Assembly (NCBI GenBank): GCA_934402315.1
Contig: CAKRTS010000012.1
Location: 1 to 64,000 of the forward strand
Direction of reading: 5' to 3'
DNA length: 64,000 nt
From: an uncultured Acetatifactor sp.
Lineage (GTDB): Bacteria; Bacillota; Clostridia; Lachnospirales; Lachnospiraceae
The notes beneath the pieces are model-generated. The model worked only from the letters and a program-made list of their open reading frames with translations. It made no database searches and was not told where the DNA came from. Shown here in pieces: positions 1 to 64,000 of the stretch. The position numbers and the translations under genes were made by a program. Position 1 is the first letter of the stretch. Each line of letters starts with the position of its first letter.

Positions 1-1035
1 AATGTTTTCATCATTGATGACAGCCTTTTTGACCGTAGCAGTTGCAAGAAAACAGAACTGGGGTCTAAAGTTTTTGATCACACAGATATGCATTTCAAAA
101 AAGGGTTCCGAATGCTTACTTTAAGCTGGAGTGATGGAAATACACTGATCCCGGTAAACAGCTGTCTGCTGGCATCTGCAAAAGATACAAATATCATCGG
201 TCCGGTAAAGAACTTTGATAACAGAACCCTTGCAGGAAAAAGACGTAAACTTGCTCAGGCGAAAGCACCGGAAGCAATGATGACTCTGCCGGATACAGCC
301 CTCAGTTCAGGACTGGAAGCTGAGTATGTCCTGTTTGATTCCTGATTTTCCAACCCGGCACAGATCACAGCCATTCAAGCAAAAGGCATGGATGTGATCG
401 CCATGATCAAGAAAAGCAGTCGTATCAAGTATTCCTGCTGCGGTGAACAGCTGAATATCAAAGAGATATATTCCCGAAACAGAAAACGCCGTGGCAAATC
501 AAAATATCTGCTTTCTGTTGATGTCATGGTGGGAAAAGGAAATCCGGTTCCTGCAAAGATTGTTTGCGTAAGGAATAAAGCCAATCGGAAAGACTGGCTG
601 GCATTTATCTGCACTGACACAACTCTTTCTGAAGAGGAGATTATCCGTATTTATGGAAAATGCTGGCAGATCGAAGTTTTCTTCAAAACATGCAAATCCA
701 TGCTGAATCTGATCGGAGAATGCCACAGTTTATCTTATGATGCACTGACAGCCCATGTGGCTATTGTGTTTACCCGATATATGCTACTCGCAGTGGAGCA
801 ACGCCAAAATGAAGATCAGCGAACGCTTGGCGAGTTGTTCTTCTTTCTTGTCGATGAAATGGCAGACATTACTTTCTGCAGATCACTTAGCATCCTGATG
901 GATGCCTTAATGGCAAGCCTTCAGAAAATCCTAAAGCTCAGCAATGAGCAGTTGACTGCATTTACTGCTGATTTTGAATCAAGACTACCGAGATATCTGC
1001 GGAATGCACTTCATCCGGAAGCAGTAGCGGCATAA
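1..1035 (+). pseudogene. IS4-family DDE transposase, partial at window edge and broken by an in-frame TGA
   Basis: The reading frame is open from the first base and reads as a DDE transposase of the IS4 group. The first catalytic Asp lies in IIDDSLFDR near the window start, the second in VLFDS just before the break, and the Glu in the WQIEVFFK signature near position 670. At 343-345 a TGA stops the frame in VLFDS-stop-FSNP. Relatives usually read DSWF here, so a TGG Trp codon has probably become TGA. The frame then stays open to 1035. The 5' end lies outside the window. The protein would move its own IS by cut-and-paste, but this copy is probably inactive unless the TGA is read through. The IS family comes from motif memory, not a search. 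Confidence 0.8.
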
Positions 1036-1086
1036 ACCACTATTTTGTTAGCTGAAATATTGAATTTTCAAGGTGCGAATCCCATT

Positions 1087-1155
1087 TTAGGTATGGGAAG
1101 TCTTAGTTAAGTATTCTGCCATCTCATTTAAAATCTTTACTAACTTTTCTTCCAT
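1087..1155 (-). pseudogene. Truncated start of a small ORF next to the IS end (22 codons)
   Basis: A short minus-strand frame begins with ATG at 1155, seven bases after a GGAGG site, and reads MEEKLVKILNEMAEYL before changing character and stopping at 1087. The first 16 residues look like a real amphipathic N-terminus. It resembles small ORFs I recall beside tyrosine integrases in Clostridia, but this is a weak memory match. The end of the neighbouring IS lies near 1105-1110, so the insertion probably cut off the rest. It would be the third gene after the DUF3990/DUF3791-like pair, 45 bp downstream. Confidence 0.4.
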
Positions 1156-1156
1156 A

Positions 1157-1179
1157 CTGGTACCTCCTGTAAGTACCAG
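1157..1179 (-). promoter_or_regulatory. Small hairpin holding the RBS of the truncated ORF
   Basis: A perfect 7-bp inverted repeat (CTGGTAC at 1157-1163, GTACCAG at 1173-1179) has a 9-base loop. The GGAGG ribosome-binding site of the downstream short ORF lies in the loop and the first stem base. It could tune translation or be accidental. Confidence 0.35.
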
Positions 1180-1200
1180 CATCCTTCAACCATTTATCGT

Positions 1201-1662
1201 CTATATCATCTTCTGTTCTTTATAACATTCAAAAATGTAATTGGGATTTTCATAATAAACACTGCTATTGTAATCATCAATTTTAAAACTAATAAAAGAA
1301 TTGTATACTTCTATCAGTGCATCAACAATTTCAATTTTCTCTTCTTTTGCTACCATTTTTATCAGGCGCTTATATACTTTACCGATATCCCAATACGAAG
1401 GTACTGCATAAACACAAATCGCTATATTATCGAATTTGCCGGGAACAATATTGGCATCATTAATAAAATCCTCACTTACTGCATCAATGTTATCGCAGTG
1501 GTATACATCCGCAAGTTCATAAATCTTATTAATTCTGTCTTTTCCAAGCTTATTCACTACTTCTGATCGAATATTTTTCGTCTTACGCGCAATATATTCG
1601 ATTAAAGAGCAAGTAAAGAAAAGATTGTTGTCTTCTTGTGATTCTCTCCCTTGACCAACCAT
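1201..1662 (-). CDS. DUF3791-like protein, candidate antitoxin
   Basis: This is a 153-residue soluble protein of unknown function. Residues about 12-80 (LFFTCSLIEYIARKT onward, then a helical stretch with DAVSEDFIND) resemble the small DUF3791 family that sits beside DUF3990 genes, but it is longer than the 70-90 residues I associate with that family. The C-terminal half (VYAVPSYWDIGKVYKRL) is unfamiliar. Its ATG overlaps the stop codon of the upstream DUF3990 gene by one base (TGATG), so the two are translationally coupled. By position and family it is the likely antitoxin partner. No DNA-binding motif is visible. Confidence 0.5.
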   Translation of the reverse strand: MVGQGRESQEDNNLFFTCSLIEYIARKTKNIRSEVVNKLGKDRINKIYELADVYHCDNIDAVSEDFINDANIVPGKFDNIAICVYAVPSYWDIGKVYKRLIKMVAKEEKIEIVDALIEVYNSFISFKIDDYNSSVYYENPNYIFECYKEQKMI

Positions 1663-2123
1663 CAGCGTACCTCCTCAAAGCCTCTATATACCAAACACTT
1701 TAATGCCTCTTCTGTACAGAATACAATTTGATGTGTTGGATATTTAAACTTTGCTAAAACCCAGAACTGCTCTCTTGTTATGGTTCCGTCAATATAATCG
1801 GATACATAAGTATATATCTGGTCATCAGCCATAGCACCAATCACAATATCGTAGTCATGAGGTTGTCCACTTCTGCATGCTACAATAAAATCCAGCCATT
1901 CTTCTGTCATTTCTTTAAATTCTAATATCTTTAAACCCGACGGAATCTTTACGTCATATATTGATACAATTTTTGTATTGTAGCGTCTCGCCCATCTCTG
2001 TGCCTGTTCCTTTATAATAGTACAATAAAAACCAGTACCAAAATCTTTTGTATTTTTATTAATTCGTATCTCTGGTTTTTCAATCGTCTGATAGCCACCG
2101 TGATATACTGTCATCAACGCCAT
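1662..2123 (-). CDS. DUF3990 protein, candidate ADP-ribosyltransferase-like toxin
   Basis: The protein has 153 residues. The N-terminus MTVYHGG, followed by KDFGTGFYCT and EQAQRWARRY, fits the DUF3990 family, which is grouped with ADP-ribosyltransferase folds; the YHG triad would bind NAD. The central DYDIVIGAMADD and the later YPTHQIVFCTEEAL are also typical. A good RBS (GGAGG, six bases before ATG 2123) supports the start. The next gene overlaps it by one base. The pair lies between a degenerate IS and a restriction-gene remnant, the usual setting for a defence or plasmid-stability toxin-antitoxin module. The enzymatic activity and target are inference. Confidence 0.6.
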   Translation of the reverse strand: MALMTVYHGGYQTIEKPEIRINKNTKDFGTGFYCTIIKEQAQRWARRYNTKIVSIYDVKIPSGLKILEFKEMTEEWLDFIVACRSGQPHDYDIVIGAMADDQIYTYVSDYIDGTITREQFWVLAKFKYPTHQIVFCTEEALKCLVYRGFEEVR

Positions 2124-2156
2124 GTGCTGCCTCCTTTCAGGTGCATTTTAAAAATT

Positions 2157-2231
2157 CTACCCAAAATATTGTTGCATTAATGAATCAAACAATAACTGCG
2201 TTTCTTCTAATGCCTTTTGCGGTTGGGGTGC
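2157..2231 (-). pseudogene. C-terminal remnant of a type I restriction specificity subunit
   Basis: Twenty-four sense codons precede a TAG at 2157, ending KALEETQLLFDSLMQQYFG. This closely matches the usual C-terminal helix and tail of Clostridial HsdS proteins (typically ending SLMQ-YFG). A TAA directly precedes the fragment and no start codon exists, so only the tail remains. It sits upstream of the toxin-antitoxin pair and marks a decayed restriction locus. The match is from memory of the family. Confidence 0.5.
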
Positions 2232-2334
2232 TTACAAGTTACAATAATACAAGATAAATTATATCACTTTTCAAATTCTCGGTAAATGCGGAATCACGCA
2301 AATAAAGTTCTTTTCACTCTTTTGGCTCCTCGGC

Positions 2335-4119
2335 TTACAAATATTTTTGCGCTTGTAAACTAAACAGACGTGCGTATCGTCCATTCCTCTTCATAAGCTC
2401 CTCATGGGAACCCTGTTCTATTATGTGCCCATCCTCCAGAACCAGGATTCTATCTGCCAATACAATATTAGACAGCCGATGTGAAATCAGCACAGAACTT
2501 TTATTCTTTGACAGTCTGTAAAAATCCTGAAATATTGTATTTTCTGCAACCGGATCTAACGCAGCAGACGGTTCATCTAACAACACAATGGGTGCATCTT
2601 TAAAAAAGGCTCTTGCCAAAGAAATCCTCTGCCACTGCCCCCCGGATAGTTCTCTGCCTTCCGGGTCAAATCTTCTGGTCATGTTTTCTTCCAAACCCTT
2701 TTCCCACGACTCTATAAATTCAGAAGCCCTACTTTTCCGGCATGCATTTATTATCGATGCATCATCCTTCATTCTTGTCACATCTGCCAAGGCTACATTT
2801 TCCCGAAGCGAAAGACTGTATTTGACATAATCCTGAAAAAGTACCCCGAACAATGCCCTCAGTGCATGAATATCATATTCCCGATAATCCACTCCATCTA
2901 ATAAGATTTTTCCCTCTGTGGGGTCATAAAAACGGCATAATAGCTTAACAAGCGTACTTTTCCCACTTCCGTTTAATCCAACCAGACCAACACATTCATC
3001 CCAACGAAGCTTAAAAGAGCAATGTTCCAATACATTCTGCCCGGAGTTTGGATAATGAAATGATACATCGCAAAATTCTATGCATGGAGCTTTACCCGGT
3101 TTTAGGGTTCCGCTTTTATCCAATAGGGGCTTCATCTCCAAAAAACCTCTGACATCATCTAATTCATTTGAATTTCTGTCAAATTCATTCAGTCGATATG
3201 CAACATTTTCTATATCCGTGCGAAATTGAGCTGCAATGGAAACATAATAGGCAACATCTCCTATACCTATTTCTCTGGCAACCAGTTTCATAATTGCCAA
3301 AACATAGATAATGATTTCATTTGCTGTCATAACCAGCAAAGAAAAGGACTCCATTAAAGCTGCTTTCTTTTCCTTTGCCCGATATGCTTTCTCCAAGCTC
3401 TGCCAAACCGCCCTGTACCGGTTTAAAAAGGTACTTTTTAAATGGTATAGCCTTATTTCCTGCCGATTATCGCCGGAAAAAATGTTTTTAAAATACTCCT
3501 GTCTTCTCCACTGCTGCGCATATTCTTTTTCAAAAACATACTCGTCCTTATTTCTCACTTTATCGAAAAATATTGAGGGAATACACATCAATAAAATCAC
3601 CGGAAGCAAAAAAGGATTCAATGTCAGCAACAGCAACACAGATATTATCACCCGAAGCAGTCCCTGTGTTATGTCAAAAACGAAAGTCACCATTTGTTTC
3701 ATCTGGTGAATCAGATTCCATGAGTTCGCTGTATGGTCTTTTAACGAACTGGTATCAAAAAATTCCATATCAATAGATGAGATTTTATCCACCATCAGGT
3801 CGTCCAGATAAAAGGTTATTTTATCCTCGTACTCATGGGTGAAATATTCCGATATAATTCCTATCGCTTTCTCTGCCAGTACCGACAGGCAATATGCCCC
3901 TGCAAACCATATTGTTACTTCTATCAGCGAAGCTATATTATGATCTGCTAATTCTGTAAGTGCATTTAACAATTTACGCCATAGAAGCAGAGGCAGATAC
4001 GGAATGACTGCTGAAATCAGGGACAAAATGCTTTTCATAATAAAGGTACTTTTTGATGCCCAAAATATAATTTTCACTGCATAGAAAAAATTATCAGCAT
4101 ATTGTTTTGCCTTATGCAC
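2335..4119 (-). CDS. ABC exporter subunit (permease fused to ATPase)
   Basis: The 594-residue half-transporter has an N-terminal membrane domain of about six helices (residues about 25-310) and a C-terminal ATPase. Walker A GLNGSGKST, signature LSGGQWQR, Walker B VLLDEPSAALD and the H-loop SHRLS are all canonical. The start is placed at GTG 4119, eight bases after GGGAGG; a longer frame upstream lies inside the preceding gene. It overlaps the upstream ABC gene by eight bases, so the two probably form a heterodimer. The LSGGQWQ form is common in peptide or lipid-type exporters of Clostridia. The substrate is unknown; a preceding deacetylase gene suggests an envelope-related cargo or function. 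Confidence 0.85.
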   Translation of the reverse strand: MHKAKQYADNFFYAVKIIFWASKSTFIMKSILSLISAVIPYLPLLLWRKLLNALTELADHNIASLIEVTIWFAGAYCLSVLAEKAIGIISEYFTHEYEDKITFYLDDLMVDKISSIDMEFFDTSSLKDHTANSWNLIHQMKQMVTFVFDITQGLLRVIISVLLLLTLNPFLLPVILLMCIPSIFFDKVRNKDEYVFEKEYAQQWRRQEYFKNIFSGDNRQEIRLYHLKSTFLNRYRAVWQSLEKAYRAKEKKAALMESFSLLVMTANEIIIYVLAIMKLVAREIGIGDVAYYVSIAAQFRTDIENVAYRLNEFDRNSNELDDVRGFLEMKPLLDKSGTLKPGKAPCIEFCDVSFHYPNSGQNVLEHCSFKLRWDECVGLVGLNGSGKSTLVKLLCRFYDPTEGKILLDGVDYREYDIHALRALFGVLFQDYVKYSLSLRENVALADVTRMKDDASIINACRKSRASEFIESWEKGLEENMTRRFDPEGRELSGGQWQRISLARAFFKDAPIVLLDEPSAALDPVAENTIFQDFYRLSKNKSSVLISHRLSNIVLADRILVLEDGHIIEQGSHEELMKRNGRYARLFSLQAQKYL

Positions 4120-5914
4120 CCCTTCTTCCTCCCTTGTACTTCTCTGCCTGCAGATTATATAGCACAGCATATCTGCCATTTAATTCCATCAATTCTTTGT
4201 GAGTTCCCTGCTCGACTATAGTTCCCTGCTCCAATACTAATATCTTATCTGCCATCACAATACCGGACAACCGATGGGAAATGATAATTCCGCTCTTATT
4301 CTTACTCATTTTCTGAAAAGATGTAAAAATATAGTCTTCCGCCTCAGGGTCCAGTGCAGAAGAAGGCTCGTCCAATACCATTATGTCAGCTTCTTTGAAA
4401 AATGTCCTTGCAATGGCAATTTTCTGCCACTGACCACCAGATAGTTCCAGCCCCTGATCATCAAATTCTCTCGTCAGCATCGTATTATAACCATCTGGAA
4501 TATCCACCAATATTTTTTCTAGGGCTGCTGCGGCAATCGCATCATATACCTCCGCTTCCTTCTCTGCCCGTTCTGTATCCGATAAAGTGATATTTTCCTT
4601 TAAGGTTAATGCATATTTGGTAATATCCTGGAAACACACTCCAAAAAGGCTATGTAATGCCTCTAAAGAATATTCTGTTATATCTCTGCGGTCAATCAGA
4701 ATTCTTCCTTTCTCAGGCTGATAGAATCTGAGTAACAATTTAATAATTGTGGATTTGCCGGAACCATTGACACCTACAAGGGCTATTTTTTTACCACTCT
4801 CCACCTTAAAGCTTACATCCTTGATCGCATAACTATCGCTTCCCGGATACTTAAAGTAAACGTGTTTAAATTCTATTTCAGGACAATTACTGATGTCTGC
4901 GTGGTCTCCGCTGCGGATTTTATTTTTATATCCCAGAAACTGATTAAACCGAAGCATCTGCGGATGCACAAATTCAAGTTCAAAAGAAAAAGCGTCGAAT
5001 ATGTATACCAATTTGCTGCCTATTGTCTTTGCCAGTTCAACAAATAGAACAAGCGTACCTAATGTCATCATTCCCGACATTACATCCCTGACCGAGAGAA
5101 GTATTACTCCTGCGAAGCCACCATAGGAAAGCAGCATAGAAAAAATTTTCCCCTTAAGACTCTTTATAAATATCTTCTTTCGGCCGCTCCGTATCTTCCC
5201 CCACATATCAGAATATTTATTGCGGAAATAAGTTTTCAAGTTGTACAATCTGACTTCCTTCGCAAAGTACTCTCCCGTCAGAATATACTTAAAATAATCC
5301 TTTTCCCGTTCAAATGGCACTTGTTGAAAGGACCATGCTGTAAATTCCTTTTTTTGCTTATATGCCAGAATGCCGCCCGGTATATAGGTAACTATAAAGA
5401 AGATTCCGACAATCCAATTATAGGATAAAAAGAGAACCAGGCATGAGAGCAAAGCAATCAATTCAGATATACAGAAAAAAACATTGGAGACGGCACCGGA
5501 AATATAAGTCTCACTCTGCTGCGCAGCATATAAAGCATCCTGATTCTCCGGATTGTCAAAAAAATCCATATCTACTTCTGCCATTTTCTGCATAACCATT
5601 TGATTTAATGTACAGTTGGACGCCCTGTTTATTCTCTCTGTCAACATATTGTTGGCTGACATCATCAGCGAAGCTACTATCTGAAGCGTCAAAAAAAGTC
5701 CTAAGTATATCCACACATCCGCTTTTATTGAATAAGAGTCATAAATTTGGGTAAAAGCGTCAACTAACAGCTTCCATAGCCACGCAGATAATAATGGGAT
5801 CGCACTATATAGCCCAACTACCACAACATATAGCACCGCAACCTTTCGCTCTGCCTGAAACATCAATTTAAGCCTAAACCATTCTGTATGTGCTACCTGC
5901 TTTATTTTCTGCAC
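4112..5914 (-). CDS. ABC exporter subunit (permease fused to ATPase)
   Basis: A 600-residue half-transporter and partner of the next gene, with which it overlaps by eight bases. It has a membrane domain (helices between residues about 25 and 300) followed by an ATPase with GVNGSGKST, LSGGQWQK, MVLDEPSSALD and SHRLSG. Both subunits keep the catalytic Glu and the His switch, so both ATP sites could be active. A GTG start follows a strong GGGAGGGG site. The deacetylase gene ends 18 bases upstream, giving a three-gene operon. Proposed function: ATP-driven export of an unidentified peptide, lipid or glycan precursor. Confidence 0.85.
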   Translation of the reverse strand: MQKIKQVAHTEWFRLKLMFQAERKVAVLYVVVVGLYSAIPLLSAWLWKLLVDAFTQIYDSYSIKADVWIYLGLFLTLQIVASLMMSANNMLTERINRASNCTLNQMVMQKMAEVDMDFFDNPENQDALYAAQQSETYISGAVSNVFFCISELIALLSCLVLFLSYNWIVGIFFIVTYIPGGILAYKQKKEFTAWSFQQVPFEREKDYFKYILTGEYFAKEVRLYNLKTYFRNKYSDMWGKIRSGRKKIFIKSLKGKIFSMLLSYGGFAGVILLSVRDVMSGMMTLGTLVLFVELAKTIGSKLVYIFDAFSFELEFVHPQMLRFNQFLGYKNKIRSGDHADISNCPEIEFKHVYFKYPGSDSYAIKDVSFKVESGKKIALVGVNGSGKSTIIKLLLRFYQPEKGRILIDRRDITEYSLEALHSLFGVCFQDITKYALTLKENITLSDTERAEKEAEVYDAIAAAALEKILVDIPDGYNTMLTREFDDQGLELSGGQWQKIAIARTFFKEADIMVLDEPSSALDPEAEDYIFTSFQKMSKNKSGIIISHRLSGIVMADKILVLEQGTIVEQGTHKELMELNGRYAVLYNLQAEKYKGGRRGA

Positions 5915-5932
5915 TACACCCCTCCCTCTGGC

Positions 5933-6634
5933 TTATTGTTCAATAAATGTAGGCTTCTCAAATACAAAGCCATTTTCCAATAAATGATTAATAAACAACT
6001 TATAATATTCCGGCAACATTTCCTCCGTCTCATCATGTGCATGCATTAATATGATATGGTGATTGTTCTCTTCAAATAATACAGCACCGGAACTGGGATT
6101 TTTATCATGCATTCTTTCAAATACCGATTCCTTTGTAAAATCTGACCCATGTCTAATATAGAACTCTCCAAAATCAAATGTCCAGAAAGTATCTATATCT
6201 TTATCCAATTCATACTCACTCCACCATGAATATGATATCTGCGCATCGTTGACCTTGTGAAATCCATGATTTTTCAAATACATCTGTAATTCTGATTTAT
6301 TTTCTCCCCCCTTGTTCCCATATGGAAATCTAAATGGTCTATATATGCGTTCTATGCCTGCATCGCTATATAATCGGCTAATTATTTTCTCACATTTCTC
6401 AATTTCCTCAACGCATGCTTCCATTGACATTGAAGCAAATTTGGGATGGCTGTAACTATGGTTCCCAATTATCATCCCATTTTTCACTGCATAAATTGCT
6501 TCATCATAATATTTTTCAATATTCTGTCCAATAGCAAAAAGTATCGCACATATGCCTTTTTCATTTAAATAATCAACAATCGCCGGCGTGTTCTTAGAAG
6601 CAATATCATCAATTGTCAATATACCACCATTCAT
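5933..6634 (-). CDS. Polysaccharide deacetylase (NodB-like, CE4)
   Basis: The protein has 233 residues and the NodB fold motifs in order: TIDD near the N-terminus (catalytic base and metal-binding Asp), NHSYSHP (metal-binding His pair), and RFPYGNKG (motif 3). HILMHAH near the C-terminus supplies the last His. CE4 enzymes remove N- or O-acetyl groups from peptidoglycan or other glycans using a divalent metal. There is no signal peptide, so either it acts in the cytoplasm or a secretion signal was lost. The ATG at 6634 follows AAAGGAGG; an upstream ATG contains the RBS and is unlikely. It leads the operon with two ABC subunits. A repeat copy begins 25 bp upstream, so the promoter must lie in or beyond that repeat. 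Confidence 0.8.
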   Translation of the reverse strand: MNGGILTIDDIASKNTPAIVDYLNEKGICAILFAIGQNIEKYYDEAIYAVKNGMIIGNHSYSHPKFASMSMEACVEEIEKCEKIISRLYSDAGIERIYRPFRFPYGNKGGENKSELQMYLKNHGFHKVNDAQISYSWWSEYELDKDIDTFWTFDFGEFYIRHGSDFTKESVFERMHDKNPSSGAVLFEENNHHIILMHAHDETEEMLPEYYKLFINHLLENGFVFEKPTFIEQ

Positions 6635-6659
6635 CTCAAGACCTCCTTTCACTCCTTCG

Positions 6660-6944
6660 GGGACGTTTCTTTTGTCACGATACCGGGGGCAAAAGTACCA
6701 ATAGGCTGTAATTGTCAGAATTGTTTGAATGTGTAGAAACCTCTAGCTGTGCTTAGTGGTAACCAAAGAGCGTTATGAACAAAAATCCGCCTGTTTGAGC
6801 GTAGCGAGTTAAGGATTTTTGCGAATGCTCTTAGCTGTTTGATTAACACTTAGCACAACTTGGTTTCGGAACCCTGAAAACAATTCAGACAATTTCAGCC
6901 GGATGAGGCTTTTGACCCCAGTATCGTGACAAAAGAAACGTCCC
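6660..6944. repeat. MITE-like palindromic repeat, copy 1 (285 bp)
   Basis: Both ends carry a perfect 24-bp inverted repeat (GGGACGTTTCTTTTGTCACG outward form), extended to about 36 bp with two mismatches. The interior is also self-complementary: GCTGTGCTTAGTG pairs with CACTTAGCACA, and AAGAGC-CAAAAATCC pairs with GGATTTTTGC-GCTCTT around a small loop. The whole unit could fold into one long hairpin. It codes for nothing. Positions 6674-6898 are identical to 8310-8534 in copy 2, which points to recent spread. Confidence 0.9.
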
Positions 6945-6964
6945 TCTGGCACCCAGCCACCAAA

Positions 6965-7753
6965 TTACTTTTTCACAAGATATAACATTACCAACTGTGG
7001 CATTTCCACAATCCCACCCTTATCATTTATATACCGATGAACTTCCTCTAAATATGTCCGTCTTACACTTTCCTCCAAAAGCTGTGTACTGGAATAAGTA
7101 TTAAGTAATGCTACATATCTGTCTGCATCATAAGTATCTGTCCATCTAAACTCATAACACTCTGGTTCGCCAAAATATCCCCCTGACTGAATCTGTCCTA
7201 TTCGCTTTTCTTTCACTTGTCTAATCCCAGTATCATCAAAACCAAGTGATTCATTCGGCAGATATTTTTTCTTAATATTGTTCAAACCTTCAAATATCCC
7301 AAAGTTATAATAAGTAACCGAGGACATCTGCCAGAACACCGCCATTGTACCACCCGTCTTTAGCATTCTATAGGCCTTCGGATACCCCACTTCACTGTCA
7401 ATCCAGTGAAATGCTGTTGCAGAATAGATAACATCATATTTTTTATCCTCAGCCATATCTTCAAAATAAGAATAAACAACAGCCACATTACCATTATCTC
7501 TATACTTTTCACTAAGAAAATCTGCCTGTTCCTTACTAACTTCCAATAAATCAATATTGCAAAAACAATTTCTTAAAATCAAATCCGTAGCCTGTCCCGT
7601 TCCTGCTCCTACTTCAAGCACATCTGCATTATCATCAATTTCACAAAATGCTTGAATTTTATCATATAATTCCTGCGGATACTTTGGGCGGGCATATTCA
7701 TAATCATCTATAACATTGGAAAATGTATTTTTCAGCATATCCTTTCGACTCAT
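6965..7753 (-). CDS. Class I SAM-dependent methyltransferase
   Basis: A 262-residue cytoplasmic protein with the Rossmann-type methyltransferase motif I VLEVGAGTGQAT at about residue 45, followed by LLEVSKEQ (motif II acidic residue) and YSATAFHWID (motif IV region). The N-terminus DYEYARPKYP is typical of the UbiE-like/methyltransferase 11 group that acts on small molecules. The substrate is unknown. The gene follows the GNAT gene by nine bases and is probably cotranscribed; repeat copies flank this two-gene unit on both sides. Such GNAT-methyltransferase pairs often modify antibiotics or metabolites, but nothing here fixes that. Confidence 0.8.
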   Translation of the reverse strand: MSRKDMLKNTFSNVIDDYEYARPKYPQELYDKIQAFCEIDDNADVLEVGAGTGQATDLILRNCFCNIDLLEVSKEQADFLSEKYRDNGNVAVVYSYFEDMAEDKKYDVIYSATAFHWIDSEVGYPKAYRMLKTGGTMAVFWQMSSVTYYNFGIFEGLNNIKKKYLPNESLGFDDTGIRQVKEKRIGQIQSGGYFGEPECYEFRWTDTYDADRYVALLNTYSSTQLLEESVRRTYLEEVHRYINDKGGIVEMPQLVMLYLVKK

Positions 7754-7762
7754 AACACCGCC

Positions 7763-8269
7763 TCATTTTCTGTTTATCCAAACATAATATTTTCCAGCTT
7801 GTATTTTTTCAACAATACCACCATTTGCCATGGCAACAGCAAAAGAAGCTTTATTTTCTTCCCTTATGGTAAGCAATATCTTGTCCACATTTAATGAAAC
7901 ACTCTCTTGCAGCAAAAGCTTAAGAAAAATTTTACCAAAGCCTTTATTTCTTTCTGATGGAATGATTGCATAGCCTACATTACCGCCATCTGCAAGAAGT
8001 CTGTCTGTAAGATAATGCCTGATTTTTCCATAACCCACAGGTCTTCCATCCGCATATAGCCAGTATGTAGTTTCCGGCACTTTCCAACCATCAATTACTC
8101 CCTCTTGTAACGAATTTGCCATTGCCTTTACAAGCCAAACTTTGAATTCCTCATAGCTCTTACCATTTACATTATTTATAAATCCGTTCTCATTTGCCGG
8201 AATGTTTTGCAACATTTCGTAAATTTCTTCTCCATCTTCAAGAGACATTTTTTTGATTTCTATGTTCAC
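7763..8269 (-). CDS. GNAT-family N-acetyltransferase
   Basis: A 168-residue protein with the GNAT fold: GYGKIRHYL (beta strand 4 region), VGYAIIPSERNKGFGK (motif A, acetyl-CoA pyrophosphate loop) and the C-terminal VAMANGGIVEK. It transfers an acetyl group from acetyl-CoA to an unknown amine. The GTG at 8269 follows GGAGG by nine bases. It is the first gene of a two-gene unit with the methyltransferase. Repeat copy 2 begins 20 bp upstream of the start codon, so any promoter lies within or beyond the repeat. Confidence 0.8.
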   Translation of the reverse strand: MNIEIKKMSLEDGEEIYEMLQNIPANENGFINNVNGKSYEEFKVWLVKAMANSLQEGVIDGWKVPETTYWLYADGRPVGYGKIRHYLTDRLLADGGNVGYAIIPSERNKGFGKIFLKLLLQESVSLNVDKILLTIREENKASFAVAMANGGIVEKIQAGKYYVWINRK

Positions 8270-8289
8270 GCCACATACCTCCTATTTGC

Positions 8290-8630
8290 GCCGGAGGGCC
8301 GTTCCTTTCGTCACGATACCGGGGGCAAAAGTACCAATAGGCTGTAATTGTCAGAATTGTTTGAATGTGTAGAAACCTCTAGCTGTGCTTAGTGGTAACC
8401 AAAGAGCGTTATGAACAAAAATCCGCCTGTTTGAGCGTAGCGAGTTAAGGATTTTTGCGAATGCTCTTAGCTGTTTGATTAACACTTAGCACAACTTGGT
8501 TTCGGAACCCTGAAAACAATTCAGACAATTTCAGACAGATGGGGCTTTTGACCCCAATATCTCGTCACGACCAGCGTCCCCCTGTCACGCTATATAGCCC
8601 CAACCCTGACAAAAGGAACGTCCCTCTGGC
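8290..8630. repeat. MITE-like palindromic repeat, copy 2 (341 bp)
   Basis: The copy shares a 225-bp identical core (8310-8534) with copy 1. Its ends form a longer imperfect inverted repeat (GCCGGAGGGCCGTTCC at 8290 against the complement of GGAACGTCCCTCTGGC at 8615-8630). About 50 bp near the right end are extra relative to copy 1 and contain further GTCACG-type motifs, as if a second end had been added. It codes for nothing. Confidence 0.85.
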
Positions 8631-8667
8631 ATCAAGTGTTGATACTTGTTGTATACTAAATATCAAT

Positions 8668-9081
8668 TTAACTCTCAATATATAAATTCATTCCTCTACT
8701 ATTTTGAAATCCAAACCTTTCATAAAAAGATGTTTTGCCTTCTGCAGCGGTTAATCCAACACTGGTAAAAGTTTCATCTTCAGTATGCTTCTTTATGTAG
8801 TCAAGTAAATAATTAACTATACCTGTTCCTATACCTTTCCCTTGATATTCTGGCAAAACAATTATCTCTTGCAGATACCAATACATAACACCATCACCAA
8901 CAAGTCTACCCATTCCAACTACTTCATTATTTACAATAGCCACTACATCAAGTAAATCATTTTTTAAAGCTCTTTCAACTTGATCTATTGGTCTATTTCT
9001 AAATCCTGTAGCTATCTTTAACCTAATAAAGTCGTTTGCTGATAATTGATTCTCAACTAAGGCAAAATCAATAATATGCAC
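8668..9081 (-). CDS. GNAT-family N-acetyltransferase
   Basis: A 137-residue acetyltransferase with motif A VLPEYQGKGIGTGIV and the C-terminal SFYERFGFQNS typical of small GNAT proteins. It is not closely similar to the GNAT at 7763-8269, so it is not a recent duplicate. GTG 9081 follows AAGGAG at nine bases. It is a single-gene unit between repeat copies 2 and 3. The substrate is unknown; the family includes antibiotic, polyamine and protein acetyltransferases. Confidence 0.8.
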   Translation of the reverse strand: MHIIDFALVENQLSANDFIRLKIATGFRNRPIDQVERALKNDLLDVVAIVNNEVVGMGRLVGDGVMYWYLQEIIVLPEYQGKGIGTGIVNYLLDYIKKHTEDETFTSVGLTAAEGKTSFYERFGFQNSRGMNLYIES

Positions 9082-9343
9082 TGTATATTACTCCTTAATC
9101 AATTGATTTGTGACTCATTTTCCTCGGAAACATTCCTTTTGTCACTCTGTCACGTTTTTACCCTTACAATTCAATGCTACCACATTTAGACAAAAAACAA
9201 AACTATTTACTTTATAGGAATTCCCATAAAAAGCGCTCTCAGGGATTTTCCTCCACTGGCATCCAACTTTATTCCATTTCACCTGCTATAATACGCTTTA
9301 ACAGCATTTTCAAAGGCTCATTAGCAGGTCATGACAAAGTACC

Positions 9344-9487
9344 GCTCCTCATGACAAGATACTGGGGTCAAAAGCTCCACTGGACTGTAATTGTCTGAAT
9401 TATTTGAATTTATAGAACCCCTGAAAATAATTCCGACATTTCAGACAGTTGAGGCTTTTGCCCCGACGTCTTGCCGCAAGGGGCGTT
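9344..9487. repeat. MITE-like palindromic repeat, copy 3 (short, diverged, about 144 bp)
   Basis: The ends pair as GCTCCT-ATGACAAGATACTGGGG against CCCCGACGTCTTGCCGC-AGGGGC. Between them are the outer arms seen in copies 1 and 2 (ACTGTAATTGTCTGAATT, then ATTTCAGAC), but the central 140 bp with the GTTTGAGCGTAGCGAG loop is missing. This is an internally deleted relative. The rest of the 9082-9525 gap holds no convincing gene; an isolated TGCTATAAT at 9284-9292 could be an extended -10 on the plus strand. Confidence 0.7.
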
Positions 9488-9525
9488 ACCGTAGCCCTCC
9501 TATTCTGCGAGTATTCGCGCCCCAA

Positions 9526-9945
9526 TCATATCAGGCTCCCTATTACCAGCACTAAATCTATCGCAATAAGAATGTGCAGTACAATATGATAAAGATCCGG
9601 GACAAGGCGTGTTTTGCTTGCCGGAAACAGCTTTACCGTACCTTCAAAGCATCTGTTGTAACCGTCCAGCTTCTTTGCACTTGCGCCAAAGATCGTAAAA
9701 TACTCATGACAAAAGAATTGCACAATTAACCATAATGCCAGTTCAACCATAAGAACCCATTTACCTACCGGTTCCCATAGCAGGTAAGTGATAATTCCTA
9801 TGGAAAACAGCACCTGCACAACAAACTCAATGCTTTTTATTCCCATACCCTCTACCAACAACACTTTGCCAAATCGCCATGTAACTGTACAACCGAGAAA
9901 CCACAACCACAATAAGACTGATATAATCACTATTAAAATTCTCAT
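9526..9945 (-). CDS. Small integral membrane protein, unknown family
   Basis: The 139-residue protein has about four hydrophobic helices: residues about 3-22, 40-60, 64-82 and 117-138. A charged segment lies between helices 3 and 4 (GASAKKLDGYNRC, PASKTRL). I do not recognise it. RBS GAGGGAG lies eight bases before ATG 9945. It follows the M56 sensor gene by 30 bp and probably shares its transcript, so it may take part in the same envelope-stress response. Confidence 0.6.
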   Translation of the reverse strand: MRILIVIISVLLWLWFLGCTVTWRFGKVLLVEGMGIKSIEFVVQVLFSIGIITYLLWEPVGKWVLMVELALWLIVQFFCHEYFTIFGASAKKLDGYNRCFEGTVKLFPASKTRLVPDLYHIVLHILIAIDLVLVIGSLI

Positions 9946-9975
9946 GTAATATACTCCCTCACTTCTAACGATCGA

Positions 9976-11340
9976 TCATTCCCGCAATCCCCAGATAACC
10001 CCTACGACGACCGACTCCTCCGGCGCAAAATAATCATCCAGATTACTGCTCAGCCCGCTTGCCATCAACGCCTGCCCAAAGGTGATTTCCTGCGTATTGC
10101 TCAAAACAACATAGGTGATTATCATTGTAGACGAGCCGCGAGGGTCGCCTGAAATTTCCAGCCTGTACTTATAACTATAATCCGCCGTCGCCCACGTTCC
10201 GTCACTCATCTCGTAGTAGGGAACATATACTGTCTCCACACCGTCTTGCCGGTTCCCGTCCAATTCTTCCATCGGCGTCACTTCGTATGTTTTAATGACA
10301 TATGGCTCTTCCAGCAAGGAATCCGTCACATTTTCCGTCATAGCTTCACTGCTCTCAGGCGCACGCTCCTCCCCAGCCGTCCCCTCCACCGGATTCGTGG
10401 CAGGGCGGTTCGTCCAGAAGCATACAGCAATGACAGCACAGCCTATCAGCGCGACAGCCACGATCCACCGGCCCGGCTTTCTGTAGTTCAGGATTTCCTT
10501 CACCCTCTCCTTTACGCCGACCTCCCCGAAGGCAAGCGGACAGACACTGACCAGCCTCCTCTGCTGCCCACAGCTTACCAGCGCCCTCGAATAGTCCTGT
10601 CTCTCATCAAAGCTCAGTCCTCTGATGACCTTTTCATCGCAGGCAAGCTCAATGTCCCTGCAAAACAAAATATAGGCGAGCCAGCAGACCGGCTGGAACC
10701 AGTACACGGTCAGAAGCAGGAAGCCCAATGGTTTCCACAGCTGATCCCGTCTTTTCAAATGCGCCTCCTCATGTGCGAGCACATGGCGCATCTCCGCCGC
10801 ATCCAGCCCGGAGGGCAGATAGATATGGGGTCTGATAAAGCCTTGGATAAAAGGAGTTTTTATGGCATCACAAAAATAAATATCGTTCCTGTCACGGACA
10901 GCTTCCCTCACAGTGTGACGGACACGGATGCTGCTCACCGCCGCGCTGCATAGCATGATGAACACTCCGATGCACCAGACAATTCCTGCCGCCTCCGCCC
11001 AGGTTATGCTCCGCACTGCATTGTCCGGCGCAGGATTGACGGAAGAACTCTCCAAAACTGGACTCATGACATCTCCCACGCCTGTTATCCCGCCAGTGAC
11101 CGGGCTGTCGGCTGTGGAGCCGGAGACAACCACAGAATGCAAAACATCTGCCCCGGGCACCAGACTGACCGGGCTTTCAATGGAAAACGGACAGACCAGA
11201 CGGATCGCCACGCATCCCCACAGCATACACCTTACCCACTTTGGCATTCCCCGAAATGCCGCCCTGAACAATATAACTGCCAGAATCATCCAGCCAGCAG
11301 ACATGCCTCTGTCAAACAATTCCAGAAAAACATCCCCCAT
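9976..11340 (-). CDS. M56-family (BlaR1-like) membrane metallopeptidase sensor
   Basis: The 454-residue protein has N-terminal membrane helices (FDRGMSAGWMILAVILF, then YW-type helices). A cytoplasmic zinc-protease loop carries HEEAH (HExxH) in LAHEEAHLKRRDQ and the third ligand region ELACDEKVIRG. A later helix (VAVALIGCAVIAVCF) is followed by an outer C-terminal domain of about 120 residues unlike a penicillin-binding domain. Known relatives sense cell-wall antibiotics and cleave a BlaI-type repressor. ATG 11340 is seven bases after GGAGGA and aligns with the family N-terminus. No blaI gene lies next to it, which is unusual. Confidence 0.8.
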   Translation of the reverse strand: MGDVFLELFDRGMSAGWMILAVILFRAAFRGMPKWVRCMLWGCVAIRLVCPFSIESPVSLVPGADVLHSVVVSGSTADSPVTGGITGVGDVMSPVLESSSVNPAPDNAVRSITWAEAAGIVWCIGVFIMLCSAAVSSIRVRHTVREAVRDRNDIYFCDAIKTPFIQGFIRPHIYLPSGLDAAEMRHVLAHEEAHLKRRDQLWKPLGFLLLTVYWFQPVCWLAYILFCRDIELACDEKVIRGLSFDERQDYSRALVSCGQQRRLVSVCPLAFGEVGVKERVKEILNYRKPGRWIVAVALIGCAVIAVCFWTNRPATNPVEGTAGEERAPESSEAMTENVTDSLLEEPYVIKTYEVTPMEELDGNRQDGVETVYVPYYEMSDGTWATADYSYKYRLEISGDPRGSSTMIITYVVLSNTQEITFGQALMASGLSSNLDDYFAPEESVVVGVIWGLRE

Positions 11341-11354
11341 GCTCATTCCTCCCG

Positions 11355-11402
11355 TTACGCCGCTTCCTGCGGCAAGGTTTTCTTCACGCAAACAGACCAC
11401 AC
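11355..11402 (-). pseudogene. 15-residue leader ORF, possible deletion scar of a blaI repressor gene
   Basis: GTG 11402, preceded by GAGGAG, opens a 15-residue frame ending KKTLPQEAA, with TAA placed just before the RBS of the M56 gene. This is where a blaI gene normally sits. It may be what remains after an internal deletion, or just a short leader. The peptide itself has no diagnostic motif. Confidence 0.3.
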
Positions 11403-11438
11403 AATATAGTCTCCTCTTTTAGACTACACTATGTGGTC
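11395..11438 (-). promoter_or_regulatory. BlaI/MecI-like operator pair
   Basis: Two arms, GACCACACAATATAGTC (from 11395) and GACTACACTATGTGGTC (ending 11438), are near-perfect reverse complements about 9 bp apart. The second arm is itself a dyad close to the ACTACA-TGTAGT operators of BlaI/MecI repressors. One arm fills the space between the -35 and -10 of the promoter just upstream and the other covers the transcript start, a classic repression layout. Confidence 0.55.
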
Positions 11439-11449
11439 TGCATTGTCAA
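11421..11449 (-). promoter_or_regulatory. Promoter of the M56 sensor gene
   Basis: A perfect TTGACA (complement at 11444-11449) lies 17 bp from TAGTCT (11421-11426). The spacer is filled by an operator arm. The -10 is weak, consistent with a regulated promoter. Confidence 0.55.
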
Positions 11450-11474
11450 TTCCTAATTATATTCATTATGTTCC

Positions 11475-13826
11475 CTACAGCGTGACAGTGTACCGCTCCT
11501 CGTGACAAAAGCTGCGTCCCTGAATCACGGTGTCGTTGCCGTCGTGCTGAAGCCCGCCCTCGGAAACGGAGGCGGCGGTTACATTGACAAGACGGATTGT
11601 GTACGGCTTGTCGGTCTTCACGGTGATATGGATCTGGCTGCCCTCTCTCTTTGCGAAGACGGAAAGCTCCTCTGCCTGATCCATGCCGTAGACAATCGCC
11701 TCTGCGGTCTTTCCGTCCTTCAGTGCATAAATCCGCAGCTCGACGCCGTCGCCGTAATCGTAATCCGGCTTATCGTCATGCGCGCCGAGGGCAACGATGG
11801 AATTCTCCTTTACCATCAGCGGGATGCTTAAATAGCTGTGCTTTTCCGTGAACCAGCCGCAGCCCTCCTTCTCCTCTCCGGTGAAGAAGTTCGTCCAGGT
11901 TCCCTTCGGCAGATAATATTCCGCCATGCTCTGGTCGTTGAAGATCGGCGCAACAAGCAGATTGTCGCCGAGCATATACTGCTTATCCACATAATGACAG
12001 GTTCTGTCCTCCGTGTACTCCAGTACCATGCTTCTCATCGTGGGCACGCCGGTCACGGATGTCTCAACCGCCGTCTTGTAAAGGTAAGGCATCAGTCTCG
12101 CCTTTAATCTTGTGAAGAATCTTACAACATCGACCGCCTCGTCATCATAAACCCAAGGCACCCTGTAAGAAGAGCTTCCGTGAAGTCTGGAATGGGAGGA
12201 CAAAAGTCCGAATGCCACCCAGCGCTTGTAGACATCCGCTGTGGAGGTATTCTCAAAGCCGCCGATGTCATGCGCCCAGAAGCCGAAGCCGCTCATCATG
12301 AGGGAAAGACCGCCGCGCAGGCTCTCCTCCATGGACTCGTAATCGGACCAGCAGTCGCCGCCCCAGTGAACGGGGAACTTCTGTCCGCCGACCGTCGCGG
12401 AACGCGCGAAGAGTACCGCCTCTCCCTTTCCTCTCTTGCGCTCCAGCAGCTCGTAAACGCACTTGTTGTAGAGGTAGGTGTAATAATTGTGCATCTTTTT
12501 CGGGTCGGAGCCGTCGTAATAGGCCACGCCCTCCGACGGTATTCTCTCGCCGAAATCCGTCTTAAAGCAGTCAACGCCCATATCCAGCAGCACCTCCAGC
12601 TTATCCTGGAACCACTTGTAAGCCGCCGGATTCGTGAAATCTACGATCGCCATACCGGGCTGCCACATATCCCACTGCCATACCTGACCGTTTGTCCGTC
12701 TGATGAAATAGCCCTTCTCCATGCCCTCGTCAAAGATCGCGGACTCCTGTCCGATGTAGCTGTTGATCCAGACACAGATGTTCAGTCCCTTCGCCTTGAT
12801 CCGCCTGAGCAGACCCGCAGGATCGGGGAAAACACGGCTGTCCCAGACGAAATCGCTCCAGTGGAACTCCTTCATCCAGAAGCAGTCAAAATGGAAGGTA
12901 CGAAGCGGAATCCCTCTGTCGAGCATACCGTCAATGAAGCTCATGACCGTCGCCTCGTCATAGTTCGTCGTAAACGAGGTGGAAAGCCAGAGACCAAAGG
13001 TCCACGGCGCCGGAAGGGACGGCTTGCCAGTCAGATCGGTGTAGCGTGTCAGCACCTCCTTCATGGACGGCCCGTTGATAAGGAAGTAATCCAGATAGCC
13101 ACCCTCCACGGAAAACTCGGTTCTTGTAACCATCTCCGTGGCAACCTCAATGGAGACCTTCTCCGGATGGTTTACGAGAACGCCGTATCCCTTGTTCGTG
13201 ATGAAGAACGGAATATTTTTATAGGACTGTTCGGTGCTGGTTCCGCCGTCCGCGTTCCAGATATCGATACTCTGTCCGTTCTTCACAAAGGGCGTAAATC
13301 TCTCGCCCGTTCCGTATACCAGCTCTCCGACAGACAGGGACAGCATCTGACGCATATAGGTCTCCTCCGCGTCCGTCTCATTATAGGCGAAGCCCCTGAA
13401 ATCCGTCTTCATCAGCGCAAGGTCACGCCCCGCGCTCCTTGTAATCATCTCACCGTTGCGGTAGTAGGTCATAGACCAGTTCTTCTTCGTGATGACGAGC
13501 GTCAGAGAACCGCTTGCGATGCTGATCTCGTCCTCTCTGTCCTTCACGTCGAGCGGCAGCTCCTCCTGCAGCTCCAGCTCAAAGGACGGTGTGCTTACAA
13601 CCTGTCCCTTATAGTGATAGGTGCGCACTCTCAGAATCTCCGGCGCGGGAGAAGTAATCTCCAGTGTGAGATTCACACCTCCGAGCGTATCTCCCCTTGT
13701 CACGATATGTGCCGTCGGCGCACAGATTGTGACCTTCTTCTCCTCGATTCTGGTGAAATAAACCTCTGCGGGTGCGAAACAGCTGCAGCCTTCCTTTTGC
13801 AGCCAACATCCATTGCCGAATTTCAT
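11475..13826 (-). CDS. yicI: Alpha-xylosidase, glycoside hydrolase family 31 (YicI-like)
   Basis: The 783-residue cytoplasmic enzyme matches the length of YicI (about 772). The GH31 nucleophile Asp lies in KTDFGE near residue 423 and the acid/base Asp in WGGDCWSDYESM near residue 490. WNADGG, FHFDCFWM and HSRLHGSSSYR, also typical of YicI-type enzymes, line the pocket. It releases alpha-xylose from the non-reducing end of xyloglucan-type oligosaccharides. It has no signal peptide, so substrates must be imported. It is transcribed alone from its own promoter with a palindromic operator. A nearby GH28 gene suggests plant cell wall sugar use, but no transporter lies beside it. Confidence 0.9.
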   Translation of the reverse strand: MKFGNGCWLQKEGCSCFAPAEVYFTRIEEKKVTICAPTAHIVTRGDTLGGVNLTLEITSPAPEILRVRTYHYKGQVVSTPSFELELQEELPLDVKDREDEISIASGSLTLVITKKNWSMTYYRNGEMITRSAGRDLALMKTDFRGFAYNETDAEETYMRQMLSLSVGELVYGTGERFTPFVKNGQSIDIWNADGGTSTEQSYKNIPFFITNKGYGVLVNHPEKVSIEVATEMVTRTEFSVEGGYLDYFLINGPSMKEVLTRYTDLTGKPSLPAPWTFGLWLSTSFTTNYDEATVMSFIDGMLDRGIPLRTFHFDCFWMKEFHWSDFVWDSRVFPDPAGLLRRIKAKGLNICVWINSYIGQESAIFDEGMEKGYFIRRTNGQVWQWDMWQPGMAIVDFTNPAAYKWFQDKLEVLLDMGVDCFKTDFGERIPSEGVAYYDGSDPKKMHNYYTYLYNKCVYELLERKRGKGEAVLFARSATVGGQKFPVHWGGDCWSDYESMEESLRGGLSLMMSGFGFWAHDIGGFENTSTADVYKRWVAFGLLSSHSRLHGSSSYRVPWVYDDEAVDVVRFFTRLKARLMPYLYKTAVETSVTGVPTMRSMVLEYTEDRTCHYVDKQYMLGDNLLVAPIFNDQSMAEYYLPKGTWTNFFTGEEKEGCGWFTEKHSYLSIPLMVKENSIVALGAHDDKPDYDYGDGVELRIYALKDGKTAEAIVYGMDQAEELSVFAKREGSQIHITVKTDKPYTIRLVNVTAASVSEGGLQHDGNDTVIQGRSFCHEERYTVTL

Positions 13827-13863
13827 ACTTTTATTTCCCTTCCCTTTCTGAAAAAGCCTTATT

Positions 13864-13875
13864 TTGCTCGAGCAA
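13864..13875 (-). promoter_or_regulatory. Palindromic operator TTGCTCGAGCAA upstream of yicI
   Basis: A perfect 12-bp palindrome with a central CG lies about 12 bp downstream of the -10 element, close to the expected transcript start. This is the size and symmetry of a LacI/GalR-type operator. No regulator gene is in the window. Confidence 0.5.
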
Positions 13876-13887
13876 CCTCATAGTCTG

Positions 13888-13916
13888 ATACTAACACAGC
13901 TTGCCTTCCGTGACAA
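13888..13916 (-). promoter_or_regulatory. Promoter of yicI
   Basis: TTGTCA (complement at 13911-13916) and TAGTAT (complement at 13888-13893) are 17 bp apart, followed by the palindrome and then the gene 38 bp further on. Confidence 0.6.
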
Positions 13917-13920
13917 GACA

Positions 13921-15252
13921 TCAAAGGGATGTTTCTCTGGTATCACGCATCCAGTTCACCTTAAAATAGTAGATGATAAAGGTGACGGAGCTGAGCGTCC
14001 ATGTCAGCGGATATGCCCAGAAGATGACCTTGATGTCATGGATGAAATGGGTAGCGACAGTTATGTAAATAATCCTGACGATACACCAGTAGGCAAGCAT
14101 GACAAACATCGGCACCTTCGTCTTTCCGGCTCCCCGGAAAATACCGGCAAGGCAGTGCGACAGCGCCAGCAGGAAGAAAAACAGCCCCTCTGTCCTCGCC
14201 TGTTCCACGCCGAAAGCGATCACGTCCGGCTCCTTGTTAAAGAATCCGACCAGAACCGGTGCAAACAGAACCAGTATCACACCGGTCAGCTCCGCGAGCG
14301 AGATGCCGGCAATGACGCCGAATCTCCCGCCCTTCTTCACCCTGTCGTACTTCTCCGCCCCGAGATTCTGTCCAATGAAGGTCGTCAGCGCCATGCTGAA
14401 GCTGGTAATCGGCAGAAAGGCAAAGCCCTCCAGCTTTGAATAGCTTCCGCAGCCCGCCATCGCCACAGAGCCGAACGCATTGATGTTGGACTGCACGACA
14501 ACGTTCGCTATGGAGATCACCGAATTCTGTACGCCTGCCGGAAAGCCGAGCCGCACCATTGCCTTCAACATCGCCCTCTCCAGCCGGATCTCCCTGACCT
14601 TCAGCCTCGCCGGTCCTTCAATGCGCGTGAGCTTTACAAAGCTGATGATTGCGCTGACAAACTGGGAAATGCAGGTCGCAAACGCCGCTCCTGCGATGCC
14701 GAAGCGGAACACGCTGACAAACAGGATGTCCAGCACGACATTCAGCCCCGCGGAAACAATCAGGTAGTACAGCGGATGTTTGCTGTCTCCGACCGCCCTG
14801 AAAATGCTGCTCGTCGAGTTGTACATCGCAACGCCGATCGCGCCGTAGAAGTACACTCTGAAATAGATGACCGAGTTCGGCATAACGTCCTCCGGCGTTC
14901 CCATGAGCCGCAGCAGAACCGGTGTCACGAACACGCCGACCACCGTAAGCACCACTCCCGCAAGGAAGGAGAACGCGATCATCGTATGGACAGCCGTGGA
15001 GACTTTGGCGTCATCCCGGGCTCCTATATATCTCGATATGATAACACTGCCGCCCATGAACAGTCCCTGCACAAACCCCACTAACAGGAAAATGAGGCTT
15101 CCGGACGACGTAACTGCCGCCAGAGCCTCCTTTCCAAGCACATTCCCGACTACCAGCGAGTCGACAACATTATAAAACTGCTGAAATAAATTACCCAAAA
15201 ACAATGGAATGGCAAATTTTGTAATTTCCTTCCATATCTTTCCTTCTGTCAT
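13921..15252 (-). CDS. MATE-family multidrug/Na+ efflux transporter
   Basis: The 443-residue protein has twelve predicted helices in two related halves. The N-terminal FAIPLFLGNLFQQFYNVVDSL and the VGFVQGLFMGGSVIISRYIGA segment are standard MATE motifs, and the second half repeats the pattern (QNLGAEKYDRVKKGGRFG). MATE proteins export cationic drugs or metabolites against Na+ or H+. The start codon follows CCGGAGGCGG. It lies 72 bp after a shortened MATE gene and may share its transcript. The substrate is unknown. Confidence 0.9.
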   Translation of the reverse strand: MTEGKIWKEITKFAIPLFLGNLFQQFYNVVDSLVVGNVLGKEALAAVTSSGSLIFLLVGFVQGLFMGGSVIISRYIGARDDAKVSTAVHTMIAFSFLAGVVLTVVGVFVTPVLLRLMGTPEDVMPNSVIYFRVYFYGAIGVAMYNSTSSIFRAVGDSKHPLYYLIVSAGLNVVLDILFVSVFRFGIAGAAFATCISQFVSAIISFVKLTRIEGPARLKVREIRLERAMLKAMVRLGFPAGVQNSVISIANVVVQSNINAFGSVAMAGCGSYSKLEGFAFLPITSFSMALTTFIGQNLGAEKYDRVKKGGRFGVIAGISLAELTGVILVLFAPVLVGFFNKEPDVIAFGVEQARTEGLFFFLLALSHCLAGIFRGAGKTKVPMFVMLAYWCIVRIIYITVATHFIHDIKVIFWAYPLTWTLSSVTFIIYYFKVNWMRDTRETSL

Positions 15253-15324
15253 ATCCGCCTCCGGTTAAATAGGTTTCCGAATTGATCCGAACAGATATGA
15301 TTATATTTCCGCCCCGGAGATTCG

Positions 15325-16047
15325 TCAAGGACAATCCGCCCCATTCTGCCCGTCCTCAAGCTTCCGCCTTCGGATTCTTCTCATGAACAGCACGGAGATC
15401 AGACAGCTGATTCCCTCCGCAATCAGAAATGTCAGCCACACCAGCCATAGCCGGTCATGGTTCTCCCTCGCGGGCAGGGAAAGTCCCCATGCCACCGGAA
15501 GGACGAGCGCCACCTGCCTGCACACGGAGACGATCAGCGATTCCAGCCCGCTCTCCAACGCCTGAAAGATTCCCTGATATGCCACATTAGCCCCCGCAAA
15601 GACGAAGCTCACGGAAATAATGCGCATTGCACTGATAAACATTGTCCTTGTCGTTCCCGACAATCCAAACAGCCCCGCAAATGCCGCCGCAAAAACCTCC
15701 AGCAGCAGTGTCTCCGCCGCCATGACCGCCAGCGTGTAGCCGAGTCCGTACCGGATACCCGCGCGGATGCGCTCCCTGTCACCCTGTCCGAGACTTTTCG
15801 AGAGCAGCGCCCCCATCCCAACCCCTGTTCCGATTCCGATCGCCACCATCAGCATCTGCACCGGGAAGGCAAGCGTCAGCGCGTTCAATGCCTGTTCTCC
15901 GCCCTCCTTCATTCCTCCCACAAAGGCGCTGTCCACAATGTTGTAGACCGCCTGCAGCATCATTGACAGTACCATCGGAATGCCCATGGAAAGCATAAGC
16001 CTTCCCACCGGTTCAACTGCCATTCTGTTTTCTTTCTGTTCTTTCAT
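15325..16047 (-). CDS. Internally shortened MATE transporter (240 residues)
   Basis: The frame starts like a normal MATE protein (MLSMGIPMVLSMMLQAVYN, VDSAFVGG, FPVQMLMVAIGIGTG, then LLSKSLGQGDRERI). It then runs directly into what in full MATE proteins is the late second half (RAGIRYGLGYTLAV, SAMRIISVSFVFAGANVAYQ, LIVSVCRQVALVLP). About 190-200 residues are missing with no frameshift. The join falls at the LG-x-RERI segment, which occurs in both pseudo-repeats of the fold, so a deletion by recombination between halves is likely. About six helices remain. ATG 16047 follows AGAGGAAC. It may be inactive, or work as a dimer. Confidence 0.7.
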   Translation of the reverse strand: MKEQKENRMAVEPVGRLMLSMGIPMVLSMMLQAVYNIVDSAFVGGMKEGGEQALNALTLAFPVQMLMVAIGIGTGVGMGALLSKSLGQGDRERIRAGIRYGLGYTLAVMAAETLLLEVFAAAFAGLFGLSGTTRTMFISAMRIISVSFVFAGANVAYQGIFQALESGLESLIVSVCRQVALVLPVAWGLSLPARENHDRLWLVWLTFLIAEGISCLISVLFMRRIRRRKLEDGQNGADCP

Positions 16048-16085
16048 TTTGAGTTCCTCTTTCTGATAAAATTTCCTGTCACACA

Positions 16086-16131
16086 AAAATAGCGAAAGGT
16101 GCAAACCCATCTGGATTTACGCCTTTCGCTA
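16086..16131 (-). terminator. Rho-independent terminator after the chemotaxis receptor gene
   Basis: The stem AGCGAAAGG/CCTTTCGCT (16091-16099 and 16122-16130) has a second inner stem AAATCC/GGGTTT, followed on the minus strand by ATTTTTG. It lies between the receptor gene and the shortened MATE gene, so it ends the former and could attenuate the latter. Confidence 0.75.
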
Positions 16132-16228
16132 CACGACAGTCTGTATTTTATCACTTTATTTTTCAGAAAGTCAACCCAAAACTTGACCGCTGGGACAAAG
16201 GAAGCAGCATCTGTAATTCAAGCTCCGC

Positions 16229-18319
16229 TTACTCCAGACGGAACTGCTTTACAATCTCCTCAAGCATGGCAACAGATGCTTCGCATTCCTGTAGCTTGTC
16301 AATTCCCTGCAGAATTGAGTTCTGTGTCTCACCGGATTTTTCGGCAATACCTGTGATCCCCTGTGTGGATTGGGATACCATATCATCAATTCCGGCAATG
16401 GCATCTGCGATCTTCAGGATAAATTTCTCCAGCTCACCCATTGCGTTCTTGGTCTGCCCCATTTTCTGCTGGAATTCTCCGGCATCCGCAAGGTATTGTC
16501 CGCCGACCCTGCTGAACTCCTCATAATCTCCGAGAACTGTTTTTTCAAGGAAATCCATCACCCCGACAAGACTTTCGCTCATGTTGTTCACTGCTTCATT
16601 CACTGTCCCTACAATCTCATCAATATTATTGACTGTCTGCAGGGTCTGTGAGGCAAGATTTCCGATCTCGGAAGCAACGACCGCGAAGCCCCGTCCGGCT
16701 TCTCCCGCTCTTGCCGCTTCAATACTTGCATTTAACGCCAGCAGATTTGTCTTGGAAGAAATCTGCTTAATGGACTCCGTGAGGTCATTGATCTTTTTCA
16801 CTGCATTCGACTGTTCTACTGCAATGTCCGTCTTCTGTTTCATTACCGCATACATCTGATCCGCCTTGCTTCTGGATTCACGGCTGAGCTGCTCCATCTC
16901 AATGGCTCTCGCCTGTACTGCATTTGAATTCTGTTCTCCATCTACTGCCAGCTGATAGATGCTTTGCGTATTTCTTTTAACTTCTTCTATATTATGTACA
17001 ATATTGGTTGCATTGGCGCTGGTCTCCTGCATCCCCGCAGCCAGCTCCTCTGTGGACGCTGAATTATCCTCTGCATAAATACTGTTCTGCTTCATGATGC
17101 CATTCAGATCTTCCAGATTCGTATGAAGGCTCTTCTCGGCTTCATTCAGATTGTGCATCATATCCCGCAGACTCACCCGCATGACATGAATCTCCTTTGC
17201 TATATCGCCCAGTTCATCCTTCTGCTGCCGCAGCTTCTTTCCGTCCTTTGTCGGCCTAAAATCCAGCTTGGCCGTCTGGTCAATGATGGTAGTCAGCCAG
17301 TGGATCGGTTTTGTAATTCCGGTTCCGACAAACACACCAACCACACCAGAGAGGACAAAAGCGATCAGAACAGCAACCGCAATCATTCTTCCCAGCCTGT
17401 ACGCCTCTGCATAAATTTCCTTTGTCGGAGCCGTAAGAACCATCTTCATCCCGTTGTCAAGATTGTAATAGGTCAGCTGCTTTTTGACTCCCTGCCACAC
17501 ATAGCCGATGCTTTCTCCCTGCTGGCTTTCATCTGCCAGAACCGTCATAATATCAGAAAGGGAGGCATCCATATCCGCAAGCATCGCTGTCTCCTTTATT
17601 CCCTTATGATGCACAAGCCCTCCCTGTGCATCTGTCAGAAATGCATATCCAGTGCTGCCAACTGTCGTTGCGTCCACCTGATCTGTAATCCTTCCGAAAT
17701 CAATATCCATGCCGACGATTCCGATCGAGGTTCCGTCCTCCGCATACAGCGGAACCACATAGGAAATCATATAGACGTTGATATTGGCATTCAGATAAGG
17801 ATCCATCCAAATCGGCTTCTTCGCCTGCACCGGAAGATAATACCAGCCCACATGCTCCACATCCCCCTCTTCATACATGGAGAAATCGGTAGGCGTCAGG
17901 AGCTGAAATTCATCCTTCAATGATTCCCGCTGCGTAAAGACACCGGAGGTGGGATTGGAGTACTGGGGATTATAGCGCACATATGCTGTAATGGCACCGT
18001 CCGTATGATTTGCCAATTCCATGACGGTCTCTTCTATCGACTTTGTATAAGTATCCGCGTATGTCTTGCTTTTCTGAAAGGACGCAAAATCAAAATCCTG
18101 CATGACAAGCTCGCTTAAGGTATTTACCGACTGTTCAATCTTCTGGATCGTGGAATTAATCTGTCCCGTCTGCATCCTTCCCGTCAGCTGCATTCTGTCT
18201 CTCGCATCGCTTCTCGACATTCCTGTCGAATTCATGATTGCGAGGCAGCCGATCACCATCGCTGTAAAGAGAGAACATGCTAAAATACCGGTAATCAGTT
18301 TCATTTTTATTGTCTTCAT
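16229..18319 (-). CDS. Methyl-accepting chemotaxis protein
   Basis: The 696-residue receptor has an N-terminal membrane helix (residues about 8-28) and an extracellular sensing domain of the double-Cache type. The latter is recognisable by YVRYNPQ and a second PAS-like part with [13 protein letters not shown] second helix lies at about 308-333, followed by a HAMP linker. The signalling hairpin carries [20 protein letters not shown] near residue 530. Ligands for such domains are often amino or organic acids. It is transcribed alone from a good promoter and ends at a terminator. There are no flagellar or che genes nearby. Confidence 0.92.
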
Positions 18320-18405
18320 GGGTTCCCCTCCATTCTACTCATGAGCCAAACCTGACTGCTTCTTTTTTTTTCCTTCATGATAGCTTTCTATTGTTGGTAT
18401 ATTCT

Positions 18406-18434
18406 ATTCTATCATAATGTTCATCATTTTTCAA
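18406..18434 (-). promoter_or_regulatory. Promoter of the chemotaxis receptor gene
   Basis: TTGAAA (complement at 18429-18434) and TAGAAT (complement at 18406-18411) are 17 bp apart, 87 bp before the start codon. It looks like a housekeeping sigma-A promoter; no motility sigma site was seen. Confidence 0.6.
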
Positions 18435-18527
18435 CATTCAACTAACTTTTTGTCTATTTTGCACAATCATCCTTATTCTGTGCTCTGTCTGCCGATTACG
18501 CTGCCGCATGCCGCACTGTACTTTGGC

Positions 18528-18556
18528 TTGACCACACTTTTTCCGTGTGCTACAGT
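18528..18556 (+). promoter_or_regulatory. Promoter of the GH28 gene
   Basis: TTGACC at 18528-18533 and TACAGT at 18551-18556 are separated by 17 bp. The GH28 start codon follows 46 bp later. Confidence 0.5.
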
Positions 18557-18602
18557 CAGCATAACAAGATTTTTCGCACGATCGTGCAGACAGGAGACTC
18601 CC

Positions 18603-19934
18603 ATGATATACAATGTAGATAGCTACGGTGCCCTCGGCGACGGCACCCACAACGACACCGCGGCAATTCAGTCCGCCATCGACGACTGCCACAAAAACGG
18701 CGGCGGCCGCGTCATTCTGGGCGGAGGAAAAACTTACCGCTCCGGCACACTGATTCTGCCCTCTTACACCGAGCTTCACCTCGAGACGGGAGCTGTCCTG
18801 AAGGGGAGCGATAACCTCGAGGATTATAATGTCCTCGGACTGCACCGCCCCGGCTCCTCCAAATCCGGCACACCCTCCTACGAGAACTGTGATTATGCCG
18901 GCATGCCCACTCTCTACTTTCTCTACGCGAAGGACAGCGAGTATGTCTCTATTACGGGAAACGGCATCATCGACGGAAACGAGGAGCTGTTCTACGGCAC
19001 TGTGACCCCCTACCATATCGACGGCAGGTTCTATCCGAGAGTGCCGCTTGTCTTCATGGAGCACGTCAGCCATCTCACCCTGACCGGGATCACACTCGCC
19101 AGAAGCGCCTTCTGGACGACCCACCTTGTCGGCTGTGAGGATGTGCTGATCGACGGCATCCGTATCCTGAACAATCTCCGCATGGCAAACTGTGACGGCA
19201 TCGACCCGGATCACTGTAAAAATGTGCGGATTTCAAACTGCCACATCGAGTGCGCCGACGACTGTATCGTGTTCAAAAACACTGCGGCGGCAATGCAGTA
19301 CGGCGCCTGTGAAAACATCGTCGTCGACAACTGTACGCTGATCTCCACCAGCGCCGCGATCAAATTCGGCACGGAGAGCGAGGCCCCCTTCCGCAACATC
19401 ACTGTCAGCAGCTGCTGCATCAGCCGCTCCAACCGCGGCATCGCCCTGCAGCTTCGGGATAAGGGCTGTATCGAGAATGTCACCTTCTCCAACCTGACGA
19501 TCGATACCAGACTGTTCTCCCGCGAACACTTCTGGGGAAAGGCGGAGCCGGTCTCCATCACAGCCCTGCCGCGAACCGCCTCCACGCAGGTCGGTTATAT
19601 CCGCAATGTGCTCTTTCACAACATCCACTGCACCGGCGAAAACGGAATCGTGATCTACGGGGATGCCTCCCGCAATATCTCCGATATTTCCTTCGACCAT
19701 GTGGATGTCCGCCTGTGCAGCAAGACGCACTGGGAAAAGAACACTCTGGACATCCGCCCCTGTGAAAAGGACGGTCTGCGCTCCTGCGGTCTGACCGGCA
19801 TCTACGCAAGAAATGCAGAGCGGATTACCTTCGACGGATGGAGGCTTGATGTTGACGCGTCCGTGCAGGATGTTTTTGCAAAAGAAACGGATATTGAAGA
19901 TTGTGAGGACATAAAAATAAACGTGTGCCGCTAG
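18603..19934 (+). CDS. Glycoside hydrolase family 28 protein (polygalacturonase-like)
   Basis: The 443-residue parallel beta-helix enzyme starts at ATG 18603 after AGGAG. An in-frame extension further upstream crosses the promoter and is rejected. The N-terminus YNVDSYGALGDGTHNDT is the usual beta-helix lead. The GH28 catalytic acids appear as NCDGIDPD (about residue 197) and ADDCIVFK (about residue 217). The canonical catalytic His motif GHG is replaced by STSAAIKFGTES, and the later basic motif is also unusual, as in some bacterial GH28 groups acting on pectin-related uronides. There is no signal peptide, so it acts inside the cell on imported oligosaccharides. It is one of only two plus-strand genes in the core region. 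Confidence 0.85.
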   Translation: MIYNVDSYGALGDGTHNDTAAIQSAIDDCHKNGGGRVILGGGKTYRSGTLILPSYTELHLETGAVLKGSDNLEDYNVLGLHRPGSSKSGTPSYENCDYAGMPTLYFLYAKDSEYVSITGNGIIDGNEELFYGTVTPYHIDGRFYPRVPLVFMEHVSHLTLTGITLARSAFWTTHLVGCEDVLIDGIRILNNLRMANCDGIDPDHCKNVRISNCHIECADDCIVFKNTAAAMQYGACENIVVDNCTLISTSAAIKFGTESEAPFRNITVSSCCISRSNRGIALQLRDKGCIENVTFSNLTIDTRLFSREHFWGKAEPVSITALPRTASTQVGYIRNVLFHNIHCTGENGIVIYGDASRNISDISFDHVDVRLCSKTHWEKNTLDIRPCEKDGLRSCGLTGIYARNAERITFDGWRLDVDASVQDVFAKETDIEDCEDIKINVCR

Positions 19935-19950
19935 GTACACGTTTATTTAT
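19915..19950 (+). terminator. Terminator overlapping the GH28 stop codon
   Basis: A perfect 12-bp inverted repeat (AAATAAACGTGT at 19915 and its complement ending 19948) spans the TAG stop of the GH28 gene. The A/T-rich flanks supply T-runs on both strands. Confidence 0.7.
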
Positions 19951-19985
19951 CGTCCTGAATCCTATGTTACTTTCTATATCGATTG

Positions 19986-20114
19986 TTATGCCAGCGCCCC
20001 GCCGAGTGCCACACAGTCCGCACAGGCATTCTCATCCGGCGCTCCGTTGCAGATCACGCAGTCGCATGCCAGCACCGCACCGGCTGCTCTGCAGCGGTTC
20101 TCCCAGTCCTTCAT
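19986..20114 (-). CDS. Possible 42-residue protein with six cysteines
   Basis: ATG 20114 opens a 42-residue frame ending with TAA at 19986. It contains Cys at positions 8, 17, 19, 22, 31 and 34, arranged as CDCVIC-N-ACADC, a pattern that could bind zinc or an Fe-S cluster. I do not recognise it. No strong RBS precedes it, and it lies after the terminator of the upstream gene, so expression is uncertain. It faces the GH28 gene tail to tail. Confidence 0.35.
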   Translation of the reverse strand: MKDWENRCRAAGAVLACDCVICNGAPDENACADCVALGGALA

Positions 20115-20131
20115 CCACAAAAATTTTCAAT

Positions 20132-20161
20132 AAAAAAGGATCTGCCTATGACAGCAGACCC
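20132..20161 (-). terminator. Terminator after the 158-residue gene
   Basis: The stem GGGTCTGC/GGCAGATCC overlaps the stop codon and is followed on the minus strand by TTTTTT. It closes the long housekeeping operon. Confidence 0.7.
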
Positions 20162-20622
20162 TGGCCCTTCTGTTCCGCAAATATCTTTGCCGCCTCGTTG
20201 ACATACTCGACAAAGAAATTTTTCCTCACATAATAATCAAACACGTTTCTCTCGGTTCCATCCTTAAAACAGATCACTGTCCTGGACTCCGTGAGATGCC
20301 CGGCATCATTGTACTTCTCGCGCACCTCCGCCCTCTGAATCTTGCTGTACTCCAGATAATACAGCCTGTTCAGCGGTTCCTTCACGATAATGCCCTTTTT
20401 CACAAAGAGCATTCCCTCCTTCGCTGTCCGGAACAGTGTGGTATCGAGGAGCGCCACCGTCTCCTCTTCCTTCATCGGCACGCAGAAGTACCGCAGGAAT
20501 TTGCTGATCTTGCGGCGGTCCCACTTTGACCCTTCCTCAAAGAACCAGCGCGCACTCCGCACCTTCAACATATCGCTGTACTTTCCGAATAAATCCTGTG
20601 CCCTGCTTTCCGGCTCGCTCAT
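20146..20622 (-). CDS. Conserved hypothetical protein, possible PH-like domain
   Basis: A 158-residue soluble protein with no family I can name. The central part (LLDTTLFRTAKEGMLFVKKGIIVKEPLNRLYYLEYSKI) reads like a bacterial PH-type beta barrel: a strand pattern with an aromatic-rich turn, then charged strands and a final amphipathic helix (FFVEYVNEAAKIF). Its ATG overlaps the rsgA stop codon by four bases, so it is the last gene of the rsgA operon. Related Clostridia often have rpe and thiN at this position. The role is unknown. Confidence 0.6.
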   Translation of the reverse strand: MSEPESRAQDLFGKYSDMLKVRSARWFFEEGSKWDRRKISKFLRYFCVPMKEEETVALLDTTLFRTAKEGMLFVKKGIIVKEPLNRLYYLEYSKIQRAEVREKYNDAGHLTESRTVICFKDGTERNVFDYYVRKNFFVEYVNEAAKIFAEQKGQGLLS

Positions 20623-21512
20623 CTGAACACTCTCCTGTTCTTCAATTCCTCATAGAGCAGACAATAATTTTCATACCGCATCCGGCTGATCTGTCCCGCC
20701 TCCACGGCATCCTTCACGCCGCACACCGGCTCTGTCACATGCGAACAGCCGCCGAATCTGCAATACTTCTCATATTCCGTAAATTCCGGGTAAAAACCGG
20801 CGAGCTCCTCCTTCTCCAGATCAAACAGTCCGAGCGAACTGAAGCCCGGCGTGTCCAGAATATAGGTGTCCTCTCCCACGGCGATCAGCTCGGAATGTCT
20901 CGTGGTGTGCTTTCCACGCTCTATCTTTGTGCTGATCTGCCCGGTCTCCATGACGATCCCCGACTGGAGACAGTTGACAATGGATGACTTTCCGACACCG
21001 CTCGGTCCCGCAACCGTCGTCGTCTTTCCCGCGAGCAGTGCCTTCAGCTCATCGATCTTCGTCTTCTGCCTGGCGCTGACCAGAAGCGTGCGGTACCCGC
21101 ATGCCTCATAGATACGCCGGTATTCCTCACCGTCGCTCTCCGCATCAATGTCCTGCTTGTTAAAGCAGATGATGCAGGGAACGTCCTGCTGCTGCATCAT
21201 AATCAGAAATCTGTCGAGAAGGTTAAAATTCGGCTTCGGCTTCACGATGGAAAAGATCACCAGCGCCTGATCCACGTTTGCGACCGCGGGCCGGATCAGC
21301 TCACTGTGCCTCGGCAGGAGGCTGACAATATTTCCCAGCGCCTGCACCCTGTCCAGCACATCCATCTCGACATTGTCTCCGACAAGGGGCTTTCTGTTAT
21401 CCTTGCGGAAAATTCCCTTTGCCTTGCACTCATATACCCGTTCACTGCCGTCTGTCTCCCGGCAGTGGACATAATAAAACCCTGCAATTCCCTTGACGAT
21501 TTTTCCCTGCAT
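20619..21512 (-). CDS. rsgA: Ribosome small-subunit-dependent GTPase A
   Basis: This circularly permuted GTPase tests late maturation of the 30S subunit. An N-terminal OB-fold is followed by the G motifs in permuted order: NKQD (G4), GPSGVGKSS (G1) and DTPGF (G3). The C-terminal zinc site CRFGGCSH-C completes the family. About 297 residues is normal. The start is set at ATG 21512, eight bases after AGGA; ATG 21518 is too close to the RBS. It follows the PASTA kinase gene by nine bases, the common Firmicutes order kinase-rsgA. Confidence 0.95.
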   Translation of the reverse strand: MQGKIVKGIAGFYYVHCRETDGSERVYECKAKGIFRKDNRKPLVGDNVEMDVLDRVQALGNIVSLLPRHSELIRPAVANVDQALVIFSIVKPKPNFNLLDRFLIMMQQQDVPCIICFNKQDIDAESDGEEYRRIYEACGYRTLLVSARQKTKIDELKALLAGKTTTVAGPSGVGKSSIVNCLQSGIVMETGQISTKIERGKHTTRHSELIAVGEDTYILDTPGFSSLGLFDLEKEELAGFYPEFTEYEKYCRFGGCSHVTEPVCGVKDAVEAGQISRMRYENYCLLYEELKNRRVFR

Positions 21513-21521
21513 TCCCATTTC

Positions 21522-23675
21522 CTACTGTGGTGTAAATTCGATTCTTCTCGTGAAGGACTTCTCCTCCGACGTGCCCGGTGTCACTTCTATCTGATTTCCG
21601 TTTTCATCGGTTCCGAAGACCGGCGCTGTCGTCACGGTATAAGTCATTGTCAGCGTTCCGCCCGATGATGTCAGCGGCGCATAGTTCGTGGAGTAAGGGA
21701 AGCTGGAGGTACTCGTCTCCAGAAGCACCATGCCGTCATCCGCCACGAGCTTGAGCTTGACTGTGGAGCCCGCCACATAATCCGGCGCTTCCGCCGCTGT
21801 CGGTGCCTCAATGCTTGCATTACATCTGTAGGTCGTCTGCTTCGGCTCCGGCCCCTGGCTGACCCGGATATCAATCACCGTCCCCGGCTCAACATAGAAG
21901 CCGTAGGAATAACTCTGGTAACAGATCAGTCCCTCGGCATAGGTGTCACTGTACACGCGCGTCACGGTTCCGATCTGGAGCTTTGCCTCCGTCGCCTCCA
22001 CCGTTCCGTCCATCTCGGAAAGTCCCATCAGATTCGGAACTCGTACCTGACTGCTCTCCGCCCCGAGGCTGACAGTAAGCGTAATATTGCTTCCGCGCGC
22101 AATCTTGTTGTTTGCGCCGGGTGTCTGGACCGCCACCAGTCCCGCCTCAACGGAATCGGAATAAGCCTCCGTCCGCGTCACGGTAAAGCCGAGCGCCAGC
22201 AGTGTGCTGTTCGCCTCCTCGTAGGTCAGTCCGGTCACAGAGGGAACGACCTCCCCCTTCGCGCCTGCGCTGGCGGTGAGCGTGATCGTACTGCCGGCCG
22301 GAACCTGTGCTCCCGGCGTCACATCGGCGCTGATGACTGTTCCCGCCTCGACAACGTCGGACTCCTCGTAGTCCACCTCCGATTTCAAGCCCAGCCCCGT
22401 CAGTTCGTTTCTCACATCCTCGACGAGCCTGCCTTTGACCTCCGGCATCTCCACATAAGTGATCTGCTCCGGTTCCGACGAGGACTCCTCGGTCGAGGAA
22501 GAAGGCTCATCCGTCTGGATTGGGCTGCTCGAGCCATCCTTGTTGTCCTTCATTCCACCGAATACCTTTACGGCAAGAATAATGACAATCACGCAGATGA
22601 CAACACCCGCCGCAATGGCAAGAATTGTCGTCACCTTCTCCATCTTCGGGTTATAGTCATAATCCTCGCCGTCCTCCGGCTCCTCCTCATTCTCGTACAT
22701 AGAACCGGTATCCGTGCGGAGCCGCATCGTGTCCTCCCGCTCGGTATAATCCTCCTGATAGGCAGTCCGCCTCTTGATCTGCGCGACCTCTCCCTCCGTG
22801 ATGGTTCTCGTATTGCCATCCATATCGGGATCGTTCTGCACCACAAAATCCTCATCCGGGTTCATCAGGGACTGCTTCAGATCCGCGATCAGCTCCTGCA
22901 TGTTCTGGTAACGTCTGTCCGGCGACTTCTGGCAGCATTTCAGCACGATGCTCTCAACGGAGCTTGGGATCTCCGGCACAAACTCCTTCGGGGAGGGCAT
23001 TTCCTCCTGAATGTGCTTGATTGCGATCGCCACCGTCGTCTCCCCGTTAAAGGGCACACGCCCCGTGAGCATCTCAAACATCGTGATTCCGAGCGAATAA
23101 ATATCGCTCTTCTCGTCGCTGTAGCCGCCCCGCGCCTGTTCGGGGGAGGTATAATGCACAGAACCCATGACATTGGAGGTGATGGTATTGCTCGTTGCCG
23201 CCTTGGCAATGCCGAAATCCGTCACCTTCACCTTTCCGTCCTTGGAGATAATAATATTCTGCGGCTTGATGTCCCTGTGAATGATATGATTGTTGTGAGC
23301 CGCCTCGATTCCCATGCTCACCTGAATTGCTATGCTGACAGCCTCCTTGTAGGACAGCCTTGCCTTTTTCTGGATATATTTCTTGAGAGTGATCCCCTCG
23401 ACCAGCTCCATGACAATATAGTAAATTCCGTTTTCCTCTCCCACGTCATACACATTGACAATGTTGGGATGCATCAGCCCGGCTGCCGCCTGTGCCTCTA
23501 TGCGGAACTTGGATACAAAATTTGCGTTTTCACTGAATTCCTGTTTCAGTACCTTGACTGCCACAAAGCGGTTCAGCTTATGACATTTCGCCTTATAAAC
23601 ATCGGACATGCCGCCGGTTCCGATTTTTTCCAGTATCTCGTACCGGTCGCCTATCATCATTCCAATTTTAACCAT
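21522..23675 (-). CDS. prkC: PASTA-domain Ser/Thr protein kinase (PrkC/Stk1)
   Basis: The 717-residue membrane kinase senses muropeptides or lipid II and phosphorylates cell-wall, translation and spore-germination targets. The kinase domain (about 12-275) has the glycine loop GTGGMSDVYKAK, HRDIKPQN and DFGIA. A single membrane helix lies at about 345-370. Three PASTA repeats follow between about 408 and 610, each opening like VPEVKG, VPSVTG or VPNLMG. A C-terminal domain of about 100 residues beyond the PASTA repeats is less common. It sits between the phosphatase and rsgA genes in the usual operon, so kinase and phosphatase are cotranscribed. Confidence 0.95.
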   Translation of the reverse strand: MVKIGMMIGDRYEILEKIGTGGMSDVYKAKCHKLNRFVAVKVLKQEFSENANFVSKFRIEAQAAAGLMHPNIVNVYDVGEENGIYYIVMELVEGITLKKYIQKKARLSYKEAVSIAIQVSMGIEAAHNNHIIHRDIKPQNIIISKDGKVKVTDFGIAKAATSNTITSNVMGSVHYTSPEQARGGYSDEKSDIYSLGITMFEMLTGRVPFNGETTVAIAIKHIQEEMPSPKEFVPEIPSSVESIVLKCCQKSPDRRYQNMQELIADLKQSLMNPDEDFVVQNDPDMDGNTRTITEGEVAQIKRRTAYQEDYTEREDTMRLRTDTGSMYENEEEPEDGEDYDYNPKMEKVTTILAIAAGVVICVIVIILAVKVFGGMKDNKDGSSSPIQTDEPSSSTEESSSEPEQITYVEMPEVKGRLVEDVRNELTGLGLKSEVDYEESDVVEAGTVISADVTPGAQVPAGSTITLTASAGAKGEVVPSVTGLTYEEANSTLLALGFTVTRTEAYSDSVEAGLVAVQTPGANNKIARGSNITLTVSLGAESSQVRVPNLMGLSEMDGTVEATEAKLQIGTVTRVYSDTYAEGLICYQSYSYGFYVEPGTVIDIRVSQGPEPKQTTYRCNASIEAPTAAEAPDYVAGSTVKLKLVADDGMVLLETSTSSFPYSTNYAPLTSSGGTLTMTYTVTTAPVFGTDENGNQIEVTPGTSEEKSFTRRIEFTPQ

Positions 23676-23705
23676 AACTGCTCTCCATTCCGATTCAATG
23701 GTTTC

Positions 23706-24437
23706 CTAGCCCAAAGGCTCGATCAGTATCACACTGATGTTATCCATACCGCCATTCTCATTTGCCCTGCGGACAAGCTCCTCCGCCTTCTCGACAATGT
23801 CTCTGGCTCCATCAAGTATCATACGGATCTCTTCATCCTCCAGCATGTTCGTCAGTCCGTCGGTACACATGAGGATCAGGTCCCCTTCCTCCAGCTTCAC
23901 GCTGAAAAAGTCTGCCTTTACCGTATCCTCTGCCCCCACCGCTCTGGTTATGATATTTTTGTCCGGGTGGTTTCTCGCCTCGTCTCTTCCGAGACCGCCT
24001 CTTCTGACCATTTCCTCCACCCAGGAATGATCTCTTGTGATCTGTCTGATTTCGTGACCGCCTACAATGTACAGTCTGCTGTCTCCCACATTGGCGACGG
24101 AGAGCGTCCCACCGTCACAGCTTGCCGCCACAACAGTCGTTCCCATCCCCTCCAGCTCCGGCATCTTCTCTGCACTTTCGCGTACCTTCCCGTTTGCCGT
24201 TTCAATTGCTCTCCCGAGCAGCTTTTCCGGTATGGTTTCGTCCGATCCGGCGATATCCTCCACCATCGTTGTCACGGCGAGCTTCGATGCATAATCTCCC
24301 GCCTTATGTCCCCCCATGCCGTCAGCTACCACAAAGAGATTCGGCAGATGACCAACCGGCTCCTCCGAGGTATATACAAAATCCTGATTCAATTTTCTCC
24401 TCTTGCCGATATTGGTAACAGAAAACGTCTTTATCAC
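23706..24437 (-). CDS. stp: PP2C-type Ser/Thr phosphatase (Stp1/PrpC)
   Basis: A 243-residue cytoplasmic metal-dependent phosphatase that reverses PrkC phosphorylation. The metal-binding motifs are VADGMGGHKAGDYAS near residue 40, NVGDSRLY in the middle, LMCTDGLTNML and NGGMDNISV near the end. The length fits the family. It lies two bases from rlmN and 30 bases before the kinase gene, within the conserved operon. Confidence 0.95.
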   Translation of the reverse strand: MIKTFSVTNIGKRRKLNQDFVYTSEEPVGHLPNLFVVADGMGGHKAGDYASKLAVTTMVEDIAGSDETIPEKLLGRAIETANGKVRESAEKMPELEGMGTTVVAASCDGGTLSVANVGDSRLYIVGGHEIRQITRDHSWVEEMVRRGGLGRDEARNHPDKNIITRAVGAEDTVKADFFSVKLEEGDLILMCTDGLTNMLEDEEIRMILDGARDIVEKAEELVRRANENGGMDNISVILIEPLG

Positions 24438-24439
24438 GC

Positions 24440-25498
24440 TTATGTCTCCTCCAAAGTCCGCAGGGCGCCGATCGTCTTATGTCTCAACTGTCCACAGGCT
24501 CCGTCGATGTCCCTGCCCATTTCTCTTCTAATAGTAACATTGATTTTGTTTTTTTCAAGCTTATTTTTGAACGCCTGAATCCTCGCGCCCGTGGACTGCA
24601 CATAGTCCCTCTCCTTGATCGGGTTGACCGGAATCAGATTCACATGACAGCAGAGCGGTCTCGCAAGCGCCGTCAGCTCCGCCGCATCCTCGTCCGTATC
24701 GTTCACACCGCCGACCAGACTGTACTCAAAGGTGATCCGTCTGCCCGTCTGCTCAAAGTAATAGGCACATGCCTCCATCAGCTCGGCAATGCTGTACCGG
24801 TTCGCTATCGGCATCAGCTTCCGCCGCTTCTCGTCCGTCGTCGCATGCAGCGAAAGCGCCAGCGTGATCTGCAGCTTTCTCTCCGCCAGCTGCCGCATAC
24901 GGGGCACGATGCCGCAGGTTGACACGGTAACGTTTCTCTGGCTGATGTTCAGTCCGTTCCCGTCTGTCAGCATCTCGATGAAGGTCAGAAGATTCTCATA
25001 GTTGTCCATGGGCTCACCCGTACCCATGACTACAACATTGGAGACCCTCTCGCCCGTCAGCTTCTGAATCGAGTAGATCTGATCCAGCATCTCGGCGGGT
25101 GTCAGATTCCGCTCCAGACCGTCCAGCGTGGAGGCACAGAACCTGCAGCCCATCCTGCAGCCCACCTGCGAGGAAATGCAGACACTGTTTCCGTGCTTAT
25201 ACTTCATCCACACGCTCTCAACCACATTCCCGTCGGACAATCCGAACAGGTATTTCCTTGTGCCGTCGATCTTCGATTCCTGCACCTGCACGACCTCCAG
25301 CGAGGTATAGGTAAAGCTCTGCTCACACTTTTCCCGAAGCGCCTTTGAGAGATCCGTCATCTCCTCAAAGCTCCCGGCAAGCCTGACATGCATCCACTGA
25401 TACATCTGCTTCGCCCGGAATTTCTTCTCTCCCATTGCCTCAAGCACTTCTGTCAGCTGTGCCAGAGGCAGCGATTTTATATCTGTCTTTTCTTCCAT
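24440..25498 (-). CDS. rlmN: Dual-specificity 23S rRNA/tRNA adenine-C2 methyltransferase
   Basis: A 352-residue radical-SAM enzyme that methylates C2 of A2503 in 23S rRNA and A37 in some tRNAs. The Fe-S cluster is held by CRMGCRFC near residue 118, and the catalytic Cys lies in GACGQLRHK near the C-terminus. GTGEPMDNYEN and SLHAT are also diagnostic. The start is ATG 25498 after GAGGAAG; the frame extended upstream begins with TTG inside the RBS. It lies 14 bp after rsmB. Confidence 0.96.
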   Translation of the reverse strand: MEEKTDIKSLPLAQLTEVLEAMGEKKFRAKQMYQWMHVRLAGSFEEMTDLSKALREKCEQSFTYTSLEVVQVQESKIDGTRKYLFGLSDGNVVESVWMKYKHGNSVCISSQVGCRMGCRFCASTLDGLERNLTPAEMLDQIYSIQKLTGERVSNVVVMGTGEPMDNYENLLTFIEMLTDGNGLNISQRNVTVSTCGIVPRMRQLAERKLQITLALSLHATTDEKRRKLMPIANRYSIAELMEACAYYFEQTGRRITFEYSLVGGVNDTDEDAAELTALARPLCCHVNLIPVNPIKERDYVQSTGARIQAFKNKLEKNKINVTIRREMGRDIDGACGQLRHKTIGALRTLEET

Positions 25499-25512
25499 TC
25501 TTTCTATCTTCC

Positions 25513-26925
25513 TCAATCAGCCTTCAACGGTCTCCGGAATTTCGCAATGAAAAAACCGTCCGCCGCCATATATCCCGGCAGAAACTGGATGCAGGCGCTC
25601 CGCTCCTCTGCGTTCAGACCGTCCTTTTTCCCCTCTGCGTCGCGCAGACCGGCTGTCTCCCGCTTCTGTGCCTTAAGCGCCTCCGGCAGCTCCTCCTCAA
25701 CGGAGACCGGCGCAAAGCCAAGCTCCTCCGCGATATAGCGCACCATAGCCTCATTCTCCGCAGGATTTACGGTACAGGTACTGTAGAGAAGCCTTCCGCC
25801 GGGCTTCACGTACCGGCTGCAGACAGCAACAATTTCCCTTTGCAGTGCATGAAGGCTCTCCATCCCCTCCCGCGTGATATGATATTTGATGTCCCGCTTC
25901 TTTCCCATGACACCGAGCCCGGAACACGGGACATCAAGCAGCACGACATCCGCCTTTCCTTCCTTTTCAGGGTCAAAGCATCGCGCGTCCCACTCCTGGA
26001 TCTCGATATTGTCCATCCGCATCCGCAGAACATTTTCCCGGATGCGCTCCGTCTTTTCCGCGGAGACATCCCTGCTCAGCACCTTCTTAGCCTTCTCCGC
26101 TACAAGAATGCTCTTCCCGCCGGGCGCCGCACACGCATCCAGCACAAAGTCCGTCTTTTGAATGCCCGCGAGCTCCACTGCCAGCGCAGAACTCACATCC
26201 TGCACCGTCCACTGTCCCTCCGCAAAGCCGGGCAGCGCACTGATATTGTCGACATGCTCCAGTCTGCACAGATAAGGCAGATAGGCTCCCTCCCGGATCT
26301 CCGCCCCCGCCTGTGCAAGCTGACCTTTAAGCAGCTCCCGCTCCTTCTCTGAAAGCCTTGTTGAGAAACGCACGGAGACGGGATGCACCGCCATGATCTC
26401 CTCTAACATTGTTGCCGTTATTTTCCTGCCGTATTCCTCGAGCCAGAACCCGATCAGCCACTCCGGCATGGAATATTTCACAGACAGATAGCGCACGGGC
26501 TCTGTCTTCTCATCCGGCATGGGCAGCTGCTCCCTGCTTCTGGAGAGATTACGCAGCACACCGTTGACAAAGCCCCGCAGATTGCCGAACCTTCTCTTTA
26601 CTGCGAGCTTGCACGCCTCATTGCAGACTGCGCTGTCCGGTACGGCATCCATGTAGAGGAGCTGGTAGACGCTCATCCGCAGCAGGGTCCGCACAAGGGG
26701 CTTCATCTTCCAGACAGGAACCGTGGAAAAATGATCCAGATAGTAGTCAAGCTCAATCTGTCTCTCGATGGTTCCCTCCGTCACACGCTTGATAAAGGCC
26801 TTGTCGCGCGCGTCCAGATAATTGTATTTGTCTAAAACCGCCCGGATCAGCTGATTGGAATACTGCTCCCCTTTTTCTATGGAAAGCAGGGTATCCAGTA
26901 TGATCTCTCTCGTATTCTCTGCCAC
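25513..26925 (-). CDS. rsmB: 16S rRNA (cytosine(967)-C5)-methyltransferase
   Basis: The 470-residue protein has an N-terminal NusB-like RNA-binding domain (about 1-145) and a C-terminal SAM domain. DACAAPGGKS binds SAM near residue 263. DVPCSGLG near 333 and YSTCTVNPAEN near 383 carry the two cysteines used in m5C chemistry. An extra C-terminal stretch after residue 400 (LPEALKAQKRETAG) is typical of Firmicutes forms. It lies three bases from the Zn-peptidase gene. Confidence 0.95.
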   Translation of the reverse strand: MAENTREIILDTLLSIEKGEQYSNQLIRAVLDKYNYLDARDKAFIKRVTEGTIERQIELDYYLDHFSTVPVWKMKPLVRTLLRMSVYQLLYMDAVPDSAVCNEACKLAVKRRFGNLRGFVNGVLRNLSRSREQLPMPDEKTEPVRYLSVKYSMPEWLIGFWLEEYGRKITATMLEEIMAVHPVSVRFSTRLSEKERELLKGQLAQAGAEIREGAYLPYLCRLEHVDNISALPGFAEGQWTVQDVSSALAVELAGIQKTDFVLDACAAPGGKSILVAEKAKKVLSRDVSAEKTERIRENVLRMRMDNIEIQEWDARCFDPEKEGKADVVLLDVPCSGLGVMGKKRDIKYHITREGMESLHALQREIVAVCSRYVKPGGRLLYSTCTVNPAENEAMVRYIAEELGFAPVSVEEELPEALKAQKRETAGLRDAEGKKDGLNAEERSACIQFLPGYMAADGFFIAKFRRPLKAD

Positions 26926-26928
26926 CGT

Positions 26929-27624
26929 TTAATCTCTCCTCCTGCGGTTGCCAAACAAAAGAATCAGCCTGAGCAGCTGCAGAATGGAGGATGCCGCCGC
27001 TGCGACATAAGTCATCGCCGCTGCGCTCAGAACCTTCTTACAACCGTCATTTTCCTGTGTCGTCATCAGACCGTACTGGTCAATTTTTGCAACGGCTCTG
27101 GCGGACGCATTGAATTCCACCGGCAGGGTCACAAGCTGAAACAGCACGGACAGGGCAAATGCCCAGATGCCGATCTGGATGAGAACATTGTTCCAGCTTA
27201 AGATAACACCCAGAAGGATGATCGGGATGCCCAGACGGCTTCCGATGTTCACGACCGGAACAAGCGCTGTCCTGAAGTTCAGGGGCGAATATCCCTGTGC
27301 GTGCTGGATGGCATGACCGCACTCATGCGCGGCAACGCCCACCGCCGTCACAGATGCCCGGTTATAATTTCCGTAGGAGAGACGCACCGTGTTGGTTCTG
27401 GGATCAAAGTGATCTCCGTCCTCGCTCTCCAGACACTCGACCTGGACATTGTACAGACCCTCGTTGTTCAGAATCCGTCTCGCAGCCTCCGCACCGGTCA
27501 GTCCCGTGGAGTTCTGGATCTTATCATACTTCTTCATGACTCTGTTGACATGCGCACTCGCCCACAGACAGAGCAGCATACCGATAATCACAAGCCCGTA
27601 GGTAACATCATAGTAATAGTACAT
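26929..27624 (-). CDS. Zinc-dependent membrane peptidase, YugP type
   Basis: A 231-residue membrane protein with the metal motif AHECGHAIQHA (HExxH) near residue 100. It is flanked by an N-terminal helix (YGLVIIGMLLCLWAS) and later helices (IPIILLGVILSW, FALSVLFQLVT). It belongs to the Zn_peptidase_2/YugP family of unknown substrate and is a standard member of this operon in Clostridia, between rsmB and fmt. The start is placed at ATG 27624; a GTG 12 bases earlier is an alternative. Confidence 0.9.
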   Translation of the reverse strand: MYYYYDVTYGLVIIGMLLCLWASAHVNRVMKKYDKIQNSTGLTGAEAARRILNNEGLYNVQVECLESEDGDHFDPRTNTVRLSYGNYNRASVTAVGVAAHECGHAIQHAQGYSPLNFRTALVPVVNIGSRLGIPIILLGVILSWNNVLIQIGIWAFALSVLFQLVTLPVEFNASARAVAKIDQYGLMTTQENDGCKKVLSAAAMTYVAAAASSILQLLRLILLFGNRRRRD

Positions 27625-27673
27625 CCTGTTCACCACACCTTTCTGCTATCCGCAAACAAAAAATATCTGCAAG

Positions 27674-28615
27674 CTAAACGCTCTCAAGCACCTCTCCCGG
27701 CTGCAGCTTCACGCCGAGCAGGAAATCGTGTGCCGTCATCCTCTTCTTGCCCTCGAGCTGGAGCTCCAGTATCTTCAGCGCGCCGTCGCCCGTCGCCACC
27801 GTCACGGCATCCTTCTCCACGCGGAGAAGTTCTCCGGGAGCATGACCCGCAACCGGCTCCTCCGGCAGGGGAACCGCCTTCCATATCTTCAACTGCTTCC
27901 CCTTATAGCCGGTGTAAGCGCTCGGCCACGGTGTCAGGCCACGGATCAGCCTGTCAATTTCAAGCGCTGGCCTTGTAAAGTCAATCCGTCCCATCTCCTT
28001 CCGGATCATGGCGGCATAACAGCTCTCCTCGTCATTCTGCTTCTGCGGTGTCAGCTTTCCCTCTGTCAGAAGCGGCAGAGCCTCAATGATTGCCTCCCCG
28101 CCGAGCACCGTGAGCTTATCGCTCAGCGTCTCGTAATCATCCTCACTGTCAATCGGCACTTCCTTCTTATACAGCATATCTCCCGTATCGATGCCCGCAT
28201 CCATCTGCATGATCGTCACGCCGGTTTTCTCCTCGCCGTCAATAATGACATGCTGGATCGGCGATGCCCCCCTGTATTTCGGGAGCAGCGAAGCATGGAT
28301 GCAAAGACTGCCAAGCCTCGGAATATCCAGTATCTCCTGGGAGAGTATCTGTCCGAAGGCGGCAACGACATAGACATCCGCCTCGTAGGTCTTAAGCTCC
28401 GCGATTGCCTCCGGCGCCTTGATCCTCCTCGGCTGGAGCACGGGAATGCCGTGCTCCAGTGCACATACCTTTGCGGGAGACGGCAGCAATTCCTTGCTCC
28501 TTCCTTTCGGCTTGTCCGGCTGGGTCACGACCGCCGTGATCTCATAGCCCTCCCGGATCAATGCCTCTAGCGCTCCCACTGCAAAATCGGGAGTTCCCAT
28601 AAAAACAATTTTCAA
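27674..28615 (-). CDS. fmt: Methionyl-tRNA formyltransferase
   Basis: The 313-residue enzyme formylates Met-tRNAi using 10-formyl-tetrahydrofolate. The N-terminal FMGTPDFAVGALEAL, the catalytic HASLLPKYRGASPIQ and IMQMDAGIDTGD are signature segments, and the C-terminal OB domain is complete. A TTG at 28615, nine bases after GGAG, gives the family-typical MKIVFMGTPDF N-terminus. It is paired with def 13 bp upstream, as usual. Confidence 0.96.
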   Translation of the reverse strand: MKIVFMGTPDFAVGALEALIREGYEITAVVTQPDKPKGRSKELLPSPAKVCALEHGIPVLQPRRIKAPEAIAELKTYEADVYVVAAFGQILSQEILDIPRLGSLCIHASLLPKYRGASPIQHVIIDGEEKTGVTIMQMDAGIDTGDMLYKKEVPIDSEDDYETLSDKLTVLGGEAIIEALPLLTEGKLTPQKQNDEESCYAAMIRKEMGRIDFTRPALEIDRLIRGLTPWPSAYTGYKGKQLKIWKAVPLPEEPVAGHAPGELLRVEKDAVTVATGDGALKILELQLEGKKRMTAHDFLLGVKLQPGEVLESV

Positions 28616-28628
28616 ATTTTTCTCCAAA

Positions 28629-29108
28629 TTATTCATCCTCTTCCTCATAATGGGTGTCCTGCAACGGCCCCTCTACCTTCTCCACATAGAGATGTCCGTC
28701 CAGATGATCGAGTTCATGACAGATCGCGCGCGCCAGCAGCTCCGTTCCCTCAAGCTCAAACTCCTTCATATTGACGTCCAGCGCAACCGCCTTGACATAG
28801 TTCGGTCTTGTCACCTGCCCCGACTTCCCGGGCACGCTCAGGCAGCCCTCCTGCCCGGTCTGCTCGCCGCTCGACTCCACAATCCTCGGGTTAATCAGAA
28901 TATGCGGATCCTCCCCCGTCGTGTCAATTACCACAATCCGCTTCAGAATGCCGACCTGCGGCGCGGCAAGCCCGACACCGTTCGCCTCGTACATCGTTTC
29001 GAGCATGTCGCCGATCAGCTCCTTGATCCTCGGCGTCATCTCCTTTACTTCCTTGCACTTCTTTGTAAGCACCTCATCCCCGATTTCCCGTATGTTCCTG
29101 ATAGCCAT
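28629..29108 (-). CDS. def: Peptide deformylase
   Basis: The 159-residue metalloenzyme removes the formyl group from new proteins. All three motifs are present: GVGLAAPQVG, EGCLSVPG (metal Cys) and HELDHLDG (two metal His and the catalytic Glu). It is closely coupled to fmt downstream. Its 5' leader contains a 15-bp tandem repeat and a large hairpin element that separates it from priA, so its expression may be set independently of the upstream genes. Confidence 0.96.
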   Translation of the reverse strand: MAIRNIREIGDEVLTKKCKEVKEMTPRIKELIGDMLETMYEANGVGLAAPQVGILKRIVVIDTTGEDPHILINPRIVESSGEQTGQEGCLSVPGKSGQVTRPNYVKAVALDVNMKEFELEGTELLARAICHELDHLDGHLYVEKVEGPLQDTHYEEEDE

Positions 29109-29147
29109 TTTCTCCCTCCCGCCGAAGCGGATCTCCTTTCTCTTCTA

Positions 29148-29214
29148 TCTCATATCTGTTTGTCTCATATCTGTTTGTCTCATATCTGTTTGTCTCATAT
29201 CTGTTTGTCTCATA
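29148..29214. repeat. 15-bp tandem repeat in the def leader
   Basis: The unit TCTCATATCTGTTTG occurs four times in perfect tandem (29148-29207), followed by a seven-base partial copy. It lies about 40 bp upstream of def. No spacers of differing sequence exist, so it is not a CRISPR. Copy number could vary by slippage. Confidence 0.9.
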
Positions 29215-29284
29215 CTCTATTAATGCTCATAACTTGCTCATTCCCACATTCTGTTCCTTGCAAACTTCCCCATTTCCCCCGACA

Positions 29285-29480
29285 GTTGTGTGGAATGTGC
29301 CTGGCCACAAGCAGCGCACTCTGGAGCCGCCGGTGCTTAGTCTCCGTACTTTGGAGACTTACGCACCGCTGCGTGCGGAAGGTAGCGAGAGCGTGCCTGC
29401 GGTGGTCTGCACATTCCGCGCAACGTCACTAGCGGAACTTCCCTTGCATTCCGCGCAACGTTCCTTGCGGAAACCGAATA
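29285..29480. repeat. Nested inverted-repeat element between priA and def
   Basis: The outer arms GTTGTGTGGAATGTGC (29285-29300) and GCACATTCCGCGCAAC (29409-29424) pair with two mismatches. Inside, GGTGCTTAGTCTCC pairs with GGAGACTTACGCACC around a short loop. To the right, the segment GCGCAACGT with flanking TTCCGC/GCGGAA occurs twice (29413-29436 and 29449-29472), each able to form a hairpin. No coding frame fits. It looks like a dispersed structured repeat, unrelated in sequence to the copies at 6660-9487. Confidence 0.7.
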
Positions 29481-29482
29481 TC

Positions 29483-31783
29483 TCACAGCGTATTCACCGG
29501 ATCAAAATCAAACTGCACCACCTCTGTCCGCAGCTGCTCCCCCTGTATCTTCTCCTCCAGCGCATCCTTCACTTTCACAAGTGTATCATATTTTGCGCAT
29601 TTTACATAGAAAACAAATCTAAAAATATCATTAATCCTTCCGATCGATGCCGCCGCGGGTCCGATAATCTGCATCCTGTCACTCTCCCCGCCTGTCTGTG
29701 CAGCGTCTTTCCTCTCCTGTCCGCGCTCTGCGGGCATACTCCCACGCACACACTCCGCGAGTGCCTCCGCAAGCGCCTGCCCCCTGCTTTCTTCCCTCGC
29801 AAAGATCTGCACCGCCAACATATGCGCCGCCGGCGGATAGCCGCCCAGCTCCCGGTAAAGGATCTCTTCGTTATAGAAGCCCTCATAATCCTGTTTGGCG
29901 GCATAGGTCACGGCATAATGCTCCGGCTGATAGGTCTGGATCACCGCCTCGCCCGGCAGCGCTCCCCTTCCGGCTCTCCCCACCGCCTGCGTCAGAAGCT
30001 GGAAGGTTCTCTCCCCGGCGCGGTAATCGTTTGCACCGAGAGAAAGATCCGCCGCCAGCACCCCGACAAGCGTCACGCCCGGAAAATCGTGCCCCTTGAC
30101 AATCATCTGCGTGCCGATGAGCACATCCGCCTCCCTGTTGGAGAAGGCTGAGAGAATCTGCTCATAGCTGTCCTTTGTCTTTGTGGTATCCCCGTCCATT
30201 CTGAGCGTGCGCACATCCGGAAAGAGCTCCCGCAGCTTCTCCTCGATCTGCTGGGTTCCCGCCTTAAAGCCGCTGATATAGCGCGAACCGCATTTCGGGC
30301 AGGCTGACGGCTTCGGCTCGCTGTAACCGCAGTAATGGCAGATGAGCCGCCCGCCCTTATGCTCCGATAAAGAGACGTCACAGTGCGGGCACTTCATGAC
30401 ATGCCCGCAGGCACGGCACGAGATAAACCCGGCATAGCCCCTCCTGTTTAAGAATAAAATGCTCTGCTCCCCCTTCTGCAGCCTGTCAGCCAGAAGCTCC
30501 TGCAGCTTCCTGCTGAAAATAGAGCGGTTTCCTTGCTTCAGTTCCTGTCTTAAATCTATCGTATAGACCGTCGGCAACTGTCCCCCCGTGAGACGTTCCT
30601 TCAGGGTATACAGCTTGTATTCGCCGCTCTGTGCCCGGTAATACGCCTCCATGGAGGGCGTCGCAGAACCGAGCACAAGGCTCGCGCCGCACATTCCGGC
30701 AAGCCTTGCCGCCGTCTCCCTCGCATGGTACTTCGGCGTTGCCTCGCTCTTATAGCTGTTCTCATGCTCCTCGTCCATAATGATGACGCCGAGCTTCGGA
30801 AACGGTGTAAACAGCGCTGACCTCGGCCCGATTATCACGTCGATCTCACCGTTTTTTGCGCGCTCGCACTGATCGTATTTTTCCCCGGGTGAGAGCGTTG
30901 AATTCATCACACTGACCCGGCTGCCGAACCTCCGGTAAAACCGTAAGAGCGTCTGATAGGTCAGGGCAATCTCCGGGATCAGCACAATCGCCTGTCTCCC
31001 CCGCCTGACCATCTCCTCGACGATCTGCATATAGACCTCTGTCTTACCGCTTCCCGTGATACCGTGGATCAGATAGGTTCCGGGATTCCCCGCGTCAAAG
31101 TCGGCAAGTATTTCCTCCGCAATGCGGCGCTGCTCAGCGCTCAGAACCGGACGCATCTGCCGCGCGTGGGCTTCCTCATTCTCCTGTGCCAGCCGCACCG
31201 GGTCGCGCAGGCTCTCCGTGCTCACAACCCTTACCGCGCCCGCCTTCTCCAACCCTCTCACCGTCTGTGCCGACACGCCAAGCTTTCCCGTCACCCACTC
31301 ATAGGGAATCTCCTCCTGCTCCACCAGCTCCCGCAGAAGCCGCTCCTTCGCCACCTGCTTCTTTCTGCGGCTCTCGCCGAGCAGGGAAATGATCTCCTCC
31401 CTGTTCATGAGACGCTGCAGGGTACGGTGCTCGAGCCGTTTCACAGTCTGCTTCGCCGGAATTACCGTCTTCAACGCCTGTATCATGGTAGAACCGTAAT
31501 TCTTCCTGATCCATCCGGCGAGGGCAATGAGTCTGTCCTCCACGCCGGCATTCTTTGTCGTGATCTCCAGAATATCCTTTGTCCGCTGCGGGTCAAATTT
31601 GCAGTCCTCTCCGATCTCTATGACATATCCCTTCAGCCTGCGTCCGCCGTTCCCGAAGGGCACCGTCACGCACATGCCGATCTCCAGACGGTCTCTCAGC
31701 CGCTCCGGCACGCGGTACTGAAACGGCTTATCCAGTTTTTCATGAGAAATATCCACAATGATATCTGCATAAAGCTCCGACAT
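29483..31783 (-). CDS. priA: Primosomal replication-restart helicase
   Basis: The 766-residue superfamily 2 helicase restarts stalled replication forks by loading the replisome. It has an N-terminal DNA-binding region, Walker A GITGSGKTE, DEEH in MDEEHENS, and the paired zinc sites CRACG-CPHC-CHYCG-CPKCG. The conserved LGSATPS and QAVGRAGR motifs are present. It starts 25 bp after murE and probably shares its transcript. Confidence 0.96.
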   Translation of the reverse strand: MSELYADIIVDISHEKLDKPFQYRVPERLRDRLEIGMCVTVPFGNGGRRLKGYVIEIGEDCKFDPQRTKDILEITTKNAGVEDRLIALAGWIRKNYGSTMIQALKTVIPAKQTVKRLEHRTLQRLMNREEIISLLGESRRKKQVAKERLLRELVEQEEIPYEWVTGKLGVSAQTVRGLEKAGAVRVVSTESLRDPVRLAQENEEAHARQMRPVLSAEQRRIAEEILADFDAGNPGTYLIHGITGSGKTEVYMQIVEEMVRRGRQAIVLIPEIALTYQTLLRFYRRFGSRVSVMNSTLSPGEKYDQCERAKNGEIDVIIGPRSALFTPFPKLGVIIMDEEHENSYKSEATPKYHARETAARLAGMCGASLVLGSATPSMEAYYRAQSGEYKLYTLKERLTGGQLPTVYTIDLRQELKQGNRSIFSRKLQELLADRLQKGEQSILFLNRRGYAGFISCRACGHVMKCPHCDVSLSEHKGGRLICHYCGYSEPKPSACPKCGSRYISGFKAGTQQIEEKLRELFPDVRTLRMDGDTTKTKDSYEQILSAFSNREADVLIGTQMIVKGHDFPGVTLVGVLAADLSLGANDYRAGERTFQLLTQAVGRAGRGALPGEAVIQTYQPEHYAVTYAAKQDYEGFYNEEILYRELGGYPPAAHMLAVQIFAREESRGQALAEALAECVRGSMPAERGQERKDAAQTGGESDRMQIIGPAAASIGRINDIFRFVFYVKCAKYDTLVKVKDALEEKIQGEQLRTEVVQFDFDPVNTL

Positions 31784-31808
31784 GCACTATCCCCCTGTCG
31801 TCCTACGA

Positions 31809-33287
31809 TCAGATGTGCTCCAGTCCGCCTTCAAGGAGCTCACGGATGATGACTCTCTCGTCCATGGGATATTTCTTTCCCTTGATCTCCTGATAGTCCT
31901 CGTGACCCTTTCCGGCGAGCACAATGATGTCGCCCTCCTCCGCATGGGAGATCACATAGGCAATCGCTTCTCTTCTGTCGCAGATCTCAATATATTTTCC
32001 GTCCGTCCGGCTGATGCCCGTCTTAATGTCCTCGATGATGTCCTGCGGCTCTTCAAAGCGCGGGTTATCCGAGGTAATCACCGTCAGATCCGCCAGCCTT
32101 CCGCTGACCTCACCCATCTCATACCTGCGCAGCTTGGAACGGTTTCCGCCGCAGCCGAAAAGGCTGACAAGCCGGTGCGGATTGTACTCCTTTAACGTCG
32201 TGAGCAGGCTCTCCAGCGCCATTGCATTGTGCGCATAATCGATCAACACAATAAACTTGTCAGAGACCTCCACCTTCTCGATTCTGCCCTTCACCCTCGC
32301 GCCGAGCAGTGCACGGCAGATCGTCGCCTCGTTGACCTGGAAATGACGGCAGATCGAGATCGCACAGAGCGCATTGTACACGCTGAATTTTCCGGGCATC
32401 GGCAGCTTCACATCCAGCTCGATCAGCCCCTCCGTGTGGAAATCTACGCCGAGCGCACCCGGCATATACACTCTTCTGATGCCCTCGGCACGGAGCATAT
32501 TGTTTTCTCCCAGACCGTAGGTTTCCAGCTGGCAGGTATGTCCCGCCGTCACCTTTTCCACATGCACATCATCCCCGTTGACAATTCCCACGCGGCACTG
32601 CTTGAACAGCAGCCCCTTGCACGCCATATAGTCCTCAAAGCTCGCATGCTCGTTCGGCCCGATGTGATCTGCCTCCAGATTTGTGAAAATGCCGTAGTCA
32701 AAGAGAAAGCCCTGCGTCCTGTGGAGCATCAGCGCCTGTGACGAGACCTCCATGACAACAGCCTGCATACCGGCATCCACCATCTTCGCAAAGGTTTCCT
32801 GCAGAATGTAGGATTCCGGCGTCGTGTTGTCCGCCGGGGTCTCCTCCTCTCCGATGATCGTCTCGATCGTGCCGATCAGACCGCACTTGATTCCGGCATT
32901 CTCTAAAATGGAACGCACAAGGTAGGTTGTCGTCGTCTTCCCCTTGGTTCCCGTGATGCCGATTGTCTTTAATTTCTCCGCCGGGTGTCCGAACCACGCC
33001 GCCGAGATGAATGCCATTGCGTAGCGCGTATTCTCCACGCGGATTACGGTCACATCCTTTTCTGCAATATCCGGATCAATATCCTTGGAGACCACCAGAA
33101 CTGCAGCCCCCATCTCGACCGCGCTCAGCGCCGCCTTATGCCCGTCAAAATTCGCGCCCTCGATGCAGAGGAAAAGACAGCCCGGCTGAATCTTTCTAGA
33201 ATCATTAATTACCGCACTGATCTCTCTGTCCGTGCTGCCCTGCACACATTTATATTCCAGCTTTTCCAATAAATCGCCCAGTCTCAT
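31809..33287 (-). CDS. murE: UDP-MurNAc-tripeptide synthetase, probable meso-DAP type
   Basis: A 492-residue Mur ligase that adds the third stem-peptide residue in peptidoglycan synthesis. The ATP loop GTKGKTTTT lies near residue 114, and the substrate-gating motif DNPRFEEP near 406 is the form found in meso-diaminopimelate ligases rather than Lys ligases. EVSSQAL and GCGGNRSKLRR are also typical. ATG 33287 lies nine bases after GGGAGGAG; an upstream in-frame start would include the RBS. It begins the long housekeeping operon. Confidence 0.95.
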   Translation of the reverse strand: MRLGDLLEKLEYKCVQGSTDREISAVINDSRKIQPGCLFLCIEGANFDGHKAALSAVEMGAAVLVVSKDIDPDIAEKDVTVIRVENTRYAMAFISAAWFGHPAEKLKTIGITGTKGKTTTTYLVRSILENAGIKCGLIGTIETIIGEEETPADNTTPESYILQETFAKMVDAGMQAVVMEVSSQALMLHRTQGFLFDYGIFTNLEADHIGPNEHASFEDYMACKGLLFKQCRVGIVNGDDVHVEKVTAGHTCQLETYGLGENNMLRAEGIRRVYMPGALGVDFHTEGLIELDVKLPMPGKFSVYNALCAISICRHFQVNEATICRALLGARVKGRIEKVEVSDKFIVLIDYAHNAMALESLLTTLKEYNPHRLVSLFGCGGNRSKLRRYEMGEVSGRLADLTVITSDNPRFEEPQDIIEDIKTGISRTDGKYIEICDRREAIAYVISHAEEGDIIVLAGKGHEDYQEIKGKKYPMDERVIIRELLEGGLEHI

Positions 33288-33372
33288 GACACATTCTCCT
33301 CCCAAGCAAAAACAATACAATATATTTTACTCTATTTTCCCATTTTGTACCACTCTTTTTTTCGGGCAGCAG

Positions 33373-33396
33373 AAAAGCCCCGGCATACACCGAGGC
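33373..33396 (-). terminator. Terminator downstream of secDF
   Basis: The stem GCCTCGG/CCGGGGC with a six-base loop is followed on the minus strand by TTTTC. It lies between secDF and murE and separates the two transcripts. The 235-bp gap holds no gene. Confidence 0.65.
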
Positions 33397-33522
33397 CCTT
33401 CCGCTATTTTCTTATGAGGGGGGAGATAGTGAGTTCATCAACTATCCGAAATACATATTACCCATAAATTGTGTCAAAACTGTGTCCAATTTCTAATGCA
33501 AATCTAAAAAACTCTTAAATAA

Positions 33523-35790
33523 TTATTTCTTCTGCTTCTTCGGCTGAATCTTTGTCTTAAACAAATACCACATGCTGCCGGCAAGACATACGGAAGAGTA
33601 ACCGCCGCAGACGATACCTACCATCAGAGGCAGTGCAAACTCACGGATGCTTGTCACACCGAGGATATAGAGCACTGCAACCATGATAAAGGTTGTCAGC
33701 GAAGTAAATACGCTTCTCGACATTGTCTGGGTGATACTTGTATTGACAACATTCTCAAGGCTGTCCTTGGAGGACATAACCGCCATATTCTCACGCACAC
33801 GGTCGAAGATAACGATCGTCGCGTTGATCGAGTATCCGACGATTGTCAGCATACATGCAACGAAGGTATTGCTCACAGACATTCTCGCCGCCGCATAGAA
33901 CGCAAGCACAACAAGCACATCGTGGAGCAGTGCAAGAATACTGCTGACGCCGAAGCGGATATCCTTGAAACGGATTCGGATGTAGATCAGCATACATACC
34001 ATGGAAACCGCAACTGCAATAATGGTGTCTCTTCTCATCTCGTCGCTGACGGTCGAGCTGATCGTCTCGGAGGTAATCATGTTCTCGTCGATGCCGAACT
34101 GTTCCCTGAACATATCGTTCAGCGCCTCTCTCTTTGTAACGTCCAGAGAGCTGGTCTTAAAGATGACCTCTGTGGTATCCTGTACGGTCTGTACCTGTAC
34201 GGCACTGCCTGTCACTTCCTCGATATAAGGCACAACGTCCGCAGTTGCCTTCTCAAGCGTCATCGCCTCGTCAAAGGTAACGGTCGTCTGTGTTCCGCCC
34301 TTGAAGTCCAGGCTGTAGTTCAGTGCATCTCCGGTGCTTACCTTATTCACACCCATCATGACAAAGCCAGCCACGATGATCGCGAGGGAAATTCCGAAGA
34401 ACAGGCCCTTCTTGGAGAGCACATTCAGTGCCTTATGCTCCCTGCCGATGCCGTACAGCCTCTCGTTCTTCAAGCCGAGCGCATAGAACGCATTCAGAAT
34501 ATATCTTGTCACGACAAGCGCTGTGAACATGGAAAGCACAATACCGAGTGCCAGCGTCTGGGCAAAGCCCTTTACGGAGCCGGGGCCTAAGAGCAGCAGC
34601 ACACCGGCTGCAATCAGCGTCGTGATATTTCCGTCGATGATCGCGGACAAAGCCTTGTCAAAACCGATCTTGATCGCATTCTGCACGGTCTTGCCGGAGG
34701 CAAGCTCCTCGCGGACACGCGCAAAGATCAGCACGTTTGCATCCACCGCCATACCGATGGAAAGAATGATACCTGCCACACCGGACAGGGTCAGTGTCAT
34801 ATCAAAGCCCTTCAAAAGAAGAACTACCAGCGCCGTGTAAGCGAGCAGCGCGATAGCAGCGGCAACACCGGGGATCAGATAAACAACGATCATGAGCACT
34901 GCCACAATGGCGAGTCCGATGGCTCCCGCCTTTAAGCTTGTCTGAATGGCATCCACACCGAGCTGTGCGCCGACAACCTTGGAATGCAGCTCCTCCAGCT
35001 CAAGCTTCAGTCCGCCGATTCGGATCGTGGAAGCAAGATTTTCCGCCTTCTCATAGGATTCCATCGGGGAAATCTGTGCACTGCCATTCGTGATTACAGC
35101 GTTTACCCTGGGTGCACTGATGATGCCTCCGTCATAGTAAATCGCCAACGATTCTCCCTTGCTGTATGCCTGCTGTGTGGCATCAGCAAATTTCTGCTGT
35201 CCGTCCTCTGTCATTGTCAGGTCGACAACATACTCGGAGTTGCCGAGCGTCTGATCCTTCTTGATACCCGACTGTGCATCCTTGACATCGGTACCGGTCA
35301 GCACGACGGAGCCGTCTGCAAGCAGCTCATCGATCGTCTTATTCATAACATAAGTGTAACCGTAGGAGCCGTCCGCGTTCTGTACCAGCTGACTGGTATA
35401 GTTCGTGTTTCCGTCAGAATCTGTCTGGGAGATAAAATACAGAGCACCGGGACGTCCCAGCTCCTGTAAAATGGCATTGGCATCGCTGACGCCCGGTATC
35501 TCGATATTGATACGGTCAACGCCCTCCTGATACACAATCGCCTCCGTGCTGTAGTTCAGCACACGCTTCTGGAGCTTGGCTATGGTGTCTGCCATATCGG
35601 TGGAGCTGGGAGCTTCATCTCCCACCACCTGATAGGTAATGCTGACTCCGCCTGCAAGGTCAAGTCCCAGCTTGATGGTGGATGCACTGCCGTCGCCCGC
35701 CGCATTGTAGCCGAAAATGTCAACATAGGTGACACCGGCAAGAAGCAGCAGAACACAGAGCAGTACAACGATCGCCTTGTTCTTTTTCAT
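33523..35790 (-). CDS. secDF: Fused protein-export membrane protein SecDF
   Basis: The 755-residue protein joins SecD and SecF, as in many Firmicutes. It uses the proton motive force to help SecYEG release exported proteins. The SecD part has the start LGLDLAGGVSITYQV and the external P1 domain, then six helices (about 270-440). The SecF part begins near LNYSLDFKGGTQTTV and has six more helices with IVIFDRVREN. It follows the SCIFF maturase gene by 41 bp, a recurrent arrangement in Clostridia. Confidence 0.95.
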   Translation of the reverse strand: MKKNKAIVVLLCVLLLLAGVTYVDIFGYNAAGDGSASTIKLGLDLAGGVSITYQVVGDEAPSSTDMADTIAKLQKRVLNYSTEAIVYQEGVDRINIEIPGVSDANAILQELGRPGALYFISQTDSDGNTNYTSQLVQNADGSYGYTYVMNKTIDELLADGSVVLTGTDVKDAQSGIKKDQTLGNSEYVVDLTMTEDGQQKFADATQQAYSKGESLAIYYDGGIISAPRVNAVITNGSAQISPMESYEKAENLASTIRIGGLKLELEELHSKVVGAQLGVDAIQTSLKAGAIGLAIVAVLMIVVYLIPGVAAAIALLAYTALVVLLLKGFDMTLTLSGVAGIILSIGMAVDANVLIFARVREELASGKTVQNAIKIGFDKALSAIIDGNITTLIAAGVLLLLGPGSVKGFAQTLALGIVLSMFTALVVTRYILNAFYALGLKNERLYGIGREHKALNVLSKKGLFFGISLAIIVAGFVMMGVNKVSTGDALNYSLDFKGGTQTTVTFDEAMTLEKATADVVPYIEEVTGSAVQVQTVQDTTEVIFKTSSLDVTKREALNDMFREQFGIDENMITSETISSTVSDEMRRDTIIAVAVSMVCMLIYIRIRFKDIRFGVSSILALLHDVLVVLAFYAAARMSVSNTFVACMLTIVGYSINATIVIFDRVRENMAVMSSKDSLENVVNTSITQTMSRSVFTSLTTFIMVAVLYILGVTSIREFALPLMVGIVCGGYSSVCLAGSMWYLFKTKIQPKKQKK

Positions 35791-35831
35791 TGTTCTTTCG
35801 TCCTTTCTTGGATTTATTTATTCTTCTTTAT

Positions 35832-37232
35832 CTATTCTTCTCCGCTCTCTTCTTCCATCTGCGCTACTTTCAGCATGATTGCACACTCGATCCTCTTCCG
35901 TTGCAATTCACAGCCCACGTCGTAGGCATCGTTGATGTTGCCGTGGAAGTTGTAGGAATTCGCCGCACAGCCGCCGCTGCAATAAAATTTGGCAAAGCAC
36001 TTCTTGCATTTATCCTTCGCATAGACATTACAGCACTTGAACTCGTCCCGGATGTCCTCTCTCGTCACGCCGTCAAAGACATTTCCCATCAGGAAATCCT
36101 CATTGCCGACAAACTGGTGGCAGGGATACAGATCGCCCCAAGGTGTCACGGCGAGATATTCCGTGCCGGAGCCGCAGCCCGAGAGACGTTTCGCCACGCA
36201 GGGCCCGCCCTCCAGATCTATCATGAAATGGAAGAAATTAAAGCCGTTTCCTTCCTTTCTGCGCCGGATCATCTCGACCGCCAGCTTATCGTACTCCTCC
36301 TTCAGCTTCGGAATGTCCGCCTCCTGGATCGCATAGGAGTCCGTCGGCTGCGCCACAACCGGCTCCACGGAAATCTGCTTGAAGCCGAGGTCTGCCAGAT
36401 GAAGGACGTCATTGGAGAAATCGAGGTTATTGTGCGTGTAGGTGCCGCGCACATAATAGCGCATCTGCTCCCTGCTCTCCGCTACCTTCTGGAACTTCGG
36501 CACGATAATGTCATAACTTCCCTGTCCGCCGCGGAAGGGGCGCATCATATCATTGATCTCCTTCCGTCCGTCGATGCTGAGGACAATGTTTGCCATTTCC
36601 CTGTTGGCAAATTCCATGATCTCATCGTTCAGCAACACGCCGTTCGTCGTCAGCGTGAAACGGAACTTCTTGTTGTTCGGCTCCTCAAGGCTTCTGCCGT
36701 ATTTTACCAGCTCCTTGACTACCTCCCAGTTCATCAGCGGCTCACCGCCGAAGAAATCCACCTCGAGGTTTACACGGTTGCCGGAATTGGCAACCAGAAA
36801 GTCCAGCGCCTTCTTTCCGACCTCAAGGCTCATCAGCGCCCTTCTGCCGTGGTATTCTCCCTCCTCCGCAAAGCAATAGCGGCAGGCGAGATTACAGTCG
36901 TGGGCGATGTGCAGGCACAGAGCCTTTACCACCGTCTGACGCTTTTTAAAGTCAAAGACATAATTTTCATAAATATCCGGTGCGAATAACTGCCCTGCTG
37001 CCTCCAGCTCAAGCACCTCGTCCACCGCCTCGGTGATCTCCGCCTCTGGGTAGGGAATATTGGCAAGATTCAGCACTGCCGCCTTGATCGTGTCAGCGTC
37101 CTTAATCCCCTCGTTCACCAACGGCTCCACCAGCGGGATCATATCATAGACAATATCGTCCACCACATGGATGGAACCGCTGTTCACATCCATCACGATA
37201 TTGTATCCGTTACTCTTATACTGATGTATCAC
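35832..37232 (-). CDS. scfB: Radical-SAM SCIFF peptide maturase
   Basis: A 466-residue radical-SAM/SPASM enzyme that forms thioether bridges in the SCIFF precursor encoded next to it. The SAM cluster motif CNLACRYC lies near residue 115. The C-terminal SPASM region has the many cysteines that hold two auxiliary Fe-S clusters (CCNVYAKDKCKKCFAKFYCSG span). The N-terminus carries the peptide-binding RRE-like segment. It is separated from scfA by 84 bp containing a hairpin, and leads directly into secDF. The family function is established in related enzymes (TIGR03974). Confidence 0.95.
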   Translation of the reverse strand: MIHQYKSNGYNIVMDVNSGSIHVVDDIVYDMIPLVEPLVNEGIKDADTIKAAVLNLANIPYPEAEITEAVDEVLELEAAGQLFAPDIYENYVFDFKKRQTVVKALCLHIAHDCNLACRYCFAEEGEYHGRRALMSLEVGKKALDFLVANSGNRVNLEVDFFGGEPLMNWEVVKELVKYGRSLEEPNNKKFRFTLTTNGVLLNDEIMEFANREMANIVLSIDGRKEINDMMRPFRGGQGSYDIIVPKFQKVAESREQMRYYVRGTYTHNNLDFSNDVLHLADLGFKQISVEPVVAQPTDSYAIQEADIPKLKEEYDKLAVEMIRRRKEGNGFNFFHFMIDLEGGPCVAKRLSGCGSGTEYLAVTPWGDLYPCHQFVGNEDFLMGNVFDGVTREDIRDEFKCCNVYAKDKCKKCFAKFYCSGGCAANSYNFHGNINDAYDVGCELQRKRIECAIMLKVAQMEEESGEE

Positions 37233-37265
37233 AGATCTGTTTCCTTTCTGTACCGCGCATAGAAT

Positions 37266-37289
37266 AAGCAGCGACCGGAATCGCTGCTT
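37266..37289 (-). promoter_or_regulatory. Hairpin between scfA and scfB, possible attenuator or mRNA stabiliser
   Basis: A perfect 9-bp stem AAGCAGCGA/TCGCTGCTT with a six-base loop. Only a weak T-rich tail (ATTCTATG) follows, so it is more likely a partial attenuator or mRNA 3'-end protector. It could give far more peptide than enzyme message. Confidence 0.5.
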
Positions 37290-37316
37290 GCTCTAGCCAT
37301 CTCTGATTAGGTCAAA

Positions 37317-37460
37317 TTATTTAATCTTTTCACAGCTCTGGTTGCCTACTGTGCAGGATGTCTTACATGCTGACTGGCAGGATGTCTGGCACTCGCCGCA
37401 GCCGCCCTTCTTCATGGACTCCTTTAAGTTTCTTGTTGTCAGGGTTTTGATATGCTTCAT
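37317..37460 (-). CDS. scfA: SCIFF precursor peptide (six cysteines in forty-five residues)
   Basis: The 47-residue ribosomally made peptide has a leader of about 18 residues (MKHIKTLTTRNLKESMKKG) and Cys at 21, 24, 28, 32, 36 and 43, the SCIFF pattern (TIGR03973). The maturase next door joins Cys to a nearby Thr by a thioether. The mature product's role is unknown, although it is nearly universal in Clostridia. ATG 37460 follows AAGGAGG; a longer frame upstream lacks an RBS. Confidence 0.95.
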   Translation of the reverse strand: MKHIKTLTTRNLKESMKKGGCGECQTSCQSACKTSCTVGNQSCEKIK

Positions 37461-37511
37461 GATAAAAGCCTCCTTATGTTTCATCCTTCTATAGATTAAT
37501 AAACACACTGT

Positions 37512-37539
37512 AGTATACCATAAATTTGCATTTTGTAAA
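37512..37539 (-). promoter_or_regulatory. Promoter of the scfA-scfB-secDF unit
   Basis: TTTACA (complement at 37534-37539) and TATACT (complement at 37512-37517) are 16 bp apart, 52 bp before scfA. Confidence 0.6.
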
Positions 37540-37572
37540 ATACTTTTTTTCAGAAACCTTACGAACTGTCTG

Positions 37573-37950
37573 TCAGCTCACCATTCCCCCGAGCATTCCG
37601 CCCCCCGCACAGAGCGCGAGCGTGGTAAAAAATGAATTTCCCAGACTTGCCCCCTTCTCCCCCGCGAACACGGAGATGACAGCAAGCACAAGGAAGTACG
37701 CCGCTCCCTCGAGCAGTCCCCAGAGGAATTTCCGGCTCTGCATCTTCTTCCCCGCCAGAAAACCCGCAAAGAAGGTAGCCGCCACATAGATGACGATGAC
37801 GGCGATCGTCACAGCCTTCTCCCCAAGCCCGGATTTATACAGCAGCAATGAGAGCAGCGCCAGCAGCGCCCCCGTCAGTATGTAAGAAAACAAGAGACAT
37901 TTCAGCAAAGAGACCACCGGCACCCCTCCGGCATTTGTTGACCGTTCCAT
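37573..37950 (-). CDS. Small membrane protein, TIGR04086 type
   Basis: The 125-residue protein has four predicted helices (LLKCLLFSYILTGALLALL, VTIAVIVIYVAATFFAGF, AAYFLVLAVISVFAG and the glycine-rich LALCAGGGMLGGM). It fits the TIGR04086 group that regularly lies beside SCIFF genes in Clostridia. The function is unknown; the gene's position suggests a link to the SCIFF peptide. ATG 37950 follows GGAGG. It is divergent from the CNNM gene. Confidence 0.75.
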   Translation of the reverse strand: MERSTNAGGVPVVSLLKCLLFSYILTGALLALLSLLLYKSGLGEKAVTIAVIVIYVAATFFAGFLAGKKMQSRKFLWGLLEGAAYFLVLAVISVFAGEKGASLGNSFFTTLALCAGGGMLGGMVS

Positions 37951-38090
37951 GGCTTTCCTCCATCTTTCTAAATTTTCTATTAAAAGAATATGCAGTATCG
38001 TCAATAATCTTGACAACTGCTTTTCCCATCCTGTATATTTGTAATCGTGTAATCAACAACTACAACATTATTAAAAAAGGAGTGATTTTT

Positions 38091-39398
38091 TTGGATGCCC
38101 CAGGTGTCATACAACTTTTATTTCTGATTACATTAATCTTTCTTTCTGCGTTCTTTTCTTCTGCGGAAACCGCTCTCAGCACGGTGAACCGGGTAAGAAT
38201 GCGCACTCTTGAGGACGAAGGCGATAAGCGTGCGGCAAGAGTCAACAAAATACTGGAAAAATACAGCAAGATGCTCAGCGCCATACTGATCGGCAACAAC
38301 GTTGTCAATCTGTCCGCCTCGGCGCTTGCGACGACTCTGGCTATGCGGATCAGCTTTCCCGTCGGCATTGCCACCGGTATTCTGACGATTGTGGTTCTGC
38401 TCTGCGGCGAGATTCTCCCCAAGACATGGGCAATGCATTCCTCGGAAAAGCTTTCCCTTGCCTACAGCGGAATCATCTATGTACTAATGCAGATCCTTAC
38501 CCCGGTGATTTTCCTTGTCGACAAGATTGCAAATGCTCTTCTGCGTCTGCTGCATGTTGACCCGAACAAGAAGGTTTCCATGACAGAGGCTGATCTGAGA
38601 ACCTATGTGGAAGTCGGTCACGAGGACGGCGTCATCGAATCCGAAGAGCGCGAAATGATCTACAATGTGTTCGATTTTTCCGACGCTCTGGCGAAGGACA
38701 TCATGATTCCGAGAATCAATATGGTTACTGTGGATGTCGCCGACACCTACGAGGAGGTGCTGAGTGTATTCCGGGAATCCATGTACACCCGTCTTCCCGT
38801 TTATCAGGATGACAAGGACAACATCATCGGTGTCATCAACATAAAGGACTTCATCCTCACAGAGAATCCGAAGGCCTTCCGGGTGAAGGATATTCTCCGG
38901 GATGCCCATTATACATATGAATATAAGAAGGTTGCCGATCTGCTGATCGAAATCCGTGAAAAGACCACGAACGTGACCTTTGTGCTCAACGAGTACGGCG
39001 CGACCGTCGGAATGATTACACTGGAAGACCTGCTGGAGGAGATCGTCGGTGAGATCCGGGATGAGTACGATGCGGACGAGGCGGAGCTCATCCAGAAGAA
39101 GGGCGAGCGCTCCTGGCTGGTCGAGGGCAGCATGAAGCTCGACGACATCAACGACGAGCTCGGCACCGATCTCGACAGCGAGGATTACGATTCCATCAGC
39201 GGCATTATTATAGAGAACCTCGACCGGCTTCCCGAGGATAACGAGGAAGTCACGCTGGACAACGGCATTCACCTGAAGGTGCAGGGAATCGACCAGAACC
39301 GGATCAAAAAAGTACTGATTACACTTCCCGAACCTCCCGCCGAGGAAGAGGCGGACGACGAAAAGAACAGTGACAAGGACAGTGAAGGTAAAGAATAG
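38091..39398 (+). CDS. CNNM/CorC-type membrane transporter with CBS domains
   Basis: The 435-residue protein has an N-terminal CNNM (DUF21) membrane domain with LSAFFSSAETALSTVN, two CBS repeats around residues 195-320 (IMIPRINMV, RLPVYQDDKDN, then a second copy with MITLEDLLEEIVGEI) and a C-terminal CorC/HlyC domain. Related proteins take part in Mg2+ or Co2+ efflux; the old name hemolysin is misleading. The start is TTG 38091, nine bases after GGAG, which gives the usual length. The acidic tail (EEEADDEKNSDKD) is typical. Confidence 0.9.
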   Translation: MDAPGVIQLLFLITLIFLSAFFSSAETALSTVNRVRMRTLEDEGDKRAARVNKILEKYSKMLSAILIGNNVVNLSASALATTLAMRISFPVGIATGILTIVVLLCGEILPKTWAMHSSEKLSLAYSGIIYVLMQILTPVIFLVDKIANALLRLLHVDPNKKVSMTEADLRTYVEVGHEDGVIESEEREMIYNVFDFSDALAKDIMIPRINMVTVDVADTYEEVLSVFRESMYTRLPVYQDDKDNIIGVINIKDFILTENPKAFRVKDILRDAHYTYEYKKVADLLIEIREKTTNVTFVLNEYGATVGMITLEDLLEEIVGEIRDEYDADEAELIQKKGERSWLVEGSMKLDDINDELGTDLDSEDYDSISGIIIENLDRLPEDNEEVTLDNGIHLKVQGIDQNRIKKVLITLPEPPAEEEADDEKNSDKDSEGKE

Positions 39399-39399
39399 A

Positions 39400-39432
39400 A
39401 AAAGCCCCGAGGCACATCACCTCGGGGTTATT
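39400..39432. terminator. Bidirectional terminator between the CNNM gene and phoR
   Basis: The stem CCCCGAGG/CCTCGGGG with a seven-base loop has T-runs on both sides (TTATTTATTT on plus, CTTTTTC on minus). It serves both convergent genes. Confidence 0.85.
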
Positions 39433-39447
39433 TATTTATCTCCCGCT

Positions 39448-40779
39448 TCATTCATGAAAGGCAACCCTGATCTCCGTTCCTCTTCCGACCTCGCTGTCCA
39501 GTTCCATGCGCGCGTCATGCTTCGCCACAATGTGCTTTACAATGGCAAGTCCAAGACCTGTGCCGCCCGTGGATTTGGAACGGCTCTTGTCGACCCGGTA
39601 AAACCTCTCGAAGATTCTGTCCTGATGCTCCCTGGGAATACCGATTCCGGTATCCTTGACCGACAGAACCACAGGTCTCTCCCGGTCACCCTGCTCTCTC
39701 CTCACACACACATCGACCCTGCCCCCCGCATTATTGTAGCGGATGGCATTATCACAGAGATTATACAACAGCTCTTCGATCATCTGCTTGTTTCCGTTAA
39801 TCCTGCAGCTCTCGCCGCTGAGCGCCAGTGTCACGCCATTCTTCTCCGCATTCATCTGCAAAACGCCTACACAATCCTTTGCCATCGCGTAGAGGTCAAG
39901 CGTTTCAAAGACGTCCTCCGACTCGGCGCTGTCCAGCTCCGACAGACGGATAATATCGTTAATCAGCGACAGCAGTCTGTTCGCGCTGTTCCGGATTCCC
40001 CTTGCGAAGCGGGTGATGTCCTCCTTGTCCGCCATTCCGGTCTCGATCAGCTCCGCATAGCCGGAAATGGAGGTCAGCGGTGTCTTCAGTTCATGTGAGA
40101 CATTCGCCGTGAACTCCTGCCGCATCTGCGCATTTTTCAGGATGTCCTGATGCTGTTCCTGAATCATCTCAATAAAGGGAGCCAGTTCGTCGTAGACCGC
40201 CGGCTGAATACCGGCATCCATGTTCTCCGCCAGATTTTCAATCGGCTCTATCAGCTTGCGCGTCAGCATATGCGCCATGCCGAGGCTCAGCAGAATCAGC
40301 GCCGCCAGTATCCACATAATGGTCGGGACGACACTGCTGAACACACTGATAATGCTGCCCGCGTCCTTCGCCACACGCAGCACGCTCCCGTTGTCGAGCC
40401 TGACCGCATAATAAAAGGTATTGTGCGACAGTGTCTGCGAATTACGCATGGACTGTCCCTCTCCCTTTTCAAAGGCGTCCCGGATCTCCGGCCGGTCCAT
40501 ATGATTTTCGAGGGTGTTACTGTCCACCTCATTGTCATAGAGAACCTTGCCCGACGGATCTACCAGCGTCAGCCGGATCTCTCTCTCAAGCAGCGCCCCG
40601 CCCACCTGTTCAAACTGTGTGTCCTCTCCCGTCTCGCACACCAGCGTGGTATAGTCCTTGAGATCGGACGTGACCTGATTCTGGAACAGATTATAGTAAA
40701 CCACCGTAATCAGCGCTGTCGTTATACAGATGGCAAGCAGCGCGATCAGAATAAAGGATCTGTTTATTCTCTTCTTCAT
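39448..40779 (-). CDS. phoR: Phosphate-regulon-type sensor histidine kinase
   Basis: The 443-residue kinase has helices at about 10-32 and 155-180 around an extracytoplasmic region and a HAMP-like linker. The phospho-acceptor His lies in SHELKTPLTSISGYAELI. The ATPase domain carries N, G1 and G2 boxes (LLYNLCDNAIRYN, DTGIGIPREH, GGTGLGLAIVKH). Its position at the end of the pst-phoU-cotransporter-phoB run supports the PhoR assignment. It would phosphorylate the response regulator 28 bp upstream when phosphate is low. Confidence 0.88.
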   Translation of the reverse strand: MKKRINRSFILIALLAICITTALITVVYYNLFQNQVTSDLKDYTTLVCETGEDTQFEQVGGALLEREIRLTLVDPSGKVLYDNEVDSNTLENHMDRPEIRDAFEKGEGQSMRNSQTLSHNTFYYAVRLDNGSVLRVAKDAGSIISVFSSVVPTIMWILAALILLSLGMAHMLTRKLIEPIENLAENMDAGIQPAVYDELAPFIEMIQEQHQDILKNAQMRQEFTANVSHELKTPLTSISGYAELIETGMADKEDITRFARGIRNSANRLLSLINDIIRLSELDSAESEDVFETLDLYAMAKDCVGVLQMNAEKNGVTLALSGESCRINGNKQMIEELLYNLCDNAIRYNNAGGRVDVCVRREQGDRERPVVLSVKDTGIGIPREHQDRIFERFYRVDKSRSKSTGGTGLGLAIVKHIVAKHDARMELDSEVGRGTEIRVAFHE

Positions 40780-40807
40780 GGCTACACTCCTTTGTATTCA
40801 CAGGGTC

Positions 40808-41488
40808 TCACTGCTCGTTCAGCAGATACCCCACATTTCTCACGGTCTTAATCATTCCTCCCGCCTCGCCGAGCTTCTGGCGGAGCGTCTTGATGTGCAT
40901 ATCCAGCGTTCTGGATTCCCCTTCAAAGTCCGTTCCCCAGATGCGGTCGAGAATGACCTCCCGCGTCGTGACAATGCCTGTATTCGTCAGCAGCAGCTTT
41001 AACAGCTCATATTCCTTGTAAGTCAGTTCCACCGGCCTGCCGTCCACAGTGACCGTGTGCCGCTCTCTGTCCAGAACGATCCCGCCGGCCTTCAGCAGTC
41101 TCACCTTCTCCTCATTTCCTCCGCTCCTGCGCAGCATCGCCTTGACCCGGGAGATCAGCTCCATGACACCGAACGGCTTCGTCAGATAATCGTCCGCTCC
41201 GATGTCGAGCCCCTTCACCTTGTCAATCTCCGTTGTCTTCGCCGTGACCATGATGATCGGGACAAGCACCGTCTCCCTGTCCGCACGCAGCTTCTTGACA
41301 ATGCTCAGTCCATCCTCATCCGGGAGCATGATGTCCAGAAGAATCAGATCGGGAAGCTGCTTCTCCATCGCCCGGAAGAACTCTCCCGCCGAGCCGAAGC
41401 CCTCCACCTGATATCCCACGTTTGACAGGGCAAAGCTCTCTATTTCCTGTATACTGATGTCGTCCTCAACAATATAAATCAGTGCCAT
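40808..41488 (-). CDS. phoB: OmpR-family response regulator (PhoB/PhoP type)
   Basis: The 226-residue regulator has a receiver domain with the acidic pair DD near residue 8, the phospho-acceptor Asp in LLDIMLPDEDG and the Lys in DDYLTKPF. A winged-helix DNA-binding domain follows (LTYKEYELLKLL, LDMHIKTLRQKLG). It pairs with phoR. The 11-bp-spaced TTTACA/TNTTAC boxes found before pstS and the cotransporter gene are its likely binding sites. A 12-bp repeat lies in its leader. Confidence 0.9.
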   Translation of the reverse strand: MALIYIVEDDISIQEIESFALSNVGYQVEGFGSAGEFFRAMEKQLPDLILLDIMLPDEDGLSIVKKLRADRETVLVPIIMVTAKTTEIDKVKGLDIGADDYLTKPFGVMELISRVKAMLRRSGGNEEKVRLLKAGGIVLDRERHTVTVDGRPVELTYKEYELLKLLLTNTGIVTTREVILDRIWGTDFEGESRTLDMHIKTLRQKLGEAGGMIKTVRNVGYLLNEQ

Positions 41489-41503
41489 TTCTTCAATCTA
41501 TCC

Positions 41504-41559
41504 TCCGTCTCCGAACCTTTCCCATCGGATAACCTAACTTTAATGTATCCGTCTCCGAA
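41504..41559. repeat. Pair of 12-bp direct repeats in the phoB leader
   Basis: TCCGTCTCCGAA occurs at 41504-41515 and at 41548-41559, 44 bp apart centre to centre, which is close to four helical turns. One copy overlaps the phoB RBS. It could be a regulator site or chance. Confidence 0.35.
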
Positions 41560-41586
41560 AGACAAGTCCTTTTCTTCCGACATGCC

Positions 41587-43353
41587 CTATGGCAGAACAT
41601 ACCGCTCTCTGTATGCCGCGACCTTGCCCTTAAAGTCCACATTGTCCCCCTGCTTCAGCTCATTCACATAGGCATGGGGCTCCACACCCTCCTCCTTCTC
41701 CTGAAGCATACAGATGGCAATGTTGGAGCAGTGGTCTGATACCCGTTCCAGACTTCCCATGATGTCCGTCAGCAGAAGTCCGAGATCGATCGTACATTTT
41801 CCCTTGCGGAGACGCTTGACATGACGCTTCCGGATGTCCATGTTCAGTTCATCGATGACCTCCTCCAGCGGCTCGACCTGTCTCGCCAGTCCCAGATCCT
41901 CCTCCGCAAAGCAGAGCGTTGTCAGCTTCAGAATATCGTGGACAGCCTTGCCCAGGGTATCCAGCTCCTTCTGCGCCTTATCCGAGAACTGCATGTCCTT
42001 CTGCCGCATCTTCGCCGCCGCATCCCTGATTGCTCTGGCGTAATCGGAGATACGCTCGAAATCTGTGATACAGTGCAGGATAGAGTTCAATATCTGGCTG
42101 TCCTGCTCCGACATATCCTGCGCGCTCAGCTTTACAAGATAGTTTCCGAGCTCGTCCTCGAATTTGTCTACCCGCGCCTCCAGCCCGGTGACGTGTGCCG
42201 CTGTCTCCTCGTCGTAGTTCCGCAGCAATCCTATCGCGCAGTTCACGGCTTCCTCTGCAAGACCTGCCATTGTCACAGCCACCGCGCGGCTCTGCTCCAC
42301 CGCATAGGCAGGGATCTCCAGAAATCTCTCGTCCAGCAGCTGCAATGCCTCGTCTCCGGCAGGCTTGTCCTCTGTCGCATCCTCTCTGATCGTCAGGCAT
42401 GCCAGCTTCACAAGCAGCCGTGAAAAAGGGAACAGACAGATCGTCGTCGCAATATTGAACAGGCTGTGTACCATTGCGATGTCCAGCGCCGTCGCCGCCC
42501 TGTCCATGAAGGAGAACGGATGAATCGCATTGATAAGATAAAATACAGCCATGAACAGCGCAGTTCCGATGATGTTAAAATAGAGATGGATCAACGCCGC
42601 ACGCCGCGCGTTCTTGTTGGCGCCGATACTCGAGAGCAATGCCGTCACACAGGTTCCGATATTCTGTCCCATGATGATCGGGATTGCCGCGCTGTATCCC
42701 ACCGCCCCGGTCATGCACAGCGCCTGCAGGATGCCGACGGATGCCGAGGAGGACTGGATCAGCGCCGTCAGCAGAAGTCCCGCCAGCATTCCCAGTATAG
42801 GATTGGAAAACTTCGTCAGTATTCCGGTAAATTCCGGAACATCGGCAAGCGGCTTCACTGCCGCACTCATCGTGTCCATGCCGAACATCAGCACGGCAAA
42901 GCCGAGCATTACGGTTGCAACGCTCTTCGGTTTATCTTTTTTGGAGAACATCAGAATCCCGACCGCAACAATAGCCAGAATCGGCGAAAAAGAGGTCGGC
43001 TTGCACATCTGTACAAAAAATGAAGAACTGTCGATTCCCGTAATGCCGAGAATCCATGCCGTGATCGTAGTTCCGATATTGGCACCCATGATGATGCCCA
43101 CTGCCTGCTGCAGCTTCATGATGCCGGAATTGACAAAGCCGACCACCATGACGGTCGTGGCAGACGAAGACTGGATTACCGCCGTCACGCCCGCCCCGAC
43201 CAGCACTGCCTTGAACGGGTTGTTTGTCAGCTTTTCCAGAATGCTCTCAAACTTTCCGCCGCTCACCTTCGCAAGCCCGTCCCCGAGCATTGTCATTCCA
43301 TAGAGAAATAATGCCAGTCCGCCTACCATTGACAGGAAATCAAACACACTCAT
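41587..43353 (-). CDS. Na+/phosphate cotransporter with a PhoU-like tail
   Basis: The 588-residue protein has an N-terminal NptA/PiT2-like membrane domain with the duplicated signature QSSSATTVM and QSSSASVGI. From about residue 340 a cytoplasmic PhoU-like helical domain follows (FEDELGNYLVKLSAQ, CITDFERISDYARAI). It imports phosphate with sodium, and the PhoU part probably regulates it. It lies between phoU and phoB and has its own array of Pho boxes, so it can be induced separately from pst. Confidence 0.92.
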   Translation of the reverse strand: MSVFDFLSMVGGLALFLYGMTMLGDGLAKVSGGKFESILEKLTNNPFKAVLVGAGVTAVIQSSSATTVMVVGFVNSGIMKLQQAVGIIMGANIGTTITAWILGITGIDSSSFFVQMCKPTSFSPILAIVAVGILMFSKKDKPKSVATVMLGFAVLMFGMDTMSAAVKPLADVPEFTGILTKFSNPILGMLAGLLLTALIQSSSASVGILQALCMTGAVGYSAAIPIIMGQNIGTCVTALLSSIGANKNARRAALIHLYFNIIGTALFMAVFYLINAIHPFSFMDRAATALDIAMVHSLFNIATTICLFPFSRLLVKLACLTIREDATEDKPAGDEALQLLDERFLEIPAYAVEQSRAVAVTMAGLAEEAVNCAIGLLRNYDEETAAHVTGLEARVDKFEDELGNYLVKLSAQDMSEQDSQILNSILHCITDFERISDYARAIRDAAAKMRQKDMQFSDKAQKELDTLGKAVHDILKLTTLCFAEEDLGLARQVEPLEEVIDELNMDIRKRHVKRLRKGKCTIDLGLLLTDIMGSLERVSDHCSNIAICMLQEKEEGVEPHAYVNELKQGDNVDFKGKVAAYRERYVLP

Positions 43354-43420
43354 ATCTCACCCTCGCTTTTTTTGCAAAATCACATTTTCTTTATCTACAT
43401 TTTTAATCATAATTCCCCTA

Positions 43421-43459
43421 TGTAAAATGCAAAACCAGCGAATGTAAAATTTATGTAAA
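43421..43459 (-). promoter_or_regulatory. Pho box array before the Na/Pi cotransporter gene
   Basis: On the minus strand TTTACA occurs at complements 43454-43459, 43443-43448 and 43421-43426, spaced 11 and 22 bp. This is the 11-bp-period direct-repeat design of PhoP/PhoB sites in Firmicutes. A TATGAT -10 lies nine bases after the last box. Confidence 0.7.
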
Positions 43460-43465
43460 GTGTGT

Positions 43466-44119
43466 CTATCCCTCAAGCTCTCCCGTCACGCGGAACCTCG
43501 TCCACTTTCCGATATTGACGGCGTGATCCCCGACCTTCTCCAGATACTTCGCAATCATCAGATTGTCGACCACTCTGTCGGCGTCCAGCGTCTGCCCCTG
43601 GATCGCATGCATCATGTCCTCCTTGACCTGATTAAACAGTCCGTCCACAACATCGTCATTGTCGATGACCATGCGCGCCGTCTCGGCATCACCCTCGACA
43701 AACGCCTCCACCGACTCCCGAACCATGGTTCTCGCCTCATCCATCATCTTCAGGATCACTTCGTCCGACTCCGTCTGCTGCACAGGCTCCTTCCTCCGAA
43801 GAAACAGCTCTGCCATATCCCCGACATGATCGCCGATCCTCTCCATGTCCGTCACGACCTTCAGGGCTGCCGTCACCAGCCGCAGATCCCTCGCAACCGG
43901 CTGCTGCTTTATCATCAGTGCAAGACACCTCGCCTCAATGCTCCTGAGCATATCCACCATCTGCCTGTCACTGTCGAGCAGATTTTCCAGACTCTCAACA
44001 TCATTTGCCTTTGCCGCCAGCAGGAGCTTGTCATAGCCGGTCTCCACAAGCTCTCCCATCTCCGCGACCTTCTCCTTGAGCTGCTCCAGCTCCTGGTCAA
44101 ACACAATTCTTGGTGCCAT
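43466..44119 (-). CDS. phoU: Phosphate transport regulator PhoU
   Basis: A 217-residue protein of two three-helix bundles, each with the metal-binding EXXXDXXXD-like pattern (MERIGDHVGDMAELF in the first, LEKVGDHAVNIGKW in the second). It links Pst transport activity to PhoR and keeps the regulon off when phosphate is plentiful. The gene follows pstB by 20 bp in the standard operon order. Confidence 0.95.
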   Translation of the reverse strand: MAPRIVFDQELEQLKEKVAEMGELVETGYDKLLLAAKANDVESLENLLDSDRQMVDMLRSIEARCLALMIKQQPVARDLRLVTAALKVVTDMERIGDHVGDMAELFLRRKEPVQQTESDEVILKMMDEARTMVRESVEAFVEGDAETARMVIDNDDVVDGLFNQVKEDMMHAIQGQTLDADRVVDNLMIAKYLEKVGDHAVNIGKWTRFRVTGELEG

Positions 44120-44139
44120 AATAGCATTTCCTCTCTTTC

Positions 44140-44898
44140 TCAGCCAAACCGCCCCGTAATATAGTCCTCTGTCCGCTTATCCTTCGGACGCGAGAACAGC
44201 ATCCCCGTCTCCCCGAATTCCACCACTTCCCCGACAAGGAAGAATGCCGTATCATCGGAGACTCTCGCCGCCTGCTGCATGTTATGCGTCACAATGACTA
44301 CCGTATACTTCTTTTTCAGGCTCTCCATGAGCTCCTCTATCTTCAACGTGGAGACAGGGTCGAGCGCAGAGGTCGGCTCATCCATCAGAAGTACCTCCGG
44401 CTCCACCGCAAGCGCTCTGGCGATGCAGAGTCTCTGCTGCTGTCCACCGGAAAGTCCCAGCGCGGATTTATGCAGTCTGTCCTTTACCTCATCGAAGATT
44501 GCCGCACCCTTCAGCGCATTCTCCACGATCTCGTCCAACTTCTGCCTGCTCTTCATCCCGTGTAATCTCGGCCCATAGGCTATATTGTCATAAATGCTCA
44601 TCGGGAACGGATTCGGCTGCTGGAATACCATTCCGACCTTCTTTCGGAGCAAAGTCGTGTCCACCCGCTTATCGTAAATATCTTCTCCGTCCAACAGGAT
44701 CTTGCCGTCAATCTTCACATTTTCGACCAGATCGTTCATCCTGTTGATGCATTTTAAGAAGGTCGACTTGCCGCAGCCGCTTGGTCCGATAAAGGCGGTA
44801 ATCGCATGATCCTTGATGTCCATATTTACACTTTTCAGCGCGTGGTTCGTACCGTAGTGAAGGTTCAGGTTCCGCACTGTAATCTTATTCTTTTCCAT
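44140..44898 (-). CDS. pstB: Phosphate ABC transporter ATPase
   Basis: The 252-residue ATPase of the PstSCAB importer has Walker [10 protein letters not shown], the Q-loop [11 protein letters not shown] typical of PstB, signature LSGGQQQR and Walker [13 protein letters not shown]. The length and the ending GRFG fit the family. It lies between pstA and phoU. Confidence 0.97.
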
Positions 44899-44924
44899 AG
44901 AATTACTCTCCTGTGTTCTTCCTG

Positions 44925-45809
44925 TTATTTGCGAATGCCCTTTGTCACAAGCTTCAAAAGCAGATTGATGAGCAGCACAATGATAATCAGCACACAGCCG
45001 ATACCAAACGCCGTCTCATACTCACCATTCTGCATCTGGAGATAAAGCTCAATCGTCAGCGTTCCGCCGGTCTCCATTGCCTTGTGTCCAAGCTTTGCGA
45101 TATTTTCAGTAAAGGAGCCCGTGAGCTTCGGCAGAAGTCTCGCACTTCCCGCCGTAAAGAGAAGCGCCGCCGACTCACCCACGATTCGTCCCACGGCAAG
45201 AATCACGCCGGTCAGGATGCCCGGCATCGCCGAGGGCAGAAGGATCGTCCGGATCATATACCACTTTGTCGCTCCCATTCCCAGCGCGCCGCTGCGATAG
45301 CTGTCAGGCACGGTGCGAAGCGCCTCCTGCGTGTTTCTGACGATCAGCGGCAGCACCATCAACGTCAGTGTCAGTGCGCCGTTAAGCAGCGAATAGCCAA
45401 GTCCGAGCACGTTTCCGAAAAAAACCATACCGAACAGTCCGAAGATGACAGAGGGAATACCCGAAAGCGTCTCTGTCGTAAACTCAATCAGATGCACCAG
45501 CTTTCCGGGCTTCGCGTACTCATTCAGATAAATGGCACCTCCGACGCCGACCGGTGTTGCGATCAGCAGCGTAATGATAATAATGTAAAGCGTATTGACC
45601 AGATTTCCCGCAATGCCAACCGTTCCCTTCAAGGCGCTCGTCACGCTCGTAAAGAAGGAGGGCGACAGCTTATGAAAGCCCTTCATGAAGACATACCCGA
45701 TGATACCGAGCAGAAGGAACACAGAGATGGACGCTGCCCCGTAGATTGCTGCAAGCAGAAATGTCTCCGCCGGTCTCTTTCTCTTTCTGTATAAGGTCGA
45801 ATCAAACAT
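44925..45809 (-). CDS. pstA: Phosphate ABC transporter permease
   Basis: A 294-residue integral membrane subunit with six helices. The ATPase-coupling loop [22 protein letters not shown] is followed by the helix [15 protein letters not shown]. It overlaps pstC by eight bases and pairs with it to form the phosphate channel. Confidence 0.95.
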
Positions 45810-46764
45810 CCTTCTTCGCTCCTTCCTTCAGGATCCGGTTCAGCACGACATTGATAATCATAATGAAGACAAACAGAACCAGTCCGATCGTAAACAGCAT
45901 CTGTCTGTGTGTTCCCTGCGAATATCCCATCTCACTGACAATCGCCGTTGTCAGGAACCGGACGGAGTTAAACGGCAGAGGCGCGTTCACACTGCTGCCG
46001 GAGACAAGCGTAATCGCCATTGCCTCACCGATCGCTCTTCCCACGCCCAGCACAACCGCTGTGACGATTCCCGACTTTGCCGCCGGAAGAATCGATTTGA
46101 AAATCGTCTGTATATGGGATGCCCCGAGCGCAAGCGATGCCGCCTTGATGCTCGGATGAACCGCGCGTATCGAGGTCTCGCTGATATTGATAACGGTCGG
46201 CAGGATCATGATGGCAAGGACGATCACGGCGGACAGGAGATTTGCGCCGCCGGTGAACTGGTGTGTCTTTGATCCCGCGAACACCTTCAGCTCCAGCTTA
46301 TACATCAGCGGATTCAGGAGGTAAATTCCGAGCAGTCCGTAGATTACGGAGGGAATACCCGCCAGCAGCTCGACTGCCGGCTTTACGATACCCGCCAGAC
46401 GCTTGTCAGAAATCTCCGCAAGAAATACCGCGGTCAGGATACCGACCGGCACACCGATCAGAACCGCCAGCGTCGTTCCCACGATTGATGTCAGGATGAC
46501 ATAGAGGATTCCGAATCTCGGCTCCGCCGCCGTCGGCTTCCAGACGGTTCCGAACAAGATCTCCTTTAAGCCCACCTTAAAGATTGCCGGTGTACCGCTG
46601 ATAATCATGTACAGGGTGATCGATGCCACCGCAAAGATAGCAGCCAAGGCGCAGACTGTAAAAATTGCCTGCGCCACATGCTCTACGATCGCCTTATTTC
46701 TTCTGCTTCCCATCACACTCTGTGATGCTTTGTCAGTTACTTTCTTTTCAGGCTGTATGCTCAT
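45802..46764 (-). CDS. pstC: Phosphate ABC transporter permease
   Basis: The 320-residue channel subunit is paired with PstA. The N-terminal tail is cytoplasmic; the first helix is FTVCALAAIFAVASITLYM. The coupling loop AVHPSIKAASLALGASHIQT precedes GIVTAVVLGVGRAIGEAMA. The start is ATG 46764, nine bases after AAAGGGA; a GTG 18 bases upstream would overlap the RBS. Confidence 0.94.
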   Translation of the reverse strand: MSIQPEKKVTDKASQSVMGSRRNKAIVEHVAQAIFTVCALAAIFAVASITLYMIISGTPAIFKVGLKEILFGTVWKPTAAEPRFGILYVILTSIVGTTLAVLIGVPVGILTAVFLAEISDKRLAGIVKPAVELLAGIPSVIYGLLGIYLLNPLMYKLELKVFAGSKTHQFTGGANLLSAVIVLAIMILPTVINISETSIRAVHPSIKAASLALGASHIQTIFKSILPAAKSGIVTAVVLGVGRAIGEAMAITLVSGSSVNAPLPFNSVRFLTTAIVSEMGYSQGTHRQMLFTIGLVLFVFIMIINVVLNRILKEGAKKDV

Positions 46765-46789
46765 ACTCACATTCCCTTTCACGGGTGAT

Positions 46790-47704
46790 TTACTTTACGG
46801 TAATCAGTCCGACCTGTGCTGCTACCGCCTGACCCTCTTCGCCGAGGACATAGTCAAACCATGCGCGGACAAGCTCATTCTGTTCGGAAATCTCGCCCTT
46901 GGTTGCCATAACGAAGGGTCTGCTCAGGAAATAATTTCCGGCTTTGATATTCTCAGCTGTAGCCTCTACACCCTCCAGTGCCAGTGCGATCACGCTGTCG
47001 TCTACCACATCCAGGGAAACATAGCCGATTGCTCCGGGAGTGGATGCAACCTTTGCCATAACAGCGCCCGTGCTGTCAAGTTCATTTGCGTAAGCGCAGC
47101 TATCGATCACGTCAAGAAGCTCCTCGAAGGCTCCTCTGGTTCCGCTGCCTGCCTCACGTCCGACAACAATGATCGGTGCGTCTGCTCCGCCGACCTCAGA
47201 CCAGTTTGTAATCGTGCCTGTGTAAATGTCTGTCAGCTGCTGCTTTGTAAGTCCTGTCACCGTGTTGGTCGGGTCTACGCACACTGCAATTCCGTCGATC
47301 GCGACAATGTTCTCCACCGCGCCGTTATTCTTCTCTTCATCCTTGAGGTTTCTGGAAGAATTTCCGATGTCTGCGCTTCCGGAGGTAACTGCCTCGATAC
47401 CTGCGCCGGAGCCTACAAATTCCGCTGTCACAGTCACATTGGGGTACTTCTCCATAAAGCTCTCCGCCAGAGCGTTTGCCAGCTTTTCCATGGACGTGCT
47501 GCCGACCATCTGGATGCTGCCAGACAGTTCCTTGCTGCCGCTTCCGATGCTATCCGTCTGCGTTCCGCCGGTTGTGCTCTGGGATGACTGATTCTGTGCA
47601 TCGCTTGCCTGGCTGCTGTTTGATGCCGTATTTCCACAGCCTGTCATGCAGGCAGCTGCCAGTACACATGCGCTCAATAATGCGGCTAATTTCTTTGTTT
47701 TCAT
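46790..47704 (-). CDS. pstS: Phosphate-binding lipoprotein
   Basis: A 304-residue substrate-binding protein of the Pst system. The N-terminal signal ends in a lipobox (CMTGC, Cys about residue 22), so it is lipid-anchored outside the membrane. A Ser-rich linker is followed by the binding domain with VGSTSMEKLANA, FVGSGAGIEAVTSG and GREAGSGTRGAFE, loops that bind phosphate in this family. ATG 47704 follows GGAGGAG. The first gene of the pst operon, it is preceded by Pho boxes. Confidence 0.96.
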   Translation of the reverse strand: MKTKKLAALLSACVLAAACMTGCGNTASNSSQASDAQNQSSQSTTGGTQTDSIGSGSKELSGSIQMVGSTSMEKLANALAESFMEKYPNVTVTAEFVGSGAGIEAVTSGSADIGNSSRNLKDEEKNNGAVENIVAIDGIAVCVDPTNTVTGLTKQQLTDIYTGTITNWSEVGGADAPIIVVGREAGSGTRGAFEELLDVIDSCAYANELDSTGAVMAKVASTPGAIGYVSLDVVDDSVIALALEGVEATAENIKAGNYFLSRPFVMATKGEISEQNELVRAWFDYVLGEEGQAVAAQVGLITVK

Positions 47705-47808
47705 AATCTCCTCCATTTTCCGGGGCTTTTCTCTCCCCTTGACACTTCTTTCTTTGTCTTACGATGTTCATCTTAGCAGAGGGAAAAAGAAGGTAATACC
47801 ATGGAGGC

Positions 47809-47836
47809 GTAATATCTTTGTAAGAACAAAGTAAAA
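47809..47836 (-). promoter_or_regulatory. Pho box array before pstS
   Basis: On the minus strand TTTTAC, TCTTAC and TATTAC occur at exact 11-bp steps (complements at 47831, 47820 and 47809). The array abuts the stop codon of the interrupted amidase gene. Confidence 0.6.
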
Positions 47837-48344
47837 TCATCCGCCCCAGACCGTGGCGAGAATGCCGTCGGCGATCGCCCGTGCAATCTCATCAAAGCGC
47901 TCGTCAAAGAGCTGGTTATCCGCATCGGTGTTGATAAATCCGACTTCCACCAGAACGGCAGGCATCTCGGTCCGGTTCAGAACGACCAGATTTCTTCTTT
48001 CGTTCACGCCAAGGTTGGTAAAGCCGACCGCCTCCAGCCTTGTATTGATGTTATAGGCGAGGGTTGCCGCCCGACTGTAAAGGTTATAGACCAGAGTTTC
48101 CACCCCGGAATACTGATTCGGGTAGGGGCTGGAATTGCGGTGGATGGAGACAAAATAGTCCGCGCCGACAGCGTTTGCCTCCATCGCCTTCTGATAGGGG
48201 GACTCATAGATGTCTGTCGTCCGCGTGTAGTAGACATCCACTCCGTTCGCCTCAAGAATCGATCCAATCGCCAGTACAAGCGCAAGCGCATCATCCTTCT
48301 CCTGACGTCCGTTGTATGTAGCGCCGGGATTTGCGCCGCCATGA
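47837..48344 (-). CDS. N-acetylmuramoyl-L-alanine amidase, 3' part of an interrupted gene
   Basis: This part encodes nearly all of an Amidase_3 enzyme, which cuts the bond between MurNAc and the stem peptide in peptidoglycan. After the HGGA of the zinc motif come NGRQEKDDAL (second zinc ligand Glu), VSIHRNSS (His ligand) and VLVEVGFI (catalytic Glu). The first nine codons and the start lie 2.6 kb upstream at 50938-50978, across a recombinase element. As it stands only a TTG without RBS (48379) could start it, adding element-derived residues and lacking the DAG of the motif. Rejoining at the 15-bp repeat gives a 177-residue enzyme with no signal peptide, of the type used for lysis from inside (endolysin or mother-cell amidase). 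Confidence 0.85.
48330..48344. repeat. Attachment-site core, left copy
   Basis: TTTGCGCCGCCATGA is identical to 50938-50952 and lies in the amidase zinc-motif codons. It is one end of the recombinase element. Confidence 0.85.
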
Positions 48345-48394
48345 GTGGGCAGTTTTTTGCGGTAATTTGAGGTTGACAAAACAGCAATGGGATG

Positions 48395-48958
48395 TTATTC
48401 TCTAACAAAGGGAAGCGGTTTTTTACCACTCGTCTGACATTCAGTCCTGAGTGGGGTACTCGCTTCTCTTTTTATGTCCACCAGATCATATAAGTACATC
48501 CTCCCATCCTTTGTGCAGTTAATCAACAGACACGCAGAGTAAATATGATACATCTCCGTCCTCTCCTCATTTTCAAAGACCGGAATTGCAAAACGTGTCT
48601 GATAATAATACCATCCCTTTCCCGCTCTCTCGGAATGCCTCTCCTTACGATTTTCGCAAAACTGTTCATTTGTTGCTATTTCCACCATTTGAAGGATTCC
48701 CTGTGCTGCATTCGCCTTTGCCTTAGCCCTCGCACCTTTCAGTCTTTTGGTATACTCGGATCCCTTGTATTCATCCGGGAGTTCCCTTCCGATATGGACA
48801 ATCCTCTCTGTTTCCATAATTTTGACAATTTCTCCAACATATTGTTCCAGATAGCTCTCCACAGCATTCCAGTCAATATTCTGCTTGTTTCTAAACAGTA
48901 TCTCCGGCAGAACCACTACCTTGTGCCCCGCCTGATCCTCCACAATCTGTATTTTCAA
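48395..48958 (-). CDS. Uncharacterised element-borne protein
   Basis: A 187-residue protein starting at TTG 48958, about ten bases after GAGGGG, overlapping the end of the recombinase gene by 68 bases. The segment GARAKAKANAAQGILQMVEIATN, then GWYYYQTRFAIPVFE and MYLYDLVDIKREASTPL, resembles a domain I recall from mobile elements of Clostridia; its function is unknown to me. No DNA-binding or catalytic motif can be named. Its coupling to the recombinase suggests a role in the element's life cycle or in the host. Confidence 0.6.
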   Translation of the reverse strand: MKIQIVEDQAGHKVVVLPEILFRNKQNIDWNAVESYLEQYVGEIVKIMETERIVHIGRELPDEYKGSEYTKRLKGARAKAKANAAQGILQMVEIATNEQFCENRKERHSERAGKGWYYYQTRFAIPVFENEERTEMYHIYSACLLINCTKDGRMYLYDLVDIKREASTPLRTECQTSGKKPLPFVRE

Positions 48959-50540
48959 TTTCTTTTTTCCCCTCTTTTTCTTCATAAAATTTATCAAACG
49001 CTTCCCCTGACTCTCCCGAGAATTTGTAACAGATCACAATTCTTCTATCCTCATATATTCTGATTTCCCGAATCATTTCAATGACGGTTTCCCTGTCAAG
49101 CCGCTCCACATCCTTCGTTTCCAACAATCGCCTGATCCACGGGATACGAAAGACCTCCGTTTCATCTGCCATTTCCCTCTCCTGCATAGCCTTCATCTGC
49201 ATGAACAATAATGTTTCTTTTTTTACATAATCCTGCCTATACGCAGCGAATTCCTCTCTGGAAATCAGATTCTCTTTATAATCCTCATAGAGCTCCTTTT
49301 TACGTTTTTGAAGCTTTTTCCTCTCCGCCTCTATCCTTTGTCTCTCGAATTCACCCTTTCTTCTTTCACTGCCTCTTGCCCCCTGTTCCGTAACCAGTTG
49401 TTCCAAATCGTTTGTATTTTCCAAAATAACCCGCAGATCAGCGCTGACAACCGTCTCAAAAACGTCACCGGAAACTTTGTGCGGAGTACAATACCGTTTC
49501 CCACAGCGGACATAGGTTCCGCAGTAATAATCATTGTCTTTCTTCACCATAGCCCTCCCGCAGTCGCCGCACTTTACCAGTCCCGCGAAAATATTTGCGG
49601 GTGTGCGAAAATCAAGCTGCCTTGTTCTACGCTGTAGAAGCTCCTGGGTTTTTTCCCATATCTCTGCCGTAACAATCGCGTCATGTGTTCCCTCGACAAC
49701 AATCCACTCATCACAGCCTTTTACTCTGGCCTTGCCCCGCATGCGCTGGCTTTTTTTACCTTGTACCATATTTCCGGCATACATTTCATTGTGGAGAATC
49801 CGGTTGACTGTTGAATAAGTCCAGTAAGAAGTGTTTTCTAATCGATTGGAGTTTCTATAGTTCGCCCCGCCCAGCCTCTTATACTCGGACGGACAGACAA
49901 TTCCCTCCCCATTGAGAATATTTGCAATGCTCTGCTTTCCGCAGCCTTTGAGATATAGTTCAAAAATTCTTCGGACAACTGCGGCCGCATAGTCATCGAC
50001 CACCAGTCTGTTCTTATCGCCGGAAGCCTTTTGATACCCATAAGACGCAAATGCCCCTATAAACTCCCCCGCCTCCTGCTTAGCCCGGAGAGATGCATGA
50101 ATCTTATCGGATATATCCCTTGCATACTGCTCGTTGAATATATTCTTGATCGGCAGAAGAATATCATACGCCTTCTGGGCGCTGTCTATGTTATCCGTGA
50201 TGGAAATAAACCTTACACCCTTGTCCGGGAAATAGCGTTCCAGATACTTTCCGGTTTCAATATAGTCGCGCCCAAAGCGGGACAAATCCTTCACGATCAC
50301 ACAGTTGACTCTTCCCGCCTCGACATCTCTGATCATACGCTGAAAGGACGGGCGCTTAAAATTTGTACCCGAAAAGCCATCATCCACATAAACGTCATAC
50401 ACTGTAAATTCCTCTTTTGATTTCAAGTAACCTTCTATCAGCTTTTTCTGATTTCCGATGCTGTCACTCTCCGCCTTGTCCCCATCTTCTCTTGACAATC
50501 TGACATATTCCGCCACATAAAAGCACGCTTGCCCCCTCAT
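48891..50540 (-). CDS. Large serine recombinase
   Basis: The 549-residue site-specific recombinase has an N-terminal catalytic domain with the nucleophile Ser in YVRLSREDG (about residue 16) and the conserved SRFGRDY. A recombinase domain (ASYGYQKASGDKN, SIANILNGEGI), a zinc ribbon (CGDCG then CGTYVRCGKRYC) and a long coiled coil (RRKGEFERQRIEAERKKLQKR) follow. Such enzymes integrate and excise elements at short identical cores without host factors. ATG 50540 overlaps the stop of the 54-residue gene (ATGA), so they are translationally coupled. It most probably catalyses movement of its own element into and out of the amidase gene. Confidence 0.95.
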   Translation of the reverse strand: MRGQACFYVAEYVRLSREDGDKAESDSIGNQKKLIEGYLKSKEEFTVYDVYVDDGFSGTNFKRPSFQRMIRDVEAGRVNCVIVKDLSRFGRDYIETGKYLERYFPDKGVRFISITDNIDSAQKAYDILLPIKNIFNEQYARDISDKIHASLRAKQEAGEFIGAFASYGYQKASGDKNRLVVDDYAAAVVRRIFELYLKGCGKQSIANILNGEGIVCPSEYKRLGGANYRNSNRLENTSYWTYSTVNRILHNEMYAGNMVQGKKSQRMRGKARVKGCDEWIVVEGTHDAIVTAEIWEKTQELLQRRTRQLDFRTPANIFAGLVKCGDCGRAMVKKDNDYYCGTYVRCGKRYCTPHKVSGDVFETVVSADLRVILENTNDLEQLVTEQGARGSERRKGEFERQRIEAERKKLQKRKKELYEDYKENLISREEFAAYRQDYVKKETLLFMQMKAMQEREMADETEVFRIPWIRRLLETKDVERLDRETVIEMIREIRIYEDRRIVICYKFSGESGEAFDKFYEEKEGKKEIENTDCGGSGGAQGSGSAGDTV

Positions 50541-50701
50541 GTTTCTCTCATTCCTCCGCAAAATACAGTCATGGATTTCTGAATCTCCGGAGTACTTTCT
50601 ATATGTATTCTGATAATGCGTTCCACAAATTCTGTCGTGCTCTCCTTTCCTAAAAAAATGCGCTCCAGCTCATACCTCGCTGCTAACCGCTTCTTATTCA
50701 T
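50537..50701 (-). CDS. 54-residue element protein, candidate directionality or accessory factor
   Basis: ATG 50701 begins a 54-residue basic protein (MNKKRLAARYELERIFLG start) ending CGGMRET. It is predicted to be mostly helical and its stop overlaps the recombinase start. Small genes directly before serine recombinases sometimes encode recombination directionality factors, which switch the enzyme to excision. No family was recognised. A GGAGAG site lies 11 bases upstream. Confidence 0.55.
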   Translation of the reverse strand: MNKKRLAARYELERIFLGKESTTEFVERIIRIHIESTPEIQKSMTVFCGGMRET

Positions 50702-50796
50702 AAGACTGTAGACTCTCCGCAATGCTCATCCTTAAAGACAATATACTGTCCACAATTTGTACAATATGTATAGCCGGAATTACTGATATAACCGTC
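50698..50796 (-). pseudogene. Start-less CxxC reading frame before the 54-residue gene
   Basis: After a TAA the frame reads 32 residues including YCTNCGQYIVFKDEHCGE and ends in a TGA that overlaps the next ATG (ATGA). The Cys pattern looks like half a zinc ribbon. No start codon exists, so it is a truncated or frameshifted gene, or a non-standard start is used. Confidence 0.35.
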
Positions 50797-50885
50797 TTAA
50801 ACGTTCCAATTCAGGGGATCAACTATCAGAATGATAAAGATGTCAATTCTCAGAAAACGAGGGAAGCTATCCCTTTGATACGCTA

Positions 50886-50914
50886 ATTATACCCGACCGC
50901 ATAATATTTTTCAA
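50886..50914 (-). promoter_or_regulatory. Promoter of the recombinase operon
   Basis: TTGAAA (complement at 50909-50914) and a perfect TATAAT (complement at 50886-50891) are 17 bp apart, starting 24 bp inside the element's end and reading inward. Confidence 0.75.
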
Positions 50915-50937
50915 TACGGTAATTTATTTTCCGCAAC

Positions 50938-50952
50938 TTTGCGCCGCCATGA
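50938..50952. repeat. Attachment-site core, right copy
   Basis: It is identical to 48330-48344. It lies at codons 9-13 of the amidase frame that begins at 50978. Confidence 0.85.
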
Positions 50953-50978
50953 CCGGCATCAAGTGCTACAAGTGCCAT
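50938..50978 (-). CDS. N-acetylmuramoyl-L-alanine amidase, 5' part of an interrupted gene
   Basis: ATG 50978, after GGGAGG, encodes MALVALDAGHGGA, the start and first zinc motif of Amidase_3, and then meets the element. In the interrupted state the frame runs on into the element as KLRKINYRIEK and stops at 50883. The N-terminus without signal peptide resembles Bacillus CwlC as I recall it (a DPGHGG start with PGATGNG following). The RBS is part of a terminator-like hairpin. Confidence 0.8.
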
Positions 50979-50979
50979 A

Positions 50980-51025
50980 TAAAAAGACCTCCCACATAAC
51001 TTTCTATAAGCTATGCGGAAGGTCT
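50980..51025 (-). terminator. Terminator of the ABC operon that also covers the amidase RBS
   Basis: The arms AGACCTTCCGCATAGCTT and AAGTTATGTGGGAGGTCT pair with few mismatches around a small loop, followed by TTTTT and then ATATG. The GGGAGG RBS of the amidase lies in the 3' arm. Confidence 0.75.
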
Positions 51026-51078
51026 GGTTCTGTGTCTGTCCTGTTACTGTTTTTGATTTTATGTCTGAACGATGCTTG

Positions 51079-52845
51079 TCAGACTGCGAACTGGCTGTTG
51101 TACAGGTTTGCGTAGAAGCCGCCCTTTGCCAGAAGCGTCTCATGGCTGCCCTGCTCAATGATATTGCCGTCCTTCATGACGAGAATGATGTCCGCCTCCT
51201 GGATGGTTGACAGTCTGTGCGCCACGATAAAGCTGGTTCTGCCCTCCATCATGGTTGCGAACGCATTCTGAATCTTTAACTCGGTTCTGGTATCGATGGA
51301 CGAGGTCGCCTCATCCAGAATCAGCATCGGCGGCAGACAGAGCATCACGCGTGCGATACAGAGCAGCTGCTTCTGTCCCTGCGAAAGACTTCCTCCGTCC
51401 TCCGTGATTACCGTGTTATACCCTTCCGGCAGCCGCTTGATAAAGCTGTGCGCATGTGCCGACTTTGCAGCCGCGATCACCTCTTCATCGGTTGCATCCG
51501 GCTTGCCCATGCAGATATTGTCGCGTATCGTTCCGGCTCTCAGCCATGTCTCCTGAAGCACCATGCCGTAGCTGGTGCGCAGGCTGCCTCTTGTCAGATG
51601 GCAGATGTCGTTTCCGTCAACCGAGATCCTGCCGCTGTTTACATCATAGAAGCGCATCAGAAGGTTAATCAGCGTTGTCTTTCCGCAGCCGGTAGGCCCC
51701 ACGATGGCAACCCTCTGTCCCGGCTTTACCTCCAGATTGAAATCCTCGATCAGCTTCTTGTCCGGCACATAGCTGAAGTAAACGTTTTCAAGCTTTACAT
51801 TGCCCTTTGCGTGCTCAAGCACCTTCGCATCCTCTGCATCCGGCACCTGCGGCTCCTCGTCGATCAGTTCAAAGATCCGCGCCGCGCAGGCAAGCGCATT
51901 CTGCAGCTCCGTCACAACGCCGGAAATCTCGTTGAAGGGCTTTGTGTACTGGTTTGCGTAGCTTAAGAAGCAGGACAGGCGGCCTACGCTGATACCGCCG
52001 CGGATCGCCACGAACGCTCCGAAAATTCCCACGCCCGCATACACAAGGCTGTTGACAAATCTCGTACAGGGGTTCGTCAGCGAAGAGAAAAAGATCGCCT
52101 TGAGGGAACACTTTTCCAGTCTTCCGTTAATTTCCGCGAACTGCTCCCTGACCGCCGTCTCCCGTGAAAAGGTCTTTACCACCTTCTGGTTGCCGATCAT
52201 CTCCTCGATCAGCGAGGTCTGCTCTCCCCTTGTCTCGGACTGCAGCTTGAACATCGAATAGGTTCTCGTCGCAATAAACTTTGCCACGAGGAAGGATACC
52301 GGCGTGATACATATGACCACCAATGCAATAGGAACGTTGGTGACAAGCATGAAGATCAGCGTGCCGATGATGGTTAAAACACCGGTGAACAGCTGCGTAA
52401 AGCCCATCAGCAGACCGTCCGCAAAGGTGTCTACATCCGCGATGACACGGCTCACAATATCTCCGTAGGCATGCGCATCCAGATACTTCAACGGCAGAAT
52501 CTCCAGTCTGCGGAACGCATCCTCCCGGATGTCCTTGACAACATGGTAGGTAATATGGTTATTGCAGGTGTTCATGACCCACTGCGCTATAGCCGTGGCT
52601 AAGATCGCAATGCCGATCTTTTTCATGATTGCAAATACCGCGGTAAAGTCCACCGCGCCTTTTCCGAGAAGAAGATCGACGGCATCTCCGGTAAGGATCG
52701 GCACATACAGCGTGAGCACGACCGTCACCGCCGCCAGCAGAAGCGAGAGTCCGACCAGCAGCCAGTATTTCCGGATGTAATTCAAAACCTTTTTCATCGT
52801 TGCCATCTGCCCCGATCTCTTATTCTTTGTCTCCAGATCAGCCAT
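51079..52845 (-). CDS. Heterodimeric ABC exporter, catalytically competent subunit
   Basis: The 588-residue half-transporter has six N-terminal helices (residues about 30-310) and an ATPase with GPTGCGKTT and the complete Walker B LILDEATSSID. The His switch is in VAHRLST. The signature is altered to LSQGQKQ. With the partner upstream, which lacks the catalytic Glu, it forms the usual asymmetric exporter in which only one ATP site hydrolyses. ATG 52845 follows GGGAGGG and overlaps the partner by eight bases. Relatives export drugs, lipids or peptides. Confidence 0.92.
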   Translation of the reverse strand: MADLETKNKRSGQMATMKKVLNYIRKYWLLVGLSLLLAAVTVVLTLYVPILTGDAVDLLLGKGAVDFTAVFAIMKKIGIAILATAIAQWVMNTCNNHITYHVVKDIREDAFRRLEILPLKYLDAHAYGDIVSRVIADVDTFADGLLMGFTQLFTGVLTIIGTLIFMLVTNVPIALVVICITPVSFLVAKFIATRTYSMFKLQSETRGEQTSLIEEMIGNQKVVKTFSRETAVREQFAEINGRLEKCSLKAIFFSSLTNPCTRFVNSLVYAGVGIFGAFVAIRGGISVGRLSCFLSYANQYTKPFNEISGVVTELQNALACAARIFELIDEEPQVPDAEDAKVLEHAKGNVKLENVYFSYVPDKKLIEDFNLEVKPGQRVAIVGPTGCGKTTLINLLMRFYDVNSGRISVDGNDICHLTRGSLRTSYGMVLQETWLRAGTIRDNICMGKPDATDEEVIAAAKSAHAHSFIKRLPEGYNTVITEDGGSLSQGQKQLLCIARVMLCLPPMLILDEATSSIDTRTELKIQNAFATMMEGRTSFIVAHRLSTIQEADIILVMKDGNIIEQGSHETLLAKGGFYANLYNSQFAV

Positions 52846-54610
52846 TCTGGTTCCCTCCCTTCCTTGCAGCCGCCTCTGCCTTTAATCTCTCTTCGGGGTA
52901 CTGCGAATAATAAATTTCCTTATATACTTCACAATCCTTCATCAGCTCGTCATGCGTTCCGATGCCCGCCATCTCTCCGTCATCCAGAACAATGATCTTG
53001 TCCGCATGGCGGATCGTCGATGCCCTCTGGGAGACAATGAAGGTTGTCGTATTGCCCTCCAGCTCCCGCAGCGCCGCCCTGAGCTTTGCGTCCGTTGCAT
53101 AGTCCAGCGCCGAGGCACTGTCATCTAAGATCAATATCTCCGGCTTTCTGACCAAGGCTCTGGCGATCGTCAGTCTCTGCCGCTGTCCGCCCGAGAGATT
53201 CTTTCCGTTCTGGGCAACCCTTGCATCCAGCTTACCGTCCTTGCCCTCGACGACCTCCCTTGCCTGTGCGACATCGATCGCCTGCCACATTTCCTCCTCC
53301 GTGGCATCCGGCTTGCCCCACTGCAGATTACTGCGGATCGTTCCCTTGAACAGAACCGCCTTCTGGGGTACCATGCCGATCCGGTTTCTGAGCTCGTCCT
53401 CCGGCATTGCCTTCAGATCCGTTCCGTCCAGACGGATCGCACCCTCTGTGACAGGATAGAAGCCGGGGATCAGATTTACCAAAGAGGACTTACCGGAGCC
53501 TGTACCGCCGATAATTCCGACCGTCTCACCCCTGTTTACCACAAAGTTCATGTCGTGGAGCGTCTCAGCGCCTGCGCCCGCGTAGGTCAGCGATACATGA
53601 TCGAACTCCAGGAAGGGTGCATCCTTTCTCTTCTCGGAAACGCGGTATGCGTCCGGCAGACTCTCCTCATTTTTAATCTCAAACACACCGGCGACACGGT
53701 CTGCACAGGCAAGCGCCTTCGTGATCGTGATAATCAGGTTTGCCAGCTTTACAAGCTCCACCAGAATCTGGGACATATAGTTGATGATGGCAATGACCTC
53801 TCCCTGTGTCAGATTGCCGACATTGACCTGAACCGCCCCGACGTAGATCAGCGCAATGATCGCTCCGTTGACGATGACATAGGTCACAGGGTTCATGACC
53901 GCACTGATCTTTCCCACAAAGACCTGACTGTCCGCCAGCGCCTTTGTATACCGCTGGAACTTTCCTGCCTCCTCCTCTTCCTTATGGAAGGCACGGATGA
54001 CACGCACACCGGTCAGATTTTCCCTTGTCACGCCGAGCACACGGTCGAGTCCCGCCTGCACCTTCTTGTACAGCGGCATCGTCCACACCATGATGCCGAA
54101 GACCACAATCGCAAGAAGCGGAATCGCCACAACAAAGATCAGCGCGCTCTTCACATCGATCGTGAACGCCATGATCATTGCGCCGAAGACAATGATCGGG
54201 GAGCGGAGAAAGAGTCTGAGCACCATATTCACGCCCGACTGCACCTGATTGATGTCGCTGGTCATGCGGGTGATCATGGTCGAGGTGCCGACCTTGTCTA
54301 TATTGGTAAAATTAAGCCCCTGAATGTGATCGAACAGAGCCTGTCTGAGCTTTGTCGAAAATCCGACCGCCGCCTTTGCCGCAAAGAACTGTGCCGTCAC
54401 CGAGGACAGCAGCCCGACCAGCGCAAGCGCGAGCAGACATGCGCCCATCTTGCCGATATAGCCCATGTCGGAATCCGCGATACCCTTGTCGATGATATTT
54501 GCCATGACAAGCGGCACCAGCAGTTCAAAAAAGGCCTCCAGCAGCTTGAACAGCGGTGCAAGTATGGATTCCTTTTTGTAATCCTTCAAATACTTCATCA
54601 AACGTCCCAT
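52838..54610 (-). CDS. Heterodimeric ABC exporter, degenerate-site subunit
   Basis: The 590-residue half-transporter has Walker A GGTGSGKSS and signature LSGGQRQR, but Walker B ends LILDDSASALD (Asp instead of the catalytic Glu) and the H-loop His is Gln (VSQRAST). This is the hallmark of the degenerate subunit in BmrCD- or TM287/288-like exporters. The membrane domain lies at about 15-310. ATG 54610, after GGAGTGG, overlaps the end of the phosphopantetheinyl transferase gene by 13 bases. Confidence 0.92.
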   Translation of the reverse strand: MGRLMKYLKDYKKESILAPLFKLLEAFFELLVPLVMANIIDKGIADSDMGYIGKMGACLLALALVGLLSSVTAQFFAAKAAVGFSTKLRQALFDHIQGLNFTNIDKVGTSTMITRMTSDINQVQSGVNMVLRLFLRSPIIVFGAMIMAFTIDVKSALIFVVAIPLLAIVVFGIMVWTMPLYKKVQAGLDRVLGVTRENLTGVRVIRAFHKEEEEAGKFQRYTKALADSQVFVGKISAVMNPVTYVIVNGAIIALIYVGAVQVNVGNLTQGEVIAIINYMSQILVELVKLANLIITITKALACADRVAGVFEIKNEESLPDAYRVSEKRKDAPFLEFDHVSLTYAGAGAETLHDMNFVVNRGETVGIIGGTGSGKSSLVNLIPGFYPVTEGAIRLDGTDLKAMPEDELRNRIGMVPQKAVLFKGTIRSNLQWGKPDATEEEMWQAIDVAQAREVVEGKDGKLDARVAQNGKNLSGGQRQRLTIARALVRKPEILILDDSASALDYATDAKLRAALRELEGNTTTFIVSQRASTIRHADKIIVLDDGEMAGIGTHDELMKDCEVYKEIYYSQYPEERLKAEAAARKGGNQNG

Positions 54611-55305
54611 TTTGCCACTCCTGTAATCTTTCTCATTGTTTTCCCCATTTCTGCGCGCGGCACTGCCTCCGCCGTACACACCGCAAGCGCGTACCCTTCC
54701 GGTGCCGGGAAATCCGCCCAGCAGACCTCATATGTCTCCCGCTTAAGCGCGGGAATGACGCCCTCTCCCGTCAGCTTTCCGTAGGCTTCCTTCCGCGTCC
54801 ACATCTCGAAAAACAGCCTCTGCCGCCCGCTTTCCCCGCACCTTTCCAGCTCCTCATACTCACTCTCCGTGAAAAAGCGCCTCGCCAGCTTCCTGCTGTC
54901 GGTGTCTTTAAGCTGCTGGATGTCTGCGCCGATCCTCCGCTCCGAGACTGCGCAGATCACATAGCTCCCGGAATGGGAAAGGCTGAAATGCAAAGGAAGC
55001 TCACTGATCTCCGGCTTGCCGTGCGCCCCGAACCGGTAGTGCAGGGGGATCGGCTGTTCCGCCTCCGTCAGAAGCTCCTCCGGCGAACAGTGCCGTAGCC
55101 CCTCGATACGGATGCCGTCCCGGCAGTCCCTTGCCAGCTTCTGTAATAAAAGCCCTGCCCCGAGACTGGCGGCGCGGCTCTTCGGCTCTCCGATCTTAAG
55201 TGCCTTCTCATACCGCACAGCATCGACCCTCTGTTCCGCCCTCTTCAAAAAACCGGCAGGCTCCCCCGCCTCTTCCAGATTCAACAGATATATTCCTACC
55301 GCCAT
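54598..55305 (-). CDS. 4'-phosphopantetheinyl transferase, Sfp type
   Basis: The 235-residue enzyme moves phosphopantetheine from CoA to a Ser on carrier proteins. FSLSHSGSYV, the Mg-binding GADIQ, FTESEYEEL and FFEMWTRKEAYGKLTGEG are the family motifs in the expected order. The start is ATG 55305; upstream frame extension lacks an RBS. No polyketide or non-ribosomal peptide genes are in the window, so the target could be fatty-acid ACP or a cluster elsewhere. It overlaps the ABC exporter gene, suggesting a shared transcript from aspS. Confidence 0.88.
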   Translation of the reverse strand: MAVGIYLLNLEEAGEPAGFLKRAEQRVDAVRYEKALKIGEPKSRAASLGAGLLLQKLARDCRDGIRIEGLRHCSPEELLTEAEQPIPLHYRFGAHGKPEISELPLHFSLSHSGSYVICAVSERRIGADIQQLKDTDSRKLARRFFTESEYEELERCGESGRQRLFFEMWTRKEAYGKLTGEGVIPALKRETYEVCWADFPAPEGYALAVCTAEAVPRAEMGKTMRKITGVAKWDV

Positions 55306-55375
55306 TCCACCATGCCTCTCCGGTCCCGCTCCGCGAAAAGGCTGCCGCATATGGTAGCCTGCGGCAGCCCTGTAC

Positions 55376-57136
55376 TTACTCCTGTTTTGCAGTGATTGCA
55401 AGATGCAATTCGTCCAGCTGTCTCTGCTCTACGGTTCCCGGCGCGCCCATCATAACATCCATCGCGTTCTTGTTCATCGGGAACGGGATAATCTCACGGA
55501 TGCTCTCCTCGCCACAGATCAGCATGATCATACGGTCAACGCCGGGTGCAATACCTGCATGCGGCGGTGCTCCATAACAGAATGCGTTATACATGGCAGG
55601 GAATTTTGCCTTCACATCCGCCTCGCCGAGCCCTACCAGTTCAAACGCCTTAATCATGATCTCGGGATCATGATTTCTCACCGCACCGGAGGAGAGCTCT
55701 ACACCGTTGCAGACAAGGTCGTACTGATATGCCAGAATTTCCAGAGGCTCCTGACTGCAGAGCGCATCCATACCGCCCTGCGGCATGGAGAACGGATTAT
55801 GACAGAATTCCAGTTCCCCGGATTCCTCTCCGATCTCGTACATCGGGAAGTCCACGATCCAGCAGAACTCATAGCAGTCCTTCTTCATATGCTTCTCGCT
55901 GGCAGCGCCCAGCAGCTTTCTCAGCACACCTGCCGTCTTCTGAGCCTCCAGCTTCTTTCCTGCCGCCAGGCCGACAAAATCACCGTTCTTCAGTCCCAGA
56001 GCGGCAATGACAGCCTCCTTGCGCTCCTGCAGGAACTTGGAAATACCGCCGACAAATTCGCCGTTCTCATCCAGCCGGAACCAGAATGCCTTATGTGCTG
56101 TCTGTACCTCCACCTCTGCACAGATCGCGTCGATCTGCTTGCGGGTAGCGGTGAATCCGTCGACAACAATCGCCTTTACGGTCTGTCCCTCGAAGGGGCC
56201 GAACCCGCAGCCTGCCATCACTTCCGTTGCGTCTGTCAGCGTCAGGTCAATGCGCAGATCGGGCTTGTCGGAGCCATACTTGTCCATTGCTTCCAGATAA
56301 GGGATTCTGACAAAGGGCGCCTTGGACGCCTGCTGATAAAGACCATACTTTTCAAACACAGGGGGAAGCACCTGCTCCACAACGGCAAAGACATCCTCCT
56401 GGGAGGCAAATGCCATCTCCATGTCCAGCTGATAGAACTCACCGGGAGAACGGTCGGCTCTCGCGTCCTCATCGCGGAAGCAGGGCGCAATCTGGAAATA
56501 GCGGTCAAAGCCGGATGCCATCAGGATCTGCTTGAACTGCTGCGGTGCCTGGGGCAGCGCATAGAACTTGCCCGGATGGTTTCTTGCCGGTACAAGGTAA
56601 TCTCTCGCGCCCTCCGGGGAAGAACAGGTAAGGATAGGCGTTGTAATCTCCATAAAGCCCAGCGCATTCATTCTCTGACGAAGCTCTGCGACAATACGGC
56701 TTCTCATGACAATATTCTTCTTCATATCGGGATTGCGCAGATCCAGATAACGGTACTTTAAGCGGGCATTCTCGTCCGCGTCTCTCGACTGGTTAATCTC
56801 AAAGGGAAGCGCATTGTAAATACATTTTCCCAGTATCTCGATCTTATCGGGAACTACCTCGATCTCTCCGGTGGGCAGCTCCTTATTCTTGTTGGAACGC
56901 TCCCTGACGATACCTTCCACCGAGATCGTGGATTCCTTGTTGATGCCGTCCATGATGTTCATCATGTCCTCTGTCTCAACGACAAGCTGTGTCGTGCCGT
57001 AAAAGTCTCTCAGGATTACAAACCCTAAATTCTTGCTGACCTTCCGCATATTCTCGAACCAGCCCACAAGCGTAACTCTCTCGCCCGCATTGCCGATCCG
57101 CAGCTCATTACAATTATGTGTTCTGGACTGTGTCAT
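55376..57136 (-). CDS. aspS: Aspartyl-tRNA synthetase
   Basis: A 586-residue class IIb synthetase of bacterial type. It has an N-terminal OB anticodon-binding domain, motif 2 region FRDEDARADRSPGEFYQLD, the inserted GAD domain (about 290-420) and the C-terminal motif 3 APGVDRMIMLI. LDLRNPDMKKN and PEGARDYLVPAR are also typical. It is cotranscribed with hisS 13 bp upstream. Confidence 0.97.
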   Translation of the reverse strand: MTQSRTHNCNELRIGNAGERVTLVGWFENMRKVSKNLGFVILRDFYGTTQLVVETEDMMNIMDGINKESTISVEGIVRERSNKNKELPTGEIEVVPDKIEILGKCIYNALPFEINQSRDADENARLKYRYLDLRNPDMKKNIVMRSRIVAELRQRMNALGFMEITTPILTCSSPEGARDYLVPARNHPGKFYALPQAPQQFKQILMASGFDRYFQIAPCFRDEDARADRSPGEFYQLDMEMAFASQEDVFAVVEQVLPPVFEKYGLYQQASKAPFVRIPYLEAMDKYGSDKPDLRIDLTLTDATEVMAGCGFGPFEGQTVKAIVVDGFTATRKQIDAICAEVEVQTAHKAFWFRLDENGEFVGGISKFLQERKEAVIAALGLKNGDFVGLAAGKKLEAQKTAGVLRKLLGAASEKHMKKDCYEFCWIVDFPMYEIGEESGELEFCHNPFSMPQGGMDALCSQEPLEILAYQYDLVCNGVELSSGAVRNHDPEIMIKAFELVGLGEADVKAKFPAMYNAFCYGAPPHAGIAPGVDRMIMLICGEESIREIIPFPMNKNAMDVMMGAPGTVEQRQLDELHLAITAKQE

Positions 57137-57149
57137 TGCCTCTGCTCCT

Positions 57150-58412
57150 TTATCTCTTTAATTCTTCCTTGTAAAATTCCATAAAGTCCTCATAGCCCTC
57201 AGCGATCAGCTGATCCTTCTGGAACTTTTTATTCTTATTCATACGGACTACCAGCACCTGCGCCCCTTCCTTCCGGGCTGCCTGTGCCTTTGCGATGATC
57301 TCGCAGAGCCTGTCGCCGCCGACACCCTTCTCGATCAGGAATGCCGTCTTCTTCGGCCTTCCGGGGATCTGGAATCCGCTCTCCGTCAGCAGCAGTACGA
57401 TCCGCTCAAAGCCGATGGAAAAGCCACATGCCGGAACATCGTTCCCCGTAAACTTTCCAACCATCTTATCATAACGTCCGCCGCCGCCACAGCTTCCCCC
57501 GAAGCCCGGAAGCGCAATCTCAAAGATCGTGCCGGTATAATAGGACATTCCGCGGACCAGTGTCGCGTCGAAAACCATCTTGAAATCCGCCGCCTTTGTC
57601 GCGGTGACACTGTCGATAATCTCCTGCAGTCCCTCTGCGACGGAAGGCTCCAGCACACCCTGCAGCGTCTCTGCGAGATAAGCCACACCGTTCTCCTGCT
57701 TCTCCAGCTCTCTGTAAAGGGTCAGGTACTTATCAACGCTCTCCCTGCCAAAGCCCTTCTCCAGAAGCTCCTGCTCCACGCCCTCCAGACCAATCTTGTC
57801 CATCTTGTCAAGGGTAATGAAAACACTGTCGTAGGACTCCTCCGGGAATCCGCTGTACGCTGCCATCGCCTTTAAGATCTGCCTGTCGTTGATACGGATC
57901 TCAAAGCCCTGAAAGCCAAGCCTTCCGAGCGTTGTCGTCGTCGCAAGGATCAGCTCGATCTCCGCAAGATTGGTCGGCTCGCCGAAAATATCAATATCGC
58001 ACTGCATGAACTGGCGGTAGCGTCCCCTCTGCGGGCGGTCGGCACGCCAGACATTTCCCATCTGCAGCGCCTTGAACGGTGAGGGCAGGTTCGCCGCATT
58101 GTTGGAATAATAGCGGACCAGCGGCACCGTCAGATCATACCGCAGCCCACTGTCCACAACGCTCTCCTCCGTCGTCGCCTCAGCGACATTCAGCTTCTCG
58201 CCCCTCTTTAAAATCTTGAAGATCAGCTTCTCATTGTCTCCGCCCTGCTTGTTGGTCAGGTTTGCAATATTCTCCACACAGGGCGTCTCAATGGAGGTAA
58301 ACCCGAATTTGCCGTAGGTCTCCTTGATGACGCTGATCACATAGTCCCTGATCTGCATCTCCTCCGGCAGAATATCTCTCATGCCCGTCACAGGCTTCTT
58401 ACTCAGTGCCAT
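57150..58412 (-). CDS. hisS: Histidyl-tRNA synthetase
   Basis: A 420-residue class IIa synthetase with GMRDILPEE at the N-terminus, PLVRYYSNN, RGRYRQFMQCDIDIFG (motif 2 region) and RGMSYYTGTIFE with GGGGRYD (the His-binding loops). A C-terminal anticodon-binding domain follows. ATG 58412 follows GAGGAAG. A clear promoter lies about 45 bp upstream, leaving no room for a T-box. Confidence 0.96.
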   Translation of the reverse strand: MALSKKPVTGMRDILPEEMQIRDYVISVIKETYGKFGFTSIETPCVENIANLTNKQGGDNEKLIFKILKRGEKLNVAEATTEESVVDSGLRYDLTVPLVRYYSNNAANLPSPFKALQMGNVWRADRPQRGRYRQFMQCDIDIFGEPTNLAEIELILATTTTLGRLGFQGFEIRINDRQILKAMAAYSGFPEESYDSVFITLDKMDKIGLEGVEQELLEKGFGRESVDKYLTLYRELEKQENGVAYLAETLQGVLEPSVAEGLQEIIDSVTATKAADFKMVFDATLVRGMSYYTGTIFEIALPGFGGSCGGGGRYDKMVGKFTGNDVPACGFSIGFERIVLLLTESGFQIPGRPKKTAFLIEKGVGGDRLCEIIAKAQAARKEGAQVLVVRMNKNKKFQKDQLIAEGYEDFMEFYKEELKR

Positions 58413-58453
58413 ATTCTTCCTCACTTCTGAATCGTTATGATTTTATCTATACT

Positions 58454-58482
58454 ATGATACTTTCTTTCTCGATGCCTGTCAA
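58454..58482 (-). promoter_or_regulatory. Promoter of hisS-aspS
   Basis: TTGACA (complement at 58477-58482) and TATCAT (complement at 58454-58459) are 17 bp apart. Confidence 0.7.
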
Positions 58483-58505
58483 TATTTTGCTTCTGTTTCG
58501 TGCAA

Positions 58506-58546
58506 CAGAAAAGCCCGCATACCTGCACTGTGGCAGATATGCGGGC
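58506..58546 (-). terminator. Terminator of the HerA-like ATPase operon
   Basis: A long stem (AGCCCGCATA-CTGC against GCAGATATGCGGGCT) is followed on the minus strand by TTTTCTGTT. It closely resembles the hairpin at 63266-63305. Confidence 0.8.
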
Positions 58547-58586
58547 TGACACTCTGATTCGCCGCCGGAGCCGGCTCCCATTCCGA

Positions 58587-58853
58587 TTACTTCAAATACG
58601 CGGAGGCAAATGCTGCGCCCTCGGACTGCTTCTCCTGCCAGTCACGCATCATAAAAGCGCCCACTGCCAGCAGCTGAAACCTCTCCATCACATTTCTGGT
58701 CTCTTCCGAAAGCTTCTTTTCCTCCAGATACTCATAAAACTCCTTTTGCAGAGAACTCCCGAACCCCTGGATCTGCTCCACCGTCTGCTCCAGAAATCCC
58801 GGCTGCACGTCACAATCGTCCAGCAGACGTTCTCTTAACTCCGCACCGCTCAT
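58587..58853 (-). CDS. 88-residue helical protein, unknown
   Basis: A small soluble protein, probably all helical (FLEQTVEQIQGFGSSLQKEF, then LSEETRNVMERFQLLA). I do not recognise the family. It is the last gene of a five-gene operon with a HerA-like ATPase, and its start overlaps the preceding stop by four bases (ATGA). Confidence 0.6.
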   Translation of the reverse strand: MSGAELRERLLDDCDVQPGFLEQTVEQIQGFGSSLQKEFYEYLEEKKLSEETRNVMERFQLLAVGAFMMRDWQEKQSEGAAFASAYLK

Positions 58854-59440
58854 CTGTTTCCGCCTTTCTTATTTTCCATCTCCTGCATCGCCTTTCGCGC
58901 TTTTTGCAGAGAGGCCTCCCTGACTGCAATGCCATAGCCGGATGCCGCCCTCATATATTTCTGCTCAAAATACAGCCTCGGGTTTTCTCTCTTGTCCACC
59001 GGGTGCTTCCACTCCTTGTCCCAGCCATTCTTTTCCGCATACTCCTTCACGGTCGGATGATCTGACTCGGCAACCGCCTTCACATAGCGCAGGAAAACCG
59101 CGGTGTGGACAGCCGTCAGCAGCTTTCCGGCGCTCTCCAGATCCTCCCTGCCGTTTACATAATCCGCATTGATGTAGAGGACGTCAGAGCCCGGCTCAAA
59201 TTCTGCCACACTCTCCTCAGGCATTCCCGTTTTCGCCATAACCTTACCCATCGGCACCCGCAATGCCTGGGAAGCGACTGCAATTAACCGGATGATGTCA
59301 TCGAGAACCTTCTTTCCATCTGTGCCATAATGCAATACCAGATTGGCGGTATCCAATGCCAGAAGGTCGCTCATGCCATCGACCAGCTCCCTATAATCCT
59401 TATCCAGTTCTTCCACTAACTGCTTTTCATATTCTGTCAT
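58850..59440 (-). CDS. 196-residue protein, unknown
   Basis: A soluble, mainly helical protein starting at ATG 59440 after AGGGGG. Visible segments include LLALDTANLVLHYGTDGKK, VLYINADYVNGRED and YMRAASGYGIAVREASLQK. No catalytic motif stands out. It is coupled to its downstream neighbour and 13 bp from the gene before it, in the ATPase operon. Confidence 0.6.
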   Translation of the reverse strand: MTEYEKQLVEELDKDYRELVDGMSDLLALDTANLVLHYGTDGKKVLDDIIRLIAVASQALRVPMGKVMAKTGMPEESVAEFEPGSDVLYINADYVNGREDLESAGKLLTAVHTAVFLRYVKAVAESDHPTVKEYAEKNGWDKEWKHPVDKRENPRLYFEQKYMRAASGYGIAVREASLQKARKAMQEMENKKGGNR

Positions 59441-59453
59441 ATTCCTGCCCCCT

Positions 59454-59900
59454 CTACATCGTTGCATTTGCACTGTATCCATACAATGCTGCCACCTTTG
59501 CCCCCTGGTTCTGATCCCATGTCTTCTTAAATTCACTCATGCCATTGAAACACGTTGCCGCTGCTGCAACTCCCGCCACCTGGAATCCGGGTGTCGCCAG
59601 CGCCGCAATCGTTCCAAGGGCACCGCCGATTACTTTTGCTCCCGCTGTAAAAAGCGACTTCTTCCCCAGATCAAATTTCTCTGCAACCTCCTTTAACCCC
59701 TCCTTATCAGAGGAAGCCAAATCGCTGTTATCAATTGCTCCGTCCAGATTGCCCTCCTGTAAGTCCTTGATTCCCTGCTCGTTGAAGTGCTCCATGGCAT
59801 CCCTCGCAAAATCACCGACATTCTCTGCCACATCCTTCACCACATCCGTCAGATTTTCCGTAAGCTCCGTCACCTCGTTGATTGCCTCAAATCCGCCCAT
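59454..59900 (-). CDS. 148-residue protein with one glycine/alanine-rich hydrophobic segment
   Basis: The N-terminal half is acidic and amphipathic (VTELTENLTDVVKDVAENVGD), followed by a DLQEGNLDGAIDNSDL segment. A hydrophobic hairpin-like stretch comes next (AKVIGGALGTIAALATPGFQVAGVAAAATC), then a short polar tail. The last part looks like a membrane-inserting hairpin, similar in style to that of the 221-residue protein in the same operon. I cannot name a family. It starts 12 bp after the ATPase gene. Confidence 0.6.
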   Translation of the reverse strand: MGGFEAINEVTELTENLTDVVKDVAENVGDFARDAMEHFNEQGIKDLQEGNLDGAIDNSDLASSDKEGLKEVAEKFDLGKKSLFTAGAKVIGGALGTIAALATPGFQVAGVAAAATCFNGMSEFKKTWDQNQGAKVAALYGYSANATM

Positions 59901-59912
59901 AAACCCTTCCTC

Positions 59913-62546
59913 CTAATCTCTTTTTATTTTTACCCACAATGCTGCATCATCCAGATCGCCGCAGACAATGGCCTCTCCGATTCTCAGTCTTGGAATAATT
60001 CCAACCTGCTCTTCGGACAATGACATACTTGCCGCCACCTCCGCCGCATCATCCGCCGCGGTCAGCCGATGAATGATTTTGTAATTCGTATTTTTTATTG
60101 CGTCCGGTATCAGTCTGGTCGGCACCTGATCCACGATAATCAGACCCTGTCCGTAGCTGCGGATTTCCGACAGAATATTGGTAAACATCTCCGCCGATAC
60201 CTTCTGGGGATTACCGCTTCCGCCGATGTCCATTTCCGGTTTTTGCAACAGATTGTGCGCCTCTTCAATCAGGGTTAAATGCAACAGCTTATTTTCATTT
60301 GCCTTCGCCCTGTAGGCAGCGTCATAGCTGAACGCCGAATTCCGGTACTCGTAAAGAGCCACAACGAGGAACGACATAAGCATTGCCTTGTCCTTTGTTC
60401 CGATCATCCGGCTTAAATTAATCACTGTTTTATGGTTGAACAACCGGTCGTAATCCACCGATTTGCGCACATTCAGAATACTTCCTCTCTTCCCGCGCAC
60501 CAGATAGTTAAAGCGGGTGTCCAGAGCCGCCGCAATGTCATTCTGGACCTTCTTATCATAATTGCGCTCTTCCAACACCTTTCTTGCCACGGCAAGCAGA
60601 CCGTCAAGCTTCGGATATTCCATTTTCTGATCTGTCGATTCCTTCTGGAAATCCTCTCCGAAATATTGGCTCATAAAGCGGTAAACCGTCTCGTCGATCA
60701 GCACCGGCAGGACATCCGAAGAGGGAATGCTGGCGTTAATAATGGTTACCACCTGCTCATAGCGGGACATCAGGTCGACGGGGGCGCCCTTGATCGCTGC
60801 CGGTTCAAACGGGTTAATCTTCAGCTTGCGCATCCGGTAACCGTCCAATTCCTCAACTCCCGGCATGTAGATGTCGTATTTCCTTTCCTCCTTTTCCGCC
60901 TCGGACAACGTGGTATCTTCATCGATCCGCTTGTTATATGCAATCGCCCAGCGCACATAGTCATCCTTAGCCGGCTCGATAATCAGGCTGGGAATTTTTC
61001 TGGCATCCGCCTCCGCCAGAAATTTCTTACAGGTAGTCGATTTTCCGCTTCCGGTACAGCCTGCTACCAGCGCGTGACGCACCAGCGCATCCGGATTCAT
61101 GCGGTAAAGCTTATTCTGCACAATTCCCATATCCATGATATGCCCGATCTCCATGGCATCCCTGCCCACCTGCTCGGCAGGGTTTGTGGCAAAGCGCACC
61201 GCCGTCTTGGAAAAGCGGATACCCGGCACATCCTTTCGAGGCAGCGCCGTCGCAATGGCAAGCTCCTCCGTGTTTAACGGCGTACTGATATAGTTAAAGC
61301 ACTCTCCGAAGGGATGCTTTACCTTAAACGGCAGCAGCTGAAAATCCTTTACCAGCCGCAGTCCCTGCTCCCCGTGCAGAAGATTTGCCCGCACAGGCTC
61401 TATGTAGCTGTTTTCTCCGGCATAGACAGATTTCAGAATGCCAAGCACTGTCCGCACATCATTGTCTGTCCGCGCCAGCACATAGACACCCGTATTCCAG
61501 AATCCAAGATTCCGTCCGCGGCGCATACGGTCTTCATAGATTTCCAAGGCATTTTCTATGTATTGTGCCGACTTATTCAGCCAGTCTACGGATATACTCT
61601 GCCCCTGATTTGCAGACTGGCTTTTACTCATGCTTGTACTAATGCCAGTGCCTTGTATTTTAATAGGACGAGCCTTGCCATGTGCGCCATCAAGCGTTCC
61701 TAATTTCAATGACGCTTCCACAGTGGAGCTCTGCGATGCCGACACCCCGGCATTTCTGCCTGCCACGGTTTTTACCATGGAATGTACCGCTTCGGTCTGT
61801 CTGCGCACACGATGGATAATTTCGTTCAGTTCTCTCTCCTCAATGGGCTGGGAGACTACCATGACCGCATAATCCGTTCCCTCGTTGGCTTCCCCTTTAA
61901 ATCCAAAGGCAAGCGCATCCATCGTCTGCGCCTCCTCACCCCTGCCATGCTCTCTGGGGGAAGGCACGCCCGTGATGGTACCGTAGGAGCAAAATTCCTC
62001 CAGCCGCTCCGTTATCAGGGAATTACTGTCCGCTTCACTGAGGCTCTCCACCTCCATCCCGGGAATCGCCGCGCTGGTTGCCTGCTTAACCTGCCGGATC
62101 GCCTGCTCCGCATCCATTCCGTTCTCCCCTGTTGTGACACCGAAATAGATACCGGTTCCGCCATCCATCCGGAGAAGCAGAAAGACAAAGCGGTTGCCCC
62201 AGACATTGAAGGTTGCCAGTGCATTCTGCCAGTAAGACAGCAGATCCAGAAGCTGCCCGCCCGTCGGGTTTACCGGAATGCGTAAAAGCTGAAGCCATGT
62301 AACCTTCTGTAACACCATTTTTGACTCATCATATTTCATGTTCTGATTCAGTCCATACAGATAAATTCTCTCTAAATCGCTTTCTATCGCACCAAGTCTC
62401 GGCTGAATCTGGCTGACAAGCATTTTCCTTCCATTCTCCATGGAAGCGGCATTTTCTATTTCATCCGGCAGGGTCTGCTGCATCAAATCCATTCGCTTTG
62501 TCATGCCATTAGCAGGAATATTTTTCTTTTTATTTTGATTTGCCAT
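59913..62546 (-). CDS. HerA/DUF87-like ATPase
   Basis: An 877-residue P-loop ATPase. Walker A is GCTGSGKSTT near residue 497, followed by IIEPAKDDYV, the HerA-type acidic motif. Walker B is LTLIEEAHNLL near residue 757. YGQGLIIVDQVPTRL and NTNYKIIHRL are the sensor and arginine-type motifs of HerA/VirB4-like pumps. The long N-terminal half (about 1-470), with a Ser-rich stretch (GISTSMSKSQSANQG), is unfamiliar. Such ATPases form hexamers that translocate DNA or protein. It overlaps the upstream membrane-protein gene by 17 bases. The role in this setting is unknown. Confidence 0.8.
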   Translation of the reverse strand: MANQNKKKNIPANGMTKRMDLMQQTLPDEIENAASMENGRKMLVSQIQPRLGAIESDLERIYLYGLNQNMKYDESKMVLQKVTWLQLLRIPVNPTGGQLLDLLSYWQNALATFNVWGNRFVFLLLRMDGGTGIYFGVTTGENGMDAEQAIRQVKQATSAAIPGMEVESLSEADSNSLITERLEEFCSYGTITGVPSPREHGRGEEAQTMDALAFGFKGEANEGTDYAVMVVSQPIEERELNEIIHRVRRQTEAVHSMVKTVAGRNAGVSASQSSTVEASLKLGTLDGAHGKARPIKIQGTGISTSMSKSQSANQGQSISVDWLNKSAQYIENALEIYEDRMRRGRNLGFWNTGVYVLARTDNDVRTVLGILKSVYAGENSYIEPVRANLLHGEQGLRLVKDFQLLPFKVKHPFGECFNYISTPLNTEELAIATALPRKDVPGIRFSKTAVRFATNPAEQVGRDAMEIGHIMDMGIVQNKLYRMNPDALVRHALVAGCTGSGKSTTCKKFLAEADARKIPSLIIEPAKDDYVRWAIAYNKRIDEDTTLSEAEKEERKYDIYMPGVEELDGYRMRKLKINPFEPAAIKGAPVDLMSRYEQVVTIINASIPSSDVLPVLIDETVYRFMSQYFGEDFQKESTDQKMEYPKLDGLLAVARKVLEERNYDKKVQNDIAAALDTRFNYLVRGKRGSILNVRKSVDYDRLFNHKTVINLSRMIGTKDKAMLMSFLVVALYEYRNSAFSYDAAYRAKANENKLLHLTLIEEAHNLLQKPEMDIGGSGNPQKVSAEMFTNILSEIRSYGQGLIIVDQVPTRLIPDAIKNTNYKIIHRLTAADDAAEVAASMSLSEEQVGIIPRLRIGEAIVCGDLDDAALWVKIKRD

Positions 62547-63195
62547 TCTTTTTCTTTAGCTCTCCTTCTAATTCATCCTTTTCTGTTTTGCTAGTCTGCA
62601 GATCTTGATTAAGTACCTTAATTAAATTCTTGATGCCTATACTCAAATTACCCAGCAAATCGAGTCTCTCCTGCACTGCATTTCTCTCCAATTCCTGTCT
62701 CTCCGCCAGTTCTCTTCGGAAACCTTTGAGCTCTCTGATGCACATTATCTTTTTTTCATCAAAAATTTTCTGTTTTTCTAACTGTAAAATTCTTTTTTCT
62801 GTTTTGGCCTCTTTGGCTTTTTTGCCTCCCACGACCCCAGCGACCGTACCCACAGCGGCTGTGCCAGCCGCTGCTGCAAGAGTCACAGGAAACATACCTG
62901 CTGCAAGACTTGTAGACAGAATAAGAGGTATCGCTGACCCCAGGTGCAACACACCCGCTACTCCCGCTGCTCCTGCTGCCGTTCCCGCAACCCCTGCTGT
63001 CACTCCCGCAACACCCTTACCTATAGCCGCGGCTTTTTGCTTCCGTATTTCTTTATCAATTGCCATTGCCAGTGGGCTATCCTGCAATACCATCTGTTCA
63101 TTATTTAATGCCTCTTCCACCGCTGTTCTAAATTGGTTCATCTTCGCGTCCAAGGCTTCTTCTTTTTCATAAATATAATTATATTTTTTCTTCAC
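62530..63195 (-). CDS. Coiled-coil protein with a glycine/alanine-rich membrane hairpin
   Basis: The 221-residue protein has a helical N-terminus (to about 55). A strongly hydrophobic Gly/Ala/Val hairpin follows (GVAGVTAGVAGTAAGAAGV to VGTVAGVVGGKK, about 58-125). A long charged coiled coil (about 130-221) ends in a Lys-rich tail. It probably anchors in the membrane and could recruit the ATPase encoded next. GTG 63195 lies after GGGAG. First gene of the operon. No family recognised. Confidence 0.65.
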   Translation of the reverse strand: MKKKYNYIYEKEEALDAKMNQFRTAVEEALNNEQMVLQDSPLAMAIDKEIRKQKAAAIGKGVAGVTAGVAGTAAGAAGVAGVLHLGSAIPLILSTSLAAGMFPVTLAAAAGTAAVGTVAGVVGGKKAKEAKTEKRILQLEKQKIFDEKKIMCIRELKGFRRELAERQELERNAVQERLDLLGNLSIGIKNLIKVLNQDLQTSKTEKDELEGELKKKNGKSK

Positions 63196-63265
63196 CTTTC
63201 CGTTTCTCCCGTTTATCTATTATTTTTCGACGGACTCTTCATCCATACAGCTTCCCATAGTATCT

Positions 63266-63305
63266 GAAAAGCCCACATATCTGCCTCACGGCAGAAATGT
63301 GGGCT
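63266..63305 (-). terminator. Terminator of the LysM gene
   Basis: The stem AGCCCACATTTCTGCC/GGCAGATATGTGGGCT with a four-base loop is followed on the minus strand by TTTTC. It separates the LysM gene from the ATPase operon. Confidence 0.85.
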
Positions 63306-63311
63306 CCCGCT

Positions 63312-64000
63312 CTAGTTCACATTCAGTTTCTGTCCCGGATAAATCAGGTTCGGATTTTTCACCTGCGGATTCTTCTGGAGCAGCTCCGCAACCGAGAGAT
63401 GATTCCGGCGCGCAATGCGGCTGAGCGTGTCTCCCGCCTTCACCGTATAGACACTTCCGGAAAACCATTCCTTCTCTGTCGGCTTTACCGCTGTCACGGT
63501 CACGGCATACTCCCCGCCCTGCTTCAGCGCAAGCATCGCCTGTCCGTTCTCCGTAATCTTGAAGGAACCGCAGTATTCCAGCTGCTTTCTGCCCGCATGA
63601 TAGCGGTAGAAATTCGCATAGCTTCCTGCATTTTCGGAACCCATATTCACATGCAGATTTACCGGCACAGCAAAGCTTCCGGTATCTCTGACCTCAAACT
63701 GTCTGTATGTCACAGCCTGCTTCGCCAGAAGAACCTCGTTCGGAATCTGTCTTGCCTTGCTGTCTGCTGTCAGGTCAAGCACCTGCAGTCCCGAAAGATT
63801 TGTGTCATTCAGATCCTTTCCGCTGACGCTCAGGGCAATTCCATCTCCCTGCTGTATTGCCAGCGTAACATCCGTTCCCTTCAATGCCTGCAGCACATCC
63901 GAAGGAATTCTCGTCTCACCGTATGCGCGCACATTGACATTTTTATCCTTCAGCTGCAGATTGCCCAGCATGCCCTTGACATTTGACCACACGATAGGTG
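63312..64000 (-). CDS. LysM-domain protein, C-terminal part (runs off the window)
   Basis: The last 229 residues of a larger protein are visible. The C-terminus is one LysM domain (YTVKAGDTLSRIARRNHLSV to LIYPGQKLNV), which binds peptidoglycan or chitin-type glycans. The preceding part (VRAYGETRIPSDVLQAL, FEVRDTGSFAVPVNLHV) is a beta-rich domain, probably extracellular, with no name I can give. The frame continues upstream past 64000, so the start and any signal peptide are outside. Confidence 0.85.
   Translation of the reverse strand, partial: PIVWSNVKGMLGNLQLKDKNVNVRAYGETRIPSDVLQALKGTDVTLAIQQGDGIALSVSGKDLNDTNLSGLQVLDLTADSKARQIPNEVLLAKQAVTYRQFEVRDTGSFAVPVNLHVNMGSENAGSYANFYRYHAGRKQLEYCGSFKITENGQAMLALKQGGEYAVTVTAVKPTEKEWFSGSVYTVKAGDTLSRIARRNHLSVAELLQKNPQVKNPNLIYPGQKLNVN

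Follow-up and report, generated by a model that had tools for sequence, protein, structure and literature searches.

The window, by which we mean the whole 64,000-nucleotide stretch that was analysed, contains an Amidase_3 gene on the reverse strand that is split by an intervening element. The N-terminal part (MALVALDAGHGGA..., 50938..50978) begins with an ATG at 50978, the same start as in the natural alleles P0121-P0123, and the C-terminal part (47837..48344), which runs from HGGANPGA to the stop codon, is complete and open (PF01520, E 8e-40). Both junctions carry TTTGCGCCGCCATGA, a perfect 15-bp direct repeat whose copies, at 50938..50952 on the attL side and at 48330..48344 on the attR side, are 2,608 bp apart from start to start and lie in the HGG zinc-motif codons; these positions delimit an element of 2,608 bp, one repeat copy included (48345..50952). 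Among the repeats listed for 47500-51500 it is the sole perfect one of at least 15 bp, and by our own arithmetic chance would account for about 0.008 such repeats in 4 kb. Joining the flanks at the repeat yields a clean 177-aa amidase frame. A search for the uninterrupted gene elsewhere, as the first-pass annotation had suggested, recovered natural alleles that differ from the joined protein at 3, 3 and 4 of the 177 residues, and the leader of the P0122 allele is nearly identical to that of the window gene.

All genes of the element lie on the reverse strand. The largest encodes a large serine recombinase of 556 aa with Resolvase, Recombinase and Zn_ribbon_recom domains and no internal stop (48891..50561). 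The fdxN element of nitrogen-fixing cyanobacteria is excised from a developmental gene by a serine recombinase; the XisF model gives the recombinase of the window a score of 97 bits, well short of the 375 that this model requires. A 61-aa ORF (50537..50722), a member of a conserved small-protein set, overlaps the recombinase start, and its motif was found 5' of the recombinase at 64 of the 81 loci tested. No credible family was found for it in Pfam, NCBIfam or PHROGs, and it is the best candidate for a recombination directionality factor. The third, a 200-aa ORF with a TTG start and an ATG at 48985 (48395..48997), adjoins a subset of related recombinases, and 450 of 509 candidate sequences were homologous to it at E<=0.001; it matched no family in Pfam, NCBIfam or PHROGs, and its predicted fold (mean pLDDT 69) had no PDB match at E<=0.001. 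None of the three ORFs matched a phage structural or transfer gene in these databases, and an Rfam scan of the window gave no match. The split Amidase_3 gene, the perfect repeat, the frame restored on joining, the serine recombinase and the lack of transfer functions had all been described in the first-pass annotation, and each description proved accurate.

A phage origin of the element was rejected, the phage-record matches being 34-43% identical among the ten matches listed and one viral contig matching at 48% identity; a plasmid origin was rejected likewise (33.5-41.5% identity to plasmid records, 12 of 17 matches listed). A sigma-A-like promoter that lies at the element's left end and reads into it (TTGAAA-17-TATAAT, 50886..50914, reverse strand) was recognised by eye, and a -10-like box, CATATTGTA, lies on the same strand 46 nt 5' of the 61-aa ORF (50760..50768). 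Control of the small ORF by a mother-cell promoter is at most tentative: CATANNNTA occurred in 15 of 63 small-ORF upstream regions (63 of the 64 loci) vs a background of 7-9% and vs four occurrences on the opposite strand, and this signal was not counted because the match of one clade seems to be conserved coding sequence.

Upstream of the split gene, a sigma-E/sigma-K-type -10 box, CATAGCTTA, is located 37 nt 5' of the amidase ATG (51007..51015, reverse strand; the -35 was judged by eye). The box CATANNNTA was present 25-60 nt before 27 of 39 short-N-terminus amidase starts vs 15 of 823 control ORFs, an enrichment at CwlC-like starts (Fisher p 3e-31) in which loci were counted irrespective of relatedness, both strands were read and 26 of 30 unbroken loci were covered. 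By state, it preceded 19 of 27 unbroken and 8 of 12 broken amidase starts, and the exact box was found in two of the ten regions 5' of cwlD N-halves. The likeness to CwlC proposed in the first-pass annotation is supported: this box and the SPOR domain of 13 of the 19 CwlC-like broken relatives speak for it. A domain search found no SPOR domain in the window's 177-aa protein, which therefore lacks the CwlC-type hallmark of Amidase_3 followed by SPOR. We use "CwlC-like" for the window amidase as a description, based on its sequence resemblance to the CwlC-like relatives and on the promoter box. One of these CwlC-like relatives weakly matches 1x60, a structure of the SPOR domain from a sporulation-specific amidase (E 0.003).

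We then compared 80 related loci; the recombinases of this retained set are 55-66% identical to that of the window. An Amidase_3 gene is broken at the same codons as in the window at 53 of them and a pdaB-type deacetylase gene at its catalytic motif at 23; two adjoin a whole attP-like site and two end at contig edges. The amidase C-half is present for 49 of the 53 loci, the other four showing the N-half only, and these C-halves comprise 28 CwlD (TIGR02883, E<=1e-35), 19 with the CwlC-like motif and two in neither class. For the pdaB-type loci the C-half is present in seven of 23, six of which match PdaB best (TIGR02764, 191-202 bits); the class of the remaining 16 and of the four N-half amidase loci is assigned from the N-half motif alone. 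A sporulation-gene frame is thus split in 28 CwlD and six PdaB relatives by model. An earlier impression that about one third of the recombinases sit at unrelated sites was ruled out, since 23 proved to lie in genes of the pdaB type, the majority of them on the opposite strand. The first-pass annotation had named occurrence at many unrelated sites as evidence against its proposal; the sites do differ, yet 76 of the 80 are Amidase_3 or pdaB-type genes.

In these relatives the two arms have fewer than 15 bp in common: at 12 of 32 loci they share a word of 10-12 bases, which in some cases lies away from the junction, and at the other 20 no word of at least 10 bases was found. The 15-bp length of the window repeat is therefore partly a local coincidence.

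The recombinase clade is found mainly in Lachnospiraceae, with the split state at a few per cent for each gene. The CwlC-like gene is broken in at least 9 of the 159 genomes that have it, most sampled copies being unbroken, and at four of the nine broken genes of this unselected sample no related recombinase was found in the stretch examined. Among the matches listed, at least five cwlD and at least six pdaB matches begin at the motif, of which G004 (L042) and G037 (L013) were checked at the sequence level. A sigma-K model match at E<=1e-50 was obtained in 40 of the 42 carrier genomes, the set searched; no such match was found in the carriers of L045 and L054, and two genomes had weak partial ones. 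As 33 carriers give two matches to this model, sigma-E cross-hits are included.

The preponderance of spore-wall enzyme genes among the targets suggests that the element excises itself when the cell makes a spore. The best reading of the window element is a mobile sporulation-gene-intervening element of the skin, SPbeta and gin kind, with new targets and a very small size. We consider it rather likely that such an element inserts into the codons for conserved catalytic motifs of wall enzymes that serve sporulation, in this case a CwlC-like amidase, and is excised during sporulation. We infer excision, its timing and the directionality factor as follows: during sporulation a small directionality factor, for which the 61-aa protein is the best candidate, would assist the recombinase in the mother cell to recombine attL with attR, release a circle and restore the amidase, while the forespore would retain the element.

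The main alternative, which we regard as possible but clearly less probable, is a simple site-specific mobile element for which conserved DNA motifs serve as attB and which knocks out the gene and excises rarely, without a link to sporulation. Horizontal movement is in line with it: in three pairs the recombinase dS is 0.06-0.20 vs 0.98-2.4 for the gene, and one genome carries identical recombinases in two amidases (L003/L005). The mostly unbroken state of CwlC-like genes in the sample also fits, as do two split genes that look decayed (L019, 87 aa, and L026, a pdaB-type gene with a 57-aa remnant). It accounts poorly, however, for targets that span two unrelated folds and are all of sporulation types where classifiable. 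In 24 genomes that carry the clade but in which no broken amidase was at first recognised beside the recombinase, 93 of the 101 matches to Amidase_3 begin at position 1-2 of the profile, which also argues against it; five more start at 4-5 in open frames of 190-250 aa (the size of CwlD or of CwlC-like proteins), and the other three are partial matches that begin late, at 34, 128 and 141.

Purifying selection on the split genes counts against a plain element as well. Among the 45 closest pairs listed, those with similar dS in gene and recombinase gave dN/dS values of 0.12 for L016/L025 (Fisher p 4e-7) and L024/L029 (p 4e-8), 0.06 for L002/L079 (p 2e-20) and 0.07 for L023/L035 (p 4e-30), statistics that concern pairs of relatives and ignore kinship; in L016/L061 and L007/L017 the dS was unequal between gene and recombinase. 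The C-halves of L041/L042 differ at 87 synonymous changes per 114 sites vs 58 nonsynonymous per 444. Purifying selection in pairs that seemingly share their insertion indicates that the split genes are probably still used; for L002/L079 the shared insertion is read from the element and the C-half, L002 lying on a 3.6-kb contig.

The first-pass annotation had favoured a domesticated switch; in the form of a fixed, vertically inherited developmental device, we consider this very improbable. L041/L042 are collinear across flanks and element and resemble an ancient insertion held in common, of vertical type, and the window element carries neither transfer nor phage genes, both of which speak for such a switch. 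On the recombinase tree two target types are more clustered than under shuffled labels: CwlC-like targets required 14 changes vs a shuffled mean of 20.1 and pdaB-type targets (labelled "none", mostly pdaB) 11 vs 20.1, with none of 500 shuffles as low in either case, but CwlD-type targets were not clustered (22 vs 22.8). A single history of recombinase and host gene was not found across the family: near-identical recombinases sit in different genes and genera and occur in Blautia, Hominisplanchenecus, an Erysipelotrichaceae and Thomasclavelia, the broken state is the minority and near-identical uninterrupted alleles exist. Since the elements move horizontally, one fixed domesticated switch is unsupported for the family; the window's own insertion may be recent. 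Expression of the C-half alone, beginning within the element and giving a functional truncated amidase, is hardly credible: although an in-frame TTG in the window gives a 180-aa ORF, 21 of 49 relatives have an in-frame stop no more than six codons ahead of HGG, and the strand preceding the first zinc ligand would be missing.

A mobile, sporulation-linked element has several counterparts, described here as far as the cited passages go. The window element shows what marks such intervening elements, namely its own large serine recombinase and terminal direct repeats whose joining restores the gene. It resembles gin in gerE of Bacillus cereus ATCC10987, a non-phage element with a serine recombinase and a short shared core that splits a sporulation gene, gerE being restored in sporulation; unlike gin, which spans 28.6 kb, contains 31 genes and three recombinases and interrupts a single gene (PMC5595907), it is about 2.6 kb long with one recombinase, and its relatives occupy three target gene types. 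The skin element in sigK of C. difficile uses a large serine recombinase and the 72-aa directionality factor CD1234 (PMC5025042), and in B. subtilis skin the gene for the factor, skr, overlaps the recombinase gene at its 5' end (PMC6957869), as the 61-aa ORF does here, where a directionality role is presumed; skin is prophage-like and lies in sigK, whereas the window element lies in an amidase gene and has no phage gene. SPbeta in spsM, excised in sporulation, and phi12-5 in kamA are also mobile elements in a mother-cell gene, with a serine recombinase, but are phages (PMC6957869). Finally, yin in yabG of Clostridium botulinum shares the short repeat (14 bp) and the serine recombinase, its excised form and circle being present at all time points, but is prophage-like and described from one strain (PMC10747680), whereas the window element belongs to a widespread family.

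For the clade as a whole, we lean slightly towards a horizontally mobile, minimal, non-phage lineage whose integrase is specialised on the codons for catalytic motifs in spore-wall enzymes with two unrelated folds, the Amidase_3 and the NodB-type deacetylase fold, and which would hide in genes needed only by the dying mother cell and excise there, an arrangement that would keep the host cost low and permit inheritance via the spore. In the cited passages, the sporulation genes split by elements are sigK, spoIVFB, spoVR, spsM, gerE, kamA and yabG (PMC5595907, PMC6957869, PMC10747680), and exact-word matching in open-licence PMC texts found no element in cwlC, cwlD or pdaB; one recombinase clade adds three gene types (cwlC-like, cwlD and pdaB-type), struck repeatedly. 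If correct, this reading would offer a natural experiment on the preference of mobile DNA for mother-cell genes, a gauge of element-host truces in the selection on split genes, and a set of compact integrases that target conserved codons and have palindromic attP sites. It would also warn annotators against taking every split spore gene for a pseudogene.

The -10 box of the amidase and its likely ribosome-binding site lie in an 18-bp stem-loop (50985..51025, reverse strand; -27.6 kcal/mol, z -6.5). A hairpin covering the ribosome-binding site is strong in the window, but as a general feature it was rejected, since z < -2 was reached at only 7 of 24 starts. The same stem-loop is also terminator-like, for the upstream ABC transporter gene.

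The first-pass annotation of the direct repeat, the split amidase frame and the recombinase was borne out in the window sequence. Joining the flanks at the repeat yields MALVALDAGHGGANPGA..., a frame of 177 residues. The element carries three minus-strand ORFs: a 556-aa recombinase, a 61-aa ORF overlapping the recombinase start, and a 200-aa ORF at 48395–48997. Profile searches found no phage or transfer genes among them, in agreement with the annotated lack of transfer functions. A TTGAAA-17-TATAAT sequence, spotted by eye, points inward from the left end of the element. The public protein P0002, homologous like P0001 to the 48395–48997 product, matches it near-exactly minus a stretch of about 20 internal residues, hinting at variant elements. 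By eye, the split gene is neighboured by a pst/phoU-like phosphate-uptake cluster (43466–47716) and two ABC transporter genes (51079–54679).

Related recombinases from a genome scan (the best 80 of 117, 55–66% identical to the window recombinase) were classed by the sequence on both flanks. An Amidase_3 gene was broken at the HGG codons at 53 of the 80 loci and a polysaccharide deacetylase gene at the FDAAWG motif at 23; at two loci (L018 and L062) the recombinase lay next to an attP-like site made up of the two joined arms, and two (L066 and L072) stopped at a contig edge. Since the loci were picked by likeness to the window recombinase, these targets are those of this recombinase clade. Only the N-half was visible at four broken-amidase loci. 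All 49 amidase C-halves matched Amidase_3 and 13 carried SPOR; 28 matched the CwlD model (E ≤ 1e-35) and 19 had the CwlC-like motif, including the 13 with at least 225 residues. Model scores of half-genes fall under full-length cut-offs. The two in neither class were L019, which is truncated, and L054, whose CwlD score of just 73 bits is no higher than that of the CwlC-like L046. PdaB was the best model (191–202 bits) for six of seven deacetylase C-halves examined, that of L026 being a 57-aa remnant, and the remaining 16 of the 23 deacetylase loci were classed by the N-half motif alone. The arms flanking the core form an inverted repeat, complete in L018. The core CA falls within the His codon in amidase targets and, in pdaB targets, corresponds on the opposite strand to the TG of the Trp codon; the targets therefore have little beyond this short core in common.

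Several loci differed in layout. A palindromic attP-like site adjoins the recombinase gene, with no split gene, at L018 (4575–4800) and L062 (7600–7900), and L018 has a second recombinase adjoining a pdaB C-half. The 2.8-kb elements of L046, L047 and L049 have paired small ORFs upstream of the recombinase that resemble toxin-antitoxin modules by eye. Versions of 5.5–6.6 kb in cwlD (L016, L025 and L061) carry extra ORFs between the gene halves; by eye, one of these resembles a D-Ala-D-Ala ligase, and another, present in L025 and L061, a response regulator.

On the recombinase tree, CwlD-type targets were dispersed to the same degree as shuffled labels (22 changes versus 22.8); CwlC-like loci (14 versus 20.1) and then-unassigned loci, mostly pdaB (11 versus 20.1), were clustered, with 0 of 500 shuffles as low in either case. 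Identical recombinases in one genome (L003 and L005) target cwlD and a cwlC-like gene, and the close recombinase of L008 targets a pdaB-type gene. Three pairs combined a recombinase dS of 0.06–0.20 with a gene dS of 0.98–2.4. The scattered targets, these three loci and the low recombinase dS show that the family moves, and for the family they do not support the earlier description as a domesticated switch.

The main rival explanation is that the element is an ordinary parasite whose preference for these motifs is fortuitous. The decayed gene halves of L019 and L026 count against use of the split genes. In four pairs with similar dS, split-gene dN/dS was 0.06–0.12. L041 (Parablautia muri) and L042 (Lachnospiraceae bacterium 10-1) share seven collinear blocks of 71–76% identity, three running through the element. 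The attL copy of L042 reads GHGD, and its attR copy retains HGG: drift appears on the side that excision would discard, and none on the side that a rejoined gene would keep. This contrast is the strongest indication that split genes are in use, and it is consistent with a crossover at the His codon or to its left; the differing third base of the attR-side His codon in L003 versus L005, which have a common recombinase, probably points the same way.

Broken genes also occurred in an unselected sample of 299 genomes from the family of the genome carrying L042. A CwlC-like gene (E ≤ 1e-30) was present in 159; of the listed matches that begin no earlier than residue 6, nine were retrieved and each proved to be broken at HGG, five of them with a related recombinase within the fetched stretch. 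At L115 (5513–6911) the CwlC-like halves lie just 1.4 kb apart and the fetched stretch holds no related recombinase, perhaps reflecting a decayed or non-autonomous element. Matches starting at the motif numbered at least five for cwlD, among 158 genomes with cwlD matches, and at least six for pdaB, among the 185 genomes that gave one, a figure that takes in other deacetylases. The search for the uninterrupted gene suggested by the first-pass annotation found, in the public protein set, three natural counterparts (P0121, P0122 and P0123) that differ from the rejoined window amidase at 3, 3 and 4 of 177 residues; P0122 has a nearly identical in-frame leader. The empty site therefore exists, in probably the same species, and may reflect either excision or an allele that the element had never invaded.

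The Bacillus genes cwlC, cwlD and pdaB function in the mother cell. The box CATANNNTA, of the sigma-E/K -10 type, lies 25–60 nt before 27 of 39 short-N-terminus amidase starts (19 of 27 in unbroken genes and 8 of 12 in broken ones) versus 15 of the 823 control ORFs drawn from those loci, all counts uncorrected for relatedness. It lies 37 nt ahead of the window amidase start, and the exact box is upstream of 2 of 10 cwlD N-halves. A sigma-K model matched (E ≤ 1e-50) in 40 of 42 carrier genomes, the only genomes run, sigma-E cross-matches included.

We propose that the element integrates at catalytic-motif codons and would stay quiet during growth. During sporulation, a directionality factor would switch the recombinase in the mother cell to attL x attR recombination, restoring the gene and losing the circle along with the mother cell, and the spore would retain the element. 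The evidence supports the insertion site, the restored frame, the mobility and the selection; excision, its timing and the factor are extrapolated from known elements. At 64 of the 81 tested loci, a small ORF bearing a common motif lies ahead of the recombinase, so the 61-aa ORF is the best candidate directionality factor. Its overlap resembles that described for skr, the factor gene of the B. subtilis skin element, with the recombinase gene start (PMC6957869), and the C. difficile factor CD1234 is given as 72 aa (PMC5025042). As far as anatomy tells, the working principle would be that of known sporulation-gene elements, which are described as also splitting yabG (PMC10747680). Exact-word matching in open-licence PMC texts found no elements in cwlC, cwlD or pdaB; what is new is these targets, one mobile clade with several of them, and the very small size.

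At 50985–51025 in the window, an 18-bp stem-loop surrounds the sigma-E/K-type -10 box and the likely amidase ribosome-binding site. It could serve to terminate transcription of the upstream ABC transporter gene, and a transcript begun at that box would lack its 5′ arm. The z value was below -2 in just 7 of 24 starts, and strong stems were also seen at L012, L082, L092 and L047.
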